The notes beneath the pieces are model-generated. The model was not told the DNA's origin. It searched no databases and saw nothing but the letters and a program-made list of their open reading frames with translations. Shown here one piece after another: positions 1 through 64,000 of a stretch of DNA of 64,000 bases. Position 1 is the stretch's first letter; each line of letters begins with the position of its first letter. Source of the DNA: Microcyclospora pomicola (lineage: Eukaryota > Ascomycota > Dothideomycetes > Capnodiales). Location: NCBI GenBank assembly GCA_002786065.1, contig NHNY01000008.1, positions 124,001-188,000 of the forward strand, given 5' to 3'. Position numbers and translations under genes: made by a program.

Positions 1-607
1 GTGTATTTGCTAGTGGCGGCACCTGAGCCGGATCCTGGGGCTCGGCAGCAGGTGAAGTAGGTCTGGGGTGGCTCGCAGACCAATAGCAGAACTGGTGTTG
101 CAGCGATGTCTAGCGGGTTCCGCATAGACCTCTCTCCACCTACGTGACCGTCGACAGCTGTATCACGTCCGGAAAAGCGCTGGCGTCGACCTCGTCATTG
201 CGATGTGACCCTCCACTGTTACAGCGACATTAGGTGGTGCCGAAACATGCTGCTCGGAAGGTGGGCGGACAAGGGGAGTGGCCAGGCGGGATCCAGGTTT
301 ATATTCTGGCGTGTCATTGCAGGTCATCCCGTCATAAACAACATTCGTCTAACAGATGTCAAAGGATAAATTGACTCAGCATGGATGAGGCTGTCGTGTC
401 AACCCGGTTGTTGATGACTCTCGCGGTCTACTCGCGTGAGGTAGAACCAATCGCAAGCCACAGTATGACCAGAATTCATGGCACTTTGCACACCAGATCG
501 AGCTCGTTCGTGCAGTGCAAGTACGAGATGGAGCTTAGGGCGAAGCGCTTCCGGTATCGTCATTGCGCTTGAAAAGGAGTTGATGAACGCAACTTCTCGA
601 AGTACAA
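1..607. other. Intergenic, no gene seen
   Basis: Only short overlapping open frames on both strands, none with a recognisable domain or a convincing intron pattern. The part next to 608 is probably the 3' untranslated region of the minus-strand gene that ends there. Confidence 0.5.
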
Positions 608-1045
608 TCATGGTCCAGCTACACCGGCAGTCTGGACAAGATGTCCAGCCTTGCTTGACGTAGAAAGGTTGGAATGTTGCGGCGCATACGCTTGTTCATC
701 ATATGGCGAGGGATCGTTAGGACTTGGGTTATATTGTATCGAAGCCGGGGTTACCAATCCACTGGAAGAGTTGTAGCCGTAGCTGTGATGAGCTTCATGC
801 AATCGACGATCGCCGGTCTGACCACGGACGCCGTTGTAGCGGATCATGTCTTGCTGGTTCTTGCGACGCACTCCAAGCATGTACGAATCCTGCATGGTCG
901 AATTGGTCCGGACATCCTCGACATCACGTTCGGGCTGGCGCTGGCGAATGCGCGCGAGCTGCGACGGATTGAATGCCGCATATACGAGCAAGACGCCGAC
1001 GCCGGCGACCAAAATGACGAGGAAGATGATGAGAGAGTCATTCAT
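608..1045 (-). CDS. Small single-pass membrane protein, function unknown
   Basis: A 145-residue protein when begun at the ATG at 1045; the open frame runs further upstream but only from a non-ATG codon. Residues about 4-24 (SLIIFLVILVAGVGVLLVYAA) form one clear transmembrane segment with almost no N-terminal tail. It is followed by a basic stretch (ARIRQRQPERD) and a polar, Asn/Ser/Tyr/Pro-rich tail with no domain I recognise. The positive-inside pattern places the tail in the cytosol (inference). The 3' end is uncertain because a short terminal intron could exist. I do not recognise the family and assign no function. Its neighbours give no functional hint. Confidence 0.6.
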   Translation of the reverse strand: MNDSLIIFLVILVAGVGVLLVYAAFNPSQLARIRQRQPERDVEDVRTNSTMQDSYMLGVRRKNQQDMIRYNGVRGQTGDRRLHEAHHSYGYNSSSGLVTPASIQYNPSPNDPSPYDEQAYAPQHSNLSTSSKAGHLVQTAGVAGP

Positions 1046-2467
1046 TTTGCATGAGAGAGAAAGCTGCGACTCGCAACTGAAGAATAGAAAGACAAGAGCG
1101 CCAAGTGCATATATTGGTCTCCCGGACGGGACCTTGCAGAATCGCAATAGCAACGAAAGGTTGGAGAGCAGAGGGAAGGATGATGCTCAGGGTGAATTCG
1201 AGCAAGGGGATATGTACAGTAAAGTTCATGTGATCCCTTACTTAACTTAAGAGTGTAAGCATATAGACACTGGCCTACAGCGGTAGCAATCGCGTGCAGG
1301 TGCGCGCTTTCACGTGCGGTACCTTAAACACTCCAACCTGCTCCGCCACACCAGCGCGCAAGGGTGTCGGCGCTTGTTTCGAGGCACGTTGCCGGAGAGA
1401 GCGCTTGTGCACCAGTTCGTGACGTCCACACTGACCGACCGCCCGTATTCCGAAACGGAATGTGGACAGAGAGGTCGCAGGAAGGATTCGAATGCTGGAT
1501 GAGCTGACGTGGACGCTGCGGCTTGGCCGAGGTGGTCAGCGTGCGCGAGCTCTTGGGTGGGAGCTGTTTGACAGTGGTAGGGGTTTCACGTGCGTGCATA
1601 GAATATACAAATAGGTGAAACCTTGACAGGATCGGTCACTTCTGATATTTCATCTAAACCACAAGTGCTTGAGGAGAGTTCACTTGGATCGTGTATATAA
1701 TGATTGCGGATCCTGTTGTAAAGTCAAGAAACGGAGATGGTCTGTCAGCCCCGTCCGCGTCTATTTTTGGTAGCCGCAGACACTCTTAATGTGAACCTCA
1801 TGTGGTGCCGACAATCAAGATCACTGCTCGTATTGGTTGTGATGTTCTGCTTTTACACACGTATACAGGGGGGAATACTCGAATCAATGCCAGCTACGAG
1901 AAGTGTCTAGAGGTGCACCGATTGCCATGCAGGTCCGCGGATCTCGTCTTGTTCAATGCGGAGAGACCTTCAAAGTCTTAAGATGCAGAGAAATATAGTC
2001 TGCTACATCAGGGACCTTCATAGCATCGATGACCACGTCTTAGTATCGGGCACAGAGCATTGGTCATTTCTCTCGCATAGTCTCCCTGGACGAGCCCAGA
2101 CTGCTAGATCCATATGCTTGCTTGCGCTGTCGCGCTAATGGCACATAGGCATGTTATCATCAGATGATCAGTTTTGGAGATTGATTCCAATCATATTTGA
2201 GCGGATGCATATACTCAAGAACGTTCGTTGAATTCAGCAAGCGTGTTAGAGGTCCGCCTCCACTGGCGAAACTTGGTAGACGAGGGATGCAGTCTGTGCG
2301 ATTGATGTACTGTATACTGCTGCGCCCCAACACAGTCCTTCCTCGTGTGCCCAGACTAGGCTGTATTGCAGAGTCCGTGATCATGGTCAATCCTACATCA
2401 TAGTCTAAGCACATTTGGATGGTTGCCGTGTTCTATATTCCGCAAACTCAATATGCTACCACATCGC
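1046..2467. other. Intergenic, no supported gene
   Basis: About 1.4 kb between the promoter side of the small membrane protein gene and the 3' end of the Maf gene. Short open frames occur (for example 1324-1599 minus) but have no domain or splice support. CACGTG E-box-like hexamers occur near 1311 and 1564; their use is unknown. Confidence 0.4.
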
Positions 2468-3335
2468 CTAGATGGCCTGATCCACCACCTCCGGCTCTAT
2501 CGGCTCCACGATGACCTTTTCGATCAGCTGTAGGGTCGCTCTGAGAGGAAGGCCGACCACATTATCGAATGTGCCATCGATCTTCTCCACCAAAACACTG
2601 CCGACTCCTTGGATTCCGTATCCGCCGGCTTTGTCCGCACCTTCACGTGTCCGTACGTAGCTCATGAGTAGTTCGTCCGTCACGTTCTGGTCGAATTTGA
2701 CACTCGTCTCTTCTACATGAGTTTCCACGGCATAGCCCGGGTCTATAGCGGACTCGAGCGGCGCCATCGCCACGACAGCTGTGTAGACCTTGTGCCAGCC
2801 ATTGTTCTGGTCCCGGAGCATCTTCAACGTGGCGAAGTGTTCGCGCTCACTTCGTGGCTTTTCTAGAATCTGGCCGAGATGGGTTGCGACGACCGTATCA
2901 GCGGCGAGAACGAGCGCAGGCTCGCCTTTAGGACTGTCGATTTCTGCGGCATAGATATTCCGCGCTTTCATCTCGGCCGTCGCCAGGACGTATTCGAAAG
3001 GACCAAGACCTTTGTCTTGATTTTCGGGGAGGGTGGACGGGATGATCTCGAGGTCGTTGAGCCCGATCTATGTTTCATGGCCTCTGTTATTTTGCCGCTC
3101 AGTCAAGGTACTACCGGACGGGATGGACGTCAGTCTAGCTTACCTGACTGAGAAGCTGTCTTCGACGAGGCGAGGCTGATGCTAGGATGACCCGCTTGCC
3201 TCTGATCATAGTCAAGGCTGGAAGGTCAAGCAGAGGCAAAGGACGTCGCCCGGGAATGGGTGAGGCGCCATTGCGCTTAGGAGGATCGTCTGTGTAGGCT
3301 GGCGGAGGCCCCAAAGGAGTCTTTGCGTCGACCAT
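2468..3335 (-). CDS. Maf/YhdE-type nucleotide pyrophosphatase
   Basis: Two exons, complement(join(2468..3067,3144..3335)), encode about 263 residues. The 76-nt intron starts GTAAGC and ends TAG, and the join is in phase 0. The start is the ATG at 3335; the frame runs further upstream only from a GTG. After a Pro-rich N-terminal extension of about 45 residues comes the Maf signature: VILASASPRR at about 50-58, EYVLATAEMKA, and the catalytic LAADTVV, then GYGIQGVGSVLVEKIDG and a terminal NVVGLPL. Members hydrolyse non-canonical or modified nucleoside triphosphates (dTTP/UTP, m5UTP, m7GTP, depending on subfamily) to the monophosphate, a house-cleaning role in the cytosol. The subfamily cannot be settled by eye. 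The extension contains PPAY, a possible WW-domain ligand. Confidence 0.88.
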
Positions 3336-4228
3336 GGTGGATACTTCACTGGGCCGATCTATCACATAGAGGATGTCAAGTCATAGACATGAGTCCGACT
3401 GACTGAATGCATGAGGTAGAGCTAGAAAGACCGCTGCAACGCCGAATACCGAGCGCCGGCCATGACGTCAAAGTCGTTGATTCATGCAGTGCTGGATCTG
3501 ACGTGATGTTGATGATTTTTAATCCTCCTCAAGACATATTCCAAGACAACATGCCTATGCTTAGGCTTACTACTGTTGACACCGACAGCAACAGCTGCTT
3601 AGAGATTATGCAGTGTGTGAGCCGCGTAGCCACGACGGCGGCGTGATCGCAAAACGCCCGATGTGCTCTCTTCAACGTCTGGTTGCTTGCCAAGCCGATC
3701 CAACCCCACAAACCGCCTCGACGTCAGTTCGTGTTTCCCGTCACCGGCTCATGTTCCCTAACAAGACATTGCCCGAGGCCAGAGGCCAGAGGTACAGACA
3801 ACGAGTTGCCCTCACCTTTGAAGAGCTTGAGCGCAGTCTTCCATGCCTATACGCGCGAGCATGAAGGTGCCGGAGCAATAGCGGATTGTGTCCGGCTGTC
3901 TCGTGGTGGCGGCGCTGGTCCCTTCATTATTAATTGTTTATTGCGTGCGACTGGAGGCATTCGATACTCCGGGCACCTTGTGCATCGTCAGCCGTCAACA
4001 TTCTAGTCCAGTCAATCATATACGGCCGGAACAACGCCAGGTTTGTAATCACTCCGGCTGTTTCATGGCAAATCAGCTTGGGAAAACCTTTGCGTGAAGG
4101 CGGTGATCTCATAATTACATATAAAAGAGCTCATGGACGAAATCTTTACCCCTCTGTTCTGATCGCATTTCAATCCTGTCTTCAGCCCACTTTCTATCCT
4201 AACATTCCCACTCACATCAACCGTCAGC
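3336..4228. other. Divergent promoter region
   Basis: About 0.9 kb between the Maf gene (leftward) and the reductase gene (rightward). Overlapping short frames have no domain support. The right end is CT-rich, as in fungal leaders. Confidence 0.5.
4118..4127 (+). promoter_or_regulatory. TATA-like element of the reductase gene
   Basis: CATATAAAAG lies about 100 bp upstream of the ATG at 4229, followed by a CT-rich leader, a usual fungal core-promoter arrangement. Assignment is by sequence and position only. Confidence 0.45.
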
Positions 4229-5337
4229 ATGGTTCAGAACAAAGCCCTCATCTTCAAGGAAGTGCCTACCGGCCTGCCTGAGGTGGGCAAACATCTTACT
4301 ATCGAAGCGACCGAATTCGACCTTGATCAAGCGCCTCCTTCAGGGTACGATCACCGGTTCCTTAAACGTCTTTGAAGTGGACTAACAAGAACATCAGAGG
4401 TATCACAGCCCAGACCCTCGATGTTTCCTTCGACCCTTACCAGCGTGGACGTATGCGAGCGCCTGAGGTCAAGTCCTACTCTCCACCTTTCCAGCTCGGC
4501 AAGCCCATCACCAACTCCGCCATCCTCAAGGTCCTGAAGAGCGATAACCCCAAATTCCAATCCGGCGACCTCGTTCGAACCATGTCCGACACAGCGGAAT
4601 ACAAGGTCTTCGATGAAGAGTCGGCAAAGCAGGTTGAGAAGCTACCGCTGGGGAACAAGTACAACCTGGATCCGAAGATCTTCTTGGGTGCCCTTGGCAT
4701 GCCCGGTCTGACTGCATATTCATCATTCTACGAGATCGGCAAGCCCAAGAAGGGCGAGACGATCTTCATCTCCGCGGCATCGGGCGCGGTGGGACAACTG
4801 GTGGGACAACTCGCCAAGCACGAAGGTCTGACCGTCATTGGGTCGGTCGGTGACGAGAAGAAGCTGGACTTCATCACCAAGAAGCTTAACTTCGACGGTG
4901 GTTTCAACTACAAGGAAGAGAAGCCGTTGGAGGCATTGAAACGCCTCGCTCCTGAGGGCATCGACATCTACTTCGAGAACGTTGGCGGCGAGCAGCTCGA
5001 GGCAGCCATCACGCACCTCAAAGACTTTGGCCGCATCATCGCCTGCGGGATGATTTCCAACTACAATCTGCCGCCCGACCAGCACTACCCGATCCGCAAC
5101 CTGATGCAGGTTGTCGCCAAGCGGCTGACGATCCGCGGCTTCATCGTCGGAGATCCCAACATGGGCCCCGTGCACTTCGAAGATCATCAGAAGAACGTCC
5201 AGCAGTGGCTGCACGATGGCTCCTTCAAGTCGGAGCTGTCAGTAACGGAGGGTATTGACAATGCCGCTGAGGGGTTGCTGGGCTTGTTTTCGGGAAAGAA
5301 CTTCGGCAAGGCCGTGCTTGAGGTGGCGAAGGCATGA
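4229..5337 (+). CDS. Zinc-independent MDR NADP-dependent double-bond reductase
   Basis: join(4229..4344,4398..5337), 351 residues. The 53-nt intron starts GTACGA, carries an ACTAAC branch site and ends CAG; splicing restores PPSGGITAQTLDVSFDPYQR, typical of this family. The protein belongs to the leukotriene-B4 dehydrogenase / alkenal double-bond reductase branch of medium-chain dehydrogenases. It has no zinc ligands, shows the AASGAVGQLVGQLAK nucleotide-binding turn at about 164-178, and has IYFENVGGE downstream. Such enzymes reduce the C=C bond of alpha,beta-unsaturated aldehydes and ketones with NADPH, often detoxifying lipid-peroxidation products. Substrate and pathway are not determined, and it is not next to a biosynthetic cluster. 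Expected cytosolic; no signal peptide is seen. Confidence 0.9.
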
Positions 5338-5650
5338 AGCTGTTCATGACCTGTATATGTAGTCGAGGAGGAGGCATTCAGTAGATGTGTCTAATGTCAT
5401 CATATCACATGAACACCGATCGATTGTACCTTGACGAGTCTGCTGCAAGTCTGATGTTATGATGAGTTGACACCATGTACAACTTGACTTCGGGCAGCTC
5501 CATGTACATGCGCCTGTTACAGACCGCTGAAATGGACGGTCGTAAGTTGAATTGTTTGGTACCTTAGATTCCTCGCGCAAATTCCAGCTGTAGAATATTC
5601 AGATGTTGAGATATTTGGCTGGCCGACCTACTCCCACCTTTAATCCCACA
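5338..5650. other. Short intergenic stretch
   Basis: Presumed 3' untranslated region of the reductase gene and 5' region of the next gene. No feature is supported. Confidence 0.4.
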
Positions 5651-6738
5651 ATGTCACGACATTTCGGATCTACCACCTCGGCCGGAAACAACACAATTGC
5701 CGAAAGCACGGCGAGACCTTATGGTGGACTTCCATCAGAGATCTACTTACTGGTATGCTATATGGCAAAGAAGCCGCTACCAATGATGGTCCCAATACTC
5801 ACACAGTCTTTTGAATAGCGGCATTGGAACTTATGCAGTAAGCTGTCACCTAATGATCAGCGTCAGCTGCTCGTTCAAAAGTTTCTTGATCTAGGGGTGC
5901 AAGGGCGAAAGGTTAGTTTCATCGTGGTCGTCCAGCGTATCCCAGCCATTGGGACGGTCTGCTTCAAGGCTTTCGAACATAATCCAAGTTGGATGCAACT
6001 GAATACACTCAGGACTACGGTGGGGAGTACATCGACGATCCATCCTGGCAAAATCCATCACCACCAACCCAAGAGCAAATCGCCTCCATCCTGGAGCCAT
6101 CGAGACCAGCTCGTTTCCGTGCGATAGCCAGCAACCTCGAAGTAGGAATCTGGCTCCGTCTCGACTGGTCTGACGACGTCGCGAGCGCGAGAGTTCAGAC
6201 TGAGGGCTTCGACGAAGCGAGGGAGTATCAATCGGAGGTATTCCTCATTGACGAGCAGGAGCTATGTCCTTACTCCACTACCGAATGCACCCGGATCCTG
6301 GAGATTCTGCCGGAACTTGTCACCGCGCAGGACAATTCTGGCGACGATGAGCTCATCGAGACGGCGAAGCAAGAATGGCGACAAACGAGTGCCACAGATA
6401 AACAGGGCTGCGAGCAAAGCGTCCAGAATTACCCGGTGGTATGCACACTGGTTGTAGAAGACGACATTACGTACGAAGCGCGCCCGCAACTCAAGGGCCC
6501 AGGGTACGTGGAGATCGAGGAGAACAACGACGATGACAGCGGTCGTGTGCTACAGTTGTTGCTAGATCAACGAGGTAATGTCGTCAGGAGTGGGAGGGTT
6601 GATAGAGATGTTGCGATGATGATCTGGAGTGATTGGAGCGCGGCATGGAGGGATGCATTTGGGATCATGACGAACAGTGATGTAGGCGAAGAGTACCGCG
6701 AGGGAGGGTCATGTGCGCCTCCATATGAATCGGAATGA
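5651..6738 (+). CDS. Hypothetical protein, three exons
   Basis: join(5651..5752,5819..5911,5989..6738), about 314 residues. Both joins are phase 0 (GTATGC...TAG; GTTAGT...AAG). An in-frame ATG at 5603 is an alternative start. The N-terminus GGLPSEIYLL followed by RHWNLCSKLSPNDQRQLL resembles the opening of some F-box-like proteins, but the match is too short to call. The rest is acidic and mixed, ending with a compact segment (DQRGNVVRSGRVDRDVAMM, SDWSAAWRDAFG). I do not recognise the family. Intron positions were inferred from frame continuity and splice consensus, so the N-terminal third is less certain than the last exon. Confidence 0.5.
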
Positions 6739-7167
6739 GTTATCCTACTGTAACTGATCAGAAAATCACGGACACTGTCTTGAAACATATATTTGGGTGA
6801 TGTGCATATACCGTGTGTCTGAAAGGAGAGGAACGTTGCCCGTCAACCTACGTAGATCCCCTTCATATCTTACAGAGCGCATGCCTGATGAGATATCTAT
6901 GCCACTATTGCCGTCATCACCGAGTCTTATCGTTGAGACTTATGATACCATGTATGCTCATGGTCTACCTCACAGGTACATGGGGTATGAAAGATACCTG
7001 TAGACTATGTCGGAGTGACGAAGTTGAAACTGTTATATATATAGAATGTCTCTATGTACTGCACTTCTCAGTCACATCACAAATCCATGATACTGTGTGA
7101 GGTCAGCTTGCTACATGGAAGAGCAGACCGGCTTTCGACGTGCATCTACTCCAGCAGCACAAAGACC
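6739..7167. other. Intergenic, no gene seen
   Basis: About 430 bp between two co-directional genes. The ATG at 7168 follows overlapping short frames that could act as upstream ORFs. No other structure is seen. Confidence 0.4.
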
Positions 7168-8510
7168 ATGTCCATACAACTCGCCCCACCTGCTGCCAGT
7201 CATCAGAACGATCACCCCGAAGCACCTCAGCATGTCTCCCATGGAGCATATACAGCCTGGGCGAAAGTTGCGGGCTGCTTCTTGATCTATGTCAACACTT
7301 GGGGACTGGCAACATCGTTCGGGGTATACCAGTCACATTACCAGCTCTACACCTTCCCATCATACGCAGCTTCGACCATCTCCTGGATCGGAACGACGCA
7401 AGTGTTTCTGATGCTTTTCATGGCTATCGTTGCTGGACCTCTCCACGATCGTGGCTACTCGAAACTCCTGCTGTATATGGGCTGCACGCTGGTCGTGTTG
7501 GGCAATTTCCTGCTCAGCATCTCGAGCACCTACTATCAGATCATGTTGACACAAAGTCTGTGCATTGGGGGTGGTGAGTGGAGGAACGACATGTCAAACG
7601 ATTTTACATCAGAATGCTGAATTTCACAGGGAGCGGCCTGTTGTTCGTGCCTGCGGTGTCAATCGTGTCCAATGCATTTACCACCAAGAGACCTATTGCT
7701 ATCGGGATCGCGTCCACTGGCTCTGCAGTCGGTGGCACGTTGTTCCCGATCATCTTTCGACAGCTCGAGCCCAGGATCGGATTGGGCTGGACAACTCGCG
7801 TCTTTGGCTTCATTACTCTAGCAACCTCCATAGCGACCATCATTCTTCTGAATTCAAGCAGACCCAACTACGAACGGCAGCAACCTCAATCCAGCTCCGG
7901 CACCTCAGCCTTTCTCGACTTCTCTGCATTCCGCGAACCGCCTTTCGCCTTCCTCTGCGCAGGTCTGTTCTTCGTCGAACTGGGCTACTGGATTCCTCCT
8001 TTCACAATCACCCCGTACGCTCAGCTTTCTCTTGGCACCAGTGCTGGGTATGCGTTCTATCTCCTGGCGATCTTGAACGCTGGCTCAGTCGTGGGACGGA
8101 TTTTGCCTGCCTTGATCGCACAGACCCGCAGCATCGGCCCTGCATGGACATTAGTCGGCGGGTCACTCGCTCTCGGCGTGCTCGTCCTCTGTTGGCTCGC
8201 AATCTTCAACAGGATTGGCATTACGATCTGGTCAGTATTGACCGGCTTCATGTCCGGTATCGCAGTCTCCATTCCAAGCTCGGTTGTGACCAGTCTGTCA
8301 GCTGTCACGCAAACCGGCACAAGGTCCGGCATGATGTGGACGGTCGTTGCATTCGCGTCCTTGATCGGTGCCCCGATTGCTGGCGTGCTGGTCGACACCA
8401 GCACAAACAGCTACAAGTGGGGCCAGCTATTCAGCGGGCTGAGCATTTGTGCTGGGTCAGCGATGCTCTGCGTCCCTGCTGTGTACATACATCGGAAGAG
8501 GTTGAGTTGA
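7168..8510 (+). CDS. MFS carrier, fungal monocarboxylate-permease-like
   Basis: join(7168..7573,7630..8510), 428 residues. The 56-nt intron (GTGAGT...CAG) rejoins LCIGGGSGLLFVPAVS in phase. A 30-residue cytosolic N-terminus precedes twelve predicted membrane segments in two halves. TM1 is AGCFLIYVNTWGLATSFGVY, and GPLHDRGYSK matches the loop after TM2. GLLFVPAVSIVSNAF and IASTGSAVGG are typical of the MCT-like (DHA/MCP) fungal branch related to mammalian SLC16. Such proteins move monocarboxylates or small organic acids, but many fungal members are orphans, so the substrate is unknown. Expected at the plasma membrane. Length is normal for the family. Confidence 0.85.
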
Positions 8511-9143
8511 TCTATAATCAGATAGCTCAAACTGATCCAGCTTAAGATGCATATTTGTGTCCCAGATACGATGGTGGTCACCTAAGAGTGATGAAAGTGT
8601 TCCGTGCGGATTCGCTTCCCTATCTTCTTACCTACAGTACTTTTGATCACATATCTGTGCTGAGAGAAAGTGGAACTTACGCTAGGCACATCTGCCCCTG
8701 AGGTTATCTGGATGAACCGCAATGAACTCGCCACCAAAGCAATCCACGAGAAATTATAGCAGCCTTTTTACACACAGATTGGTAGGAATCAAGCTGTTGT
8801 TTGAACACTATCTCGTCAAAGGACGATACTGCTTACACGACGATTATGTGATCGAGCTGACAGCTGAATTTCACAAGCGGAGGATCCGGAAGCTAAAACC
8901 GTCACCACAACACCTGAGATTAGCAGTAAACAGAACCGTCCGCAGTTGAACAGGACATGTACCAGAAGAGTTCTGATTATTCAACAAGTAGAGGACTGAA
9001 CGATTGTCCATTTCGTGTTCAGTTCACACGTCTCCTACGTGTCAGTCAACTTTGCGCATGCATACTGACGACCATTCGGCCCCAAGGACGACCAGAATTC
9101 GGACCAGTGATTACATCGCCGTCAATGTAGCAAAAACAGCACA
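8511..9143. other. Intergenic, no supported gene
   Basis: About 630 bp. A 75-codon frame at 8722-8949 has no domain or family resemblance and is most likely chance. Confidence 0.4.
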
Positions 9144-9953
9144 ATGGGTGTAGTGATATCGACCAGCACACTATCCCCGTTCAGTATCGCCACGGGCGTC
9201 ATTGGTCTAGTCTCCTTCGCCTTTACCGTTGGCACGTTCCTCAAAGTCGTGTGGGCCAACCTCGAGACCATGATGGAGGAACCGCACGAAGTTCACGGCT
9301 ATCTGACCAATCTCCGGCAAGAACTGCTCGAGGAACGGTCGAGTCTACGATATATGCGGAAGGCGTGTCGAAAGCAGGGGCGACATGGAGGTGTCGGCAT
9401 GGCTTTGGACGAGGTATCATTGAAGACGATGAGTGATACAATTCGCGTCTTGATCAGGAAATTCGAGGGGGTCGAGAGACCGTTCCTCGAACCTGGTCAA
9501 GAGGGGATCAAGGAGATCACGCATCACCATTCGAACGGAAAACACAGTCGGCGAAGACGTAGCCGAGGAGACAGCACGTCGCCATATAATACGCATTCTG
9601 CTTACGTGGCGATGGAGAAGGGGCAACGGGGACGTGAACGCGATGATACTTACGACGAAGACGAAACGCCTGATCCGTTCTGGGCGCAAAAAATGCAGTA
9701 TGGGAGACACTCGTTGTGGAAACGATTCAGATGGATCTGGTCCAAGCCTGATGCGCAGAGTCTGATGGCAGCCCTGTCCAGGGCTCAGGTCAGGAGGACG
9801 GCGAGACAGGTCGGAGGCCTTGTCGCGTACAACCACGAGCATGGGAGAATGTCGGATGAAATGTTCGATATGCTGAGACGAGTAGATGACAGGATGAATA
9901 GATTTGTTGGCGTCCGACGAGTGGGTGGAAGGGACGATGGAGGAGACGGCTAG
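9144..9953 (+). CDS. Conserved-looking hypothetical protein with N-terminal hydrophobic helix
   Basis: Single-exon, 269 residues from the ATG at 9144. Residues about 12-36 (FSIATGVIGLVSFAFTVGTFLKV) form a strong hydrophobic helix. It is followed by an acidic amphipathic part (LTNLRQELLEERSSLRYMRKACRK), a His/Arg-rich linker (HHHSNGKHSRRRRSR) that could be a nuclear signal, and a basic C-terminal helical part. The N-terminal pattern, a hydrophobic helix then a helical bundle, recalls the N-terminal domains of fungal STAND/HET proteins, but no NACHT or effector domain is present, so this is only a resemblance. No function is assigned. Confidence 0.6.
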   Translation: MGVVISTSTLSPFSIATGVIGLVSFAFTVGTFLKVVWANLETMMEEPHEVHGYLTNLRQELLEERSSLRYMRKACRKQGRHGGVGMALDEVSLKTMSDTIRVLIRKFEGVERPFLEPGQEGIKEITHHHSNGKHSRRRRSRGDSTSPYNTHSAYVAMEKGQRGRERDDTYDEDETPDPFWAQKMQYGRHSLWKRFRWIWSKPDAQSLMAALSRAQVRRTARQVGGLVAYNHEHGRMSDEMFDMLRRVDDRMNRFVGVRRVGGRDDGGDG

Positions 9954-10357
9954 GAAATGCTGCTAGAGAAGTTTTGTTGCACACTTAGCGATAGTCTCCT
10001 CAACTTGCAGAGTGTACATTGGTCTGCATGCCGTGTCTACCAGCGCTGGCCCCTAGGAAACAACTTGCTGGTACAGTAAGGCTTGCTCTCGTCCAAGTGC
10101 TGCCACAAAAATGCACACTATCGAATTCGAGGACAGAACAGCATCTTGCAAATGGATGCGCTGTAACTTACTTGACAGCTTATGTTCTGTTGGCGGGCAC
10201 TTAAGCATGTGAAGGACAAACGAAACATATGGGGCACCGTTCACTGGCCGATCGCGGGGTCTAGTCATCGTCATGCCAATCTTTTTGGAGAAATGTCTAG
10301 ACCATCCATTGAGTCAAGCAGTTGTCTGGATTTTACATTAACATACCGCGTCTGAAC
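9954..10357. other. Upstream region of the histidine gene
   Basis: About 400 bp without a supported gene. The long downstream frame is open back to about 10313, but the first in-frame ATG is at 10358. Confidence 0.4.
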
Positions 10358-13012
10358 ATGGCCATGAAGTCTGAACATCTGCCGCCGTTCCTGGCGGCAA
10401 TTGATCTCGGCTCGTACTCTTCCGTCGACAAGATCCTGGCCAACAAAGCGATTGCCTACGCGGGGAGCCTGATTGCATCCGTCACGCCAGAAACGTTCGA
10501 TGCCGCCTTGCAGCTGCTACGAGTCACGGTCGGCCAATACTCGATCTACCTGGAGGTATCGAGACTGAAAGAGCATGACGACATCGTATCGTTGCTGGAT
10601 GCTGGTGCTGCGAAAGTGTTCGTCGCCAGTACACAAGCTGCCAAGCTGCAAGCTACGCCGAACCTAGACTTGAGTCGCATCGTCTGGAGCCCGACAGAGG
10701 AAGCCATAAGCGCCCTAGATGGGACGACCTTTGGTATTTTCCTGCAAAATGTTGGTGATGCCGCTGTTACAAGCGAGATCTTGCATGAGATGGGCAAGAA
10801 CAGACCTCCGGTATATGTTTCGAAGCATCCTTTCAGCGAGGCCGATGCAGTAGAGCTTCGAAGACAAGATGCAGTGCCCGTGATACCCGCGGAGATGCTC
10901 ACTTTGGAAGCCGATGCTGGCCATGAGCATATCCGTGTAGCCTCCTTGTTGCTTGCACAGGCCAAAAGCGATCGGCCGGATGGCTTGTTCACAACCTTGG
11001 TGGTTGACCAGCGAGAGGTGGCCCTCGGACTGGTCTATAGCAACGAAGAAAGTGTAGCTGAGAGTATCCGCGCTGGCCGTGGCGTCTACTTCAGCCGTAA
11101 GCGAGGACTGTGGCGGAAGGGAGATACAAGCGGTGATTGGCAGGAATTGGTTCACATCGACATGGATTGCGACCACGACTGTCTGAGATTTGTTGTCAGG
11201 CAACAAGGACATGGCTTTTGTCACCTGCAAACATCAACCTGCTTCGGCGAATACAGAGGACTGTCGAAGCTACAAAAGACCTTGCAGAGCCGCAAGAAGA
11301 GCGCCCCCGAGGGTAGCTACACGGCACGACTCTTCAATGACTCGAAGATGCTCAATGCAAAGATCATGGAGGAAGCTGCTGAGCTTTGTGAAGCAACAAG
11401 CAAGGAAGACATCGCGGCCGAAGCGGCAGATGTGCTGTATTTCGCACTGACCAAAGCTACGGCTGCCGGAGTTACGCTGGAGGATATCGAGCGCAACCTC
11501 GATGCGAAAAGTGTCAAGATCAAGCGACGAAAAGGTGATGCAAAGGGACCGTACGCGGAAAATTTTGGTGTCCAGAACACACCAGCAACGAACGGCGCAA
11601 CCAAGGAAATGATCAAGGAAGCTGAGTCGCAGCCAAAAAGTAAAGATGATCCTGCCGGTCTCAACAAGGAGGGCAGAATCCAGATGCGACGGTATATAAC
11701 CTCTCAGGAGACTCCCGAAACGATCCGCGAGGTTTTGAAGAGACCCTCGCAACGGTCGACAGAGAAGATTATGGGGATCGTCAACCCAATCGTCAAAGAG
11801 GTACGGGAAGGCGGCGACAAAGCTTTGCTCGGCTACACACACAAGTTCGAAAAGGCAACATCACTATCATCTCCTGTGCTTAAAGCTCCCTTCCCTCCGA
11901 GCTTGATGCAACTTCCACCAGAGACCATCGAGGCGATCGATATCTCATATGAGAACATTTGGAAGTTCCATGCTGCACAGAAAGAAGAGCGGCCGCTGGA
12001 GGTTGAGACCATGCCTGGTGTGGTATGTTCGCGATTCGTCCGCCCAATTGAGCGAGTTGGTCTCTATGTCCCAGGCGGTACTGCTGTTTTGCCCTCCACA
12101 GCACTCATGCTTGGTGTTCCGGCGAAGGTTGCGGGTTGCCAGAAAATTGTGATTGCCTCGCCTCCTCGCGCGGACGGCTCCATCACTCCAGAAATTGTCT
12201 ATGTGGCCCACAAAGTTGGTGCAGAGAGTATCGTGCTTGCGGGAGGTGCGCAGGCTGTTGCCGCTATGGCGTACGGTACGGAGAACGTGAGCAAAGTCGA
12301 TAAGATTCTGGGCCCTGGTAATCAGTTTGTCACGGCAGCTAAGATGCTTGTCAGTAACGACACTAGTGCAAACGTGAGCATCGATATGCCCGCAGGACCT
12401 AGTGAGGTCCTTGTCATCGCAGACAAGTCTGCCAACCCTGCATTCGTTGCTTCGGATCTGTTGTCTCAAGCCGAGCACGGCGTCGATAGCCAAGTCGTCT
12501 GCATTGCCGTCGATCTCAACGCTGAAGAGATGCAAGCTATCGAGGATGAACTGCACAAGCAAGCCATGGCTCTTCCACGCGTGGATATGGTTCGTGGTGC
12601 CATTGAGCATTCCGTCACACTCATCGTGCCATCACTAGAGGAAGCGCTGGCGCTCAGCAACGACTACGCACCGGAACATCTCATCCTCCAGCTCGCACCT
12701 GAATCACTCCTTCCCGCTCGGGATATGGTGCAGAATGCTGGATCGGTCTTCCTGGGCCAGTGGACGCCCGAGAGCGTAGGCGACTACTCTGCTGGTGTGA
12801 ACCACAGTCTCCCGACGTATGGATACGCCAAGCAGTATTCGGGTGTCAATCTCGCTAGTTACGTCAAGCACATCACGAGCTCGAGCTTGACGGCGCAAGG
12901 TTTGAAGAACGTGGGCAAGGCGGTCATGCAGTTGGCCAAGGTCGAGGAGCTTGATGCCCATAGACGAGCTGTCGAGATCAGGTTGGACTATATGACGAAG
13001 AACGGGTTGTAG
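10358..13012 (+). CDS. HIS4: Trifunctional histidine biosynthesis enzyme (HisI-HisE-HisD)
   Basis: Single exon, 884 residues from the ATG at 10358 (a second ATG follows two codons later). Phosphoribosyl-AMP cyclohydrolase is at about 205-290 (GLVYSNEESVAESI, DCDHDCLRFVVRQQGHGFCH, holding the metal-binding Asp/Cys ligands). Phosphoribosyl-ATP pyrophosphohydrolase is at about 305-390 (NAKIMEEAAELCEA, AADVLYFAL). Histidinol dehydrogenase is at about 445-884 (GLYVPGGTAVLPSTALMLGV, DMPAGPSEVLVIAD, QAEHGVDSQV, ending NHSLPTYGYAKQYSGVN). It catalyses steps 2, 3 and the last two oxidations (9 and 10) of histidine synthesis. The fusion order and length match yeast HIS4 and Neurospora his-3. Expected cytosolic. 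No frameshift or missing domain is seen. Its promoter probably lies in 9954-10357. Confidence 0.97.
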   Translation: MAMKSEHLPPFLAAIDLGSYSSVDKILANKAIAYAGSLIASVTPETFDAALQLLRVTVGQYSIYLEVSRLKEHDDIVSLLDAGAAKVFVASTQAAKLQATPNLDLSRIVWSPTEEAISALDGTTFGIFLQNVGDAAVTSEILHEMGKNRPPVYVSKHPFSEADAVELRRQDAVPVIPAEMLTLEADAGHEHIRVASLLLAQAKSDRPDGLFTTLVVDQREVALGLVYSNEESVAESIRAGRGVYFSRKRGLWRKGDTSGDWQELVHIDMDCDHDCLRFVVRQQGHGFCHLQTSTCFGEYRGLSKLQKTLQSRKKSAPEGSYTARLFNDSKMLNAKIMEEAAELCEATSKEDIAAEAADVLYFALTKATAAGVTLEDIERNLDAKSVKIKRRKGDAKGPYAENFGVQNTPATNGATKEMIKEAESQPKSKDDPAGLNKEGRIQMRRYITSQETPETIREVLKRPSQRSTEKIMGIVNPIVKEVREGGDKALLGYTHKFEKATSLSSPVLKAPFPPSLMQLPPETIEAIDISYENIWKFHAAQKEERPLEVETMPGVVCSRFVRPIERVGLYVPGGTAVLPSTALMLGVPAKVAGCQKIVIASPPRADGSITPEIVYVAHKVGAESIVLAGGAQAVAAMAYGTENVSKVDKILGPGNQFVTAAKMLVSNDTSANVSIDMPAGPSEVLVIADKSANPAFVASDLLSQAEHGVDSQVVCIAVDLNAEEMQAIEDELHKQAMALPRVDMVRGAIEHSVTLIVPSLEEALALSNDYAPEHLILQLAPESLLPARDMVQNAGSVFLGQWTPESVGDYSAGVNHSLPTYGYAKQYSGVNLASYVKHITSSSLTAQGLKNVGKAVMQLAKVEELDAHRRAVEIRLDYMTKNGL

Positions 13013-13480
13013 ATGGTTATGTCACGAGCTTTGACTAGTAAATATGTTGCATATGGTTTTTGCTTAGGTTGCTTAGACTTCGTTTATGCCTGATACCACT
13101 TTCTCAATTCACGTCAATCGTCCTACATTCGTACCTATGCCAGGGAATCGCACTGCAACCAAGCATGCTGTACATAAGGCACCTCAGCAGAAAGCGGGGA
13201 AATCATCGACTTGTAAAGTGTCTCTGATTCGTGTACTCGGTCAAATGGCATTGGAGATTGAGAATCCTACGAACGGTTATCTCGCTGCCTAGCAGCCCTT
13301 GTCCTAACATGGTAGAACTACAGAGCTACCTCTGTCCGTGCCAACGTTCACTGTATCTCGATCCCTTCACTTCGAACCCGATATTCAATTCCTGCCTTAC
13401 CATCTTCACGTACAGACTCGAGGCTTTCTGAACATCAAGCAGCCTCAGATAGAATACTTTACCCACACTCTTAAGCAAGA
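13013..13480. other. Intergenic between HIS4 and the repeat protein
   Basis: About 470 bp containing the HIS4 3' untranslated region and the promoter of the next gene. Nothing else is supported. Confidence 0.4.
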
Positions 13481-14077
13481 ATGACCAAGAACCCGCCTCC
13501 CTCCTACGAGGACGCAACAGCCTCGACGCCCGCCGGCCCATCTGATTCCGCCGACTCGCTGCTCTCGACCGTCACAACCGGGACCAACATCACAACCAAC
13601 ACCCTCGACTCCGACCGGACCGCCACCTTGCCGCCGTCCTACGACACCTACGACGCCAAGACCACTCCGCTAGACGGCGAAGACGCTGCTACTGACACGA
13701 AGACTCCTCGCGACCGCGCTCACGCCAGCTCATCCTCCGCCGCGAACGCCGGCAACGTAAACTGCTCCAACCTCAAAGGCGCCGCGAACCACCACAACCG
13801 CAACTGCTCCAACATGACCGACTGTTCCGATTGCGTGAACTGCAGTAATTGTACGCGGCATCGGGGCTGCGTTCCCCTTCCATTTCTCTTCCTGCTATAT
13901 ATCCGTTATGAGTGATGACGAGACTAATCAGGATGTCCAGGCACAAACTCCACCGCCTGCACCAACAGCTCGAACCTGCGGGATTGCTCGCACATGACCA
14001 ATTGCTCCAACTGCGTGGATTGCAGCGGGCTGGTGAATCAGAGCGGGAAGCGGGGGGTGCATGCGGGGAGGAAGTGA
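13481..14077 (+). CDS. PPxY protein with tandem Cys/Asn hexapeptide repeats
   Basis: join(13481..13850,13941..14077), 168 residues. The 90-nt intron (GTACGC...CAG) interrupts a Cys codon in the middle of the repeat. Reading through it gives a false end, while splicing continues the same repeat, which strongly supports the model. The N-terminal 85 residues are disordered and carry two PY motifs, PPPSYEDA (residues 5-12) and LPPSYDTY, of the kind bound by WW domains of Rsp5/NEDD4 ligases. The C-terminal part has hexapeptides NCSNMT-DCSDCV-NCSNCT, then NSTACT-NSSNLR-DCSHMT, then NCSNCV-DCSGLV. Cys, Met or Leu falls at almost every third residue. No signal peptide or membrane segment is seen, so the N-C-S/T sequons are probably not glycosylated. 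A metal-binding or beta-helical fold is possible. I know no function. Confidence 0.72.
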
Positions 14078-15195
14078 GGCATGTTCGCGCCTACAGGGTG
14101 CTGGTTGGATGGGGATTTCGGTGATTGGGGGAAGGGGGGCTGGGATGAGCCATGGGAAAGCTAGCATGGCGTTTGATTTCCTCACGGGTAATCTGGGATG
14201 AGTGTACGATCAGGTCTCATTGTATGAACCTTGGGCGTTTGGAGATGAAGGTTCCGCCACATTGAGTGTGCCAGTCGCGACGATTCACGATGTTCGAGGT
14301 GAACAGCACGATTCCACAGGAAGTGAAGTGAAGCGAAGATACGGTACCTAGGTGGATGTCGACAAGCCAGAGTGTTGCGAGTTCATGTCATTACTGCAGT
14401 TTCAGGTCGTGAGAACAGGAGGAGAGGTGGTAGAGGATGAGTATTTGCCGATGACGGATGAGAATTTTTGTCAGCATTGGGGTATTGGTAGAGCAACATA
14501 GGAGTAGGACTAGCAAGTTGCGTTGGGCTAAGCTAGAGCGACTGAAGCATCATTCACAAAGTAAACATGAGGTAAGCTTCCTAAAGTTTCCATTGGGTAT
14601 AGAACAGACAGATAGTACGAACGGATCTGACATGAAGCGAATGAGACGTGAGACGAAGCCAAAGACCAATGTATGGGGGTATATACGCAAGAAAAGTAAG
14701 CTAGCGGTCCTGTATTACTCAGATGGATGTAGCTAGGTAGGTGGGGACAGGTATCAGTAAAGATAGGTGGCGAGGATTGTGTAGCTTATAGCGTTGTAAC
14801 AAGAAGGCGAGTAGCAAGTAAATGTTTCCCCCCTTGATATGGATACACAGATTGCCAAGTCAGATGTTGATAGATAGGTGTCGGAACAACTTGAGAGCCG
14901 GCAATGGGCGTTTGTCTAGGTGATGGTGATGTGGGTAGTATCTAGGCCGAGATAGGCGAGCAGTGCGCCGTGTGTGTCGTTCCGTAGGCGGCGCAGAAGA
15001 TGGAGTCCTAACTTGGAGGTCGCAGAAGATGGTGTGTATAGACCGATCATGGAAGCGGATCATGCCTGGACTGTTGGCGCCTTTAAAGAGATGTCTTAAA
15101 TTTGGGGTGTAGAAGAGATCAGTCATGTGGTTTTTCGTGCCTCATGATATCGCCCGTCTTCAAGGCTCGGGTCATGATTGAGCGAGACCAAAGCT
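14078..15195. other. Convergent 3' region, no supported gene
   Basis: About 1.1 kb between the ends of two convergent genes. Open frames here (14458-14736 plus; 14860-15126 minus) lack domains. The right part is probably the long 3' untranslated region of the Boi-like gene. Confidence 0.4.
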
Positions 15196-18100
15196 TCAAC
15201 CGACTTTCTCATTCTCGCTCGGAAGAGTGTCGCCGATGCTATTGATGCTAGCCCTCAGATCTTGCAGATTGCTGAGCTTCTCGTTCTGCTCTGCGCCGGC
15301 GAGGGTGGGAGAATCAACAAGTGGAGCGGCATCCGAGATACCCAAGCCTGCGGTGGACACAGACATCTGGTCATCAGCCAGGGGAGCATTGATGATGTCT
15401 TCTTTGAGTGCGGGCGGGCGTTCCCTTCGTTCGCGAGCCTTGGCCAGACTGATGGTCTTCTGGTTGTAGGTCGTTGTGACGCCGTCTTGCTCGTTGCGAT
15501 CGATGGTCGCCTTCATCAACGCTGCCATCCACAAGCGTCCTTCTTGTCGCGAATTGACGGCAAAGTAATGAACGGTAGGCTTGGTGAAGTTGACCGCTTT
15601 GGAGAGACCGGCCTTAGGAGGGACCAACTTGAAGATGAAAATGCCCTCATCATCCCCGAACTGTGCGGGATGAAGCTGCAGATCTTCTTGCGCGGCAGTC
15701 AGAGGGGCACCATCCTTGGGCGCTCCTGGATTAGTCACACCTCCTGCACCAGTCATAGCAGCATGCAGGCCAGTCAAAGTCTCGTTCTGTGCGGGGAGAA
15801 CGCGATGGAAGGAGATATCGATCAATCCCTTTTCCTCAGTATCATCCTCGCTGTAGTAGTACGATAGCCGGCGACCACGTAGAATAAAGAGCCGAGGCTT
15901 CCAAGTTGTCATCAGACTTCCACTTTTTTTCTTCATCCATCCGGAATAGTCGCACGCAGCCATACTCTCTGCCGGCGTCTTCTTTTCCAAACCTCGAGTA
16001 TAAGCAGACGTGTTCTTCTTCGTCGTAACACGCGGCCGACGTGAAGTCGTGGGTGGTGGCATGAGCTTGTCGGATGTCCCGGTCGATGCTCTAGAATGCG
16101 CGTCCGACTTGGGCAGATCAAAACTTTGAGACTCGGTACTTGGCGTGGACTGAGCAGGTGAGTCCTCTTTGGACAACGAGACCTTGTCCGCAGGCAGGGC
16201 GTTCAGCTTCTCATTCTTCGTCACAACATCACTGGTGTGCCGCGTGCCGCCGATCTTCTTCCCAAATATGCCGAAGTGGCTGGTCGAAGGGCTTGTCGTA
16301 GTATTGACACTTGACCGCTCACTGTTGGGCACGATTGATGCGACACCATTCGACAATGTGGGACTGTCGTGATATTCGAGTTTTGTCACCATCGGGCTCT
16401 CCTGGGTGGAGGCTTGTGTCATGGGCTTTGTCTCCAGCGAGGGCGATGAGGCCGCAAGACTACTGTTCGCGCCTAGTGTGGGGGATGTGATAGAGCGTGC
16501 AGTATTGTCATGTCTGCCACTCACGGTCCCGAGCAAGCTGAACATGTCCGATGGAGCAAACGGACTGGCCGAAGTGCGTTGGTTGGTACTGCTCACGAAA
16601 CTGTTCGATCTTGACGTTCTAGCGGAAGCAGGCTTGGTGCTAGCCGCCGGTTTCGTCAACAAGTTGAGCTTCTTGCGTCGAGATGGGCTGGCAGAACCCT
16701 CAATCTCGTTCGAAGAGAAGTATCCCCGATCGACTTCACTCGGCGACGTAGGTGGTAATAGATTGGCATTTCGCCGGGAGACGGAGGAGTCGGTGCTGAC
16801 GGCATGTGAGTTAGATGATTTGCCGTTCACGGGCTGGCCCAGTTGCCACTTGCTGTCGGTGGAGGGTTGTTTGCGATGACTTTGTCGGTTGAGGGAGCCG
16901 GTCTCTGGGGTAGAATCAATGCTGGAGTGTCTTCTAGACTGTTGCACGCGAATGCTCTGTGCGGATGGTCGATACGAACTGTCAGCTTTAGGCATGGATG
17001 TCATCGCCTGCGGCGGAGAGGTCATCGTCGAGTTGCGGCCGAAGGACGATCGCATGTCGGTGGGCTCGTCTACTGATGTGGCTTCCAACTCGGCGAATGG
17101 AACTGGCAGTGTAGCACTTCTGCGGTTTGATCCTGTGTCGCCGCCGTAACGAGAAGTAGAAGGATCGAGGGCTCGAGGCAGAATGGCGCCTACCGTCGAG
17201 CTGCGGTTTCTGGGCGGTCCCATATCTTCATGTCCGTCGGAGTACTGCGAGGACCGCGCCGCACTCGCGCTCGCACTCTGCTTGACTTCATCTTGTAAGG
17301 CCTTGATCTTGTGCCAAGTCTTCAGTCGCCGTCCGACGGGCCCCAATGAGAACTCCTTGATGAAAAGACTACTCTGATCCATTGCCAGCAGCACTTCTCC
17401 CGATATCTCCTGCTCTCGAAACACATCGCAATGCGCTCTTTCCACGCCATGATCTTCCAAATATTCCGCGACGCGTTCTGGGCCCCACGCCATCACTTCC
17501 ACCTCATTGTAGCTGTGGTGGTCATCCTCATCAGTCTCATGGCCGGGGATGTAGGACATGCGGTTGAGCGGCTGATTAGAGTAGACACTGCTCATGGATG
17601 CGCGTTTGTTGCCGTTGACATAGGAGGATCGTGGAGTATGCATGTCGGTGATATGTTCATCGATGACGGACAGCGTCTCGTTCATGACAGGCGAGTCCAC
17701 GTTGAATCGAGACGCGTTGGCAAGCGGCACGGTGGATGGGACCGCAGCGCGTTGAGCTGCTACTTGCGCCAAAGAAGAAGTCGTGCTGCTGCCGCTCGTG
17801 GGACGTGTCTGCGTCGACATACCCCCGGATGTGTGGCGTGTATGGTTAGACATGGTTGCCATCTGTGTCTGCTCTGGGTGAGCGACGGCGGATGGCTGAG
17901 TGCCATCGCTGACACGGCGGATGTTATGAAGTGTGCCTCTGGGAGCAGGCGTGGTGTAGACTGCGAGTATACATTAGCGCCTCTGATCTCTACACCAATG
18001 CTGCTTCCACAAAGGCAGGCATTGGCGCCTGAACGAGGATCTCTCCACACACACACCTTCTGGAAACAACCCTGTTTGCGCATTTGTCATATGTCTCCCC

Positions 18101-18267
18101 AGGAACCAGCCATCGCCGAATTCATCATCTCTCTCGATGAGCTCGATGCGGTCACCTTTGGCGAGACTCAGCTCGTCGGCGCTCCTAGCGACGAAATCAT
18201 GGATGACCAGCAGGATGGAGCCGGGGAGGGCATTTTCTCTTCCTCCACTACTTCTCACCGCCGCCAT
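15196..18267 (-). CDS. Boi-type polarity protein, SH3-SAM-PH
   Basis: complement(join(15196..17960,18057..18267)), 991 residues. The 96-nt intron starts in a (GT)5 run and ends CTCGCAG; the join gives LFPEVYTTPAP, typical of the family. An SH3 domain at about 17-73 (VIHDFVARSADELSLAKGD, GDGWFLGRH) is followed by a SAM domain at about 226-288 (WGPERVAEYLEDHGVERAHC) and a long Ser-rich disordered region. A PH domain with a large insertion lies at about 739-893 (SGWMKKKSGSLMTTWKPRLF). Yeast Boi1/Boi2 have this order. They link Cdc42/Cdc24 polarity signalling and the exocyst to the plasma membrane at bud or hyphal tips, and the same role is likely here. Length and domain order are complete. Confidence 0.92.
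18047..18056. repeat. (AC)5 / (GT)5 microsatellite at a splice donor
   Basis: Five AC units on the plus strand read GTGTGTGTGT on the coding strand of the Boi-like gene and form the start of its only intron (exon ends at 18057). Confidence 0.8.
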
Positions 18268-19881
18268 GTTGACCGGACGAGCTGTTGGTCCTCAGATACG
18301 GATATGGCGTGGCGAGTCGACGCAGGATCGGGGAATCGTAGGGCGTCCAGATGTCTCGTCATCTGGCGAACATGGCCAGGACGGGGCTGCGAGGGAGGAG
18401 GCGAGTCAGATGTCTGTGGTGAAGGGTTGCTCAGATGCGCACCGAGAGTCGTGGTGGTGTTGGTCGTGAGCTCTCGAGAGATTGTTGACGTGGTCGGGCA
18501 GCGATGATTGGTCGAGGATTGGCTTTACGCGGGGATGCGGAGGAAGCAATAGTTCGACCTGGACCTGACGCTACCTCTCCTATCACTTTGCTTTTAAGAA
18601 TATAATGATTTCAATGTTGCTGACCTTTCACCTTATGCGACATGTTCTCGAGAGTCAAAAGGATGTGTTGCACCGGATGGTGATGAAGGACCCATCGCAG
18701 ACGGACTCAGGACATTACGGTCAATAGCGGCGTCGCATATGACATGGATCGCCCATACTACGAAGTCCCGGCCCTGGATGCCCATCCAACGTATCTGTTT
18801 AGGCGAGATGAACGACGTCCCGGTATATCATATGGCCGACCTTACCGGATGCCTTATAGGTGTTGCATTGATGTGCTTTCATTTGATCCCAAACAAACAT
18901 CGCTGCTCTCCTACTGTTCCATTGGCATCCACTATCAATCAAGGACGGCTCGAGCACTGGAGAGATGTTCGGCGTACGACAGGTGTTTTCCCGGACCAAA
19001 GCATGGGTCAGATGTTCATCCATGTGACGGACATGGATACCGTAACCTAACGTAGGCAGAGAGGCATATATCCGCATCCTCATCCGCGCACAAGGGCAAA
19101 GTCTACACCAGGTGGATCATGGACTTTGGAGATGCTATATGATGGCTTGTCACGGTCTCGCTGTCATCGTCGACCATTTCATACTCACTGGACTTCTTTC
19201 CACCGTCGTCTGCGTCCAGTCTAGCCTGGTAGGTTTGTCCCGAGATGAATCTCCCTGGACATGCCTTGAGGACTACCGGTAAGGAGATGTTGTCTGCAAG
19301 GCCAACCAACTCTGACTTGTGAAACGACGGGAGGGAGCATGGCCGTTCCTCAACATGAGTGAGGATTGGTGTCAGAGCGGTCGTGACGAGGCCGCTTTAT
19401 CCCTTGCTTTCTCCGTGATATGTCCATAGGTACTGTATACCTAAGATTCATTGCATTCATGTTAGGACAGACCGTACCATGGATTCCCACGTGCACCTAC
19501 ATGACTGTACCACATGACCTGCATGTATGTTCCTGACTGACCGAGCCGTACGAAGGATTGAATGTGTCGTAAATGATGGACGTGAACTGAACGTACAGTA
19601 TTATTCGCAGCCTTCACCGTTTGCACGTGTCACCGCGTTGCTATCGCTCTTGCTACGACTTCACGTCTCTCGTGCTGTGCCGCGGGTCCGACTGACCACT
19701 CACTTGACTTGACACATCTCCAACATCAACATCACCCTCACATTACCTTCACTTCCACCTTGACCTCCCACTTACTTATCGATCTTCGCCGGTCGCAATA
19801 GTCGTGCGAATCCACCTCTTTCCGGACAATGTCGTTCGCGCCCTCCAGTGCAGATCGAACTATCCCACCTCACCGCGAGAC
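18268..19881. other. Divergent promoter region, no supported gene
   Basis: About 1.6 kb between the start of the Boi-like gene (leftward) and the SP-RING gene (rightward). Overlapping frames on both strands near 18740-19080 have no domain. The 19690-19800 part is CT-rich, like a leader. Confidence 0.45.
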
Positions 19882-22539
19882 ATGTACGACCTGAACGGTA
19901 GAACTCACTTCTTGCACCACACATCGCTCGGCACTGTCAGCACCGTTCCTATTTCTGCCTCGCTATGCCCGCCGCAGCAGCGACCGAACGACGCGCCTAC
20001 GACCCCGATATGGTCTCCCCGGCCGTCGAGCACGCCCTCTGGTTCACCGTCCATTCGAACGGACCACGCGATGGTCCCTCAATGGGTGACCTACAGCAAT
20101 GATCTTTCGTCGCCGATATCCGCCACCCAGCCCCGTCGCGCTGCTCATCATGCTTCCAAGGAAGTACCCACTTTGACGAGTCAAGGGAACTACCACTATC
20201 CACCCCCGAACAACTTGCAACACCCCTGGCACTACATCGCACCGCAGTCCCCCGTAGTGCCTCGACCGACACTTCCCTCGCCTGCACCGAGCGACGAAAG
20301 CGCTTCTCTCCCAAAGCGTACAACTTCCAGATCTGGGGCAATGCGACAATTACCCGTGTCAGGCGCATCGAACGCTGGAACTCCGGTCCAGTCCCACATT
20401 ACGCCTAGAGCATGGATACAGCCAGCGCAATCGCAGTCCTCGGCGACGCCATATCAACAGGCAGCACCGCAATACACGACACGATTGAACAGCGCACTCC
20501 TATTGCAGTCGCTTGATGAAGTTGCATCTCGACTCCAACCACAGCCCAACAAGAGACCTGGATATCCTACTGGTATCGGTCGAATCACGTTGCTGAGGCA
20601 AGCCGTCGAGCACGACGACATGTTCTACATTACGCTCAGCCAGTTGGTCTGCCTAAGATCTGCAAAGCCCAAAGCTTTGCCTGTCCCTTTTCTAAGAATA
20701 CCTCAGTCATGCTTCGATGTGCTTGACCAGTTGCTCTCGTCGAACAACGATCTAGACCCTCCACTGTTGAACTGGCTTGCCAACTTCCCCCGTCCGGTGG
20801 AGTGGTTGCACTCCGATCCTAACAACCTTGAACTGAGGATGCTTTTTGAGTCGTCGACCAATGCAGTCTGTATATTTCTGGCCTTCCTCGAATCTAAGTG
20901 GGAGGATTTGAGGAACAAGTGCAAGACTCGGCGTTCACCACCTTTAATTCAAGAGATGAAAGAACAACTATTGCTCTACAGTCCCTGTCTCCGGAGAGTC
21001 ATGTACCGGGCCATTAGTCGAGAATTACTACATGGTTATGATGGCGCAGATCGGGGTTTGGCATGTCTAGAAGAGATGCATCGCGCGGACTGTTGGATGG
21101 AGATGAAGAGAATCGTACGGGATGAGACACTTCTCAATGAAGCTCATGCTGCCATCAAACTTCTGCTTACACGGTTTCGAATGCACGAGGCCCGCCGTGT
21201 GAACCAGCCCAACTTGCCTGAATTCTGCATTCCAACTCAGGTGATGAATATGTTCCAGCATTCGGGCAGGATGAGCGTGGGTCATCCCGCCACTGCGAAC
21301 AGTGGACCACATATTCGACAATCACAAGGCAGCTTTACTGTTCACACTCAACCGCGGCAGCTGACACATACACAGCGTATTCCGGGTCAAAAGGACGTTC
21401 GGTTCGTCTTCCCACGACAGGGCGATGCTCCACCTCCTATTCCAACCGAACCTCAGACTGCTCGGATTGGTCTGCATCAGTCGCACTTGCAAAGTCCTGA
21501 GCCAGAGTCTTGTGAGTTGATTGGCAGATTCGGCAAATTGTTTCGTCAGGTCAGCGGCTTCGGCTTCTGGCCTCCCTGGAGACTGGATCCTGATGTCATA
21601 AAGCAAGATATCGTCTTTACGGTCTCAGCCGAGGATCTCGCAAGGACTTCTGAGATCGTGAAGTCGGACGCTCCAATAGTGATACCACGGCGCACGACCA
21701 ACCCTCACTCTCTCACGTGGCGTCTGCGGTGCAGTAAAACTACAGTCTCACGGCCTGTACCGGAGGAATCTGACTGGCTAGAGGGTGACAATGTCTGGCC
21801 AGAGGATACATACTTCTTCATTGGGAAAGGCATGCAGCTCCTGGAACCTCGCAAGAAACTGCATCACGGTCGGTGCCTGCCTATCGACCTTACCTCCTAC
21901 ATCCAGCTCGGGCAGAACACACTTACTGTGGCCATCAACCGTAACAGTACAAACTCGTCAAGACCGTACGAATACGCTCTGGCTGTAGAAAAGGTTGAGG
22001 TCCTCTCGCACCAGTACCTTCTCGACCACATCCCTGAAGTTGGTCACGACCTCGCTCTCACCAACATCACAAACTCCATCCAAACGAGTCCTTGTGTTAG
22101 CAACGATGATGACGACGTCATAATCATGTCTACTTCTGTGACTCTCAACGTGCGCAATCCTCACACGCTTGTCCTCTTCGACATTCCTGTGCGCAGCTCT
22201 CGCTGTAAACACTTCGAATGTTTCGATCTTCCCACCTACCTTCTGTCTGCCAAACGCGACAATCCCGCCTGGCCGTGCAAACCCGATACATGGCGTTGTC
22301 CAATTTGTCGCTGTGACGCCAGGCCCTCTCTTCTACAGAAAGACGGCTTCTTCGCACAAGTCCGGAAGGAACTGGAAGCTCGGGCTGAAACAGACGTCGA
22401 CGCTATCATCGTCGAGGCCAACGGCACCTGGCGAGTCAAGCAGCGTGCGCAGATGACGGGTGTTCGCAGTGCGAGTCTGGAGCGTGAGGAAGCGGAACGA
22501 GATAAACGGAAGGAGCGGGTGGTGATTGAGATCGATTGA
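19882..22539 (+). CDS. SP-RING (MIZ zinc finger) protein, putative SUMO ligase
   Basis: Single exon, 885 residues from the ATG at 19882; the frame extends upstream only from a GTG. The first 250 residues are Pro/Ser/Gln-rich and disordered. A conserved helical middle follows, then a PINIT-like beta region (DTYFFIGKGMQLLEPRKK, LTSYIQLGQNTLTVAINRN). The SP-RING comes at about 768-825 (SRCKHFECFDLPTYL, then WRCPICRCDARPSLLQKDGF) with the expected Cys-His-Cys-Cys-Cys ligands. SP-RING domains recruit SUMO-charged Ubc9, so a nuclear SUMO E3 role is likely. There is no visible N-terminal SAP domain, unlike Siz1/PIAS, and the layout is closer to Zimp/ZMIZ-type proteins. The tail (EEAERDKRKERVV) is charged. 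Confidence 0.87.
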   Translation: MYDLNGRTHFLHHTSLGTVSTVPISASLCPPQQRPNDAPTTPIWSPRPSSTPSGSPSIRTDHAMVPQWVTYSNDLSSPISATQPRRAAHHASKEVPTLTSQGNYHYPPPNNLQHPWHYIAPQSPVVPRPTLPSPAPSDESASLPKRTTSRSGAMRQLPVSGASNAGTPVQSHITPRAWIQPAQSQSSATPYQQAAPQYTTRLNSALLLQSLDEVASRLQPQPNKRPGYPTGIGRITLLRQAVEHDDMFYITLSQLVCLRSAKPKALPVPFLRIPQSCFDVLDQLLSSNNDLDPPLLNWLANFPRPVEWLHSDPNNLELRMLFESSTNAVCIFLAFLESKWEDLRNKCKTRRSPPLIQEMKEQLLLYSPCLRRVMYRAISRELLHGYDGADRGLACLEEMHRADCWMEMKRIVRDETLLNEAHAAIKLLLTRFRMHEARRVNQPNLPEFCIPTQVMNMFQHSGRMSVGHPATANSGPHIRQSQGSFTVHTQPRQLTHTQRIPGQKDVRFVFPRQGDAPPPIPTEPQTARIGLHQSHLQSPEPESCELIGRFGKLFRQVSGFGFWPPWRLDPDVIKQDIVFTVSAEDLARTSEIVKSDAPIVIPRRTTNPHSLTWRLRCSKTTVSRPVPEESDWLEGDNVWPEDTYFFIGKGMQLLEPRKKLHHGRCLPIDLTSYIQLGQNTLTVAINRNSTNSSRPYEYALAVEKVEVLSHQYLLDHIPEVGHDLALTNITNSIQTSPCVSNDDDDVIIMSTSVTLNVRNPHTLVLFDIPVRSSRCKHFECFDLPTYLLSAKRDNPAWPCKPDTWRCPICRCDARPSLLQKDGFFAQVRKELEARAETDVDAIIVEANGTWRVKQRAQMTGVRSASLEREEAERDKRKERVVIEID

Positions 22540-23236
22540 TGATGAAATGACCTTGAAACGAAACTTTGATGACTTGTTGATACCCCGAGCATAGGCGTTT
22601 CTGGGGGCAAATTGGGGCATTTTGGGGAGTCTGCGAGTAAGAGGGAGAAGATCCTCTCGAAACTGAGCTTTGTTTCCAGCATGAGCGTTCCTCCTTCCTG
22701 TTGCTTATTGCTTCTTTTAGCGAAAGCTAAACTACCTCACCTTTTCGAAGGAATGATATTCGAGGTGGATGGAATGCCTCTCTCTACCTTTCACTTGCGT
22801 GTGGACCCTGAAGCGGAAGATTTGTTTTTTGCGCTTCGCTCCTGATCGATCCATCCCTCTCATGCCGCCTTGTTGTCCGCATAGAAAATCCCTTCCTGTC
22901 AGCTTCCTTATTGCCACGAGAGGCCTAGATTTCGTAGCTGGCATGCTGGCGGCTGAGGTCGGTGTCGTGACTGGATAGGAGACTTCCATACATGTATGAT
23001 GCGATTGGTAGCGGAGAACGGGACCTCTTCCAGATCTGAGGAGAAGATGGGAACAGACATTGGACATGATGCTTTCGTCCGTGCCAGATCGATACACATC
23101 TGCATTGGTGACTGCTATGGAGCAGAGGACAGAAAGGGGTATCATTGAGTGAATGTCTATATGTAGCTTACGAAACAAGGAAACGCCAATGAGATGCGGT
23201 CAGGAACAGATTTCCTGCTAGCAAGATGAAGCAGGA
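22540..23236. other. Convergent 3' region
   Basis: About 700 bp between the ends of the SP-RING and TRK genes. A 148-codon minus frame (22732-23178) has no recognisable domain, and I treat it as chance. Confidence 0.4.
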
Positions 23237-25492
23237 TCACACCTCCCCGCCTGAACGTGCACGACTACCCGTCCGACTGCGGGCGAGACGAATGCGGCCA
23301 TCGTCTTCTTCCGCCTGCCCCGTGGCGTCGCCAGGTAACAAGACGGCCTTATCGATCGCGACGGGGAGGCCGCGATGGCGGCCGCGCAGCATGACGGCAC
23401 ACAGGATCAGCTTGCTGAGGGCGTGCCAGCTGCCGCAGAAGCTGTAAGCGGCCGAGGGCAGGCCGACGGAGATGCCAACGCACCCGTATGCGGAGACGAT
23501 CTCGAAGAGGAAATTGAACGCGCTGAAGACGGTGGGGTTGTCCTCGAACTGCGACGATTCGATGATCAGGATGAGGAAGAGTGCCAGCACGATCGTCCAT
23601 GCGTCATGGGCGAGTTGGGCACGGAGCTGCTGGCGGACGAAATGGGAGTTAGAGGCGTCGGTTGGGGGAGAGCGAGAGAAGTGATCGCGAATGGTGCGAG
23701 CGCGGTGGAAGATGCCGCGAGAGTTCTGTGACGCTGCCGAAGCACCGGCATGGCCTGGAGTGTTGTTGGTCTGGGTATCAATTTCAGTAGGTTCGTCCTC
23801 GGAGTAAATACCCAGCGATCGCTCCTCGTACACATTGGAGTTGCGCATTGTGATCACGACGGGATAGACGCTGATGTACATCATGACGACGTAGAGGACC
23901 TGTAGGCTGATGCGTAGTGTCGGTATGCTGACCACATAAAATCCGCCACTCCTGACTGCGAGAGCTTGGAAGAGGCCATCGATGACTCGAGCACCGGTAG
24001 GGAGTGTTTCGGTCAGCTTCTTGTTTCCGATGTTCAGGATTTCGAAGGCCGCCCAGTCGGTGCCGTTCAAAGCTACGACGGTGAGAAGCAGCCACCATGT
24101 GTGTTGTGCCGGGAACAGATTTGTGTAGCAACGTCGTGGATGATCAAGCAGGAATCGCAACGTCTGTGCACGTTCTTTCCACTCCTCTCCTTTCATGACA
24201 CTCAATATCTTCCACAGACTCCAAACAATCAAGCGCAAGAAAATTGGATAGCAAGTATTACCCGCCAGAATGAGGATGCCCATGGTCAGCAAAAGATAAT
24301 ATCCTGTCTGAAAAGCTGTCATATTGGCGTCCAGTAGACTCATTCCCGAGTTGTTGAAAGCTGAGACCGCGTTGAATGCACCAACCCACCACGGGTTCAG
24401 ACCGTTGACTTTGGCAGCCTCTGGGCGCTGACTTGCAACCCATGCCGCGCATCCCAAACAGCCAAGCAATTGGAACATAACGAAGTACATCGGAACTAGC
24501 CAGGCGAGTAGAGACACGGCACGGTACTCGTATCCACCCAGCTTTTCACGCTCTCGGTCCGACAATCCGTGGAATTGACTGTTCCTGGATACCCAACCTC
24601 CGAAAGCATCGAAATATTTCGCAGCATCCTTATGTTCTGCGGACGAGCTGGGGACTATATCGGTCAATCCATCACCGGAAGAGGGCTCACTCCGCACGCG
24701 TGAGATGGTATGGAGACCGGAATCTGGTCGAGCCCCAACGCCTTGCATGCTTATGAAGCTACCCCGGTGGCGGTGCGACGAGGATGGATGCGAAGGCTCG
24801 AAACGAGTATCTTGACGAAATGTCAGATGATTGGTTTGGTCCGTGCTGATTGACCTGACGTCTGTCTCTGAGGCGAAGACCGCTTTTGCCGTTCCATGGT
24901 CTGCGCTTGTGCCGTTAGTGTTTGCCGAAGAAGATTCTGTGCTGGCATTGATTTCCTTCTCAGTGGTTACTCTGAGCTCGACATCTCGGCCATTGCGGTC
25001 TGTCTTTGGGTTCTCCTGAGACGAAGTGGTTCGGCCTGTCGATCTGTGAAGAGACCAACTGCGATTTCGTGACCCGTTTCTCGACTTCTTCCTTCGTTCC
25101 TCCCGCTCAACGACGACTATTTGGAATCTCTTCTCGAATGCCTGCTTGCGGACGTGTACCACCACAGCGGAGACTAGAATGGCCGATCCCAGCATAATGA
25201 GAGCGAACAGCAAGAACTGTTGGAACGTGTTGATAGCACTCAAGTTGATGGTGTTCAGGCCAGCCAATGTCATTGCCGAGACACAGAAGAACAGCGAGTC
25301 CGTGAAAGTGATGCTTCGAGCAGGAGTTGACGCTCCCCAGAAGATGATGGCGGAGATTAGACATGTTGAAATGAAGTAGATATAATGAATGGTGATGAAG
25401 TTGAGAGGAGGAAGCTGGCGCCGGACGAGGCGAAACGGCTTCTTTGATAGTCCTTTGGGACTTGATAGTGATCGTGACCAACTAGCCGTCAT
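23237..25492 (-). CDS. TRK1: TRK-type potassium transporter
   Basis: Single exon, 751 residues from the ATG at 25492; the frame upstream begins only with TTG. It shows the four membrane-pore-membrane repeats of the TrkH/Trk1 family. The pore-loop regions are at about 68-84 (FCVSAMTLAGLNTINLS), 369-385 (FNAVSAFNNSGMSLLD), 504-519 (FQALAVRSGGFYVV) and 661-676 (FEIVSAYGCVGISVG), each with the selectivity Gly. A 250-residue hydrophilic loop separates repeats 1 and 2, as in yeast Trk1. The conserved end CAVMLRGRHRGLPVAIDKAV is present. It mediates high-affinity K+ uptake at the plasma membrane. The last exon part (about 23330-23500) is markedly GC-rich. No breaks are seen. Confidence 0.96.
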   Translation of the reverse strand: MTASWSRSLSSPKGLSKKPFRLVRRQLPPLNFITIHYIYFISTCLISAIIFWGASTPARSITFTDSLFFCVSAMTLAGLNTINLSAINTFQQFLLFALIMLGSAILVSAVVVHVRKQAFEKRFQIVVVEREERRKKSRNGSRNRSWSLHRSTGRTTSSQENPKTDRNGRDVELRVTTEKEINASTESSSANTNGTSADHGTAKAVFASETDVRSISTDQTNHLTFRQDTRFEPSHPSSSHRHRGSFISMQGVGARPDSGLHTISRVRSEPSSGDGLTDIVPSSSAEHKDAAKYFDAFGGWVSRNSQFHGLSDREREKLGGYEYRAVSLLAWLVPMYFVMFQLLGCLGCAAWVASQRPEAAKVNGLNPWWVGAFNAVSAFNNSGMSLLDANMTAFQTGYYLLLTMGILILAGNTCYPIFLRLIVWSLWKILSVMKGEEWKERAQTLRFLLDHPRRCYTNLFPAQHTWWLLLTVVALNGTDWAAFEILNIGNKKLTETLPTGARVIDGLFQALAVRSGGFYVVSIPTLRISLQVLYVVMMYISVYPVVITMRNSNVYEERSLGIYSEDEPTEIDTQTNNTPGHAGASAASQNSRGIFHRARTIRDHFSRSPPTDASNSHFVRQQLRAQLAHDAWTIVLALFLILIIESSQFEDNPTVFSAFNFLFEIVSAYGCVGISVGLPSAAYSFCGSWHALSKLILCAVMLRGRHRGLPVAIDKAVLLPGDATGQAEEDDGRIRLARSRTGSRARSGGEV

Positions 25493-26263
25493 GGTGGCAC
25501 AGATGATACGGCTGTAACGTCTCCGCAATTATGATAGTGAGTTGAATGGTCTCAGCATGCTTGGCGTTTTAGCTTTCTGATAGAGTACTTTATGAGGAGA
25601 TGTCGAGAAAGTGCCGCCCGTCATCGATGTTCGCGGTTCTGAGTTTTACATTCTGCATCCTGACGACCGCACAACATTCAGCTGTCGATCGTGAGAGGTC
25701 TGAGCCCTTGCGATGTAAGCCTGGGCCCAGAAGCCGGATGGTTGAACAAGATCAATGTATCTAAAGTGAAGACGGCTCTCCCCATGCGGTCCGCACAAAC
25801 CTAGCACAAGGCGAAGCTCATCCGCCGATTAGTGCGCGGGGCTGTGCTGTGGCGTTTGTGGCAACGTTACTATGGCTGGAGGTCTCTACGTCAGTCTGTG
25901 ATAGCGGGGCTTCGTCCAGCGCCAATGTTGTAAGAAGCGCCGCATATGTCGGCGGCGAGACGCCATATAACAATCTAGGCGGCAAGGCTCAGGTAGTATT
26001 GGCAGTCAGGCGATCGTATCTACCATCATGCTCATATGAGGTAGATTAATGCGCAGACGCGGCAGCAGATGACGCTCGCATGCATCCCCGCTGTGCCGCA
26101 TCTATCATCTCGCCAAGCAATCAAGCAACAAGCAAGTTCTAGATCAACTCCTTCTTATATATCTGCCTGCCACAGCTCTCCACACTTGCTTGCTAACTCC
26201 TTTTATCCAATCACCTCGTTGTCACCTTCTCATTCTCCTTCACCACCTTCTTCAAATCCAACG
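25493..26263. other. Divergent promoter of TRK1 and the spartin-like gene
   Basis: About 770 bp. A TATATAT element at 26155-26162 lies about 100 bp upstream of the ATG at 26264, followed by a CT/CA-rich leader. No gene is supported here. Confidence 0.5.
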
Positions 26264-27778
26264 ATGGCGGGACACCACGATCCCAAACTGCTGTACGCGA
26301 TCCATAACATCAGAGCCTACCACATCCAAGATGGCGAAGAACAGCCGCTCACGCCATCTGGACCACAAACCCTGTCTCTCCTCATGGTCCCTACCAGCTC
26401 CCCATTCGCGGACCTAAGCACTACCGTCCCTCAGAACGAAATGCCCGATGAGGACTTCTATCTCCATCTCAATCTGCCCCCTGAGCTCGATCTGCCGCTA
26501 CCTGCCACCACGCAGATCTACCATCAACCTCCCACTTCCTACCTTATCCCCCGTTGGGATATGGGCCCGGACTCGGGCGCATTCACGCGCATTGAGTTTC
26601 CTCGGATTGGCTACGGGGTCACCCAAGAGGATGTGGATACCTTCGAAACGATCCTGGCACAATGTACTGCCTTCCTAGAACGCGCTCAACCCCCGATCCC
26701 AGCTAGTGGCCACCAGAAGAGCACGTACGAGCCCGCAGACTACGGTGTGTATGGTCAAGGGGACAAGAAAGGTGGTCAAATCGTGCTTATCGATGAGGAT
26801 GATGGTTCCGTGGTGGGAGAGTTGGGCGATGATGCGAAGATCATTGAAGACGCTCAGCTCCGAGCAGGAACCAAAGATCCCGTTGAGATCCAAGTCAGCC
26901 AAGATGGTAGACGCATCGACGTTCGGCCCATCTCTGAAGACTACCTGAAGCTGGCCAAGCACCCGGCATATAAAGACAGCAACCTTGTACAACGGGCCGC
27001 TACTGCTTCACGACTCATCGTGACGGGCTCCTCATATCTTGGAGATATGATGTCGTCGGGAGCTGAGAGCTTTACGCAAAAGACCAAGCCTGTCGCAAAG
27101 CCTCTGGAATTCACTGACGCTACGCACGCGCGGATCCGTAAGATTAACACCTTCACGCAAGGCGCTGCCACCCTGTCCAGCAAGACGATTGGCCAAGCGG
27201 CAAACATCGTCCAGAACTTTGCAGCGGGTATGTCAGGGCATAGGAAGAACCGAGCAGCCAAGGGCTTTGACGAGAAGGGCAACCCACTGCCCGAAGAGCA
27301 ATACAAACCTGGATTGCTGAACAAAAGTATGATTGCTTTCTCCACCATTGGCGACGGTATTGCGTACTCGGGCAAGCAGCTTCTCACCTCGTCCGGCGCG
27401 GCAGCCTCAGCGGTGGTCGGACACAGGTATGGTGAGCAGGCTGGCAGTCTGGCGGCCGAGCTCGCCGGAGGTGTCAAGAACGTGGGCCTCGTCTACATCG
27501 ACGTCACTGGTGTCTCACGACGAGCTGTGATCAAAAGTGTGGCCAAAGGCATGGTCGTGGGCAAAGTCCGCGGTGGCGGCCAAGTGGTGGTCGGCGGGGG
27601 CGATGGCGGCGTCGTGCCTGACGAAGACATCAAGCGCGCCCAAAACTACACTGGAGATGAGAAAGGAAGCGCTGGGTCTTCGTATGGACCTACTGCTGGC
27701 GAGTACCAGCCGGTCGGCTTTGGCGACGCAGCACCGCCGAAGTACCAAGAGTTCGGACAGCCGGGCCAGAAGAAGTAG
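26264..27778 (+). CDS. Spartin-like protein with senescence domain
   Basis: Single exon, 504 residues from the ATG at 26264 (context CAACGATGGC). The upstream in-frame extension is low-complexity leader sequence. The N-terminal half is a beta-rich domain (LLYAIHNIRAYHI, DFYLHLNLPPELDLPLP). The C-terminal half is the senescence/spartin domain, about 240-450 (SRLIVTGSSYLGDMM, ARIRKINTFTQGAATLS, AGSLAAELAGGVKNVGLVYI). Spartin and plant ERD7-type proteins bind lipid droplets and transfer lipids, so a lipid-droplet or membrane-contact role is likely. The human spartin MIT domain is absent. The extreme C-terminus carries PPKYQEFG, a PPxY motif. The Gly-rich region (VGGGDGGVV) precedes it. Confidence 0.87.
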   Translation: MAGHHDPKLLYAIHNIRAYHIQDGEEQPLTPSGPQTLSLLMVPTSSPFADLSTTVPQNEMPDEDFYLHLNLPPELDLPLPATTQIYHQPPTSYLIPRWDMGPDSGAFTRIEFPRIGYGVTQEDVDTFETILAQCTAFLERAQPPIPASGHQKSTYEPADYGVYGQGDKKGGQIVLIDEDDGSVVGELGDDAKIIEDAQLRAGTKDPVEIQVSQDGRRIDVRPISEDYLKLAKHPAYKDSNLVQRAATASRLIVTGSSYLGDMMSSGAESFTQKTKPVAKPLEFTDATHARIRKINTFTQGAATLSSKTIGQAANIVQNFAAGMSGHRKNRAAKGFDEKGNPLPEEQYKPGLLNKSMIAFSTIGDGIAYSGKQLLTSSGAAASAVVGHRYGEQAGSLAAELAGGVKNVGLVYIDVTGVSRRAVIKSVAKGMVVGKVRGGGQVVVGGGDGGVVPDEDIKRAQNYTGDEKGSAGSSYGPTAGEYQPVGFGDAAPPKYQEFGQPGQKK

Positions 27779-29045
27779 GGTGTCTGGAAGGCATCAAGCG
27801 GTGGAAGGGCAATGAAAGCTACCTTATGGTGGGGCAATGACTTCTTAACGATTGTGATGTACCTGATACAGATACCTCGTAGATACGGACTATTATGCAC
27901 GTGGAATAACCTTCTCCATACGACACACTGCTCCAGACATTCAAAGCAAGCATTCACAGCAGATTCCTCCTCAAGAGAAGTTTCTCCCAATGCATGTCTT
28001 CATAAGCGCAACGCGTCGTGAAGTGCGACTTCGAGTTTGGAAATACCTTATGAAAGGTCCGTTTCCACCAGCCCGTATACTTGAGGCCCTACGCTCCCAT
28101 CAAATAAGCTGGCCTAGCATACCCCCACTGGCCCAAGAGATCCTTGACCACGTCAATCTATAGCAAGCTGCTACAGTCGGGTTTCTAGCTGGCAGAGAGC
28201 TCGGCATTGTCTAGCATAGAGGAAGACGGTTCGCAGTGATAGGACAGGAAGGGTTTGGATCAGATAATGTTCTTCATTGCTTCTGCAGGCATGACCTCAG
28301 TATTAAAGACTACACTATGCTCTGATCAGGTCCTTCTAGTATCGTGAACGGTGCGATAATGCTCAGATCCAACTGGAGTGCTGCCGGGCACGACACGTGA
28401 GCTATGTCACGGGATTGCGACACCACGTGACGGGCGTTGACATGGCATCGATATCGATCTCAGCCCCGATCCAATTATCACATCCATGTCTCATCTGTGA
28501 GATGACCGGCTACTCATATTGTGATGGCATATCATCTCTCTGCGCCAGCATCCCGCTCGACAACGTCCCACCAAGACAGCACATGGATTTGCCATGGCGC
28601 GGCATAGTGACAGTACGGGCCAGAGCTGGGATGTCACACGGATCTGCAGGTACGGCAGACGACCGATCATATTAAGAACCCAGGTATTTCACGCACGCAA
28701 GCTCTATCTGCTGCAGTCTCTTTTCCCACACTCTATTCTATTGCATCGACATTGCAGCGTTTCATTTCTATTCGTTCACCGCCTGCTTGCTCTTCGGGCT
28801 ACATTCGCCGGAACGATTCCTTCCTGCTCTTTTGCCTGCAGGATCCCTCAGCAATCGCGGTCCAGCCGTGTATGCAGATCCCCGTCCGGTCTTATCCCCG
28901 CCGCATGCACTGAATGCGGACGTGAAACGGATCGATTTGGGATACATAATTACGTTAAGAGACAGACACCATTCTCTCATCCATTGATCAAAAGCACCAG
29001 AGCATACAGCCTAGACGAGTTCGATCATAGACAGACTTCAGCATA
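27779..29045. other. Intergenic, no supported gene
   Basis: About 1.27 kb. A CACGTGAC element occurs near 28424 and a second CACGTG near 28393, which may be sites for bHLH factors. Open frames at 28397-28675 and 28594-29046 have no domain. The 28680-29045 part looks like a promoter and leader. Confidence 0.4.
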
Positions 29046-30113
29046 ATGGCGGCCCACCATTCCCACAGTCATAGCAGCGTTCTCTACCCAACGTCCAACT
29101 CTTCCTCCTCGGCCGCCGATAACGACTCTTCGACCGCTCACTCATCTACCTACCTTGACTACCGCTCCAGCATTGACACTACCCCGAGCCGTCCGATCTC
29201 CCATCATGCCTCCTCCTCGCATGCTTCCATTCGCTCGGCTTCACGGAGAGGCATCCCACTCCCCTCATACATGGCCAACTACCAGAACGGGAACGCCAAT
29301 GCAGCTGCTAAACCAAAGCCTATCACGATTCCGGCGCGAGTTCCTGTTCCGATGCCACCTCCAGTCGTCCGAAGAGGCACAGTACTCATAGCTGTTGCCG
29401 CCCAGCCATTAGGTTCTACGATGGTCTACTTGAACGTGTTACTTCGCCGGCATGCATACGTGGGTGTCGCCATTGTGGGAACCGCAGGACACGCAGAAAC
29501 GATGAAGCAGATGAAGATGGATGCATACGCGTTGACGGGAAGATTGAAGCAAGAGCTTAGCATCACAGTCCACATCCATTCCAGCTGGGAAGACGATGAG
29601 ATGAAGACTGCACTCCAGCAGATTGTGGATGCGGATGGTAATGAGAAGCTTGGAGCGGTCATTTGCACTCCAGAATATGATGGTCCGACAGTGGATCTTC
29701 TCAGTCTCGATCACAGTGACCTTGCGCGGTCCTGGCAACGGAGCGTTGGATTTGTCCACGCTGTGGCTAGATTGTGCATCCCCCGCTTATTGGCTGGTGG
29801 AGAAGGACCAGCGGGTGTGTTTGCGGTCTTGGCTTCTCCTGCGCATAGTCCCGCTGCGCTCGTGAACAAAGCGGCGACCAACACCTTGATTCGGCAACTG
29901 GACACGTCGTATGCATCCACACGAGCTCTCGCAATCGGACACGTGGAGCAGTTACTAGTACCAGAGCCGGAGCCGGAGCCAGTGGAGGAGCCGCCGATGG
30001 CTGTAGGGAACGGCACGGAAGATCCACATTCAGACGCAGCGTTCAAGCCTTCGGAGAGTCCGACCAAGTTATGGAACATGTGGGCCTTGCAGGACGAGCT
30101 TGGACGGGAGTGA
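29046..30113 (+). CDS. Rossmann-like (degenerate SDR) protein, unknown function
   Basis: Single exon, 355 residues. A Ser/His-rich disordered N-terminus of about 105 residues is followed by a nucleotide-binding-like alpha/beta domain. A beta strand runs into a modified turn (TVLIAVAAQPLGSTMVYLNV), then a second strand (YVGVAIVGTAGHAETMKQ), an acidic strand (LGAVICTPEYDG) and a helix with HSDLARSW. The order recalls short-chain dehydrogenases, but the TGxxxGxG turn and YxxxK catalytic pair are not intact, so enzymatic activity is doubtful. The tail has PEPEPEPVEEPP. It ends only 104 bp from the convergent ACR3 gene. Family assignment is tentative. Confidence 0.62.
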   Translation: MAAHHSHSHSSVLYPTSNSSSSAADNDSSTAHSSTYLDYRSSIDTTPSRPISHHASSSHASIRSASRRGIPLPSYMANYQNGNANAAAKPKPITIPARVPVPMPPPVVRRGTVLIAVAAQPLGSTMVYLNVLLRRHAYVGVAIVGTAGHAETMKQMKMDAYALTGRLKQELSITVHIHSSWEDDEMKTALQQIVDADGNEKLGAVICTPEYDGPTVDLLSLDHSDLARSWQRSVGFVHAVARLCIPRLLAGGEGPAGVFAVLASPAHSPAALVNKAATNTLIRQLDTSYASTRALAIGHVEQLLVPEPEPEPVEEPPMAVGNGTEDPHSDAAFKPSESPTKLWNMWALQDELGRE

Positions 30114-30217
30114 GGAGGATGTCATGATGGCACAAAAGGTGGAGTTACGATATTTGAGATGAACAACGCGGTTGATTAGCATTACTGATGGGAATTGTAT
30201 GCGTATTTTGCTTCGTT

Positions 30218-31903
30218 TCAATCCTTCCATCCCTGCCGATTGCGGAACCACCGGATGACGTAGACCTGTTGACAATCAGAATATTGACCCTTGCACATGT
30301 ATGCCAGTCGCCACACTTGCTGATGAACAGCACAGTCTCTGACAAAAGCCAGAGGTAGGCGAAGTGAGAGATGAGACTTACCAGCATGACCAACACCGGC
30401 ACTTCGATCAACGGCCCGACTGTCGCCGCGAGCGCTTCCTCGCTTCCGGCGCCGTACACCGAGACCACGACGGCAATCGCGAGCTCGAAGTTGTTCGACG
30501 CCGCGGTGAACGATTGCGTGCAGCCGATCTTGTAGCCAAAGCCCGCTCGATACATCACGTATGCGGTGAGGGGGAAACTATCGGGACACGGGGTGGTCAG
30601 TAGGGGCGTATGGTGCATGTGAACAAGAAGGGACTGCTTACATGACGAGGAAGTACACCACAAGCGGGGCGCAGACACGCAAGACCGAAGTAATCTGCTG
30701 CACTACGTGCAAGCCTTGGCTCGCGAAGAGCACGATGATGGTGTACAGCAGGCCGATGAGGGAGAAGGGCGCGATCCAGCGGAGGAAGTTTTGCTGGTAG
30801 CGTTTCTCGCCCAGCAACCAGCGGAGCGAGAGGCGCGTGACGATGGCGGCGGCCAGTGGGATGCCGAGGAACACGGCCACGGAGACCGCGGCGTCTTTGT
30901 AGGTGGCGTTGTCCGCATCGGCGGGGTCCTGCGAGACGACGCGGACGTAGAAGACGGCGAGCGGCGCGTACAGCACGATCTGCAGCAGGCTGTTGAAGGC
31001 GACGAGGACGGCGCAGTAATCGGCGTCGCCGGCGGCCAGGTCGGTCCAGATGAGGACCATGGCGATGCAGCGGGCGACGCCGACGAAGATGAGGCCGTCG
31101 CGCAGGCCCTGGCGGTCCGGCAGGAAGGCCCAGGCCAGCGCGGTCATGAACAGCGGCGCGATCAGCCAGTTCAGCAGCACCGAGATGCCGATCTGCTTCC
31201 AAAGGGCGCGCTGGCGCAGCAGCAGGTGCAGCGTCTCGAAGCGCACCTTGCACAGGATCGGGTACATCATGACCAGCAGGCCGGCGGCGATGGGGCCGGA
31301 GACACCCACGAACGTGCCGCGTTGGAGGGCTGGGCCGGCGGAGGGGACCAGGTTGCCGAGGATGATGCCGAGCGCCATGCTGAGGATGATCCAGAGGACG
31401 AGTAGTCGGTCAAGGAGGGAGAGTGCTTTGAATGGGGCTGGGCCAGGGGTGGCTGTGTCTGTTTAATGGTCAGCTTTTAGTTCGTAAACACTCAACATGG
31501 ACCAAAAGCAACGACAATAGCGCAAATATGAATTAGTATCATCAGCGCCACAACCCCATGTAGCAAACAAGGGTGCGAAGGCGTCAGTCGAAGCGTAGGC
31601 CGCATGTCGTTTCAGCAGATCAAATCTTCAGACAAGCAACCCCGGGGCACAAAACCCTCAACATCGAGGACAGTTCCACTAACCTTGCGATTCCGACCTC
31701 CCTCGTCCAGCCTCAACATCGTGCTCCACAACTCCGTGCTTCACGCCTTTTAACTCAACTCCCTCCTTCGCCGCACTGCCTGCATCTTGGTGGCCATGCC
31801 GTGATCTGTGATTATCGTGATCGGCTGACAACGACGCCGATGCTCGTCCCAGTCCCGCGTCCGGCCGAGGATCCTGTGCTACACCCTGTTCGATTGTCTC
31901 CAT
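30218..31903 (-). CDS. ACR3: ACR3-type arsenite efflux transporter
   Basis: complement(join(30218..30265,30382..30577,30642..31458,31684..31903)), 426 residues; all joins keep frame (GTTAGT, GTAAGC, GTAAGT donors). Ten membrane segments are expected. TM1 is LVLWIILSMALGIILGNLVP. The catalytic Cys sits in VGVARCIAMVLIW. QSFTAASNNFELAIAV and the Glu in GPLIEVPVLVMLVYVIRWF are the arsenite-path signatures of the ACR3/BASS superfamily. The product exports As(III), probably also Sb(III), at the plasma or vacuolar membrane. The first exon gives a hydrophilic N-terminus with a His-rich stretch (SADHDNHRSRHGH). Intron 1 (225 nt) is the longest in the window, so its ends are the least sure. The coding part is very GC-rich. 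No arsenate reductase gene lies alongside. Confidence 0.93.
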
Positions 31904-32957
31904 CCCAGGATGGATTAATCAATGTTCTTCTGAATTTCTTCGGAATCTTGGGTCGTCTTTTGCTGCTGGTCGCTCGTCCTTGGACTAGAGATGCTGTGGT
32001 CCAGCTATGATCTCGGGAACGTAGAAGATGTCTTGCTTTCTTTATCGATCCGAGAAACTCGTTGTGCTTTTCTTATGCTCGTTTCGGGCTTATATTTTTA
32101 TTCATGAGAGATGGCAATCAAATTTCTGCTTCCGAGGATCTCCAAACAGCCGTCGAGCCTGGATATTTTCTTCTATCGGATCTCACAGGGAATGTAAGTG
32201 AGATGATTGACAGAATCGAACGTCCATCCAAAACCCACCTCGCCTGATGTTGAGCACATATATGTGTGGCTCGCCATGCACCGAAGCCAATCACAGCGAT
32301 GCGGCATGTCGTTCTTGGTGGTCCGCCGTTGGCAATAGCGAGACAGCGCTCGGATTTCTTTGGCGTCGGCGAGGAGCCAATCAGACGCGGGCAGTGAGAG
32401 GTTTCTGCAACGTCACTTGGCTCGGATTTCTTTGGCGTCGGCGAGGAGCCAATCAGACGCGGGCAGTGAGAGGTTTCTGCAACGTCACTTGGCTATGACA
32501 TTCATACTGGGACAACAACCACCAAGGTTGGCGGTTGCGAATGGGATGGGAGTAGGTGGATGTCACTGCTGTCATCTCTGTCAGACGCTGGGTGAAGCGC
32601 CGCCAACTGCTGAACATGAAGACTGGTGGTTGCGATGCATGTCGACGAACGTGGAAACACGAATGTCATCCATCGGTATCGCGACATATGTGGCGGCCGA
32701 AGGATGCAATCCGAATGATATCATTTCTGGGCGCCGTCGCTTGAATTCGAGTCGATGTATCATCAATCGCAGCATTAGAGTCTGCTGAAAGACAATTCAT
32801 GCGATTTTAATAGCAAACTGTCATGTCCGGAGGAAGCTCCGAATCGCAGACCCTGGGTATTATTCCCGGAACGTCGATGCAGACGTAAATCCACGGATGT
32901 CACTACCAAGCATAGCTCGTTTACAGGAGCACTCAAAACCGTCTCGTGACATGAATG
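31904..32957. promoter_or_regulatory. ACR3 promoter region
   Basis: About 1.05 kb upstream of ACR3 and downstream of the Artemis-like gene. It carries three CCAAT boxes on the plus strand (32287, 32377, 32449), two of them inside a perfect tandem duplication. No protein gene is supported; frames running through the duplication are by-products of its 72-nt length. Confidence 0.5.
32349..32492. repeat. Perfect 72-bp tandem duplication with CCAAT boxes
   Basis: 32349-32420 and 32421-32492 are identical copies, directly abutting. Each contains GAGCCAATCAG (CCAAT box), a GC-rich GACGCGGGC, and AACGTCACTT with a CRE-like ACGTCA core. The duplication starts 446 bp upstream of the ACR3 start codon. 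Confidence 0.95.
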
Positions 32958-34879
32958 CTACAGCTCGTCTTCTAAAACTGTCGGCGCGGTCGAGAGCAGC
33001 CTAATCTGATGCCACCCATCGCCTTCGCCATCGCCCAGCGCGGCTTCGTAAGCCAGCTGCCTCTGCAGGGCGCGCGGATCGTACTGCGTTCCATGAGATT
33101 CTTCAAGCTCTGGAACTGCTTCTGTCCTCTCGGGAGTGCGCTGTTCATGCTCAGGCGTGAGTAGAATAGGCCGAATCTCAAGCGATTGCGTGGTCTCACG
33201 CATCGTCTCGTTTGCTTCGGCTCGAGCATAGAGCATAGACTGGTCGTGAGCGAAGGCGACTGGTTGATCGTAGAGATGCCCGAAGAGAAACGCCATCGAG
33301 CGTCGAGGTGTCCAGTCTTTGAGAGCGACGGTGCAGGGGTAGATGTCCTTTGGCTTGAGTCGTTCTATCAGCATGCACAGCTCGGCGTAGGAGGAGTGTC
33401 GGGAGTAGGGGAAGGTCTGTTTCTTGTCAGAATCTACTGCTGCAGTAACTCGTAGGACACGTCTCAGGATGGAGAGAGGGACTCACGATTGTTCGTGCTG
33501 GCGTTCGGACACTTTTCGTGCCAGACACCACATCGATTCCCTTGTCATCATTGCTCTTCTTGACCATCTCCACAAGAGCCGGTAGCAACTTCTCGATAGG
33601 TAGCTGGTCAATGTCCACCATGTCGCTGGTCTCTCCTCCAAGGTCATCATGTCGCAGAGCACCAGCATCCAACTCCAACAAATCTACAGGATCCTGAATC
33701 ATCGTTTGCAGCTTTTCCAGCACCGCAAGAACGATCTGTGGCTGGTCGGAGAGTTTCGATGCACACAAAGTCATGAGTTTCTGAATGGCCGCTTGGTCGT
33801 TCATCTCGACTTCGAAACGCTGGTCAAGATCCCCTTTCCCGCCACCCGCTCCCAATTCCTCCACATCCACACCGTTGTGTCTTGTGATGATCGGCGTGAT
33901 CCGTACGAAATCTGTAGTCAGTCAGCGTTTTCATGATATCTAGATCTCTAGAATGCTCACCTCGCTCCCATATCTCGCACCCAGTCCCTTTCTCACAGCT
34001 ATGCACACGAACCCCCTGCTCACTGGTCAAGATACCTGCCTGGTAGTGGTTCCCATAAGCATGACCCGAGAACACTGCGGCTTCGGGGGCTCTCCACGCT
34101 TCCGCTCCATCCGCCAACGCCCTATACAAGCCAAACCGATATGGATCGACATGAATCTGCACCCCAGACATCTGCGCCATGACATCCCACACGTCCTCAT
34201 ACCCAAATGTCCAGGAGTCGAAGTAGAATGAGGTACCTTCAGGATACCGCTGCATCTTCTGCAGCAGCTCCTGAACGCCGGCCAGCTTAGTTGGGAACTC
34301 CCCGAACACATCGGTCTTGCCCTCGGCGACGAACGTGGTGTCGAGATACACCCGATCCAGCCGCTTGAGCCCGGGCTTCCCTTCAACGGTACAGTACGGT
34401 AATAGCGCAGGCGAACGCGTCAGTTTCTCAAGCCACCAGGCCTCGCACCGGATATCGCCCGTGTACAGCACTGCCTTACCCTCACCCTCAAGCAAGAACA
34501 TCACCGCCCCGACACAGTGGTTGGCGTCCAACAAGGTAAAGCGAATGCTCCGGCCCGGGGAGAGTTCCAGCACCGTCGGGCGGTCGAGCGGGACCGGACG
34601 CAGGACCTTGCGCAGGTGGCGGAAGTGCAGATGGTGCGCCTCGAGCACGCCCTTGGCGAAGTTCATGCGGTGCGGGTAGCGCTCGAGCCGCAGCAGGATG
34701 GCCTTGGTGGCCGCCGAGCAGTAGATGAAGGGCGAGCGCCATGATTCCAGGCCGAGGGTGTGGTCGGTGTGGACGTGGCTGAGGAAGCCGGCGAGGGGGG
34801 GAGGCCGCTGGGACGAGGGCCGGAAGTGGTCGATGCAGATGTCGGGGAATTCGGCGATGAAGCCGTCGAAGGTCGACAT
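32958..34879 (-). CDS. Artemis/SNM1-family DNA-repair nuclease
   Basis: complement(join(32958..33416,33487..33911,33961..34879)), 600 residues, introns 49 and 70 nt (GTGAGC...CAG, GTGAGT...CAG). The start at 34879 gives MSTFDGFIAEFPDICIDHF, close to the beginning of vertebrate Artemis and unlike Pso2/Snm1, which has a long N-terminal extension. The metallo-beta-lactamase metal ligands are SHVHTDH (residues 34-40), LDANHCVGAVMF and VLYTGDIRC. The beta-CASP/DRMBL part includes TSFYFDSWTFGYEDVW and FPYSRHSSYAEL. Members are 5'-exonucleases or structure-specific endonucleases that trim DNA ends in end-joining or crosslink repair. All expected active-site residues are visible. Expected nuclear. 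It is 350 bp from the DUF2237 gene. Confidence 0.92.
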
Positions 34880-35229
34880 GCTGGGTGTGATGGGGCGGAA
34901 TGGGACATTTTGGTACGCTGGTTGGAGATGTGCTGGACGAGGTAGCCGGCAGTTGTCTGGTTGATGCACAGTTCAAGATGAAGTGGGCGTGTTCGCCACT
35001 TGCAGGTCAATCCACTATACAACAATTGAAACAATGTGAACATGTACAAACACCATTCTTCATAATATTAAGTTGAATTAAGCAATGACCGTCATTCGAT
35101 CATGAAAAACACCAAGATAATGACAATACAACCACAACCCCCAAAAATTTCATGAAACATAGTACACCCAACAACCTCCCCAAACCCACCTCATCAGCTA
35201 CCTTACCCAGTCCACATTACCACCGACGC
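34880..35229. other. Short intergenic, Artemis-like gene promoter
   Basis: About 350 bp, AT-richer than the flanking coding sequence, holding the promoter of the Artemis-like gene and the 3' end of the DUF2237 gene. No feature is recognised. Confidence 0.4.
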
Positions 35230-35917
35230 TCACTGATCAGCCGCAAACCCCTTCAAATCCTCCAACCGGATCTTCCCCAGCGCCTTCTCATTCGTCGCGT
35301 TCAAAAACACCTTCGGCACGATCTTATCCCCCGCCGTCTCGCGGCCGCGCGCCTCGAACGCCTCCAACCAGCGCGTGGCGCAGAGACACCATTTGCAGCC
35401 GGCCTTCATGCCCGGGATCGGGCGCAGGTCGTTGCCTTGTCGGGCGGTGAAGTCGAGGAATTCTTCGGTGACTGTGTGGCGGAGAGGTGATGTGAGTACG
35501 GGTGGTGGGCCATGGGGGAGTTATTTGCACCTAAGGGAAGGGTGAGAGGAGAGAGACGAACCTTCAGCGGCGATAGCATGGTTGCCATAGTCGGACGAGG
35601 GCACTTCGCAGTAGCCGGTGCGCAGGAAGCCGGTCATAGGGCTGGTGCTGTGCAGGGCCAGCGGTTGTTTGAAGACTGCACGACACACATGTCTCGCCAT
35701 TAGTCAAGGGATCCTTATCATGATGATGTGAAGGGGAGGTGAGGTGATATGGTTGGTTCGTCGATTATCTACCTTACGTACCATTCAAGGATTTCGACAT
35801 GGTGGCGAGCGGGTCGTTAGATGGCTGCTGGGATTGCTGTTGTTGCGTGCGGAGGTAGAAGAGTACAAGGACTGCGGCGACAATGGGGAGGATGTAGGTG
35901 GTCCAGGTCAGTTGCAT
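35230..35917 (-). CDS. Membrane-anchored DUF2237 protein
   Basis: complement(join(35230..35471,35562..35675,35782..35917)), 163 residues. The introns are 90 nt (GTTCGT...CAG) and 106 nt (GTACGT...CAG), both phase 1. The gene is cut into frames too short to notice without splicing. The N-terminus is a hydrophobic anchor (residues 3-22, LTWTTYILPIVAAVLVLFYL) and a Gln-rich linker. The DUF2237 domain then follows: LALHSTSPMTGFLRTGYCEV, GNHAIAAEVTEEFLDFTARQ, and GMKAGCKWCLCATRWLEAFE with its conserved Cys residues, then VFLNATNEKALGKIRLEDL. DUF2237 is widespread in bacteria and fungi with no settled biochemical role that I know. The anchor suggests a membrane-bound form, orientation unknown. Confidence 0.85.
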
Positions 35918-36924
35918 TGGTTTTCGTGGGTTGGTCGCAATGGGGTGGTCGGATAGCAAGCAATGCTGTCCAGGAGCTATATGTACAAGATCAATGTAAT
36001 GCCGTGATGTGGTATGGAGCTCAGAGTGATGACGTTTAGCTGAGTCACGATCACGAACATTGGACTGTTCTAAATACTCATATGCAAGACGGACATCATT
36101 GATCAAAAGAAGCTTGAAGCAAGTGAGGAAAAGCACTCTGCAATGGCAGAAACATGTAAACATCAGAGTTGCGTAGCAAATACAGTAACTTCCACCGATC
36201 ATCGCGTCTTTACCTAACTAACACACACCCTCTCTCTCACACATAATGTGGACTTTATTGGAAACAGCCGTGGTCGGGTGAATGAACCGTCACTCCAACC
36301 AAAGCGAAAGAAGTCCCCCAGGCGCCGTGACAAGCAACACAAAACATTCGCAAAGGACGTCGAGTAGTGAAAGTACTCCCGCATCCCCTTCAAGCCCGAT
36401 ATTTTCGTTCATGCAGTAACTGAAGGGCGAAGTAGCGCACGACTTTGGCCCGAAAAACGTCCATACGCAGCATGAGCCAACGCCATGCCCAAACCGGTGG
36501 GCGCCCATCCTTGAACAGAGAAGTGAATAATTGGAGATGCACAATGGCAAGCACATCGCCACGCGGCTGGTTGTTGAGTTTGGAGACCAGATCAAGCAAC
36601 ATCGACTTGGTCGTGATTGCTTATTGGCATCGTCAAGCGCAAACCGTACGGAGTAGCAAGGCCAACAAGTGAAGGCACCATATGTCGACCAGTGCTTGTG
36701 CTCATCTTATGGTGAAGCACAATGGGTATCAGTATAAAGCGCATCAGGGTTTGATAGATGGTGAAACAAAGGTCGAGGTCGCGACCATATCCTGTAGTCG
36801 ACCGAGTTAAAAGACTCGATCGTGACCTTGCACAGATGGGGAGCTCTAGGGTATAAGCTGGCGTGGTGCCGGATCGATCAGCTTGGTGCCAGGGCCCGCA
36901 ACTCCATAGCTGAATGGACAGCCC
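35918..36924. other. Intergenic, no supported gene
   Basis: About 1.0 kb upstream of the DUF2237 gene and downstream of the SomA-like gene. Open frames at 36290-36602 (minus) have no domain. A short CA/CT-rich tract lies near 36220-36245. Confidence 0.4.
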
Positions 36925-39300
36925 TTAGTTGCCCATGTCTCCGACTTCCATGCCGGGATCAAAGGACATGAACGAAGCGTCCACCAAGCCACCCATGGTT
37001 TCACCTCCGTTGACGTCGAGGAAGGTGTCGAAATCGAAGTTATCGAGCACGTCACTTCCATCTGGAGCACCATAACTCATTTCCATGCTAAAGTCGGTGC
37101 CATCCATGTTACCGAATGGTGCTACATTCATGTCGGGTTGACCACCGTTCTGTGGCAGGGTCATGTTCGGTTGCCCGATGACTCCGTTTTGGGTGCCGGG
37201 CTGGCCGTTCGGCATCTGCTGGCCGTTATTGAAAGATTTTGGGTTCATTGGAGTAATTGGAGTTGCTGGTGTTGGCGTTGGTGGCTGCTCTGACTCTGTG
37301 GCAGCTGGACCCTTTTTGTTCTGATCACCCGTTAGCACAAACATCTTGTTTTCTAGAGTTTAGCCTGCAGAACTTACCCCTTTCTTTCCTGCTTCTTTCT
37401 TGCCAGCAGGTTTCGACTTGTTGCCCTGGTTCGGGGTGGGAGGTGCGGGTGGCTGGGCTGGACTGCTTGGTTGGGTACCGCCCGCGCCATTCGCTGGAGG
37501 GGGAGGTGGAGGTGGCATCTGCTGGTTGCCTTGGCGCGGCGTCGTGATCTGCTGGCCTTGTCCAGGTGGACCCACCTGTCCCGGTTGTTGGCCCATCATC
37601 ATCCCCGGAACATGTGGCTGGCCTTGTTGCCACGCATTGGACATCATTTGACCATTCGGTGCCTGCATCATTCGTGGTTGGTCCGGAGGCATCTGACCCA
37701 TGGGGTGTGATGTTGTCGGACGCATGTTCGCCATCATTTGTGCGCGGATGTGAGCAGGCATCTGACTTTGGTCCATGACCATGTTTGGCACGGGGGAGTT
37801 GCGGCCGACCATCTCGCCATTCGGAGACATGCCTGATTTGTTCAGCTTCGGTGTACCACGTTGCATGTCGATAGGATTGGGCGAAGGATCACCGGCACGT
37901 CCATTCTGCGGCGACATGCCGCTCCCCGGCGCGAAGTGCCCAGGGGCTCCATTCTGGCCCGGCATGTTTTCCTGTTCGGCACGGGCTATAAGCAGCCTCT
38001 TCTTATTCTGCTGCTCCAACAGCATGAGCTGCATCTGGTAATCTTGCAGTGCGTGATTGCCGCCGGCTTGGGGGTTGTTGGGCATGACGTTGGCGGCGGG
38101 GTTGGCAGTGTTGACCATACGCCCGCCGTTGGGATTGGCGTAAAAATCGGCCTGTGAGCTCTCGGGGCCGACGTGATTCATCGGACTCCCATGCGGGCCA
38201 GGAAGACCCAAGGCGGCGTTCGGTGGCATGCCCTTGTTCATGTTAGAATTTGCTGCTTGATCTAACATGGATTGCTGCATGAGCTTGGCATATGTTTCGG
38301 CAGACTTGGACTGATGGTTGGCGGGCTGTTGAGCCAGATTCTGCAACTGCTGAGGCAGAATGGTGCTCGGGTCGATGCCCTCCTGCCGCAGGCGATCAAG
38401 GACGTGCTCGGAGACGGGGGGACCCACCTGGGAGGGCATCTGGCCTGGCGGCCCAGGTCGACCCTGATTCATTTGCTGCATTCCACCGCCCTCGATCCGT
38501 TGCCGCTTGGGAGATGGCGCGTCGCCCGATCCGGGTGAGCCTGATCGTGGCCCACTCATGTCCATCTGCGAGCCTTGGCGTTCCATCTGGGTGGCCTGTT
38601 GAGTCTGGTGCATTGCTTGGTTCCTAGCCTGGACTTGCGCACTCTGCGCGGGCAACCTGCGGCGTCGTTAGTGCTGCAGACGTGCGGCGGACGGAGCGTG
38701 GGGAGGTCGTGGCACTTACATGGTGTTGCGCTGATTCGCATTCGCAAACGCAGCTCGCTTCAGATCGTTGGGCATGGCCATATTGTTGTTCACGTTGGGC
38801 ATGACGCCGTTCAACGGGACCCTCATACCCTGCAAGCCATTCACATCCATATTTCCCATCATCGTGCGAGCCCTGCTCGCTTGGCGCTGCGCGTTGATGT
38901 AGGTGATCGCAGTCGTCTTGCCCTTGTTGCGATGACCGTAAAACATGTCCCAAAAACTCAGCCACCAGTCCGCCAAAAAGGGACCGCCCCCTCCGACGAC
39001 ACTGGGGATGGGCAGATCTTTCGGCCGATCTTTGTAGTCTCCATCCGTCGCATCATCGTTGTCGGTCTGCTGATTGTCGCGCTGGGAGGGAGAATCCTTC
39101 AGTTTGGTATCGACGTCGACCTTGTTGATGAACAGTCGCGCCACATCGTAGAGGTTGTTCCGTAGCAGATGGTCGTAGATGGCGGTGTTGAGGCGCTTCA
39201 TGCTCTCGGCACTGGTCAGGACACCGCTGTTGGGAGTGCCTACATTGGGCGGCTGGCCACCGACCGGGCCGCCCATGTTCATCTGCTGCTGCTGATTCAT
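36925..39300 (-). CDS. somA: SomA/Flo8-type LisH transcription regulator
   Basis: complement(join(36925..37320,37378..38656,38720..39300)), 751 residues. The introns are 57 nt (GTAAGT...CAG) and 63 nt (GTAAGT, CACTAACG branch, CAG). A LisH motif lies at about 36-60 (RLNTAIYDHLLRNNLYDVAR), then the SSDP-like segment GPFLADWWLSFWDMFYGHRN at about 107-126. Long Gln/Pro/Met-rich disordered regions follow with a basic patch (SPKRQRIEGG, a likely nuclear signal). A polyproline run and an acidic C-terminus (LDNFDFDTFLDVNGGE) look like an activation domain. In Aspergillus, SomA works with PtaB (Ldb1-like) downstream of cAMP/PKA to control adhesion, development and virulence; yeast Flo8 is related. 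The role here is inferred from that layout. No PtaB gene is in the window. Confidence 0.87.
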
Positions 39301-41990
39301 GATGGAGGAGTGGGCGGTCGAACGAGGCGCAACGTGCAGTGTTGCGCAAGGAGGTGGAAGGCTGGAAGGATGCGCGGACCGCGATGATCAGTCGGTGAGG
39401 TCGTCGTGTCGGTGGGCCGAGCGTCGTCCGGCGCGCGCGCGGTGTGAGTCGTGCACGCGGGGCGACAGTGGACGAGGCAGCACGATGGTCGTCAGGTCAG
39501 CGACCAGTGCCGGCGACGCGGTGGACGCAGATATGGGGGTGGGGGGAGGAAGTCCAGGGCGGATCGACAGAGTGGAATGGGGGAGGAGGAGGGTGGGTGC
39601 CAGGCGTCCGGTCGCACGATGGGCACTAGGTCGGGCAGTTCCTTAGCACGGGAGTTTCGGTTGTACGCAGCTCGCTGAGGCGGCGGCGTCGGACGGGCGG
39701 TGCTGGATGAACGGTGTCAAGGGCACTATTCTTCTTGCTGGCACGCAGTCGACGACGACGACGGGATCATGCTGTCGGATGTGGAGGAGGGCGGAGAGAT
39801 GAGGTCGAGGAGATGCAGTGGTCGGCGGGTGGGATCATCGAGCCCTCCAGACGCATCCCAGAGGCCGCGGTCAACCAATTCATTTGTCAACGTTGCTGGG
39901 CAGCCAATCACGGCCGACGGTGCCTTGCACATCACCTTTATCGATTACGGATCTTCACTTGGACGCAGGTGGTCTGCCTACCTTATTATGGTTATGTGGA
40001 TGATCATTGTCGTTGATATAAAAGACCGGCGAGACGATCAACACCGCTATGTAAGAGATGTCGCCGTTCTTCGACCACAGCTAAACGCAGCGTTTCGGTT
40101 GTTGCTGCCCGAGTCCTGCTGACATGTCACAAGCAATAATGTCCATCTCAGGACTTGTTTCCGGGACGTTTGGTCGGGTACCCAGAAAACACATAACGAT
40201 CGTCGATGCCCGCCGATCGAAGAAGCATGTGACAGAAACATCATTGCATTTCACTTGAGTTGAAGAGGTAGCTTCACCGCTTACCTGATATTTCGTGTGT
40301 TGTTGGGCTTCGTAGGTGGTGTTGCTGGTTCAACTTTCATCATCAGCCGAACGTGCAAGCTTGCTGTTCGGGCCATTCCCGCCGCCAAAGACAGCTTCAA
40401 GGTCTCGAAATACACTGTTTGGAACGTAAGGACGTGGGTGACTATTGCATAGCCTGGGCTTTCCGCTTCGTAGATACATGGCAGGGTCATGTACCCGTCT
40501 GATGCCTGGGCTGGAAGGGAATCACCGATCAGCGTATCTATGCTCTGCTAAGACCGACTCGTATTACGGCTTCATCCCTGGAAACATGGAAGTCCTTGGC
40601 GCAGCTTGATGCACCGACCAGACAATGCTTCCGTTCCAAAGATGCTTGGTCGCCGGCCATCATCTCGCTCTACCACATACAGCGTTTGTAACCGTAGGTA
40701 GTTACCCTCGCTGCGTGTTGCCACGACGAGAGAGAGAGAGAAATTAGTCGAGCGTGCTTCAATGACCCAGAGCCTCTCACTCTTGCACCAACCTCCCCAC
40801 CTTTCTTCCTCAACCCCTTTGAGTAACCTCAGGCCAGCAGGTTTATTCTGTTTGGGCCATCACATCCGGTATGCGACTGCTGAGGATGTAAGGCTCACCG
40901 AGACACAACGTGGCAGCTCTCCCGCAGGTAGTGGCAATCGCAAAAGTCTGATGCTAAAGTGATTGCATGTCAGACGTTGCCTCAAGGGACAACGCGAGCA
41001 GCCTTGCCGGAGATCTCGAAAAGTATTCGAAGCGCTTGGTACTGGATTGCCTCTGCACGCTTGGTGATGATGTGCTGAGAGACGTGGTGCATCTTGTTCT
41101 GGATCTAGAATCCCCGGACGTCGATATCACTGCGGTACAGTATGCCTACCCCCATAACCACCATCAGCATACTACGCTTGCAACGATCCCTAGGACCACA
41201 GGCTTGCACGGCCACGTATACTCTATACAGCTGTCCAAGCTCGGCATCACTGCGGCGAAGCACATCGACCCTAGCCGCATCTTAAATGAGCAACAAGACA
41301 CTAGGGTAGGTCTTCTGAGCTGATGCATCGTGATACATTGCACTTACTGGCGAGAATAGCAGACTCCAGCCGAGACTGTGAGGAGAAATGTCTGAAGTCT
41401 GAGAGAGAGCTGATCATACCGCGCTCAGCCGCCTGGAATGGAAGTGCGTGCGTGACCCAGAAGTCACAAGAGCCTGCGCAATCCCGTCATTCACATCGTG
41501 CAGTCAATGTAGACTTGCGCTCGCGCTCATATATCAGAAGCATGTTGAATATCAACTTCATTGAGATGAAGTCGGCAGCGGCAGGGCTAAGTTTAGTTAC
41601 TGGGCGGAGCGATCGACCGTGTGCCTTTCGCGCTCAGGCACTCACGCCACCACCGCTATCGATCTGTACCCTCGATTGCATCACATGCCAGCCCGCGTTG
41701 CAGACCTCACCTCAAATTCTCACGCTCTCGCGCAGCCTTGCCCCCGTAGCCTGGCAAGCCTTGCGCGTCGCACGACTTATGCGGATGTGGCGCTTTGTGA
41801 GATAATGATTGGGATCAACTTTGCGGCCGTGGATGGGACATAGTCTGCGGCGCAGAGGATACAAGAGCAGACCCCGACCATCGATACAGATGCGTCGAAG
41901 ATAATACGTGCCGCCTACGATACCTTTCCAAACGGCCCGGCCTCAACGTGCTGTGCTCCAGCTTGCACAGTCAACCGACCTCCACCCATC
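39301..41990. other. 2.7-kb divergent intergenic region
   Basis: The largest gene-poor stretch, between the divergent SomA-like and Uls1-like genes. The 39300-39680 part is GC-rich and is probably the SomA leader. A (GA)n run of about 14 nt sits at 40728-40741, and a CCAAT box near 39904. Open frames at 40967-41323 and 41323-41805 (plus) have no domain, and no splice partner was found. Long regulatory regions are common for developmental regulators such as SomA. Confidence 0.5.
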
Positions 41991-44900
41991 ATGTCTACAC
42001 TTGCCTTACCGCCGACCATGACGGCGCAAGATCTTGATGATGAGCTGCTGTTCCAGGATGTGCTCTTGTCGACCCTTGATAGAGGCGCCGACGACTACCG
42101 CGAACGCCGCGAAGAAATCGAGGAGAATATGCAAGAGCTGAGACGTCGTCTCGGTCTTCTGGCGACGACCGCGCCCTCATCCAGCCAAAGACTAGCGTCG
42201 CAAGACGATACCAACTTCGCAAGCACTATGGGTAACTTTGGCAACCCTGACTTCGTGGGGAACGCGCTTAGCAATGGACACTCCAGAGGTCAGGACGACC
42301 TTGACGGTGCTGCGTTGGGCAGTATGTCTTACTCAAGTACCGGAAAGAAGCGGGGATATCCAGGCAGTCTTGCACACGATCCGTTCGATCGCACAAGGAA
42401 ACGATTGACACCCGACCCAACCCTCTCAAGTCCACCCTCTTCACCGCTGGAATCGTTCAACCTGGCCGAGCCACCGGGTATGAGTGCGACGGCAAGAGCT
42501 CATCAAAGACACAAAGAGGTCGAACAACGCATCAAGCGACAGAAGGAAGACGAGGCTATGGCTCGCAGTCTGCAGGAGCGCATGTCAAACAGTTCCTTCA
42601 GATCGTCACAGGCAGGGCCATCGTCACGGCCACATATACAGACCACGATCGGTGCTTCAGGGCACATCCGAAGGCCAACACTGCCCCCACCCGTGAAGCC
42701 GGAACCTTACACCAACTCGATCCCGCATGGCTTTCGCCCTCCGTCAATTCCTCGACACAGTAGTTCTTCAGCAAATACGCCTGGCGCGATCGTACAGCCT
42801 GCTAGCATCAAGTCTGAGCATCCGAAGAGAACGCCAGGATGGACAGGACAGAACAGCTCGTCGCAGCAGTTCCGCAACACTGGCATGATCGATCTCACAG
42901 CTAGTGACAGCGAGGATGATTTTGCCGAGATTCCACCAACCGGTTTCACTCCAAGTCATCGTGCTCCGAAGCCCGCCCCTGTACAGAGCTCCCAGCTTCC
43001 ATCATACACTATGCCCGGCTCCTATCCAATTTTCGATGATCTGATGAATCCTACATATGGAGGATACGATATTGCTAATGGATGGACTGGTCAGATGCCT
43101 GGTCGTGCGACTTACGATTCGCATACTCAGCAACCTCTGTCCGACCGACTGGATGGGGTCTCGATGCTGTTGGGCGACATAGGTTCTGTACCCCCCACTT
43201 ATGAACAAGCGATCTCGATGTCACACTCGCCATACAACAGCTACACGTCCAGGGTGCCTAAAGTCAGACCTGTTGGGTCGAACATGCCATCATCGTTTGA
43301 TCATTACGGCGCTCTTCGTTCTAACGGTCCTTCACAGTCGAGGCATCCCAGTTCTAGCTCGCGCCCCGCACCAGACATTTTTGGCTTGGGTTCGCTTCTT
43401 GGCGGTTATGGGACGAATGAGCAGCCTTTCGATCTGGTCGGCGACGACGACGATGATGATGACGAGCTCTGGTCAGGTCTCCGCACTGGCATGTATGCTG
43501 GCAAGGAGGATCTTTACCGCAATCGATACGACGCCATCGCAAATTATGATCCACAGCAGACGAAGGAAGAGATCAATGCACTTCTCAACAATATCAGACC
43601 AGATGAGGATATGCCTGCCCACTTACGGGTGCAGACGCCGCCAGGAATGGCTGTCCAGCTCCACAAATACCAAGAGCTCGGATTGACGTGGCTCAAGAAA
43701 TGTGAAGAGGGCTCCAATCAAGGAGGCATTCTTGCCGACGATATGGGTCTTGGTAAGACTATACAGATGCTGTCGCTGATTGTCAGCAACCGGTCTGATG
43801 ATCCGAGCTGCCGGCAAACACTGGTCGTCGCTCCAGTAGCACTAATGCGACAATGGAAGTCCGAGATCATGACCAAAATCAAGCCCGGTTCACATGCTTT
43901 GAAGGTGTTCACCCACCATGGGTCACAGAAGAAGAGCAGTTTCGCAGGTTTTCAACAGTACGACGTCGTGCTGACCACCTTCGGCAGTCTTGCATCGGAG
44001 TTGAAGAAGCTGGAAGCTTTCAAGCTTCGGCAACAGCACGACCCCGATGCCAGGCCAGATCCCAGGAAAGAAAAGTGCGTGCTTCTGGCACAGGAAGCCA
44101 AATGGTTCCGTGTCATCCTCGACGAGGCACAATGCATCAAGAACAAGAATACCCAGACTGCCAAAGCTGCTCGCATGCTCAATGCGAGGTATCGCTTTTG
44201 TATGACCGGCACGCCGATGATGAACAACGTTGAAGAGCTGTATTCTCTCATCGCTTTCCTTCGCATGAAGCCGTACTCATCATGGGAGAAGTTCCGTATG
44301 GACTTCTCCGTACCTCTGAAAAGCTCTATTGATGTCACGAAGGATAACGCCATGCAGAAATTTCAGGCGGTGTGCAAGGCTATCATGTTGCGTCGTACGA
44401 AGAAGAGCACGTTTGAAGGCAAGCCCATTCTGATTCTGCCCGAGCGCTCCACCGAAGTCAACAATCCCGTCTTTAGCGAGGACGAGAAGAACTTTTACGA
44501 CTCGCTGGAAGGCAAGACACAGCTGCAATTCAATAAGTATCTCAAGGCTGGGAGCGTCGGCAGATCCTACTCCGCTATCTTGGTGCTACTCTTGCGCCTT
44601 CGTCAAGCTTGCTGTCATCCCCACCTGATCAAGGACTTTGGCGTGTCGGCCACTGCAGATGTGACGCCAGAAACCATGGTCGAGTTGGCCCGCGGACTGG
44701 AAGAGCAAGTCGTCTTCCGGATCAAGCAGAAAGACGGCATGTTCGACTGCCCAGTGTGTTACGATGCAACGACTAACCCCGCGATCTTCATCCCTTGTGG
44801 TCATGATAGCTGCGCGGACTGCTTCGCACGGCTCACCGACCCGACAATGGCTATTGCTGCGGGTAATGAAGATGGTGCGGCACAAGCGAAATGTCCTGAA

Positions 44901-45977
44901 TGTCGTGGGCCCGTCAATCCCAAGCGGATCACCGACTTCCATTCGTTCAAGAAAGTGCACCAGCGGGAGAAAATGCGTGCAGAAGAGTTAGCTGCCGAAG
45001 AGGGCGCTCCGGGGGAGGATGATGACGACAGTGGTAGCGATACTGACAGCGATAGTGATGACGATGATGATGACAAAAACGACCAAGGGGATCTGAGAGA
45101 TTTCATTGTTGATGACGACACGATTGAATTTGAGGATGATAGCAAACGCACAAAGGGCAAAAAGGTCAAAACAGAGGAAGTGGATGAGGTCGAAGAAGCG
45201 GAAGAGGCCAAAGAGGCCAAAGAGGACGATATAGATGGTGTCGCCGGTCCATCAACAAAGCCCACAATATCGAAGCGCAAATCGAAAAAGGGCAAAGCGA
45301 AGCGAAAACCCAAAGAGACCTTGGCAGAGCTCAAGAAGGCTGCTGGACGCAGTGCCAAAGCCAAGAAAGCCTACCTCCGACGACTCCGGCGCAACTGGGT
45401 GTCCTCGGCGAAGATCGACAAGACGCTGGAACTGTTGAGCGGCATCATGGAAAACACGGACGAGAAAGTTCTAATCTTCAGCCAATGGACGTCATTGCTC
45501 GATCTTCTCGAGGTGCCCATCGATCGCGAAGGATGGGGCTACCGCCGCTACGACGGCAGCATGAACGCGCAGGCGCGCGGCGACGCGGTCGAAGACTTCG
45601 GCAGCACGAAGCACAACGTGCGCATCATGCTGCTATCCCTCAAGGCGGGCAACGCCGGCCTCAACCTCACCACCGCCAGCCAGGTCATCATCCTCGACCC
45701 CTTCTGGAACCCGTACATCGAGGAACAGGCCATCGACCGCGCGCACCGCATCGGCCAGACGCGCGAGGTCAAGGTGCACCGCGTGCTCGTCCAGGACACG
45801 GTCGAGGACCGCATCATCGCGCTGCAGGAAAAGAAGCGCGCCCTCATCAGCACCGCCCTCGACGAAAAGGCCGCCCAGGGTATCGCGCGTCTGGGTGTCC
45901 AGGAACTCGCCTACCTGTTCGGCATCACCTCGAATCCCCAGCAGCACGTCCAGTACGTCGCACAGAACGCACGTTAG
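41991..45977 (+). CDS. ULS1: Uls1-like SNF2 ATPase with RING finger
   Basis: Single exon, 1328 residues. The N-terminal 540 residues are disordered and contain a SUMO-interaction motif followed by acidic residues (MIDLTASDSEDDF, about 297-309) and a PPTYEQA motif (about 401). SNF2 ATPase motifs: Walker A ILADDMGLGKT at about 580-590, DEAQCIKN at about 709, TGTPMMNN. A C3HC4 RING is inserted at about 920-985 (FDCPVCYDATTNPAIF, CGHDSC, AKCPECRGP). Acidic and Lys-rich linkers follow, then the C-terminal helicase half (KVLIFSQWTSLLDLLEV, LLSLKAGNAGLNLTTASQV, DRAHRIGQTREVKVHRV). A RING inside SNF2 plus SIMs defines Uls1/Rad5-type proteins; the lack of a HIRAN domain favours Uls1, a SUMO-targeted ubiquitin ligase/translocase acting on SUMOylated chromatin proteins. 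The last 420 bp are unusually GC-rich. Confidence 0.9.
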   Translation: MSTLALPPTMTAQDLDDELLFQDVLLSTLDRGADDYRERREEIEENMQELRRRLGLLATTAPSSSQRLASQDDTNFASTMGNFGNPDFVGNALSNGHSRGQDDLDGAALGSMSYSSTGKKRGYPGSLAHDPFDRTRKRLTPDPTLSSPPSSPLESFNLAEPPGMSATARAHQRHKEVEQRIKRQKEDEAMARSLQERMSNSSFRSSQAGPSSRPHIQTTIGASGHIRRPTLPPPVKPEPYTNSIPHGFRPPSIPRHSSSSANTPGAIVQPASIKSEHPKRTPGWTGQNSSSQQFRNTGMIDLTASDSEDDFAEIPPTGFTPSHRAPKPAPVQSSQLPSYTMPGSYPIFDDLMNPTYGGYDIANGWTGQMPGRATYDSHTQQPLSDRLDGVSMLLGDIGSVPPTYEQAISMSHSPYNSYTSRVPKVRPVGSNMPSSFDHYGALRSNGPSQSRHPSSSSRPAPDIFGLGSLLGGYGTNEQPFDLVGDDDDDDDELWSGLRTGMYAGKEDLYRNRYDAIANYDPQQTKEEINALLNNIRPDEDMPAHLRVQTPPGMAVQLHKYQELGLTWLKKCEEGSNQGGILADDMGLGKTIQMLSLIVSNRSDDPSCRQTLVVAPVALMRQWKSEIMTKIKPGSHALKVFTHHGSQKKSSFAGFQQYDVVLTTFGSLASELKKLEAFKLRQQHDPDARPDPRKEKCVLLAQEAKWFRVILDEAQCIKNKNTQTAKAARMLNARYRFCMTGTPMMNNVEELYSLIAFLRMKPYSSWEKFRMDFSVPLKSSIDVTKDNAMQKFQAVCKAIMLRRTKKSTFEGKPILILPERSTEVNNPVFSEDEKNFYDSLEGKTQLQFNKYLKAGSVGRSYSAILVLLLRLRQACCHPHLIKDFGVSATADVTPETMVELARGLEEQVVFRIKQKDGMFDCPVCYDATTNPAIFIPCGHDSCADCFARLTDPTMAIAAGNEDGAAQAKCPECRGPVNPKRITDFHSFKKVHQREKMRAEELAAEEGAPGEDDDDSGSDTDSDSDDDDDDKNDQGDLRDFIVDDDTIEFEDDSKRTKGKKVKTEEVDEVEEAEEAKEAKEDDIDGVAGPSTKPTISKRKSKKGKAKRKPKETLAELKKAAGRSAKAKKAYLRRLRRNWVSSAKIDKTLELLSGIMENTDEKVLIFSQWTSLLDLLEVPIDREGWGYRRYDGSMNAQARGDAVEDFGSTKHNVRIMLLSLKAGNAGLNLTTASQVIILDPFWNPYIEEQAIDRAHRIGQTREVKVHRVLVQDTVEDRIIALQEKKRALISTALDEKAAQGIARLGVQELAYLFGITSNPQQHVQYVAQNAR

Positions 45978-46777
45978 CTTGTCAAGTACAGGACTGTATA
46001 TCGTACGGGAAACGACCATTTCCTCCCGCACCAATTTTCGGCTTTTTGTTCAAACCACGCGCCACGAATTTTCTTGTAATACTTCTTCATCTCGTTACCC
46101 GGCATCAGACGGACACGAAGATCGCCCTCGTCGCCCACTTCATTCGCGCTGAGCGACTGTCTTCGTTACGCGACGCTACGCTGCGTTTCCTTACTTCCTG
46201 ACCGATGGTTGCTGCTGCTTTTACTGGGTTATGAAAGCACTAAATCGCATGAATCCACGACCTTCTCTTCGCCACCAGCTCCGGGTTTCCTTTTTAATTC
46301 CTTTCTTCGCTCAATCGATCGACGCACAAGGGAATAAGACGGTATGTCGGGAGGCGAGATGGTAGATGCTAGATGCACAGACAGGCAGATGGTCGATGAA
46401 GTGGCTTGTGTCTTATGTCGTACAGTGTTACATACGCGATAACATAGTCCGGCATACCTTACCTTAGTAGAGATACCCCAACGTATACACCGGATTTTGG
46501 CAATTTGTTATGTTATGAGAGTTGGCCGTGTCCAGCATAGGACGTAGACGAGCGTGTCCACATGTATGATCAACGCAAGGGGAGACTTCATGCCATAGCG
46601 ATGCTCGACAAAGAATGTGTTGTGAACCTCAGCAACGCTTCGATTTTAACATTAGGAATTCTCATTCAGACCATATACGGGTTATGTTCATCTCAGGACG
46701 TCCCCTCGACAGGACAAAACACCACAACCTCTCCCGCGATGATGCCATCTACACCCCACGCAACGGTATATCTGTCA
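45978..46777. other. Convergent 3' region
   Basis: About 800 bp between the convergent ends of the Uls1-like and MFS genes. No gene is supported. Confidence 0.45.
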
Positions 46778-49700
46778 TCACCGATGAATCAGTTTGTTCA
46801 GCCGACGAATCTCCGTCCAGCGACTCAGCGCGCCGAGCTCGAAGAGGTTCATGCGCCGCATCTTGCCCGACGGGTTCCCGATGATGACGGGCTTCCAGTC
46901 CGGATCGTCGGCGCCGGGGCCCCAGACGATCTTGGTGGGGTGGGGTCCAGTAGTAGCCGCTACGGCGGGTGAATCGATCTCGGCGCCGAACGCGTTGTTG
47001 GGCACGACTTGCACCTGCCGGAAGCGCCACATGACCACCATGAGGCCCAGGGTCAGCACGAGCAGGACGGCGGCGACAATCGAGTTGCCGATCTGCGCGC
47101 CCACGGCGCGTGTGATGTCGCCGGAGACGCCGGTGGCGGCGGCTGCGAGGAAGAAGCCGAGGGACTGCGCGGCGAAGAAGCCGGCGCAGACGCGCGGGAA
47201 CGAGGAGTAGTTGGTGCGGCGGCGTCGGGTGGTCTCGGCCATGGAGTTGAGGCGGTGTCGTTGGTTGACGCCTGGCTGGAGGTCGCAGGTGTCGAAGTTC
47301 TCCATGATCAGGCCGATACATTCCGCCATGGCAAGGTTGGAGAGGAAGCCGACGAGACCGGCGAAGATGGTGGGCGCCGTCCATGAAACGGTACGTCCGA
47401 CCGAGCAGAGCGTGTATGCGAGACTCGCAAAGGGGAGCGCGAGCGTGAAGAGGCAGCGGCGGACTAGGTGAGAGGACCAGGTTAGACTTTGTGTGCGCAT
47501 CGTCATGCTGTCGGTTCGGGCGGGTTTGACACGAGCGCGGCTGAAGATGGAGGCCTTGGCGAGTGGCATTGCCAGAGCAGCGCCGACCGCAAGCGCCAGG
47601 ACTGCAAACCCGACATACTGCGGCTCCTAGTCGTAGTCGCGAGACAGCAGGGCACCAAGAAACTGCGTGTTCAAGTTAGCGTCTGGTGCAATGATAGAAA
47701 GTGCGAATCGAAATTTACCAAAATGACCATAGTCACCTGAGCATATATCCAAGCAATATACAACATCAGGACGAAGAACCCGGTCTGGAACACCATACGC
47801 TTGGTGAGGATGAGGCCAGCCCAGACCTCTTCAAACCACCATCTGGGTCCATCGTTGGAGATGTGAAGTTTGACCTCACCTCGGGCCACTCTGCGTTGTG
47901 GTTTCTCCTCGTCATCCAGAAAGTGTGCAATGGACCTTCGGTATGGCGCTCGCCTTGTCTCGGGCGCAATGACATTGACCAGCAGGAAGAAGGCGAGAAG
48001 CATGACGATGATGTAGAAGCCCCAAGCAGGATCGAGCTTCGAGATCACGCAGGCGCCCACACAGAAACCAATGGACAGTGAACCGATGAAGCACCACGAC
48101 CACACTCCCAACCAGATCCCGACCCCACCACCTTGACGTCGGACATCGTCGTGAACAACGATCTCTTGATGAGGATTGTCATGCATAAGCGAAACGCCGA
48201 ACAAATCGAACAGGGTCGGCAGTTGATTGATATTGGCGAAGCCCATCGCCAGACCGGTCATGATTCGTGGGATCAGCAGGCCAGCACGATACAACGGGTT
48301 CTCTGGATTTCGCTGATTGGTGACCGCCACCGCTTGTGGGAATTGTAAAGGAAGCATCAGAGCAAAGGCCATCAGTGTGTATGGCTTACGACCATGCAGT
48401 AGTGGTAGTGGCCAAAAGATGAGGGTGGTGATCCCTAGTCCAACGAAAAGTCTACATCTGTCAGCACTGATCAATGTCTTCGACTGTGAAACACCCTACA
48501 GCACATTCCCAAGGATGACTTTGTGTGAAACATCGGCGATTTGATATTGGATCCTGGGTACTTCACCCGCCTGAATAATGTCAGTCAGGGTACAAGTGGT
48601 CGTGTAGAAAGCTGCTCACGTATATGCCGGCTATCAATCCAATGAAGATAGTATTGAAGCACGCAATGATCGCCGCGATCCTTTTGCGCAGTGTCTTCCA
48701 CTCCCTCGCGATCGGCTGCCGTCTGTGATATCGTCCGAGACTGAACCCTTGACCTTCGCGCAGGCTGATGTGATTCCTACGAGGATGCTTTAAGCTCAAG
48801 TCCGTAGTCGGGATGATATGCGCCTTGGATGCACTAACCTCACGAACTTAATATCCGACTGAGGCAATGGGCGAGATGGATCATGGTCATACCTCGTGTC
48901 TGAGACTGTAGAACCCTTTCTCGGTGGGTCGCCGGATGCCTCGTGCTTATGGGAGGGGAAGTGATAGTAGGATGGTTCGAAAAATTCTGCTACGTGTGGG
49001 CTTCTGCGCTTCCTGGCTTTGCTGTGATCGTCGGCTCGACGCTCAGAATTCGAACTATCATGGCGTCGGACCGGAACGACTGTTGTAGGTTCAGGCTCGA
49101 GCGTTCGTAACCGACCTTTGTCGATGGTATTCAATCCGTTGCTCCGCAGTTTCTTACCATGAGAATCGCTGGTGATCGCTCGAGAGGTATATGGCAATTG
49201 CGGTAGGTGTTTATTGAGCTCCACAGGAGCAGCAATGCTGAGCCTGATTCCCGGCTGAGTCATAACAGATTGGCCCAGATCACCATAGTATTCTGCTGCA
49301 GCACCAAGTTTTGGCGCTGAGCGCATTGCTTCTGCAGCATCAATCTTGCTAGGCCAGGCACTTGAGTACGCAAAATCGCGTACGATGGAGTCTGCTGATG
49401 GTGATTGGTAAAGCTGTGGTGGCGTGGGCTTGATGGAGATGTCATCTGACATGGGTCGCTGCTTGACCCCCTCAACATAGACGTTCTCAGATGTGGGACG
49501 CCTACCTCTGGACCAGTACTGTTCTGTAACCACAGGTTCAGGACGTGCAATCGTTTTCTGCGTGTAAACTGTGGGTGCAGTATCTGCCGAGCCCTCTCTA
49601 CTCTGGAAAGGCGAAAGATCTTCCGATAAGGTGAGCAAACTCATGTCGCTATCGGAAGAGTCGCTGTCTGGTATGTGCACCGGTGGTCGTGACATGGCCC

Positions 49701-50943
49701 CATTGACTGCGTTTGCTGTCTTGAGTGCCTGACTCGCGCTACCGAATATTTGAGTGACTTCATCTTGGAAGTCGCCGCGAGATGCTTCTCTGGCAGTCGT
49801 AACGGCATCTGCTATGAGCTGCTCGAGGCCATTTACGGCGCTACTTATTCCCTGCCGCTGAGAGCTTCGTGGTGGGACTGTTGGGGGAGGAGGAGCATAT
49901 GACAGCACTTTCGCAGCCTGGTGCATAATGGGCGAAGCATGAGAAGTCTCTTGAGCAGGTTCATGACCTGATCGAGCAACTGAAGCAGGCTCGTATGGCG
50001 TGGCTGAAGATCCGGATGAGCCTACCAGGTGGGTCGGCATTTCGAAAAGCGTCTCCTTACGCTGTATCTTCTGCACCTTGTCTGACATTGACAGGATCGG
50101 TGAGATCGCTTGCGGATGAGTCCCAGCGGCATCTACTTGCTTCTGGTATTTGATGTTAGAATGATGATCTGCAGGAGCTGGACTCTTGAGCATAGCATGC
50201 GAGATGCTGTCGGGCCCATTCGGACGTCGTCTGCGAGCTCGATGAGAAGGCGCATGCGCATGCTCTTTGGAGATGGTGGACTTCATGATTGTCTCGCGAG
50301 GTATCGGCGCTTTCTTAGGTCGTCTCGTAGCTTTACCGGGTGCGACAAACGTTTCTTCCGAGCTGTAATTGGAAGGCGTGTAGTCCGCCAGCTTCTGTTT
50401 GTTTGCCAACGTTTCATCGGCAGCTCGAAGTATTTCTCTTGCGTGCATTCTTGATCGTGGTGGCCTCATCCCAGGGCGCGACTCTGAGGTCAGCGAGAGG
50501 GGTTTCGACTGCCTATGCTATGGGCGATGATGGTAGGTCGGAGAAGACCCAATAGTGCGGAGAGCAATATCTTGACTGGTAGGTAGAATGGAAGGACGTC
50601 TAGCAGCGGGCGCTCCAGCACTCTTGGGTGAGACTGCGGTTGTCTGCAAAGATATGTTCCCGTTGCGGTCGATGATACTATGCACATTGCTCGGCGCATC
50701 TTGCGCGGGTACGGATGTAGCAAGCCGCACAGCCTGTTGCTGGTCGTTGCTATCGAGCCAAGGTAATTTCCGGCGTGTCACACTGGTCAACGCTGCAGGC
50801 ACTTGGGCGATTCGCTGGACTGGCCGAACGTTGGTTGGTGTCGTAGATCCTGCATAACTGCTGCTACGCGACGGCGGAGGCGCGGAGTCATTCGACGATC
50901 CCCTTCCTGCGTCTTGGGCTCCTGCGTCGGTGATTACTGGCAT
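46778..50943 (-). CDS. MFS transporter with long N-terminal tail; frame holds in-frame TAG codons
   Basis: Exons, complement: 46778..47662, 47719..48451, 48500..48570, 48620..48776, 48839..50943. The four introns are 48-62 nt (GTTAGT, GTGAGC, GTAGGG, GTAAAT donors), all frame-consistent. The start at 50943 is the first ATG after an upstream in-frame TAG (51022-51024); the same frame is open from about 51111 apart from that codon. A 650-residue Ser/Pro-rich cytosolic tail precedes twelve membrane segments. TM1 is IAAIIACFNTIFIGLIAGIY; the family GRK loop is LLHGRKPYTLMAFALML; APETRRAPYRRS follows TM6. TAG codons at 50518-50520 (tail) and 47627-47629 (after ALLSRDYD, within the membrane core) interrupt an otherwise intact frame. 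The gene may be a young pseudogene, be spliced differently, or be recoded. Transport substrate unknown. Confidence 0.7.
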
Positions 50944-51000
50944 ATCATCCAGAGCGGAAGTTCGTTGCAGCTTCGCGATTCGGCTTCGAAGTAAGGACAA

Positions 51001-51352
51001 GGAGACCGGCCTTGCGTTATTCTAGAAATGGGGCGAATGGAGGTCTGAGGATTCGCTGACTAGCATGCGACTGAAGACGCGCGGGGGAGAGTAAAGCAAA
51101 CGAGCGGGCATGAGGAAGCGAAAGCGAATGAAAGAGGAGAATCGTAAGGGATGCGAGACGATAAGTCTAGAGATGGGGGTGCAAACCAGAGTGAGAAAAT
51201 GCAAGAATGAGGTGTACGTCGAGAGTGTATGTCTCCATGAAAGAAGCAGGTCCGTTCCTGATAGCTTGTTCTGTTGCCATGATGCCTCATGTCTTCGCTC
51301 GATGTACGCAGCTGCCATGGCTGGCGATACATGTATCTTCACGCTGAATGTC
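51001..51352. other. Upstream region of the MFS gene
   Basis: CT-rich on the minus strand, like a leader. The MFS frame continues into it from in-frame ATGs near 51111 and 51066 and is cut by the TAG at 51022-51024. No separate gene is supported. Confidence 0.4.
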
Positions 51353-52246
51353 CTATTCCTCATATCTCACCTTGCCCTCGCTGACATCGGGGTAAACATC
51401 AAACCTCCTCTGTGTGTAGATCGGGATGCCTTTCCTGACTTCGACAATCCTGTCCCCGTTCAGTTCGGCATACACGATATCCTCCTTTTCCTCGGTCTGG
51501 CTCAGGATCTCCGCATTTGGGTCCACGATCATCGAATGACCCCATGCATTGTAGTCTGCATCCATGTCTCTTGCGGGACTGCATACTGCAACATAGACCT
51601 GATTGTCCACAGCTCTTGCTCGGGCTTGCAGCTCCCAGTGCAGCGCTCCAGTGGTCAGGTTGAAAGCCCCCGGGTAGAGGAGCAAGAAAGCACCTTTCCG
51701 TGCGGCGATCATGGCTAGTTCTGGGAAGCGGATATCATAGCATATCGCTATCGCAACCTTGCCATACTCTGGAAGGTCCACGATCGTGACTTTGTTGCCT
51801 GGAGACAGGACTTCGCTCTCGCGGAAGGTGATCTTGCCAGGAATGTCGATGTCGAAGAGATGGACTTTTCTGTGTGTCGCTAATAGCTTGCCTTGGGGAT
51901 CAAAGGTCAAAGAGGTGTTGTAGTACTTCTTCGTCTCCTCTCCATACTCCGGTATGCTTCCACCAACTAGATATGCCTTGGCTTCTTTCGCAAGCTCGGA
52001 GAGGGCGTGGAAGGAGGGCGATTGATCCTTGGTAGGAGGGGATGGGAGAAGAGTCTCGGCATACTTGGGGAAGAACTTGCATCCGTACGGCGAGTTGAAG
52101 CATTCAGGAAGCACGACGATGTTGGCTCCGTTGGAGGTAGCCTCAAGAACCTTGGTACGTGCATGTGCGAGGTTGGCCGTTTTGTCTGCACCAGCTGCAA
52201 GCTGCACCAGCGCGAGCTTGAGAGGCTTCTTGAGCAACTTGGCCAT
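51353..52246 (-). CDS. NIT2: Nit2-type omega-amidase (nitrilase superfamily)
   Basis: Single exon, 297 residues from the ATG at 52246. The nitrilase catalytic triad is visible: Glu48 in LPECFNSPYG, Lys127 in HRKVHLFDIDIPGKI and Cys169 in AIAICYDIRFPE. YPGAFNLTTGALHWELQARA and RAVDNQVYVAV are characteristic of the Nit2/Nit3 branch rather than of true nitrilases. Omega-amidases hydrolyse 2-oxoglutaramate and 2-oxosuccinamate, the products of glutamine and asparagine transamination, to the oxo-acids and ammonia, a metabolite-repair function. Expected cytosolic or mitochondrial; no clear targeting peptide is seen. The length is normal and nothing is missing. It is transcribed toward the upstream end of the MFS gene, with only 51001-51352 between them. 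Confidence 0.95.
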   Translation of the reverse strand: MAKLLKKPLKLALVQLAAGADKTANLAHARTKVLEATSNGANIVVLPECFNSPYGCKFFPKYAETLLPSPPTKDQSPSFHALSELAKEAKAYLVGGSIPEYGEETKKYYNTSLTFDPQGKLLATHRKVHLFDIDIPGKITFRESEVLSPGNKVTIVDLPEYGKVAIAICYDIRFPELAMIAARKGAFLLLYPGAFNLTTGALHWELQARARAVDNQVYVAVCSPARDMDADYNAWGHSMIVDPNAEILSQTEEKEDIVYAELNGDRIVEVRKGIPIYTQRRFDVYPDVSEGKVRYEE

Positions 52247-54530
52247 CGTCTGCCGTGCAACTCCTTGACAGAAGAAGGCTTTCTATGAAGGAGTATGGGC
52301 GAATGTGCGCGAATGGCGAAAGGTAGCACACATAGCTGGGCACTTACAAGTTGCAGTGGGGCCATCTCTGTGACCTCACCCACTCGCCCGCCATATACAG
52401 TTATTACAGCACGAGACATGTTTCTCGTTGTACGTGTCCAGACATCATCCACAGATACTAGACTCCCATCCAGAATGCTTGCCCTGTCTTCCGCTCAGAA
52501 TTCAAGTGCCGTCTCGTGAATACGAGGAGCGGTGGGTTTAGCAAAAGCCAGCATAGACATTTACTACACACCCGCCGGGGCCTTAGGTTCGTGTAGGCAT
52601 ATAACAGACGTGCTATTCGTTCCAATTTCTGCTTCAGTTATATGTCCGAGCCTCCGAAAGCTTCAAGGGCTACACGCTACGATGCTGATGAGGATGGCGG
52701 CTGCTTGGGTGTGTGGGTACGGCGTAGCTCGGTGTTGCGTGGACTCACAGGGTTCCAGATAGAGGCGGAAGCATATAGATCGACAACATACTCTATCGTG
52801 AGTGGGACAATGCCCTTGTGCTAAGACTATCGACGTACACATCAGAGATATATGTTGATCGAGCTGTGTGACTTTGTGGCTCAAATGCATCTCGAGAGGT
52901 AAGGACAATGTTCAAAAGGCACATTCCAAAGCATACACGGTTTAAATTGGAATCATAAGTGGACATGCTGGCAAGATGATCGAGTGCAAGATGGTCAACG
53001 AAGCAATCTAGGATTATGAGAGGTACTGCGCCGATACTACCTGGGCAGTTTGTTCCACTTTACTTTGAAAGGAAGCTTGTTTACGGGTGTGCCTGGTTGC
53101 ATGATAATTCAAGTCTTATAGGTGAACGACTATCTCCGTTCTTGCAACAGAGCCGCGTGTGCGCTAAACCGATCGATAAAGCGCACTATTGAGCACAAGG
53201 CGTTACATCGCTCCTATGAGATCAGCATAATCCGCTGGTCATCTTGTGGAAGGTGAATGGTAATTCAGTATTGCGAAGCCCGGTGTACACACTGCCAAGG
53301 TTTTTGTTCCAGGAATCTGCCTGCTAACGGACAGATTGCCGCCCACGCCAACAAGTTGATCGGCGAAAGCAAGGTGACATCAGCATCATGACTGCTCAAA
53401 GCGGAAAGCTGCACCGCCATTACATTACTACGCGTCGTAAATGGCGGAGAAGAATGATATAGCAGGGAAGGTTGAAGTAGTCGGGCATACTGCATCGAGC
53501 AAGACGGCCGGGAGATGTGTTTCAGAGCAGGGGACGGTGCCTCCCGAACAATGGCGGCGGCGGCTACAGCTTTTAGTTTATGCATGACATTCATCGAGAC
53601 CTTTCAAGGTCCAGGCTGTGTCGTCGGTATGGAGGTCAGCATTGTCAACCCATTCTTGCGGGCCTAACGTGGGTCGTTATCGCCAGCATCAGACGCAGAT
53701 GAGGCTCCATCGAGCATCGTGATGCCCGTCACATCATCTTGGAGATAGGCCAGCGGCAACCAAGACTATATTCGAATAGCTCGACCCGAGATCTGATCAC
53801 TGATCTGCTATCTTGGAGCTGTAAGTGCTGTCAGCTGATGGACTGAGGCTAGTTCTCATAGCAGCACAGACTTTTACCTCCCTTGTAATTTGAAAGGCCT
53901 GCCGCTGGTGTAGTATGCCGGATTTGTCGTTGAACATACATGTACAGGACGAGTACACGTATATGTAGAGATGCATGCCATGTTCAGGCCCGGATGATGT
54001 GATGTGCCTGCTGTACCACGGTCCTTTGCTCGGCTCTTTCAAGCGTTGTCCGCACGTGTAGCTTCCCAGCCATTCTGATTTTAGCGTGACGGCCGACATG
54101 CAATCTCCCACGTCGTGAACACGCCTCGTCACGACTCTACCTTCTCCGCCTTCTCTCTGCGCGCCCACCGCCCACCGCTGCCAACCTCGTTTGCTCCCTT
54201 GTACAGCGGCGCTGTCGTGTACGGAGGTGCGGACATCGAGGCCATACTCCGACTGGATCCTTGGGTCAGCCCGGCGATTAGCTGCTTCTTGTGCCTGCCG
54301 CTCTCGCTTGATCAGCTTCTGTCGCCAGCACGCTTCCATCCACGACACTCCCTCCTTCCCTCGAACATCGCATACACTGGATTGAGCCACGATCGATACT
54401 ACAGTGTTCTTGTCCCGTCGACTGACCCATCGTTCACTCATTGGCCGGGGGAAATAGCTGCGCGTGTTGGAGGCAGACAAGCGAGACAAGCATCCTCGAC
54501 ATCCACCGGTTGTGACAGCACGACTCGGTC
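52247..54530. other. 2.3-kb divergent intergenic region
   Basis: Between the divergent Nit2 and Kin4 genes. Several frames exceed 100 codons (53265-53594 and 53797-54489 minus; 54115-54729 plus) but overlap each other and have no domain. The right 400 bp probably form the kinase leader. No repeat or RNA gene was recognised. Confidence 0.45.
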
Positions 54531-57500
54531 ATGTCTTCCGCTGCTGTGCAGCAAAGCACGCCGCAGCAGTATTCTCAAGGTGTTTCTGGACGCGACCGCT
54601 ATCCCGCCAATGCTGCGGCTGCACTGTCCCCTAGCCCACCGTCTTCTCGGCGAGCAGGTCGGCAGAACTCCAGCGGTAATGGCACGCAGCCCAACACACC
54701 CCTGCAATCCCAATTCCCATCCGTCCTAGGGTCTGCTGCTGTCCAAAGTCCAAAAGGCGTCGGCTCACCGAGCGCAGGCTCGCACGCGGATGCCATGAAT
54801 CAATCCACCTACAATCAATTTTATCCTGATCAGGCAAGCCCCAATGTCGCTCTACCGATTCGCGCGTCAGCAGCACAGGCCAGCCAGTCGACACCACCCA
54901 GTACGCACGATGACCGTGGCTATAGCTCAAGTGCTCGCACACCTCAGCAATACTCTGCCTATGGCAGCGAATCAGAACGAGAAAGGGGGAGCGACAGCGA
55001 ACGACGGCGGCAACAACCAACCTCGCCACAAGACAGCAGCCATAGTCAGCGCTCTCGTCCTGCGCCAGTCACTAGCAGATCTACCACACATATCGGTCAG
55101 CTGCCGGTGGACGCATCACTACCTCGTGAAAACAGTGCTATCATCAACCACATAGTAGTGGACGATCCACAATCGGACATCGCACGCGAAAGAGCACGCA
55201 TAGCGGAATCCCGGCCTGCAGGCTCGGTCTCTACGCCTGTAAGGGGTGGGCTGGCAGTGGTTGGAAATGATGGTGTACCGGACTCACAACGATCAGCCGC
55301 AGCACCTGCTCAGCGCAGCCGGCAAGAACATCTGAAACAAGCATCGCAGCAAGGTTCTCACCGCAAAGAGGTCAAATTCGGCGATTACATTCTCGGCCAG
55401 ACATTGGGCGAGGGTGAGTTTGGCAAGGTGAAGATGGGTTGGAAGAAGGACAGCACTGTCCAGGTAGCCATCAAGCTCATTCGCAAGGAGTCGCTTGCTG
55501 GTAATACTACAAGATTACCCAAGATCTATCGTGAGATCTCCATTCTCCGAGAATTGCAACATCCGAATATTGTCCGACTTCACGAGTTCGTGGAGACCGA
55601 GAGGCACATGGGAATCATTCTGGAATACGCATCAGGCGGTGAGCTGTTCGACTACATTCTCAACCATCGATACCTCAAGGATCCTGCCGCCCGCCGGCTG
55701 TTCGCTCAGCTTGTTTCTGGCGTCGGCTATCTCCATAAGAAAGGCATCGTGCACCGTGATTTGAAGCTCGAGAATCTGCTTCTGGATCGCAATCGCAACA
55801 TCATCATTACTGACTTTGGCTTTGCAAACACCTTCAGCCCTACAGATGAGCTTGGAGAGGAAGTTGAGCGCAGGATCACCGATAAGGACTTCATCGTCAG
55901 TCAACGACTTGACGTGGTCGGCAAGGATGGCCATCGGAGGGGCGATCTCATGCAGACAAGCTGCGGTAGTCCGTGCTATGCAGCGCCCGAGCTTGTTGTA
56001 TCCGATGGACTGTATACCGGTCGCAAGGTGGATGTGTGGAGTTGTGGTGTAATTCTGGTAAGTCTCGATACATTGACATGGAACGTCGCATAACTAACAG
56101 ATTTTAGTACGCCATGCTTGCCGGTTACCTGCCCTTTGACGACGATCCCGCGAACCCCGAGGGTGACAACATCAACTTGCTTTACAAGTATATCGTATCC
56201 ACACCACTCACATTCCCCGAATATGTAACGCCGCATGCTAGAGACCTGTTGCGTCGAATACTCGTCCCAGATCCGCGAAGAAGAGCAGATCTGTTTGAGG
56301 TGGCCCGCCACAGCTGGCTGAGCGAGTACAGCCATGTCGTAGGCTTCATTGGCAGCAGCACGAAGAGCGACTTGGACATTGCAACTTCTGCCTTACGACA
56401 AGAAGAACAACTTGTTCTTGGTAGAAGTGCGTCGGTCCGTGAACCTACAGGAAGGTCGCCTGTACCACGTTCTGCAGGCAATGCTCAAAAGGTACCAACA
56501 TCTGCTGGGAATGACGAGAGGAACCAACAGCGCGATACCAAGCGGCGAACCGTGCAAGTCGAGTATGTGGCTCCTACTGCATCCTCACAAGCTGCAGGAC
56601 GCGGGAGTACCACACCTGTCACTGCTCAATCGCCTGCCGTTGCACCTAGTTCTGCACGCACTCGCGCGAGAGCCGAAGCTGCTGGACCTGTTGAAGTGGC
56701 AAGCAGTCCCGCTCGTGATCCACAGCAAAGTTCACGAAAGGATGCATCGGCTTCGGCGATGCCACCACCGATCCGTCAAAGCAGAACAGCAAGCGACGCT
56801 GCTGTGTTTGCAGGACAGCCTGCCACATCCTCATCACGTCCCAACACCGGCAACACTCTTGGTGGTAACGCTCGTCTGCCATCACGAGGCAACTCTTACA
56901 GTCAGCCTGTCGCAGCCACGCCAACGAACACAAATGTTCAGGGACACTTCTCACAACCCAAATCCAGCACAGGCTACATTATTTCCAGCCCCATTGCGGT
57001 TGAGCCAGGATCTGCATCAAATCGGCCCGCAAGCCAGCACAACCTTGCTCAGTTCCAGCAACAAAATCAACCACAAGGAGCAGCTTCGCGCGGTCACAAG
57101 CGTTCGAGCACTCTCGGTAGTATCGGAGATCGTATTCTTGGACGCTCGAACTCTCGCCGCAGCTCGAAGCAAGCTGATGTGGGTGCTGCAACATCTGGCA
57201 CCGAGAAGCGTGATCGCAAGTATCCACCGCTGAGCATGAAGAACGCCGTGCCGCAAGGGGACGTGGCCCAGCCAAGACCGTCCAGTGAGAGCAGGCGCTC
57301 CAGCTTTGGCTTCAGCCGGAAGAACTCAGAAGTGCCAGGTGAACGTCGCACTTCACGACGTTTCTCGTTCTTGACAAGCAATTTCGGCCTGAGCAGCTTG
57401 ACCGGCAGAAAAGACCAGTCTTATGACCCTGAACGCGGCCAGTTCCAGCACCCAGGCGCCAGGCCGGCAAGCAAGGGAATGGCCTATGGCCGCGGCGAGT

Positions 57501-58018
57501 CGCCGGCACCAAGTCAAAGCACTTCTAACAGCAACGTCCCTATGCACTTTGATGCCGACCAAGCTTCGCGCCCGCAGCACCGGTCTGCTGTGCCTCAAGG
57601 TTCTGCCCGACTAGACAAAGCTCTACCTGCACAACCGAGCTCATCGCCTCCACCGATCCATCGCAAACAATACCGCGACGACGGCTATGGTGGTAATGCG
57701 CTGGAGCAGCAGGAAGCCCTGGAACCGCCTGAACGCTTCTACACCCCAGCCGAGAACACAGAGCAGCGCTATGCACGAACGGGGGCCAGCCAAGGGAACG
57801 GCAGTGGGCCGAAACTGGAGCAATACGACAGCTATGCTACCGACGGGTACGGCAATGACAGTTCCATGGACCCATCTCGACAGGGTGTCCAAAATATTCG
57901 CCCCCAGCAAAGAAAGTTTGAGGATGCCTACGATCAGGGTCATGCCGGAAGCTCGAATGGTGCCAGAAGAGTCATGGATTTCTTTCGCCGGAGAGGCAAG
58001 GACCGTAGCCAGGACTAG
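54531..58018 (+). CDS. kin4: Kin4/KfsA-type serine/threonine kinase
   Basis: join(54531..56057,56108..58018), 1145 residues. The 50-nt intron (GTAAGT, ATAACTAACAG branch, TTTTAG) lies between [10 protein letters not shown] and [13 protein letters not shown] 275-residue disordered N-terminus precedes the kinase domain, about 283-580: glycine loop [17 protein letters not shown] Lys, catalytic [18 protein letters not shown], and [12 protein letters not shown] activation loop. An insert between DFG and APE (about 435-470, [15 protein letters not shown]) is typical of Kin4/Frk1-like CAMK-family kinases. The long Ser/Arg/Gln-rich tail has many basic phospho-sites ([20 protein letters not shown]). 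Yeast Kin4 holds the spindle-position checkpoint, and Aspergillus KfsA influences septation. The same broad role is inferred. Confidence 0.9.
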
Positions 58019-59255
58019 AGTCGACGAATGCTTTAATTATGGCTTTGCGAAGCTGAAAGACATTTAAGCCTTGGTCCTCAGGGTTACAGCAGAAGCACAC
58101 TGGTCGCAACCTCCAGGCTTTTTACTAGGAATCTGGGCGTTCTGATCGACGGTCCACGAGGGTGCTGTATTCTCGTACATCTGCATCATGTAGCAGACCT
58201 GAAGAGGTTCTCCATTTCCTGAGCGCAGATCCCCAAACTCCACCGGCCAAACTCCTTAGCATATACGGCGAGACATAGACTTCGCCGGAGGTGGTTCAGG
58301 CGACAGCGGCGGGACTGAAAAAAGGTTATGGTGCAGGGATTATCCGGGGGTTTTAATATTGCTTCATTCATCTTTGACGTCGCGCGACAAGGCTAGCTAA
58401 CTACCTTGCTCCGCTTCTCCACCGTCTCTTTCTCCCTCTCTAGCGACGGCGTTTTTCTGTGCTTGTCTCACATCACAAACAACGGGAAGTCGATTCATCA
58501 CGGCCGAGGCATTTTTGGGGTTTCGGGTCTCCATTCGAGGCGAAGAAGGGGTGATCTGTGCTGGCTCATCCGAGCTGACTTCTGCTGCTGCCATATGGGT
58601 AGCGTAGACTGCACGGGAGTCTGCGCGAGGATCAGGAGGAAACTAGATGAAGGGTAGAAGAGAGGAGAGCAAAGTGATCCCGAGCGTGTAAGAAGGGAGG
58701 AGATTGGGTGTAGGCATTAGATATTTCTGTGTAGACGAGGAGAGGGACACTCGGATTTGTTCTCTCTCATTGTCTCTCTCTTCCTCCATATCTCTGTAAG
58801 CAGTATCACAGTGGCTCTGTAGGGCATGGCGAAGAAGGTCTCTGCTGCCTTGCAATTTTTTCTGTGTGTATGCGTTACGAATCCCCTGTCCACCTTATCG
58901 AAGCCTGTTTTCCTATCTCTCTGTAGCAGAACTCAGCCTTTTCACATTCCTGAAACTTACTTCGGACATTGGTACGTGCTGTCCCATAGTTCTTAGGGCG
59001 GATGTGGATGTACCTGCCTGGAAGAATGAGGGGGAGAATAAACATCAACGAGGGTTGTGACATGTACATCTGCAGATCTGAGAGCAAAGGCAAGCAGTAG
59101 TAGACTTCACAGGTGACTTGTAATGGCTTGTCGATGGTATCATTCATTTCAGAGATCTACATAGTCTCTTTTCACTACCGAATTCCATGCGAACCGACAC
59201 GAAGACATGCCATGCCTGCCGGCCATGCATCCCAACCTGAACCAAAACGACACGC
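58019..59255. other. Convergent intergenic region
   Basis: About 1.2 kb between the ends of the kinase and eL20 genes. It holds one possible small gene (listed separately), a CT/GA-rich tract near 58420-58800, and otherwise nothing recognisable. Confidence 0.4.
58397..58594 (-). CDS. Possible small protein, 65 residues
   Basis: An ATG at 58594 opens a 65-codon frame whose composition looks protein-like: acidic start MAAAEVSSDEPAQITPSS, then a charged middle KNASAVMNRLPVVCDVRQAQ and a Glu/Gly-rich end. It may be a predicted helix. There is no domain, no known family and no splice evidence. It lies in a convergent gap where a small gene would fit, and chance is equally possible. A CAAG/GTAGTT near its end could be a splice donor, in which case the real C-terminus differs. 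Confidence 0.28.
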   Translation of the reverse strand: MAAAEVSSDEPAQITPSSPRMETRNPKNASAVMNRLPVVCDVRQAQKNAVAREGERDGGEAEQGS

Positions 59256-60077
59256 TTAGAAGAAAGTGGACGGCCTGTTGGCGGCGAACACAGCCTTGCC
59301 ACGCTTTGGTGGGGCGCGGTTGGGGAGCGGGAACTTGAGGTCCTTGGTGATGAGCTGCTTGATGTATGGGCGGCGGATGTCCTCGGCCTTCTCGATCTCG
59401 ACGACTTTGAGGATCTATGGTGATGTTAGTATTGTGTGCGAGATTGATTCAAAGGTGCCGGTGCCAGATTTCGGGACGTACGTGGATCGATCGGAAACGA
59501 GATCGGTGACGGGCGGCCATATCCTGGTAAAGGGCATCGACAGCCTCGCAGCGCGACATCTCACGGTACTCCTTGTACATGTTGTGGGTACCGGAGCGCG
59601 AGTCGTAACGGATCCAGATACCAAAGTTCTTGACCTTTTGTGGGTGCTTCTCGTGGATCTGTGCAGACAACCTGTCAATATCCTTCCATACTGCTTCCTG
59701 AGATGTCTTGGCATCGTCTTGCGACCACCGGAATAGCTTCTGCGCACCTTGTTCAAGCTGACGATCTCGCCGTTTGCCTTCTTCACCTTCTTGAGCTTGG
59801 CGAGGAAGTACCAGAAACGCGACTTGGCAATAACATCGTTGGGTGCAAAGATACGCATGCGGTAGAGCTTTGGGGTCGGGTTGGCATCTGAAGGCAGATG
59901 ACGGCCGATGACCTGGTATTCCTGCAGGCGACCTGTTTGAAAACAGTATCAGCGCTGTCTGATGGAGACGAGTATGTGTTCGTGCATGGTGCACTTTTCC
60001 CAGCTCTTTCAATCCATGGTGTTGGATTTGCGCCAGTGCGCGATCGTGTTCGTCGGCGAAGGAAGATACATACCCAT
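59256..60077 (-). CDS. RPL20: Cytosolic ribosomal protein eL20 (L18ae/L20)
   Basis: complement(join(59256..59414,59482..59658,59748..59932,60074..60077)), 174 residues, the usual family length. The first coding exon is only four bases (ATGG), then a 141-nt intron (GTATGT...CAG). The others are 89 nt (GTGCGC...CAG) and 67 nt (GTACGT...TAG). Spliced, the protein reads [80 protein letters not shown] and ends [10 protein letters not shown], matching eL20 throughout. It is a component of the large ribosomal subunit near the central protuberance. A GTGAGT...CTAAC...TAG stretch just upstream (60078-60131) looks like a 5'-leader intron ending exactly at the ATG. It shares a 288-bp divergent promoter with CSN12. 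Confidence 0.96.
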
Positions 60078-60131
60078 CTAGGAAACGTTAGCTCAAAGTC
60101 AGCGATCAATGTATATTATCGAGAGACTCAC
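60078..60131 (-). other. Probable 5'-leader intron of RPL20
   Basis: On the minus strand this reads GTGAGT at 60131-60126, a GCTAAC branch-like motif, and TAG ending at 60078, immediately before the ATG. Leader introns are common in ribosomal protein genes. Inferred from consensus only. Confidence 0.5.
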
Positions 60132-60365
60132 TATGACTGTGTTTGCTGTTGCTGTTAGTAAGTCTGGTGAAAGTTTGAACGTGCCGAAATTCTCGAGGAT
60201 GAAGCCAAACTCCAATTCTCGCTTGTGGGCGGCTAAACTTCGGATGAACACTGCATGCCAAGACTTCCATCTGCAGCGAACGACAACACCAGCTCATCCA
60301 GCAGCCACAACACTCCACCGCAACGAGGCCAGGCCACACTCAACGTGTGCTGGAGATTAGCCATC

Positions 60366-61985
60366 ATGGAAGCAGTCTTCGCAGACTTCGTGCGTGCCCA
60401 TGACTTATCAGACGGGAACTTGCTTGCCACCACCATTTCACCTGTACCGCCACCTTCTGATCCTGCGCGGCTCTACAACTTTCACCGTGCTTCAAACTCT
60501 CATCAAGTTCCTGTCGATCTCAGATACCAGCTGCAATACAATGCTAATCTACAGCATCTCAGCAAGAAGGAAGCTGCAGCCTGGGTCGACGTGTTTGTGG
60601 CTTACTACGGCTTCATAGGCAAATTACTGACCGCCGAAGAGCTACAAAACGCCGGTCAACCGAAAGACGCCGACTGGCTTGCCGTGTATGAAAGCTGGAA
60701 AGATGTATCGAGTACATTGCAGAAAGGCTATAGTAATGCTGGCTTTGCAGCGTGGACCATTCCATGTCTGTATACCGCCGCCAAATATCTCCGCATCTTC
60801 GCCATCAAAGCCGATGTCAAGATTGCCTCTCAACGAGACAGTGGGATGGCGTTTGGTGGCGTTCAAGATGATGAAGTTCTTGACGACAGCAGCAAGAATG
60901 AGAAGCTGGAGGACGCAGCTCGCATGATCAACCGTATATTTGCGTTATGCCTTGGTGATCGGTACGTGGTTGGCACAACACCTGCCTCACCTGTCAATCC
61001 TGAATATCCTCGCTGTGTTCCCTTTCGTCAGTTGCCATCTCTTTGATATGTTCAAGTACTCACAGGTAAGTCTCGCAGCTCTCCACTCGAAGACTCCCGT
61101 AAATGGGCTCTATACTACATGGGCAACATTTTATTCAAGACATATTTCAAACTCAACACCCTCAACCTCTGCAAGAATGTGCTACGTCCTCTGCAAGCCG
61201 CCAACACAGACATGCCGCCTCTCTCCGCTTTTCCGAAATCCCATCAAGTGACATTCAACTTCTATAATGGTGTGCTCAGATTTCTCGAGGAAGACTACAG
61301 CGCTGCTGAGGAATTCCTCGAGGGCGCATACAAAATGTGCTTCGCTGGGAAAGAGGCACAGGGTAATCTGGAAGGCATCCTCATGTATCTCATCCCAACC
61401 AAACTCGTGACTACGCACAGCCTCCCGAGTCTCGACTTGTTGAGACCCTACCCGAACCTTGCACGACTGTTCATGCCGATCCGTTCGGCGATCCTACGAG
61501 CAGATCTTTCCGCCTTCAACACCGCGCTCGAGGAAGGAAACGAGGAGTTCGTCAAGCGGCGAATCTACCTCACCCTTGAACGCGGTCGGGATGTGATACT
61601 GCGCAACATCTTCCGCAAGGTCTTCCTTGCTGGTGGGTTCGAGCCGCTCAAAGAAGGCGAGACCGGTCCACCTCTCAGGCGAACCAGAGTGTCGGTGAAG
61701 GAGTTCGCGGCGGCATTGCAGATGGCTGGCGCTGAGATCGGAGACGGAGAGGGCGGAGTGGATGGCGACGAGGTGGAATGTCTCCTTGCGAACGCAATTT
61801 ACAAGGTAACGACAACCCTTGATAGTGACTGTCCCTACCCTGCGGGTCGTCAGCGTAGCAGTCACCCCTCAACAACGCACCTAAACTAACCACTCCCGCA
61901 GAACTTCATGAAAGGCTACATCGCTCGCGACCGGGGCATCGTGGTGCTGAAGAAAGGCGATGCTTTCCCAGGCACGAGAGTCTGA
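60366..61985 (+). CDS. CSN12: Csn12-type PCI-domain protein
   Basis: join(60366..60961,61079..61805,61902..61985), 468 residues. Intron 1 is 117 nt (GTACGT...CGCAG) and intron 2 is 96 nt (GTAACG, CTAAAC branch, CGCAG); both keep frame. The helical N-terminal part (DLRYQLQYNANLQHLSKKEA) is followed by GDRSPLEDSRKWALYYMGN, YFKLNTLNLCKNVLRPL and the repeat-like HQVTFNFYNGVLRFLEEDYS. A winged-helix PCI end carries YKNFMKGYIARDRGIVVLKK. Csn12 with Thp3 and Sem1 forms a TREX-2-like complex tied to transcription and mRNA processing, and was first found with the COP9 signalosome. Length agrees with the family. Expected nuclear. The ATG at 60366 is chosen because it opens the conserved N-terminus; the frame upstream is leader. 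Confidence 0.92.
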
Positions 61986-63390
61986 AAATCCACCAACTCC
62001 ATCATCTCGGCCAATCGCAACACAACATGTCTTATGAACCACGCCACATCGTCTCAACGATTCAGCAGCTATATCTCGATTCGCAGTCTCTCAATCAGCG
62101 TTCACAACACTAAAACTCGGGCTGCACGAACACATCAGAAAGCCAGCAAATTCCCCATCCACGCATGAGCCTACATCCCCACCTGCAGACGACAGACGCC
62201 ATGTCTCGATGCCGCCCAGCCAGCTATCAACGACATACGACCAATATCCGGACTCCACTCGGCATCAGATGGATTTGGCAGTCCTTTAGCACATCGATGC
62301 CCAAGTCAACTCTAGCTGGTCGAAAGTCTGAAAGCACATTTTGATAAAATTGATCAATGCAAATCATCACCCTGCGTTGATGATAATACAACTCTCTACC
62401 GCGCATGTCTCGCTCCACTTCGCTTTTGCTCGTAGAGTCACTCCACTCCTGACTTAATTATACAATTAGCCACTGTCCCACATACCACTTAGCACGCACA
62501 CATCCCATGCCTCTGTCACGTATAAAGTCAAGCTCATCCCCCCCAAATCAATTCCGTGAACATACCAATGAACCCAGCGGACAGCATACAACTCTAATAC
62601 ACAACACAGCGAGATCAGAGCACGACGGGGAGTGAAAAGGATGGTGATAAGATAGCAGATTTATTCGATTTAGTGAATACATAAAAGTACGTAAGATACT
62701 CTCGACTCTCTCTGTCCTGGGCAATCTTTGCTCACCCGCCCAGCAGAGGTTTCGAAAACAAGAAATAGATCAGTCTGGTCAGAACAAGTCAACTTCGCTT
62801 GTAAAGAGAACCTCAGATCGGAGAAGGAAAAAAGTGCGTTTGTGCTTCCACCTTGGAATTCTGGATCGATGTACGGAATCGTGCGCACCATGGCATTCCC
62901 ACACATCAAGCTGTTCGGTCCTTTGAACTCCAACACATAAAGCAAAATATCAGCAACAGTAAGGATAGCCGACGAGATCGCTGTTCTTGCAGCCTCAAAG
63001 ATAGTAGCAGATCATGGCGGCAATAAGCAACTCGCGCTGCGGAAGTAGAGATGAGGAAAGACGTTATCCGCCCGTAAGTGATAACACGCTAAAGGAGACA
63101 GAGTAGTGGTAGTACAGTTTGAGCATGTGTCGGTGTTGCAGCTGTCCGAGGTGCGTCCATCCTTTGATGATGATAGTATGGATGGGCGTGGACGCGACTC
63201 GGTGGCGAGGTGCTGCGCAAGGATAGTAGACACCAGGCCAGAGACGTCGGAGTGGGTGAGGATGACTTGTAAATGAGACGGAGATGATGGTGAGGTCGAG
63301 AGCAGTGTGGCTCCTGAGAGTGGAGACGAGGGAGCGGCATGTATGCTTGCACACACGAACCGATCAAGACAGCAGTAGCAGTGGGCAGCT
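61986..63390. other. Convergent intergenic region
   Basis: About 1.4 kb between the convergent ends of CSN12 and the BTB gene. It is relatively AT-rich, with no domain-bearing frame. The 63012-63416 minus frame overlaps the last BTB exon and intron and is a shadow. Confidence 0.45.
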
Positions 63391-64000
63391 CTAGCCTCTT
63401 CCGCTGGCAATGTCATCCTGTGTCGACACGCGAGGGTCAGTGAGAGGATACATAGGCAGGGATGTGACAGGACTTACAAGATGATTGACCATAGCGACAA
63501 ACAAGTCAAAGAACAGCGGACTACCGCCAGCCTCCATCTCCATCTGCATCGTGCCGCTGCGCTTGAACGTGTTGCGGCTACGGATGATGAGGGCGAGGTA
63601 GTGAGCTCGCAGCTTGGAGTCACTGGCAGGAGTGTTGGCGTACGCGAAGCGGGCCGACGAGAGGATGGTGCTGCACTGGACGCCCGACTGTAGGCCTTGC
63701 TTCTTGAGCGCGAGGCGTTGTAGTTCAGGGAGAGCGTAACGGTGAGCAGAGCACTGAGGGCGGAGTCAGAAGGACGTCGCGGCGATGGAGGGTCGGTATA
63801 CATACATAGATCATGGTGTCCTTGAGCACACTCCCACCAACACCGTTCGCGTGAATGGTACTAACGCTGCCAGGTCCATCGGCATCGTCCAGCAGCCAGC
63901 TTGCTCGCTTCTTATCGTAGATGAGCTTCGGAGAGTAGTCGCCTTTGTACAAGTATTCAAGCACTGCCGAGAAGACCTCGGGTTCCTCGTGAGGTAAGTC
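63391..64000 (-). CDS. BTB/POZ-domain protein, 5' end beyond the window
   Basis: Partial: complement(join(63391..63417,63478..63753,63806..>64000)), 165 residues visible. The introns are 60 nt (GTAAGT...CACAG) and 52 nt (GTATGT...CTCAG), phase 0. The window edge begins DLPHEEPEVFSAVLEYLYKG, the second half of a BTB fold. A variable insert, KDTMIYCSAHRYALPELQRL (the BTB-back helix) and a conserved fungal C-terminal helical extension follow (SARFAYANTPASDSKLRAHY, FDLFVAMVNHL). The last exon adds only DDIASGRG. BTB domains dimerise and often serve as Cul3 adaptors or chromatin factors. With no second domain visible, the partner is unknown. Confidence 0.82.

What the first reader, a model, noticed from the sequence alone, without database searches (positions are those of the whole stretch)
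46778..51111. MFS transporter gene with an intact frame interrupted only by TAG codons: editing, recoding or young pseudogene
Seen: after splicing four frame-consistent introns, the minus-strand frame from about 51111 to 46778 has no frameshift. It is broken only by TAG at 51022-51024 (may be leader), 50518-50520 (disordered tail) and 47627-47629 (between SRDYD and EPQYVGF in the membrane core). All three are TAG, none TAA or TGA. Known: fruiting-body A-to-I mRNA editing in some filamentous ascomycetes, such as the Fusarium PUK1 gene, turns UAG into UGG (Trp). A Trp at 47627 would fit an RDY-x-W-type loop that I recall from memory, unchecked. Inference: the gene could encode full-length protein only in an edited or sexual stage, or it is newly dead.
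Basis: partly seen in the sequence, partly recalled or inferred. Interest (0 to 1): 0.75.

Follow-up and report, generated by a model that had tools for sequence, protein, structure and literature searches.

The report
Sexual-stage transporter gene with TAG stops
A fungal gene whose relatives are needed for shooting out sexual spores carries stop signals that look like known targets of RNA editing, and a second gene of a similar kind in the same genome does too, hinting that such editing exists in a fungal class where I found no report of it.

Summary
The minus-strand gene (ATG 50943, TGA 46780-46778, four introns) has no frameshift and is broken only by TAG at codons 142 and 1034; the third TAG (51024-51022) lies upstream of the start that relatives share. 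Codon 1034 faces Trp in 95 of 106 comparable homologues, and its context fits all six positions of the Fusarium editing motif. The family matches Fusarium AMD1, whose own premature UAG is edited to UGG in fruiting bodies. The Baudoinia gene model skips exactly what a TAG at this codon would make it skip. Of 134 kinase matches 21 carried stops and 18 were read: the one true in-frame stop is again TAG, in a Cbk1-like kinase, most likely of the PUK1 class, also known for editing. The gene is not fast-evolving. Best reading: UAG-to-UGG correction by sexual-stage A-to-I editing in a Dothideomycete (0.64). Main rival: recent decay of sexual genes (0.24). No RNA reads and no DNA of relatives were available, so editing and conservation of the TAG are inferred.

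The parts
46778..50943 (-). AMD1-family MFS gene, 1316 codons before the terminal TGA, two of them TAG
   Evidence: homologues
48839..50943 (-). exon 1: N-terminal part, variable and rich in Ser, Pro and charged residues
48777..48838 (-). intron 1 (62 nt)
48620..48776 (-). exon 2
48571..48619 (-). intron 2 (49 nt)
48500..48570 (-). exon 3
48452..48499 (-). intron 3 (48 nt)
47719..48451 (-). exon 4, membrane core
47663..47718 (-). intron 4 (56 nt), phase 0
46778..47662 (-). exon 5, second half of the membrane core, ends in TGA
47627..47629 (-). TAG at codon 1034, site of a conserved Trp (SRDYx-W-xPQYVG); six of six preferred positions of the Fusarium editing motif
50518..50520 (-). TAG at codon 142, in a variable linker; three of six preferred positions
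51022..51024 (-). TAG upstream of the start codon, probably 5' leader

Best explanation
The gene is the single AMD1-family ascus-membrane-type MFS gene of a fungus in or next to Teratosphaeriaceae, probably silent outside the sexual stage. Its two in-frame UAG codons are read as Trp after A-to-I editing of the middle A (UAG to UIG, read UGG) in fruiting bodies, as shown in print for AMD1 and PUK1 in Fusarium, so that full-length transporter is made only then. Shown here: gene structure, TAG positions, Trp site, motif fit, lack of acceleration, and a second TAG-broken gene, a Cbk1-like kinase. Inferred: the editing, its stage, its enzyme (a Tad2-Tad3-type deaminase with a DUF726 cofactor), one-to-one orthology to AMD1 and PUK1, and a TAG at the same codon in Baudoinia.
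For: TAG 47627 stands at a near-invariant Trp (95 of 106) in the context C-U-A-G-G-A-G, which meets all the preferred positions listed for F. graminearum; such a context occurs at 11 of 424 TGG codons of long frames in a genome sample. AMD1 is a 1386-aa MFS protein with UAG at nt 631-633, edited in 97.6% of perithecial transcripts, with orthologues 'well conserved' in Dothideomycetes; the F. pseudograminearum member of this family has a model gap after residue 155 that would contain codon 211. The Baudoinia model joins VIL to KPQYVG, skipping LLGALLSRDYxW. Kinase survey (125 of 154 candidates scored): of 134 matches 21 carry stops and 18 were read; the only stop in continuous coding sequence is a TAG in a Cbk1-like kinase that is not COT1. 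No acceleration; 1 of 92 and 1 of 71 otherwise invariant columns broken up- and downstream; ordinary dinucleotide (RIP) indices.
Against: No RNA evidence. TAG 50518 is not at a Trp in relatives and fits 3 of 6 motif positions; the kinase TAG faces Phe in distant kinases and fits only part of the motif. TAG 47627 folds in a stem, not a loop, at 20 and 30 nt flanks. Published work places the Ame1 editing function in Sordariomycetes, and no genome-wide editing was found in one Eurotiomycete and one Leotiomycete. The matched stretches of SPO22, SPO11, seven RhoGAP and the best Cdc20-type genes show no true premature stop. A 264-kb scan showed no TAG excess. The part after TAG 47627 is less similar to P0001 than the part before it (73.7 vs 82.6%; Baudoinia 78.7 vs 82.6, Neohortaea 74.3 vs 81.3). 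The printed MFS position of Amd1 (618-840) does not fit a corrected numbering of P0316.
Confidence: 0.64

Rival explanations
1. Recent decay: the lineage has lost or is losing sex, and sexual-stage genes such as the AMD1-like transporter and the Cbk1-like kinase collect nonsense mutations while still looking intact.
For: The Fusarium counterparts act in the sexual stage, so relaxed selection would hit such genes first; three stops being all TAG is not very unlikely (about 0.085); TAG 50518 is not at a Trp; the C-terminal part is somewhat less conserved.
Against: No frameshift in 1316 plus 1036 codons and no lost splice site; root-to-tip length 1.027 against 0.92-1.08 for the relatives of its clade; the matched stretches of SPO22 (stop in an intron), SPO11 and the MAT alpha box have no true stop; the Trp site and six-of-six motif; the Baudoinia model.
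Confidence: 0.24
2. Alternative splicing: TAG 47629-47627 serves as a 3' splice site, which extends intron 4 by 36 nt in frame and skips 12 residues.
For: Intron 4 is phase 0 and the longer intron keeps the frame; the Baudoinia model has this junction.
Against: The skipped stretch (FLGALLSRDYD here) is present in 106 of 111 homologues that span the site and in all 115 of another set; the regular acceptor lies close behind a CTAAC site; it does not explain TAG 50518 or the kinase TAG.
Confidence: 0.05
3. Base-call error, stop-codon read-through or reassignment of TAG.
For: Not excluded by sequence alone.
Against: Errors falling in members of two gene classes known for editing would be a coincidence; of 134 kinase matches 21 carry stops, 18 were read, and only one has a stop (TAG) in continuous coding sequence, so TAG is not a general sense codon.
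Confidence: 0.05

Closest known systems
Fusarium graminearum AMD1 (FGRRES_10094), UAG-to-UGG edited MFS gene (PMC5496914, parts 1-3 of 5 read)
   Same: Same long MFS family, as far as Fusarium members could be aligned; intact frame broken by UAG; gene predictors avoid the stop with a false intron.
   Different: Another class of fungi; the Fusarium UAG is codon 211 in the N-terminal part, here codons 142 and 1034; editing not observed here; the 115 mostly Sordariomycete and Leotiomycete proteins have no Trp at the site (Leu 69, Phe 32).
PUK1 (Fg01058; N. crassa stk-21, NCU03242), UAG-edited Cbk1-like kinase (PMC4817773, passages and two sections)
   Same: A Cbk1-like kinase other than COT1 in this genome is broken by one in-frame TAG.
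   Different: TAG at codon 564; the DWWSLG motif is intact; no alignment to PUK1 was possible, so the class is inferred.
Ame1 (DUF726 cofactor of Tad2-Tad3 editing, PMC11087585, passages and two sections)
   Same: Three DUF726 genes; the two of the short type are 43% identical and one is more diverged.
   Different: Whether either acts in editing is unknown; the decisive Met-Val site could not be placed.

Membership tests
AMD1 family | Long N-terminal part plus MFS core, about 1300-1400 aa | tested here: met
   1316 codons; many relatives have 1100-1500 aa, others shorter models; MFS_1 matches P0001 and four of five Fusarium members, all five below the curated cut-off; the two long window pieces give no Pfam match at 0.001
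AMD1 family | Sequence kinship to Fusarium members | tested here: met
   Fusarium members found with a Leotiomycete bridge query align with the window core without gaps at the site
AMD1 family | Identity of these Fusarium members with FGRRES_10094 | tested here: inconclusive
   No record named F. graminearum was listed; P0316 (F. pseudograminearum) is 1314 aa with a gap after residue 155, against 1386 aa and codon 211 in print; its MFS match starts at 627, near the printed 618 without, but not with, 72 added residues
AMD1 family | Single copy in the genome | tested here: met
   three matches, all at this locus (query: core before TAG 47627)
AMD1 family | Sexual-stage expression, ascus-membrane location | not testable with these tools
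   no RNA or cell data
A-to-I stop-correction sites of fungi | UAG with preferred bases at -2 to +4 | tested here: met
   TAG 47627 six of six; TAG 50518 three of six (bases held)
A-to-I stop-correction sites of fungi | Edited A in a hairpin loop | tested here: inconclusive
   TAG 47627: stem at 20 and 30 nt, loop at 40; TAG 50518: loop at all three; background 7 of 25 TAG triplets of this mRNA in loops; kinase TAG: loop at 20 and 30, stem at 40
A-to-I stop-correction sites of fungi | A/G mixture in sexual-stage RNA and not in DNA | not testable with these tools
   no reads
PUK1/stk-21 kinase | Cbk1-like NDR kinase distinct from COT1 | tested here: met
   COT1-like gene on C58 65 and 64% to yeast CBK1, C22 kinase next, 46%; class of stk-21 and PUK1
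PUK1/stk-21 kinase | One-to-one orthology with PUK1 | tested here: inconclusive
   A third kinase, C2:28587, scores nearly as well (46%, 124.0 against 127.2 bits); I take it from recall for the DBF2 type; a search of solved structures did not separate the two
Decayed pseudogene | Frameshifts, broken splice sites, faster change | tested here: not met
   none seen; a very recent loss would not show

The most novel reading that the evidence does not exclude
Sexual-stage A-to-I stop-correction editing operates in Dothideomycetes, possibly with its own origin through a duplicated DUF726 cofactor, and keeps premature UAG codons in AMD1-like and PUK1-like genes across genera of Teratosphaeriaceae.
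Probability: 0.38. Interest if true: 0.85.

Novelty: new variant of a known kind. Interest (0 to 1): 0.7.

Why it matters
[quoted passage not shown] Two genes broken only by TAG, of classes edited in Fusarium, in a genome with three DUF726 genes, turn that question into a simple cDNA test. If true, editing of AMD1- and PUK1-class genes is older than thought, or arose repeatedly on the same genes.

Tried and rejected
Two TAGs in kinase C10:659723 lie in an intron. TAGs at C1:578955 and C34:1207221 are intron ends. TAA in a DNA methylase and in SPO22 lie in introns; my first reading of those two loci used the wrong strand. A coding-score scan of 264 kb for stops within coding-like frames gave 78 sites (34 TGA, 29 TAG, 15 TAA) and, stricter, 24 (13 TGA, 6 TAG, 5 TAA); two of those 6 TAG are TAG 47627 and the kinase TAG, whose locus I had added. 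Several sites are plainly in introns; I did not sort them one by one, so this is not a usable test, but it shows no TAG excess. The Ame1 residues Met-Val 500-501 could not be placed by counting back from the catalytic Ser. RIP as cause at this gene: dinucleotide indices are ordinary. An intron over TAG 50518 would remove a stretch shared with relatives, and I saw no good donor. Hortaea models P0016-P0018 also skip the site region, but more widely, while other Hortaea models keep it with Trp, so skipping alone is not proof. Hairpin context of TAG 47627: not supportive. A search of solved structures did not tell the C22 kinase from the C2 kinase. Literature searches for such editing outside the known classes listed no report for Dothideomycetes; I saw listings and starts of abstracts, the library lacks most subscription papers, and one review was not held.
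Full report
What the window is. The window lies on contig C57 of a 23.4-Mb genome in 58 contigs. The closest homologues of the gene come from Meristemomyces, Friedmanniomyces, Elasticomyces, Hortaea and Baudoinia; the five species that I looked up, Baudoinia panamericana, Meristemomyces frigidus, Hortaea werneckii, Teratosphaeria nubilosa and Friedmanniomyces endolithicus, are Teratosphaeriaceae, class Dothideomycetes. In the gene tree the window gene is sister to the clade that holds these five (support 86).

The gene. On the minus strand the frame runs from ATG 50943 to TGA 46780-46778 after removal of four short GT-AG introns; the spliced CDS is 3951 nt, with two in-frame TAG and the terminal TGA. 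There is no frameshift. TAG 51024-51022 precedes the ATG; many relatives start at the position of 50943, so that TAG is most likely leader. The family has one copy in the genome: three matches, all here.

Site 1034. Among 120 homologues of the first search, 106 have a residue facing TAG 47629-47627: Trp 95, Phe 4, Tyr 3, Leu 2, Met 1, Cys 1; 14 have a gap, of which 9 are models or contigs that run out there and 5 are skips (P0016-P0019, P0025). Elsewhere the residue is mostly Phe (113 proteins new in the second search: Phe 85, Leu 8, Tyr 5, Met 1, 14 not found by my pattern) or Leu and Phe (115 new in the third: Leu 69, Phe 32, others 14). Trp is thus the usual Dothideomycete state, and one change of TGG gives TAG. 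The bases around the A are C at -2, U at -1 and G, G, A, G at +1 to +4; F. graminearum sites prefer C/U, U, A/G, G, A/G, A/G (PMC9600606, passages and section 6). Eleven of 424 TGG codons in long frames of the window and of 200 kb of contig C23 have that context, and none of the 31 TGG codons of the two broken genes. RNA folding does not help: the A is in a stem at 20 and 30 nt flanks and in a loop at 40.

Site 142. TAG 50520-50518 sits in a variable linker where relatives have Lys, Gln and others. It fits three of the six positions (A at -2, C at +2 and U at +4 do not fit) and folds in a hairpin loop at all three flank lengths.

Constraint. Root-to-tip length of the gene is 1.027, against 0.92 to 1.08 for the relatives of its clade (27 sequences, core columns only). 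It breaks 1 of 92 columns that are invariant in the others before the TAG and 1 of 71 after it; others break 0 to 5. Identity to P0001 is 82.6% before and 73.7% after the TAG; for Baudoinia 82.6 and 78.7, for Neohortaea 81.3 and 74.3. There is no sign of long decay; recent decay is not excluded.

Kinship to AMD1. AMD1 of F. graminearum is a 1386-aa MFS protein; its UAG at nt 631-633 lay in a wrongly predicted intron and was edited to UGG in 97.6% of perithecial transcripts; the uneditable allele did not rescue ascospore discharge; orthologues are well conserved in Dothideomycetes (PMC5496914, parts 1-3 of 5 read). The Fusarium members found here include P0316 of F. pseudograminearum, 1314 aa, whose model has a gap after residue 155 against other Fusarium models: it is 72 residues short of 1386, and 72 residues missing there would include codon 211. 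Its MFS match starts at residue 627; the printed MFS range of Amd1 is 618-840, which fits the uncorrected numbering only. No record named F. graminearum was listed, so identity with AMD1 is an inference.

Baudoinia. The model of Baudoinia panamericana (P0019) joins VTLVIL to KPQYVG and drops exactly LLGALLSRDYxW. If its intron is phase 0 as here, the codon at the Trp site must end in AG; from TGG one change gives TAG, which would also explain why a predictor passed over the normal acceptor. Teratosphaeria nubilosa (P0025) skips a wider stretch that includes the site. In F. graminearum 69 genes had edited UAGs hidden in such false introns (PMC4817773, section 12). I could read neither genome's DNA.

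A second gene. The Pkinase profile gave 134 matches in the genome, 125 of 154 candidates being scored; 21 matches carried stops. I read 18: in 17 the stops lie in introns or beyond the exon edge, by eye; three (C22:268362, C22:244297, C9:222606) were not read. The exception is C22:159799-159801, TAG at codon 564 of a 1036-codon single-exon gene (ATG 158110, TGA 161218-161220). Its nearest solved structures are human STK38 and yeast CBK1, which have Phe at that position. The best CBK1 match in the genome is a COT1-like gene on C58 (65 and 64%; one of its two rows lists a TGA, not read); the C22 kinase comes next (46%, 127.2 bits), closely followed by C2:28587 (46%, 124.0 bits), which I take from recall for the DBF2 type; solved structures did not separate them. 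N. crassa stk-21 (NCU03242) is listed as AGC/NDR with CBK1 as best hit (PMC3591445, passages), and Fg01058, PUK1, as Cbk1-like and unique to filamentous fungi (PMC3245316, passages). PUK1 is the gene in which fungal UAG editing was first described (PMC4817773, passages and sections 4 and 12). The kinase TAG lies in the loop of a stable hairpin at 20 and 30 nt flanks (-18.7 kcal/mol at 30), in a stem at 40.

Other checks. The stops listed for SPO22 and one DNA methylase lie in introns; two other methylase matches have none; seven RhoGAP matches and a partial SPO11 match have none; a MAT alpha-box match without stops is present. In the Cdc20-type WD40 survey (150 matches, 134 of 161 candidates scored, 9 with stops, 2 read) one TAG is an intron end and one, C2:155283, is in frame in a weak repeat-type match. 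DUF726, the Ame1 family, has three genes; the two of the short type are 43% identical and the C56 copy is the more diverged (24.2 against 29.8% to the long one). PMC11087585 (passages, sections 17 and 20) holds that the Ame1 function arose in Sordariomycetes and raises the possibility that editing in Pyronema's class came with an extra Ame1 copy.

Verdict. That three stops are all TAG has a chance of about 0.085, which alone is weak; the case rests on the Trp site, the motif, the AMD1 and probable PUK1 classes, the intact frames and the Baudoinia model together. Editing is the best explanation at 0.64, decay of sexual genes the main rival at 0.24.

Noticed in passing
G000 C22:158110-161220, TAG at 159799-159801 (L044, L035, L045): Single-exon Cbk1-like kinase, probably of the PUK1/stk-21 class, broken by one in-frame TAG; the only true premature stop among the 18 stop-bearing kinase matches read (21 carried stops, 134 matches in all).
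   Followed up: partly
G000 C10:94274, C23:750923, C56:64063 (L002-L004): Three DUF726 genes, the family of the editing cofactor Ame1; two short ones 43% identical, the C56 copy more diverged.
   Followed up: partly
G000 C22:243106-244719 and C22:268362-269036: WD40 and kinase matches with many TAG and TAA and no TGA (8 TAG; 5 TAG 2 TAA; 7 TAG 4 TAA), as repeat-induced C-to-T mutation would leave; DNA not read.
   Followed up: no
G000 C2:155283 (L062): In-frame TAG in a weak repeat-type WD40 match without a visible intron.
   Followed up: no
window 61044-61046: TGA between two long frames of a gene that I take, from recall, for a Csn12-like protein; looks like part of a short intron.
   Followed up: partly
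P0016-P0018 (Hortaea werneckii): Gene models skip a wide stretch over the Trp site while other Hortaea models keep it with Trp.
   Followed up: partly
window 10313-13012, 23237-25528, 41844-45977: Neighbouring open genes: three-domain histidine biosynthesis protein, TrkH-type transporter, SNF2/RING helicase.
   Followed up: no
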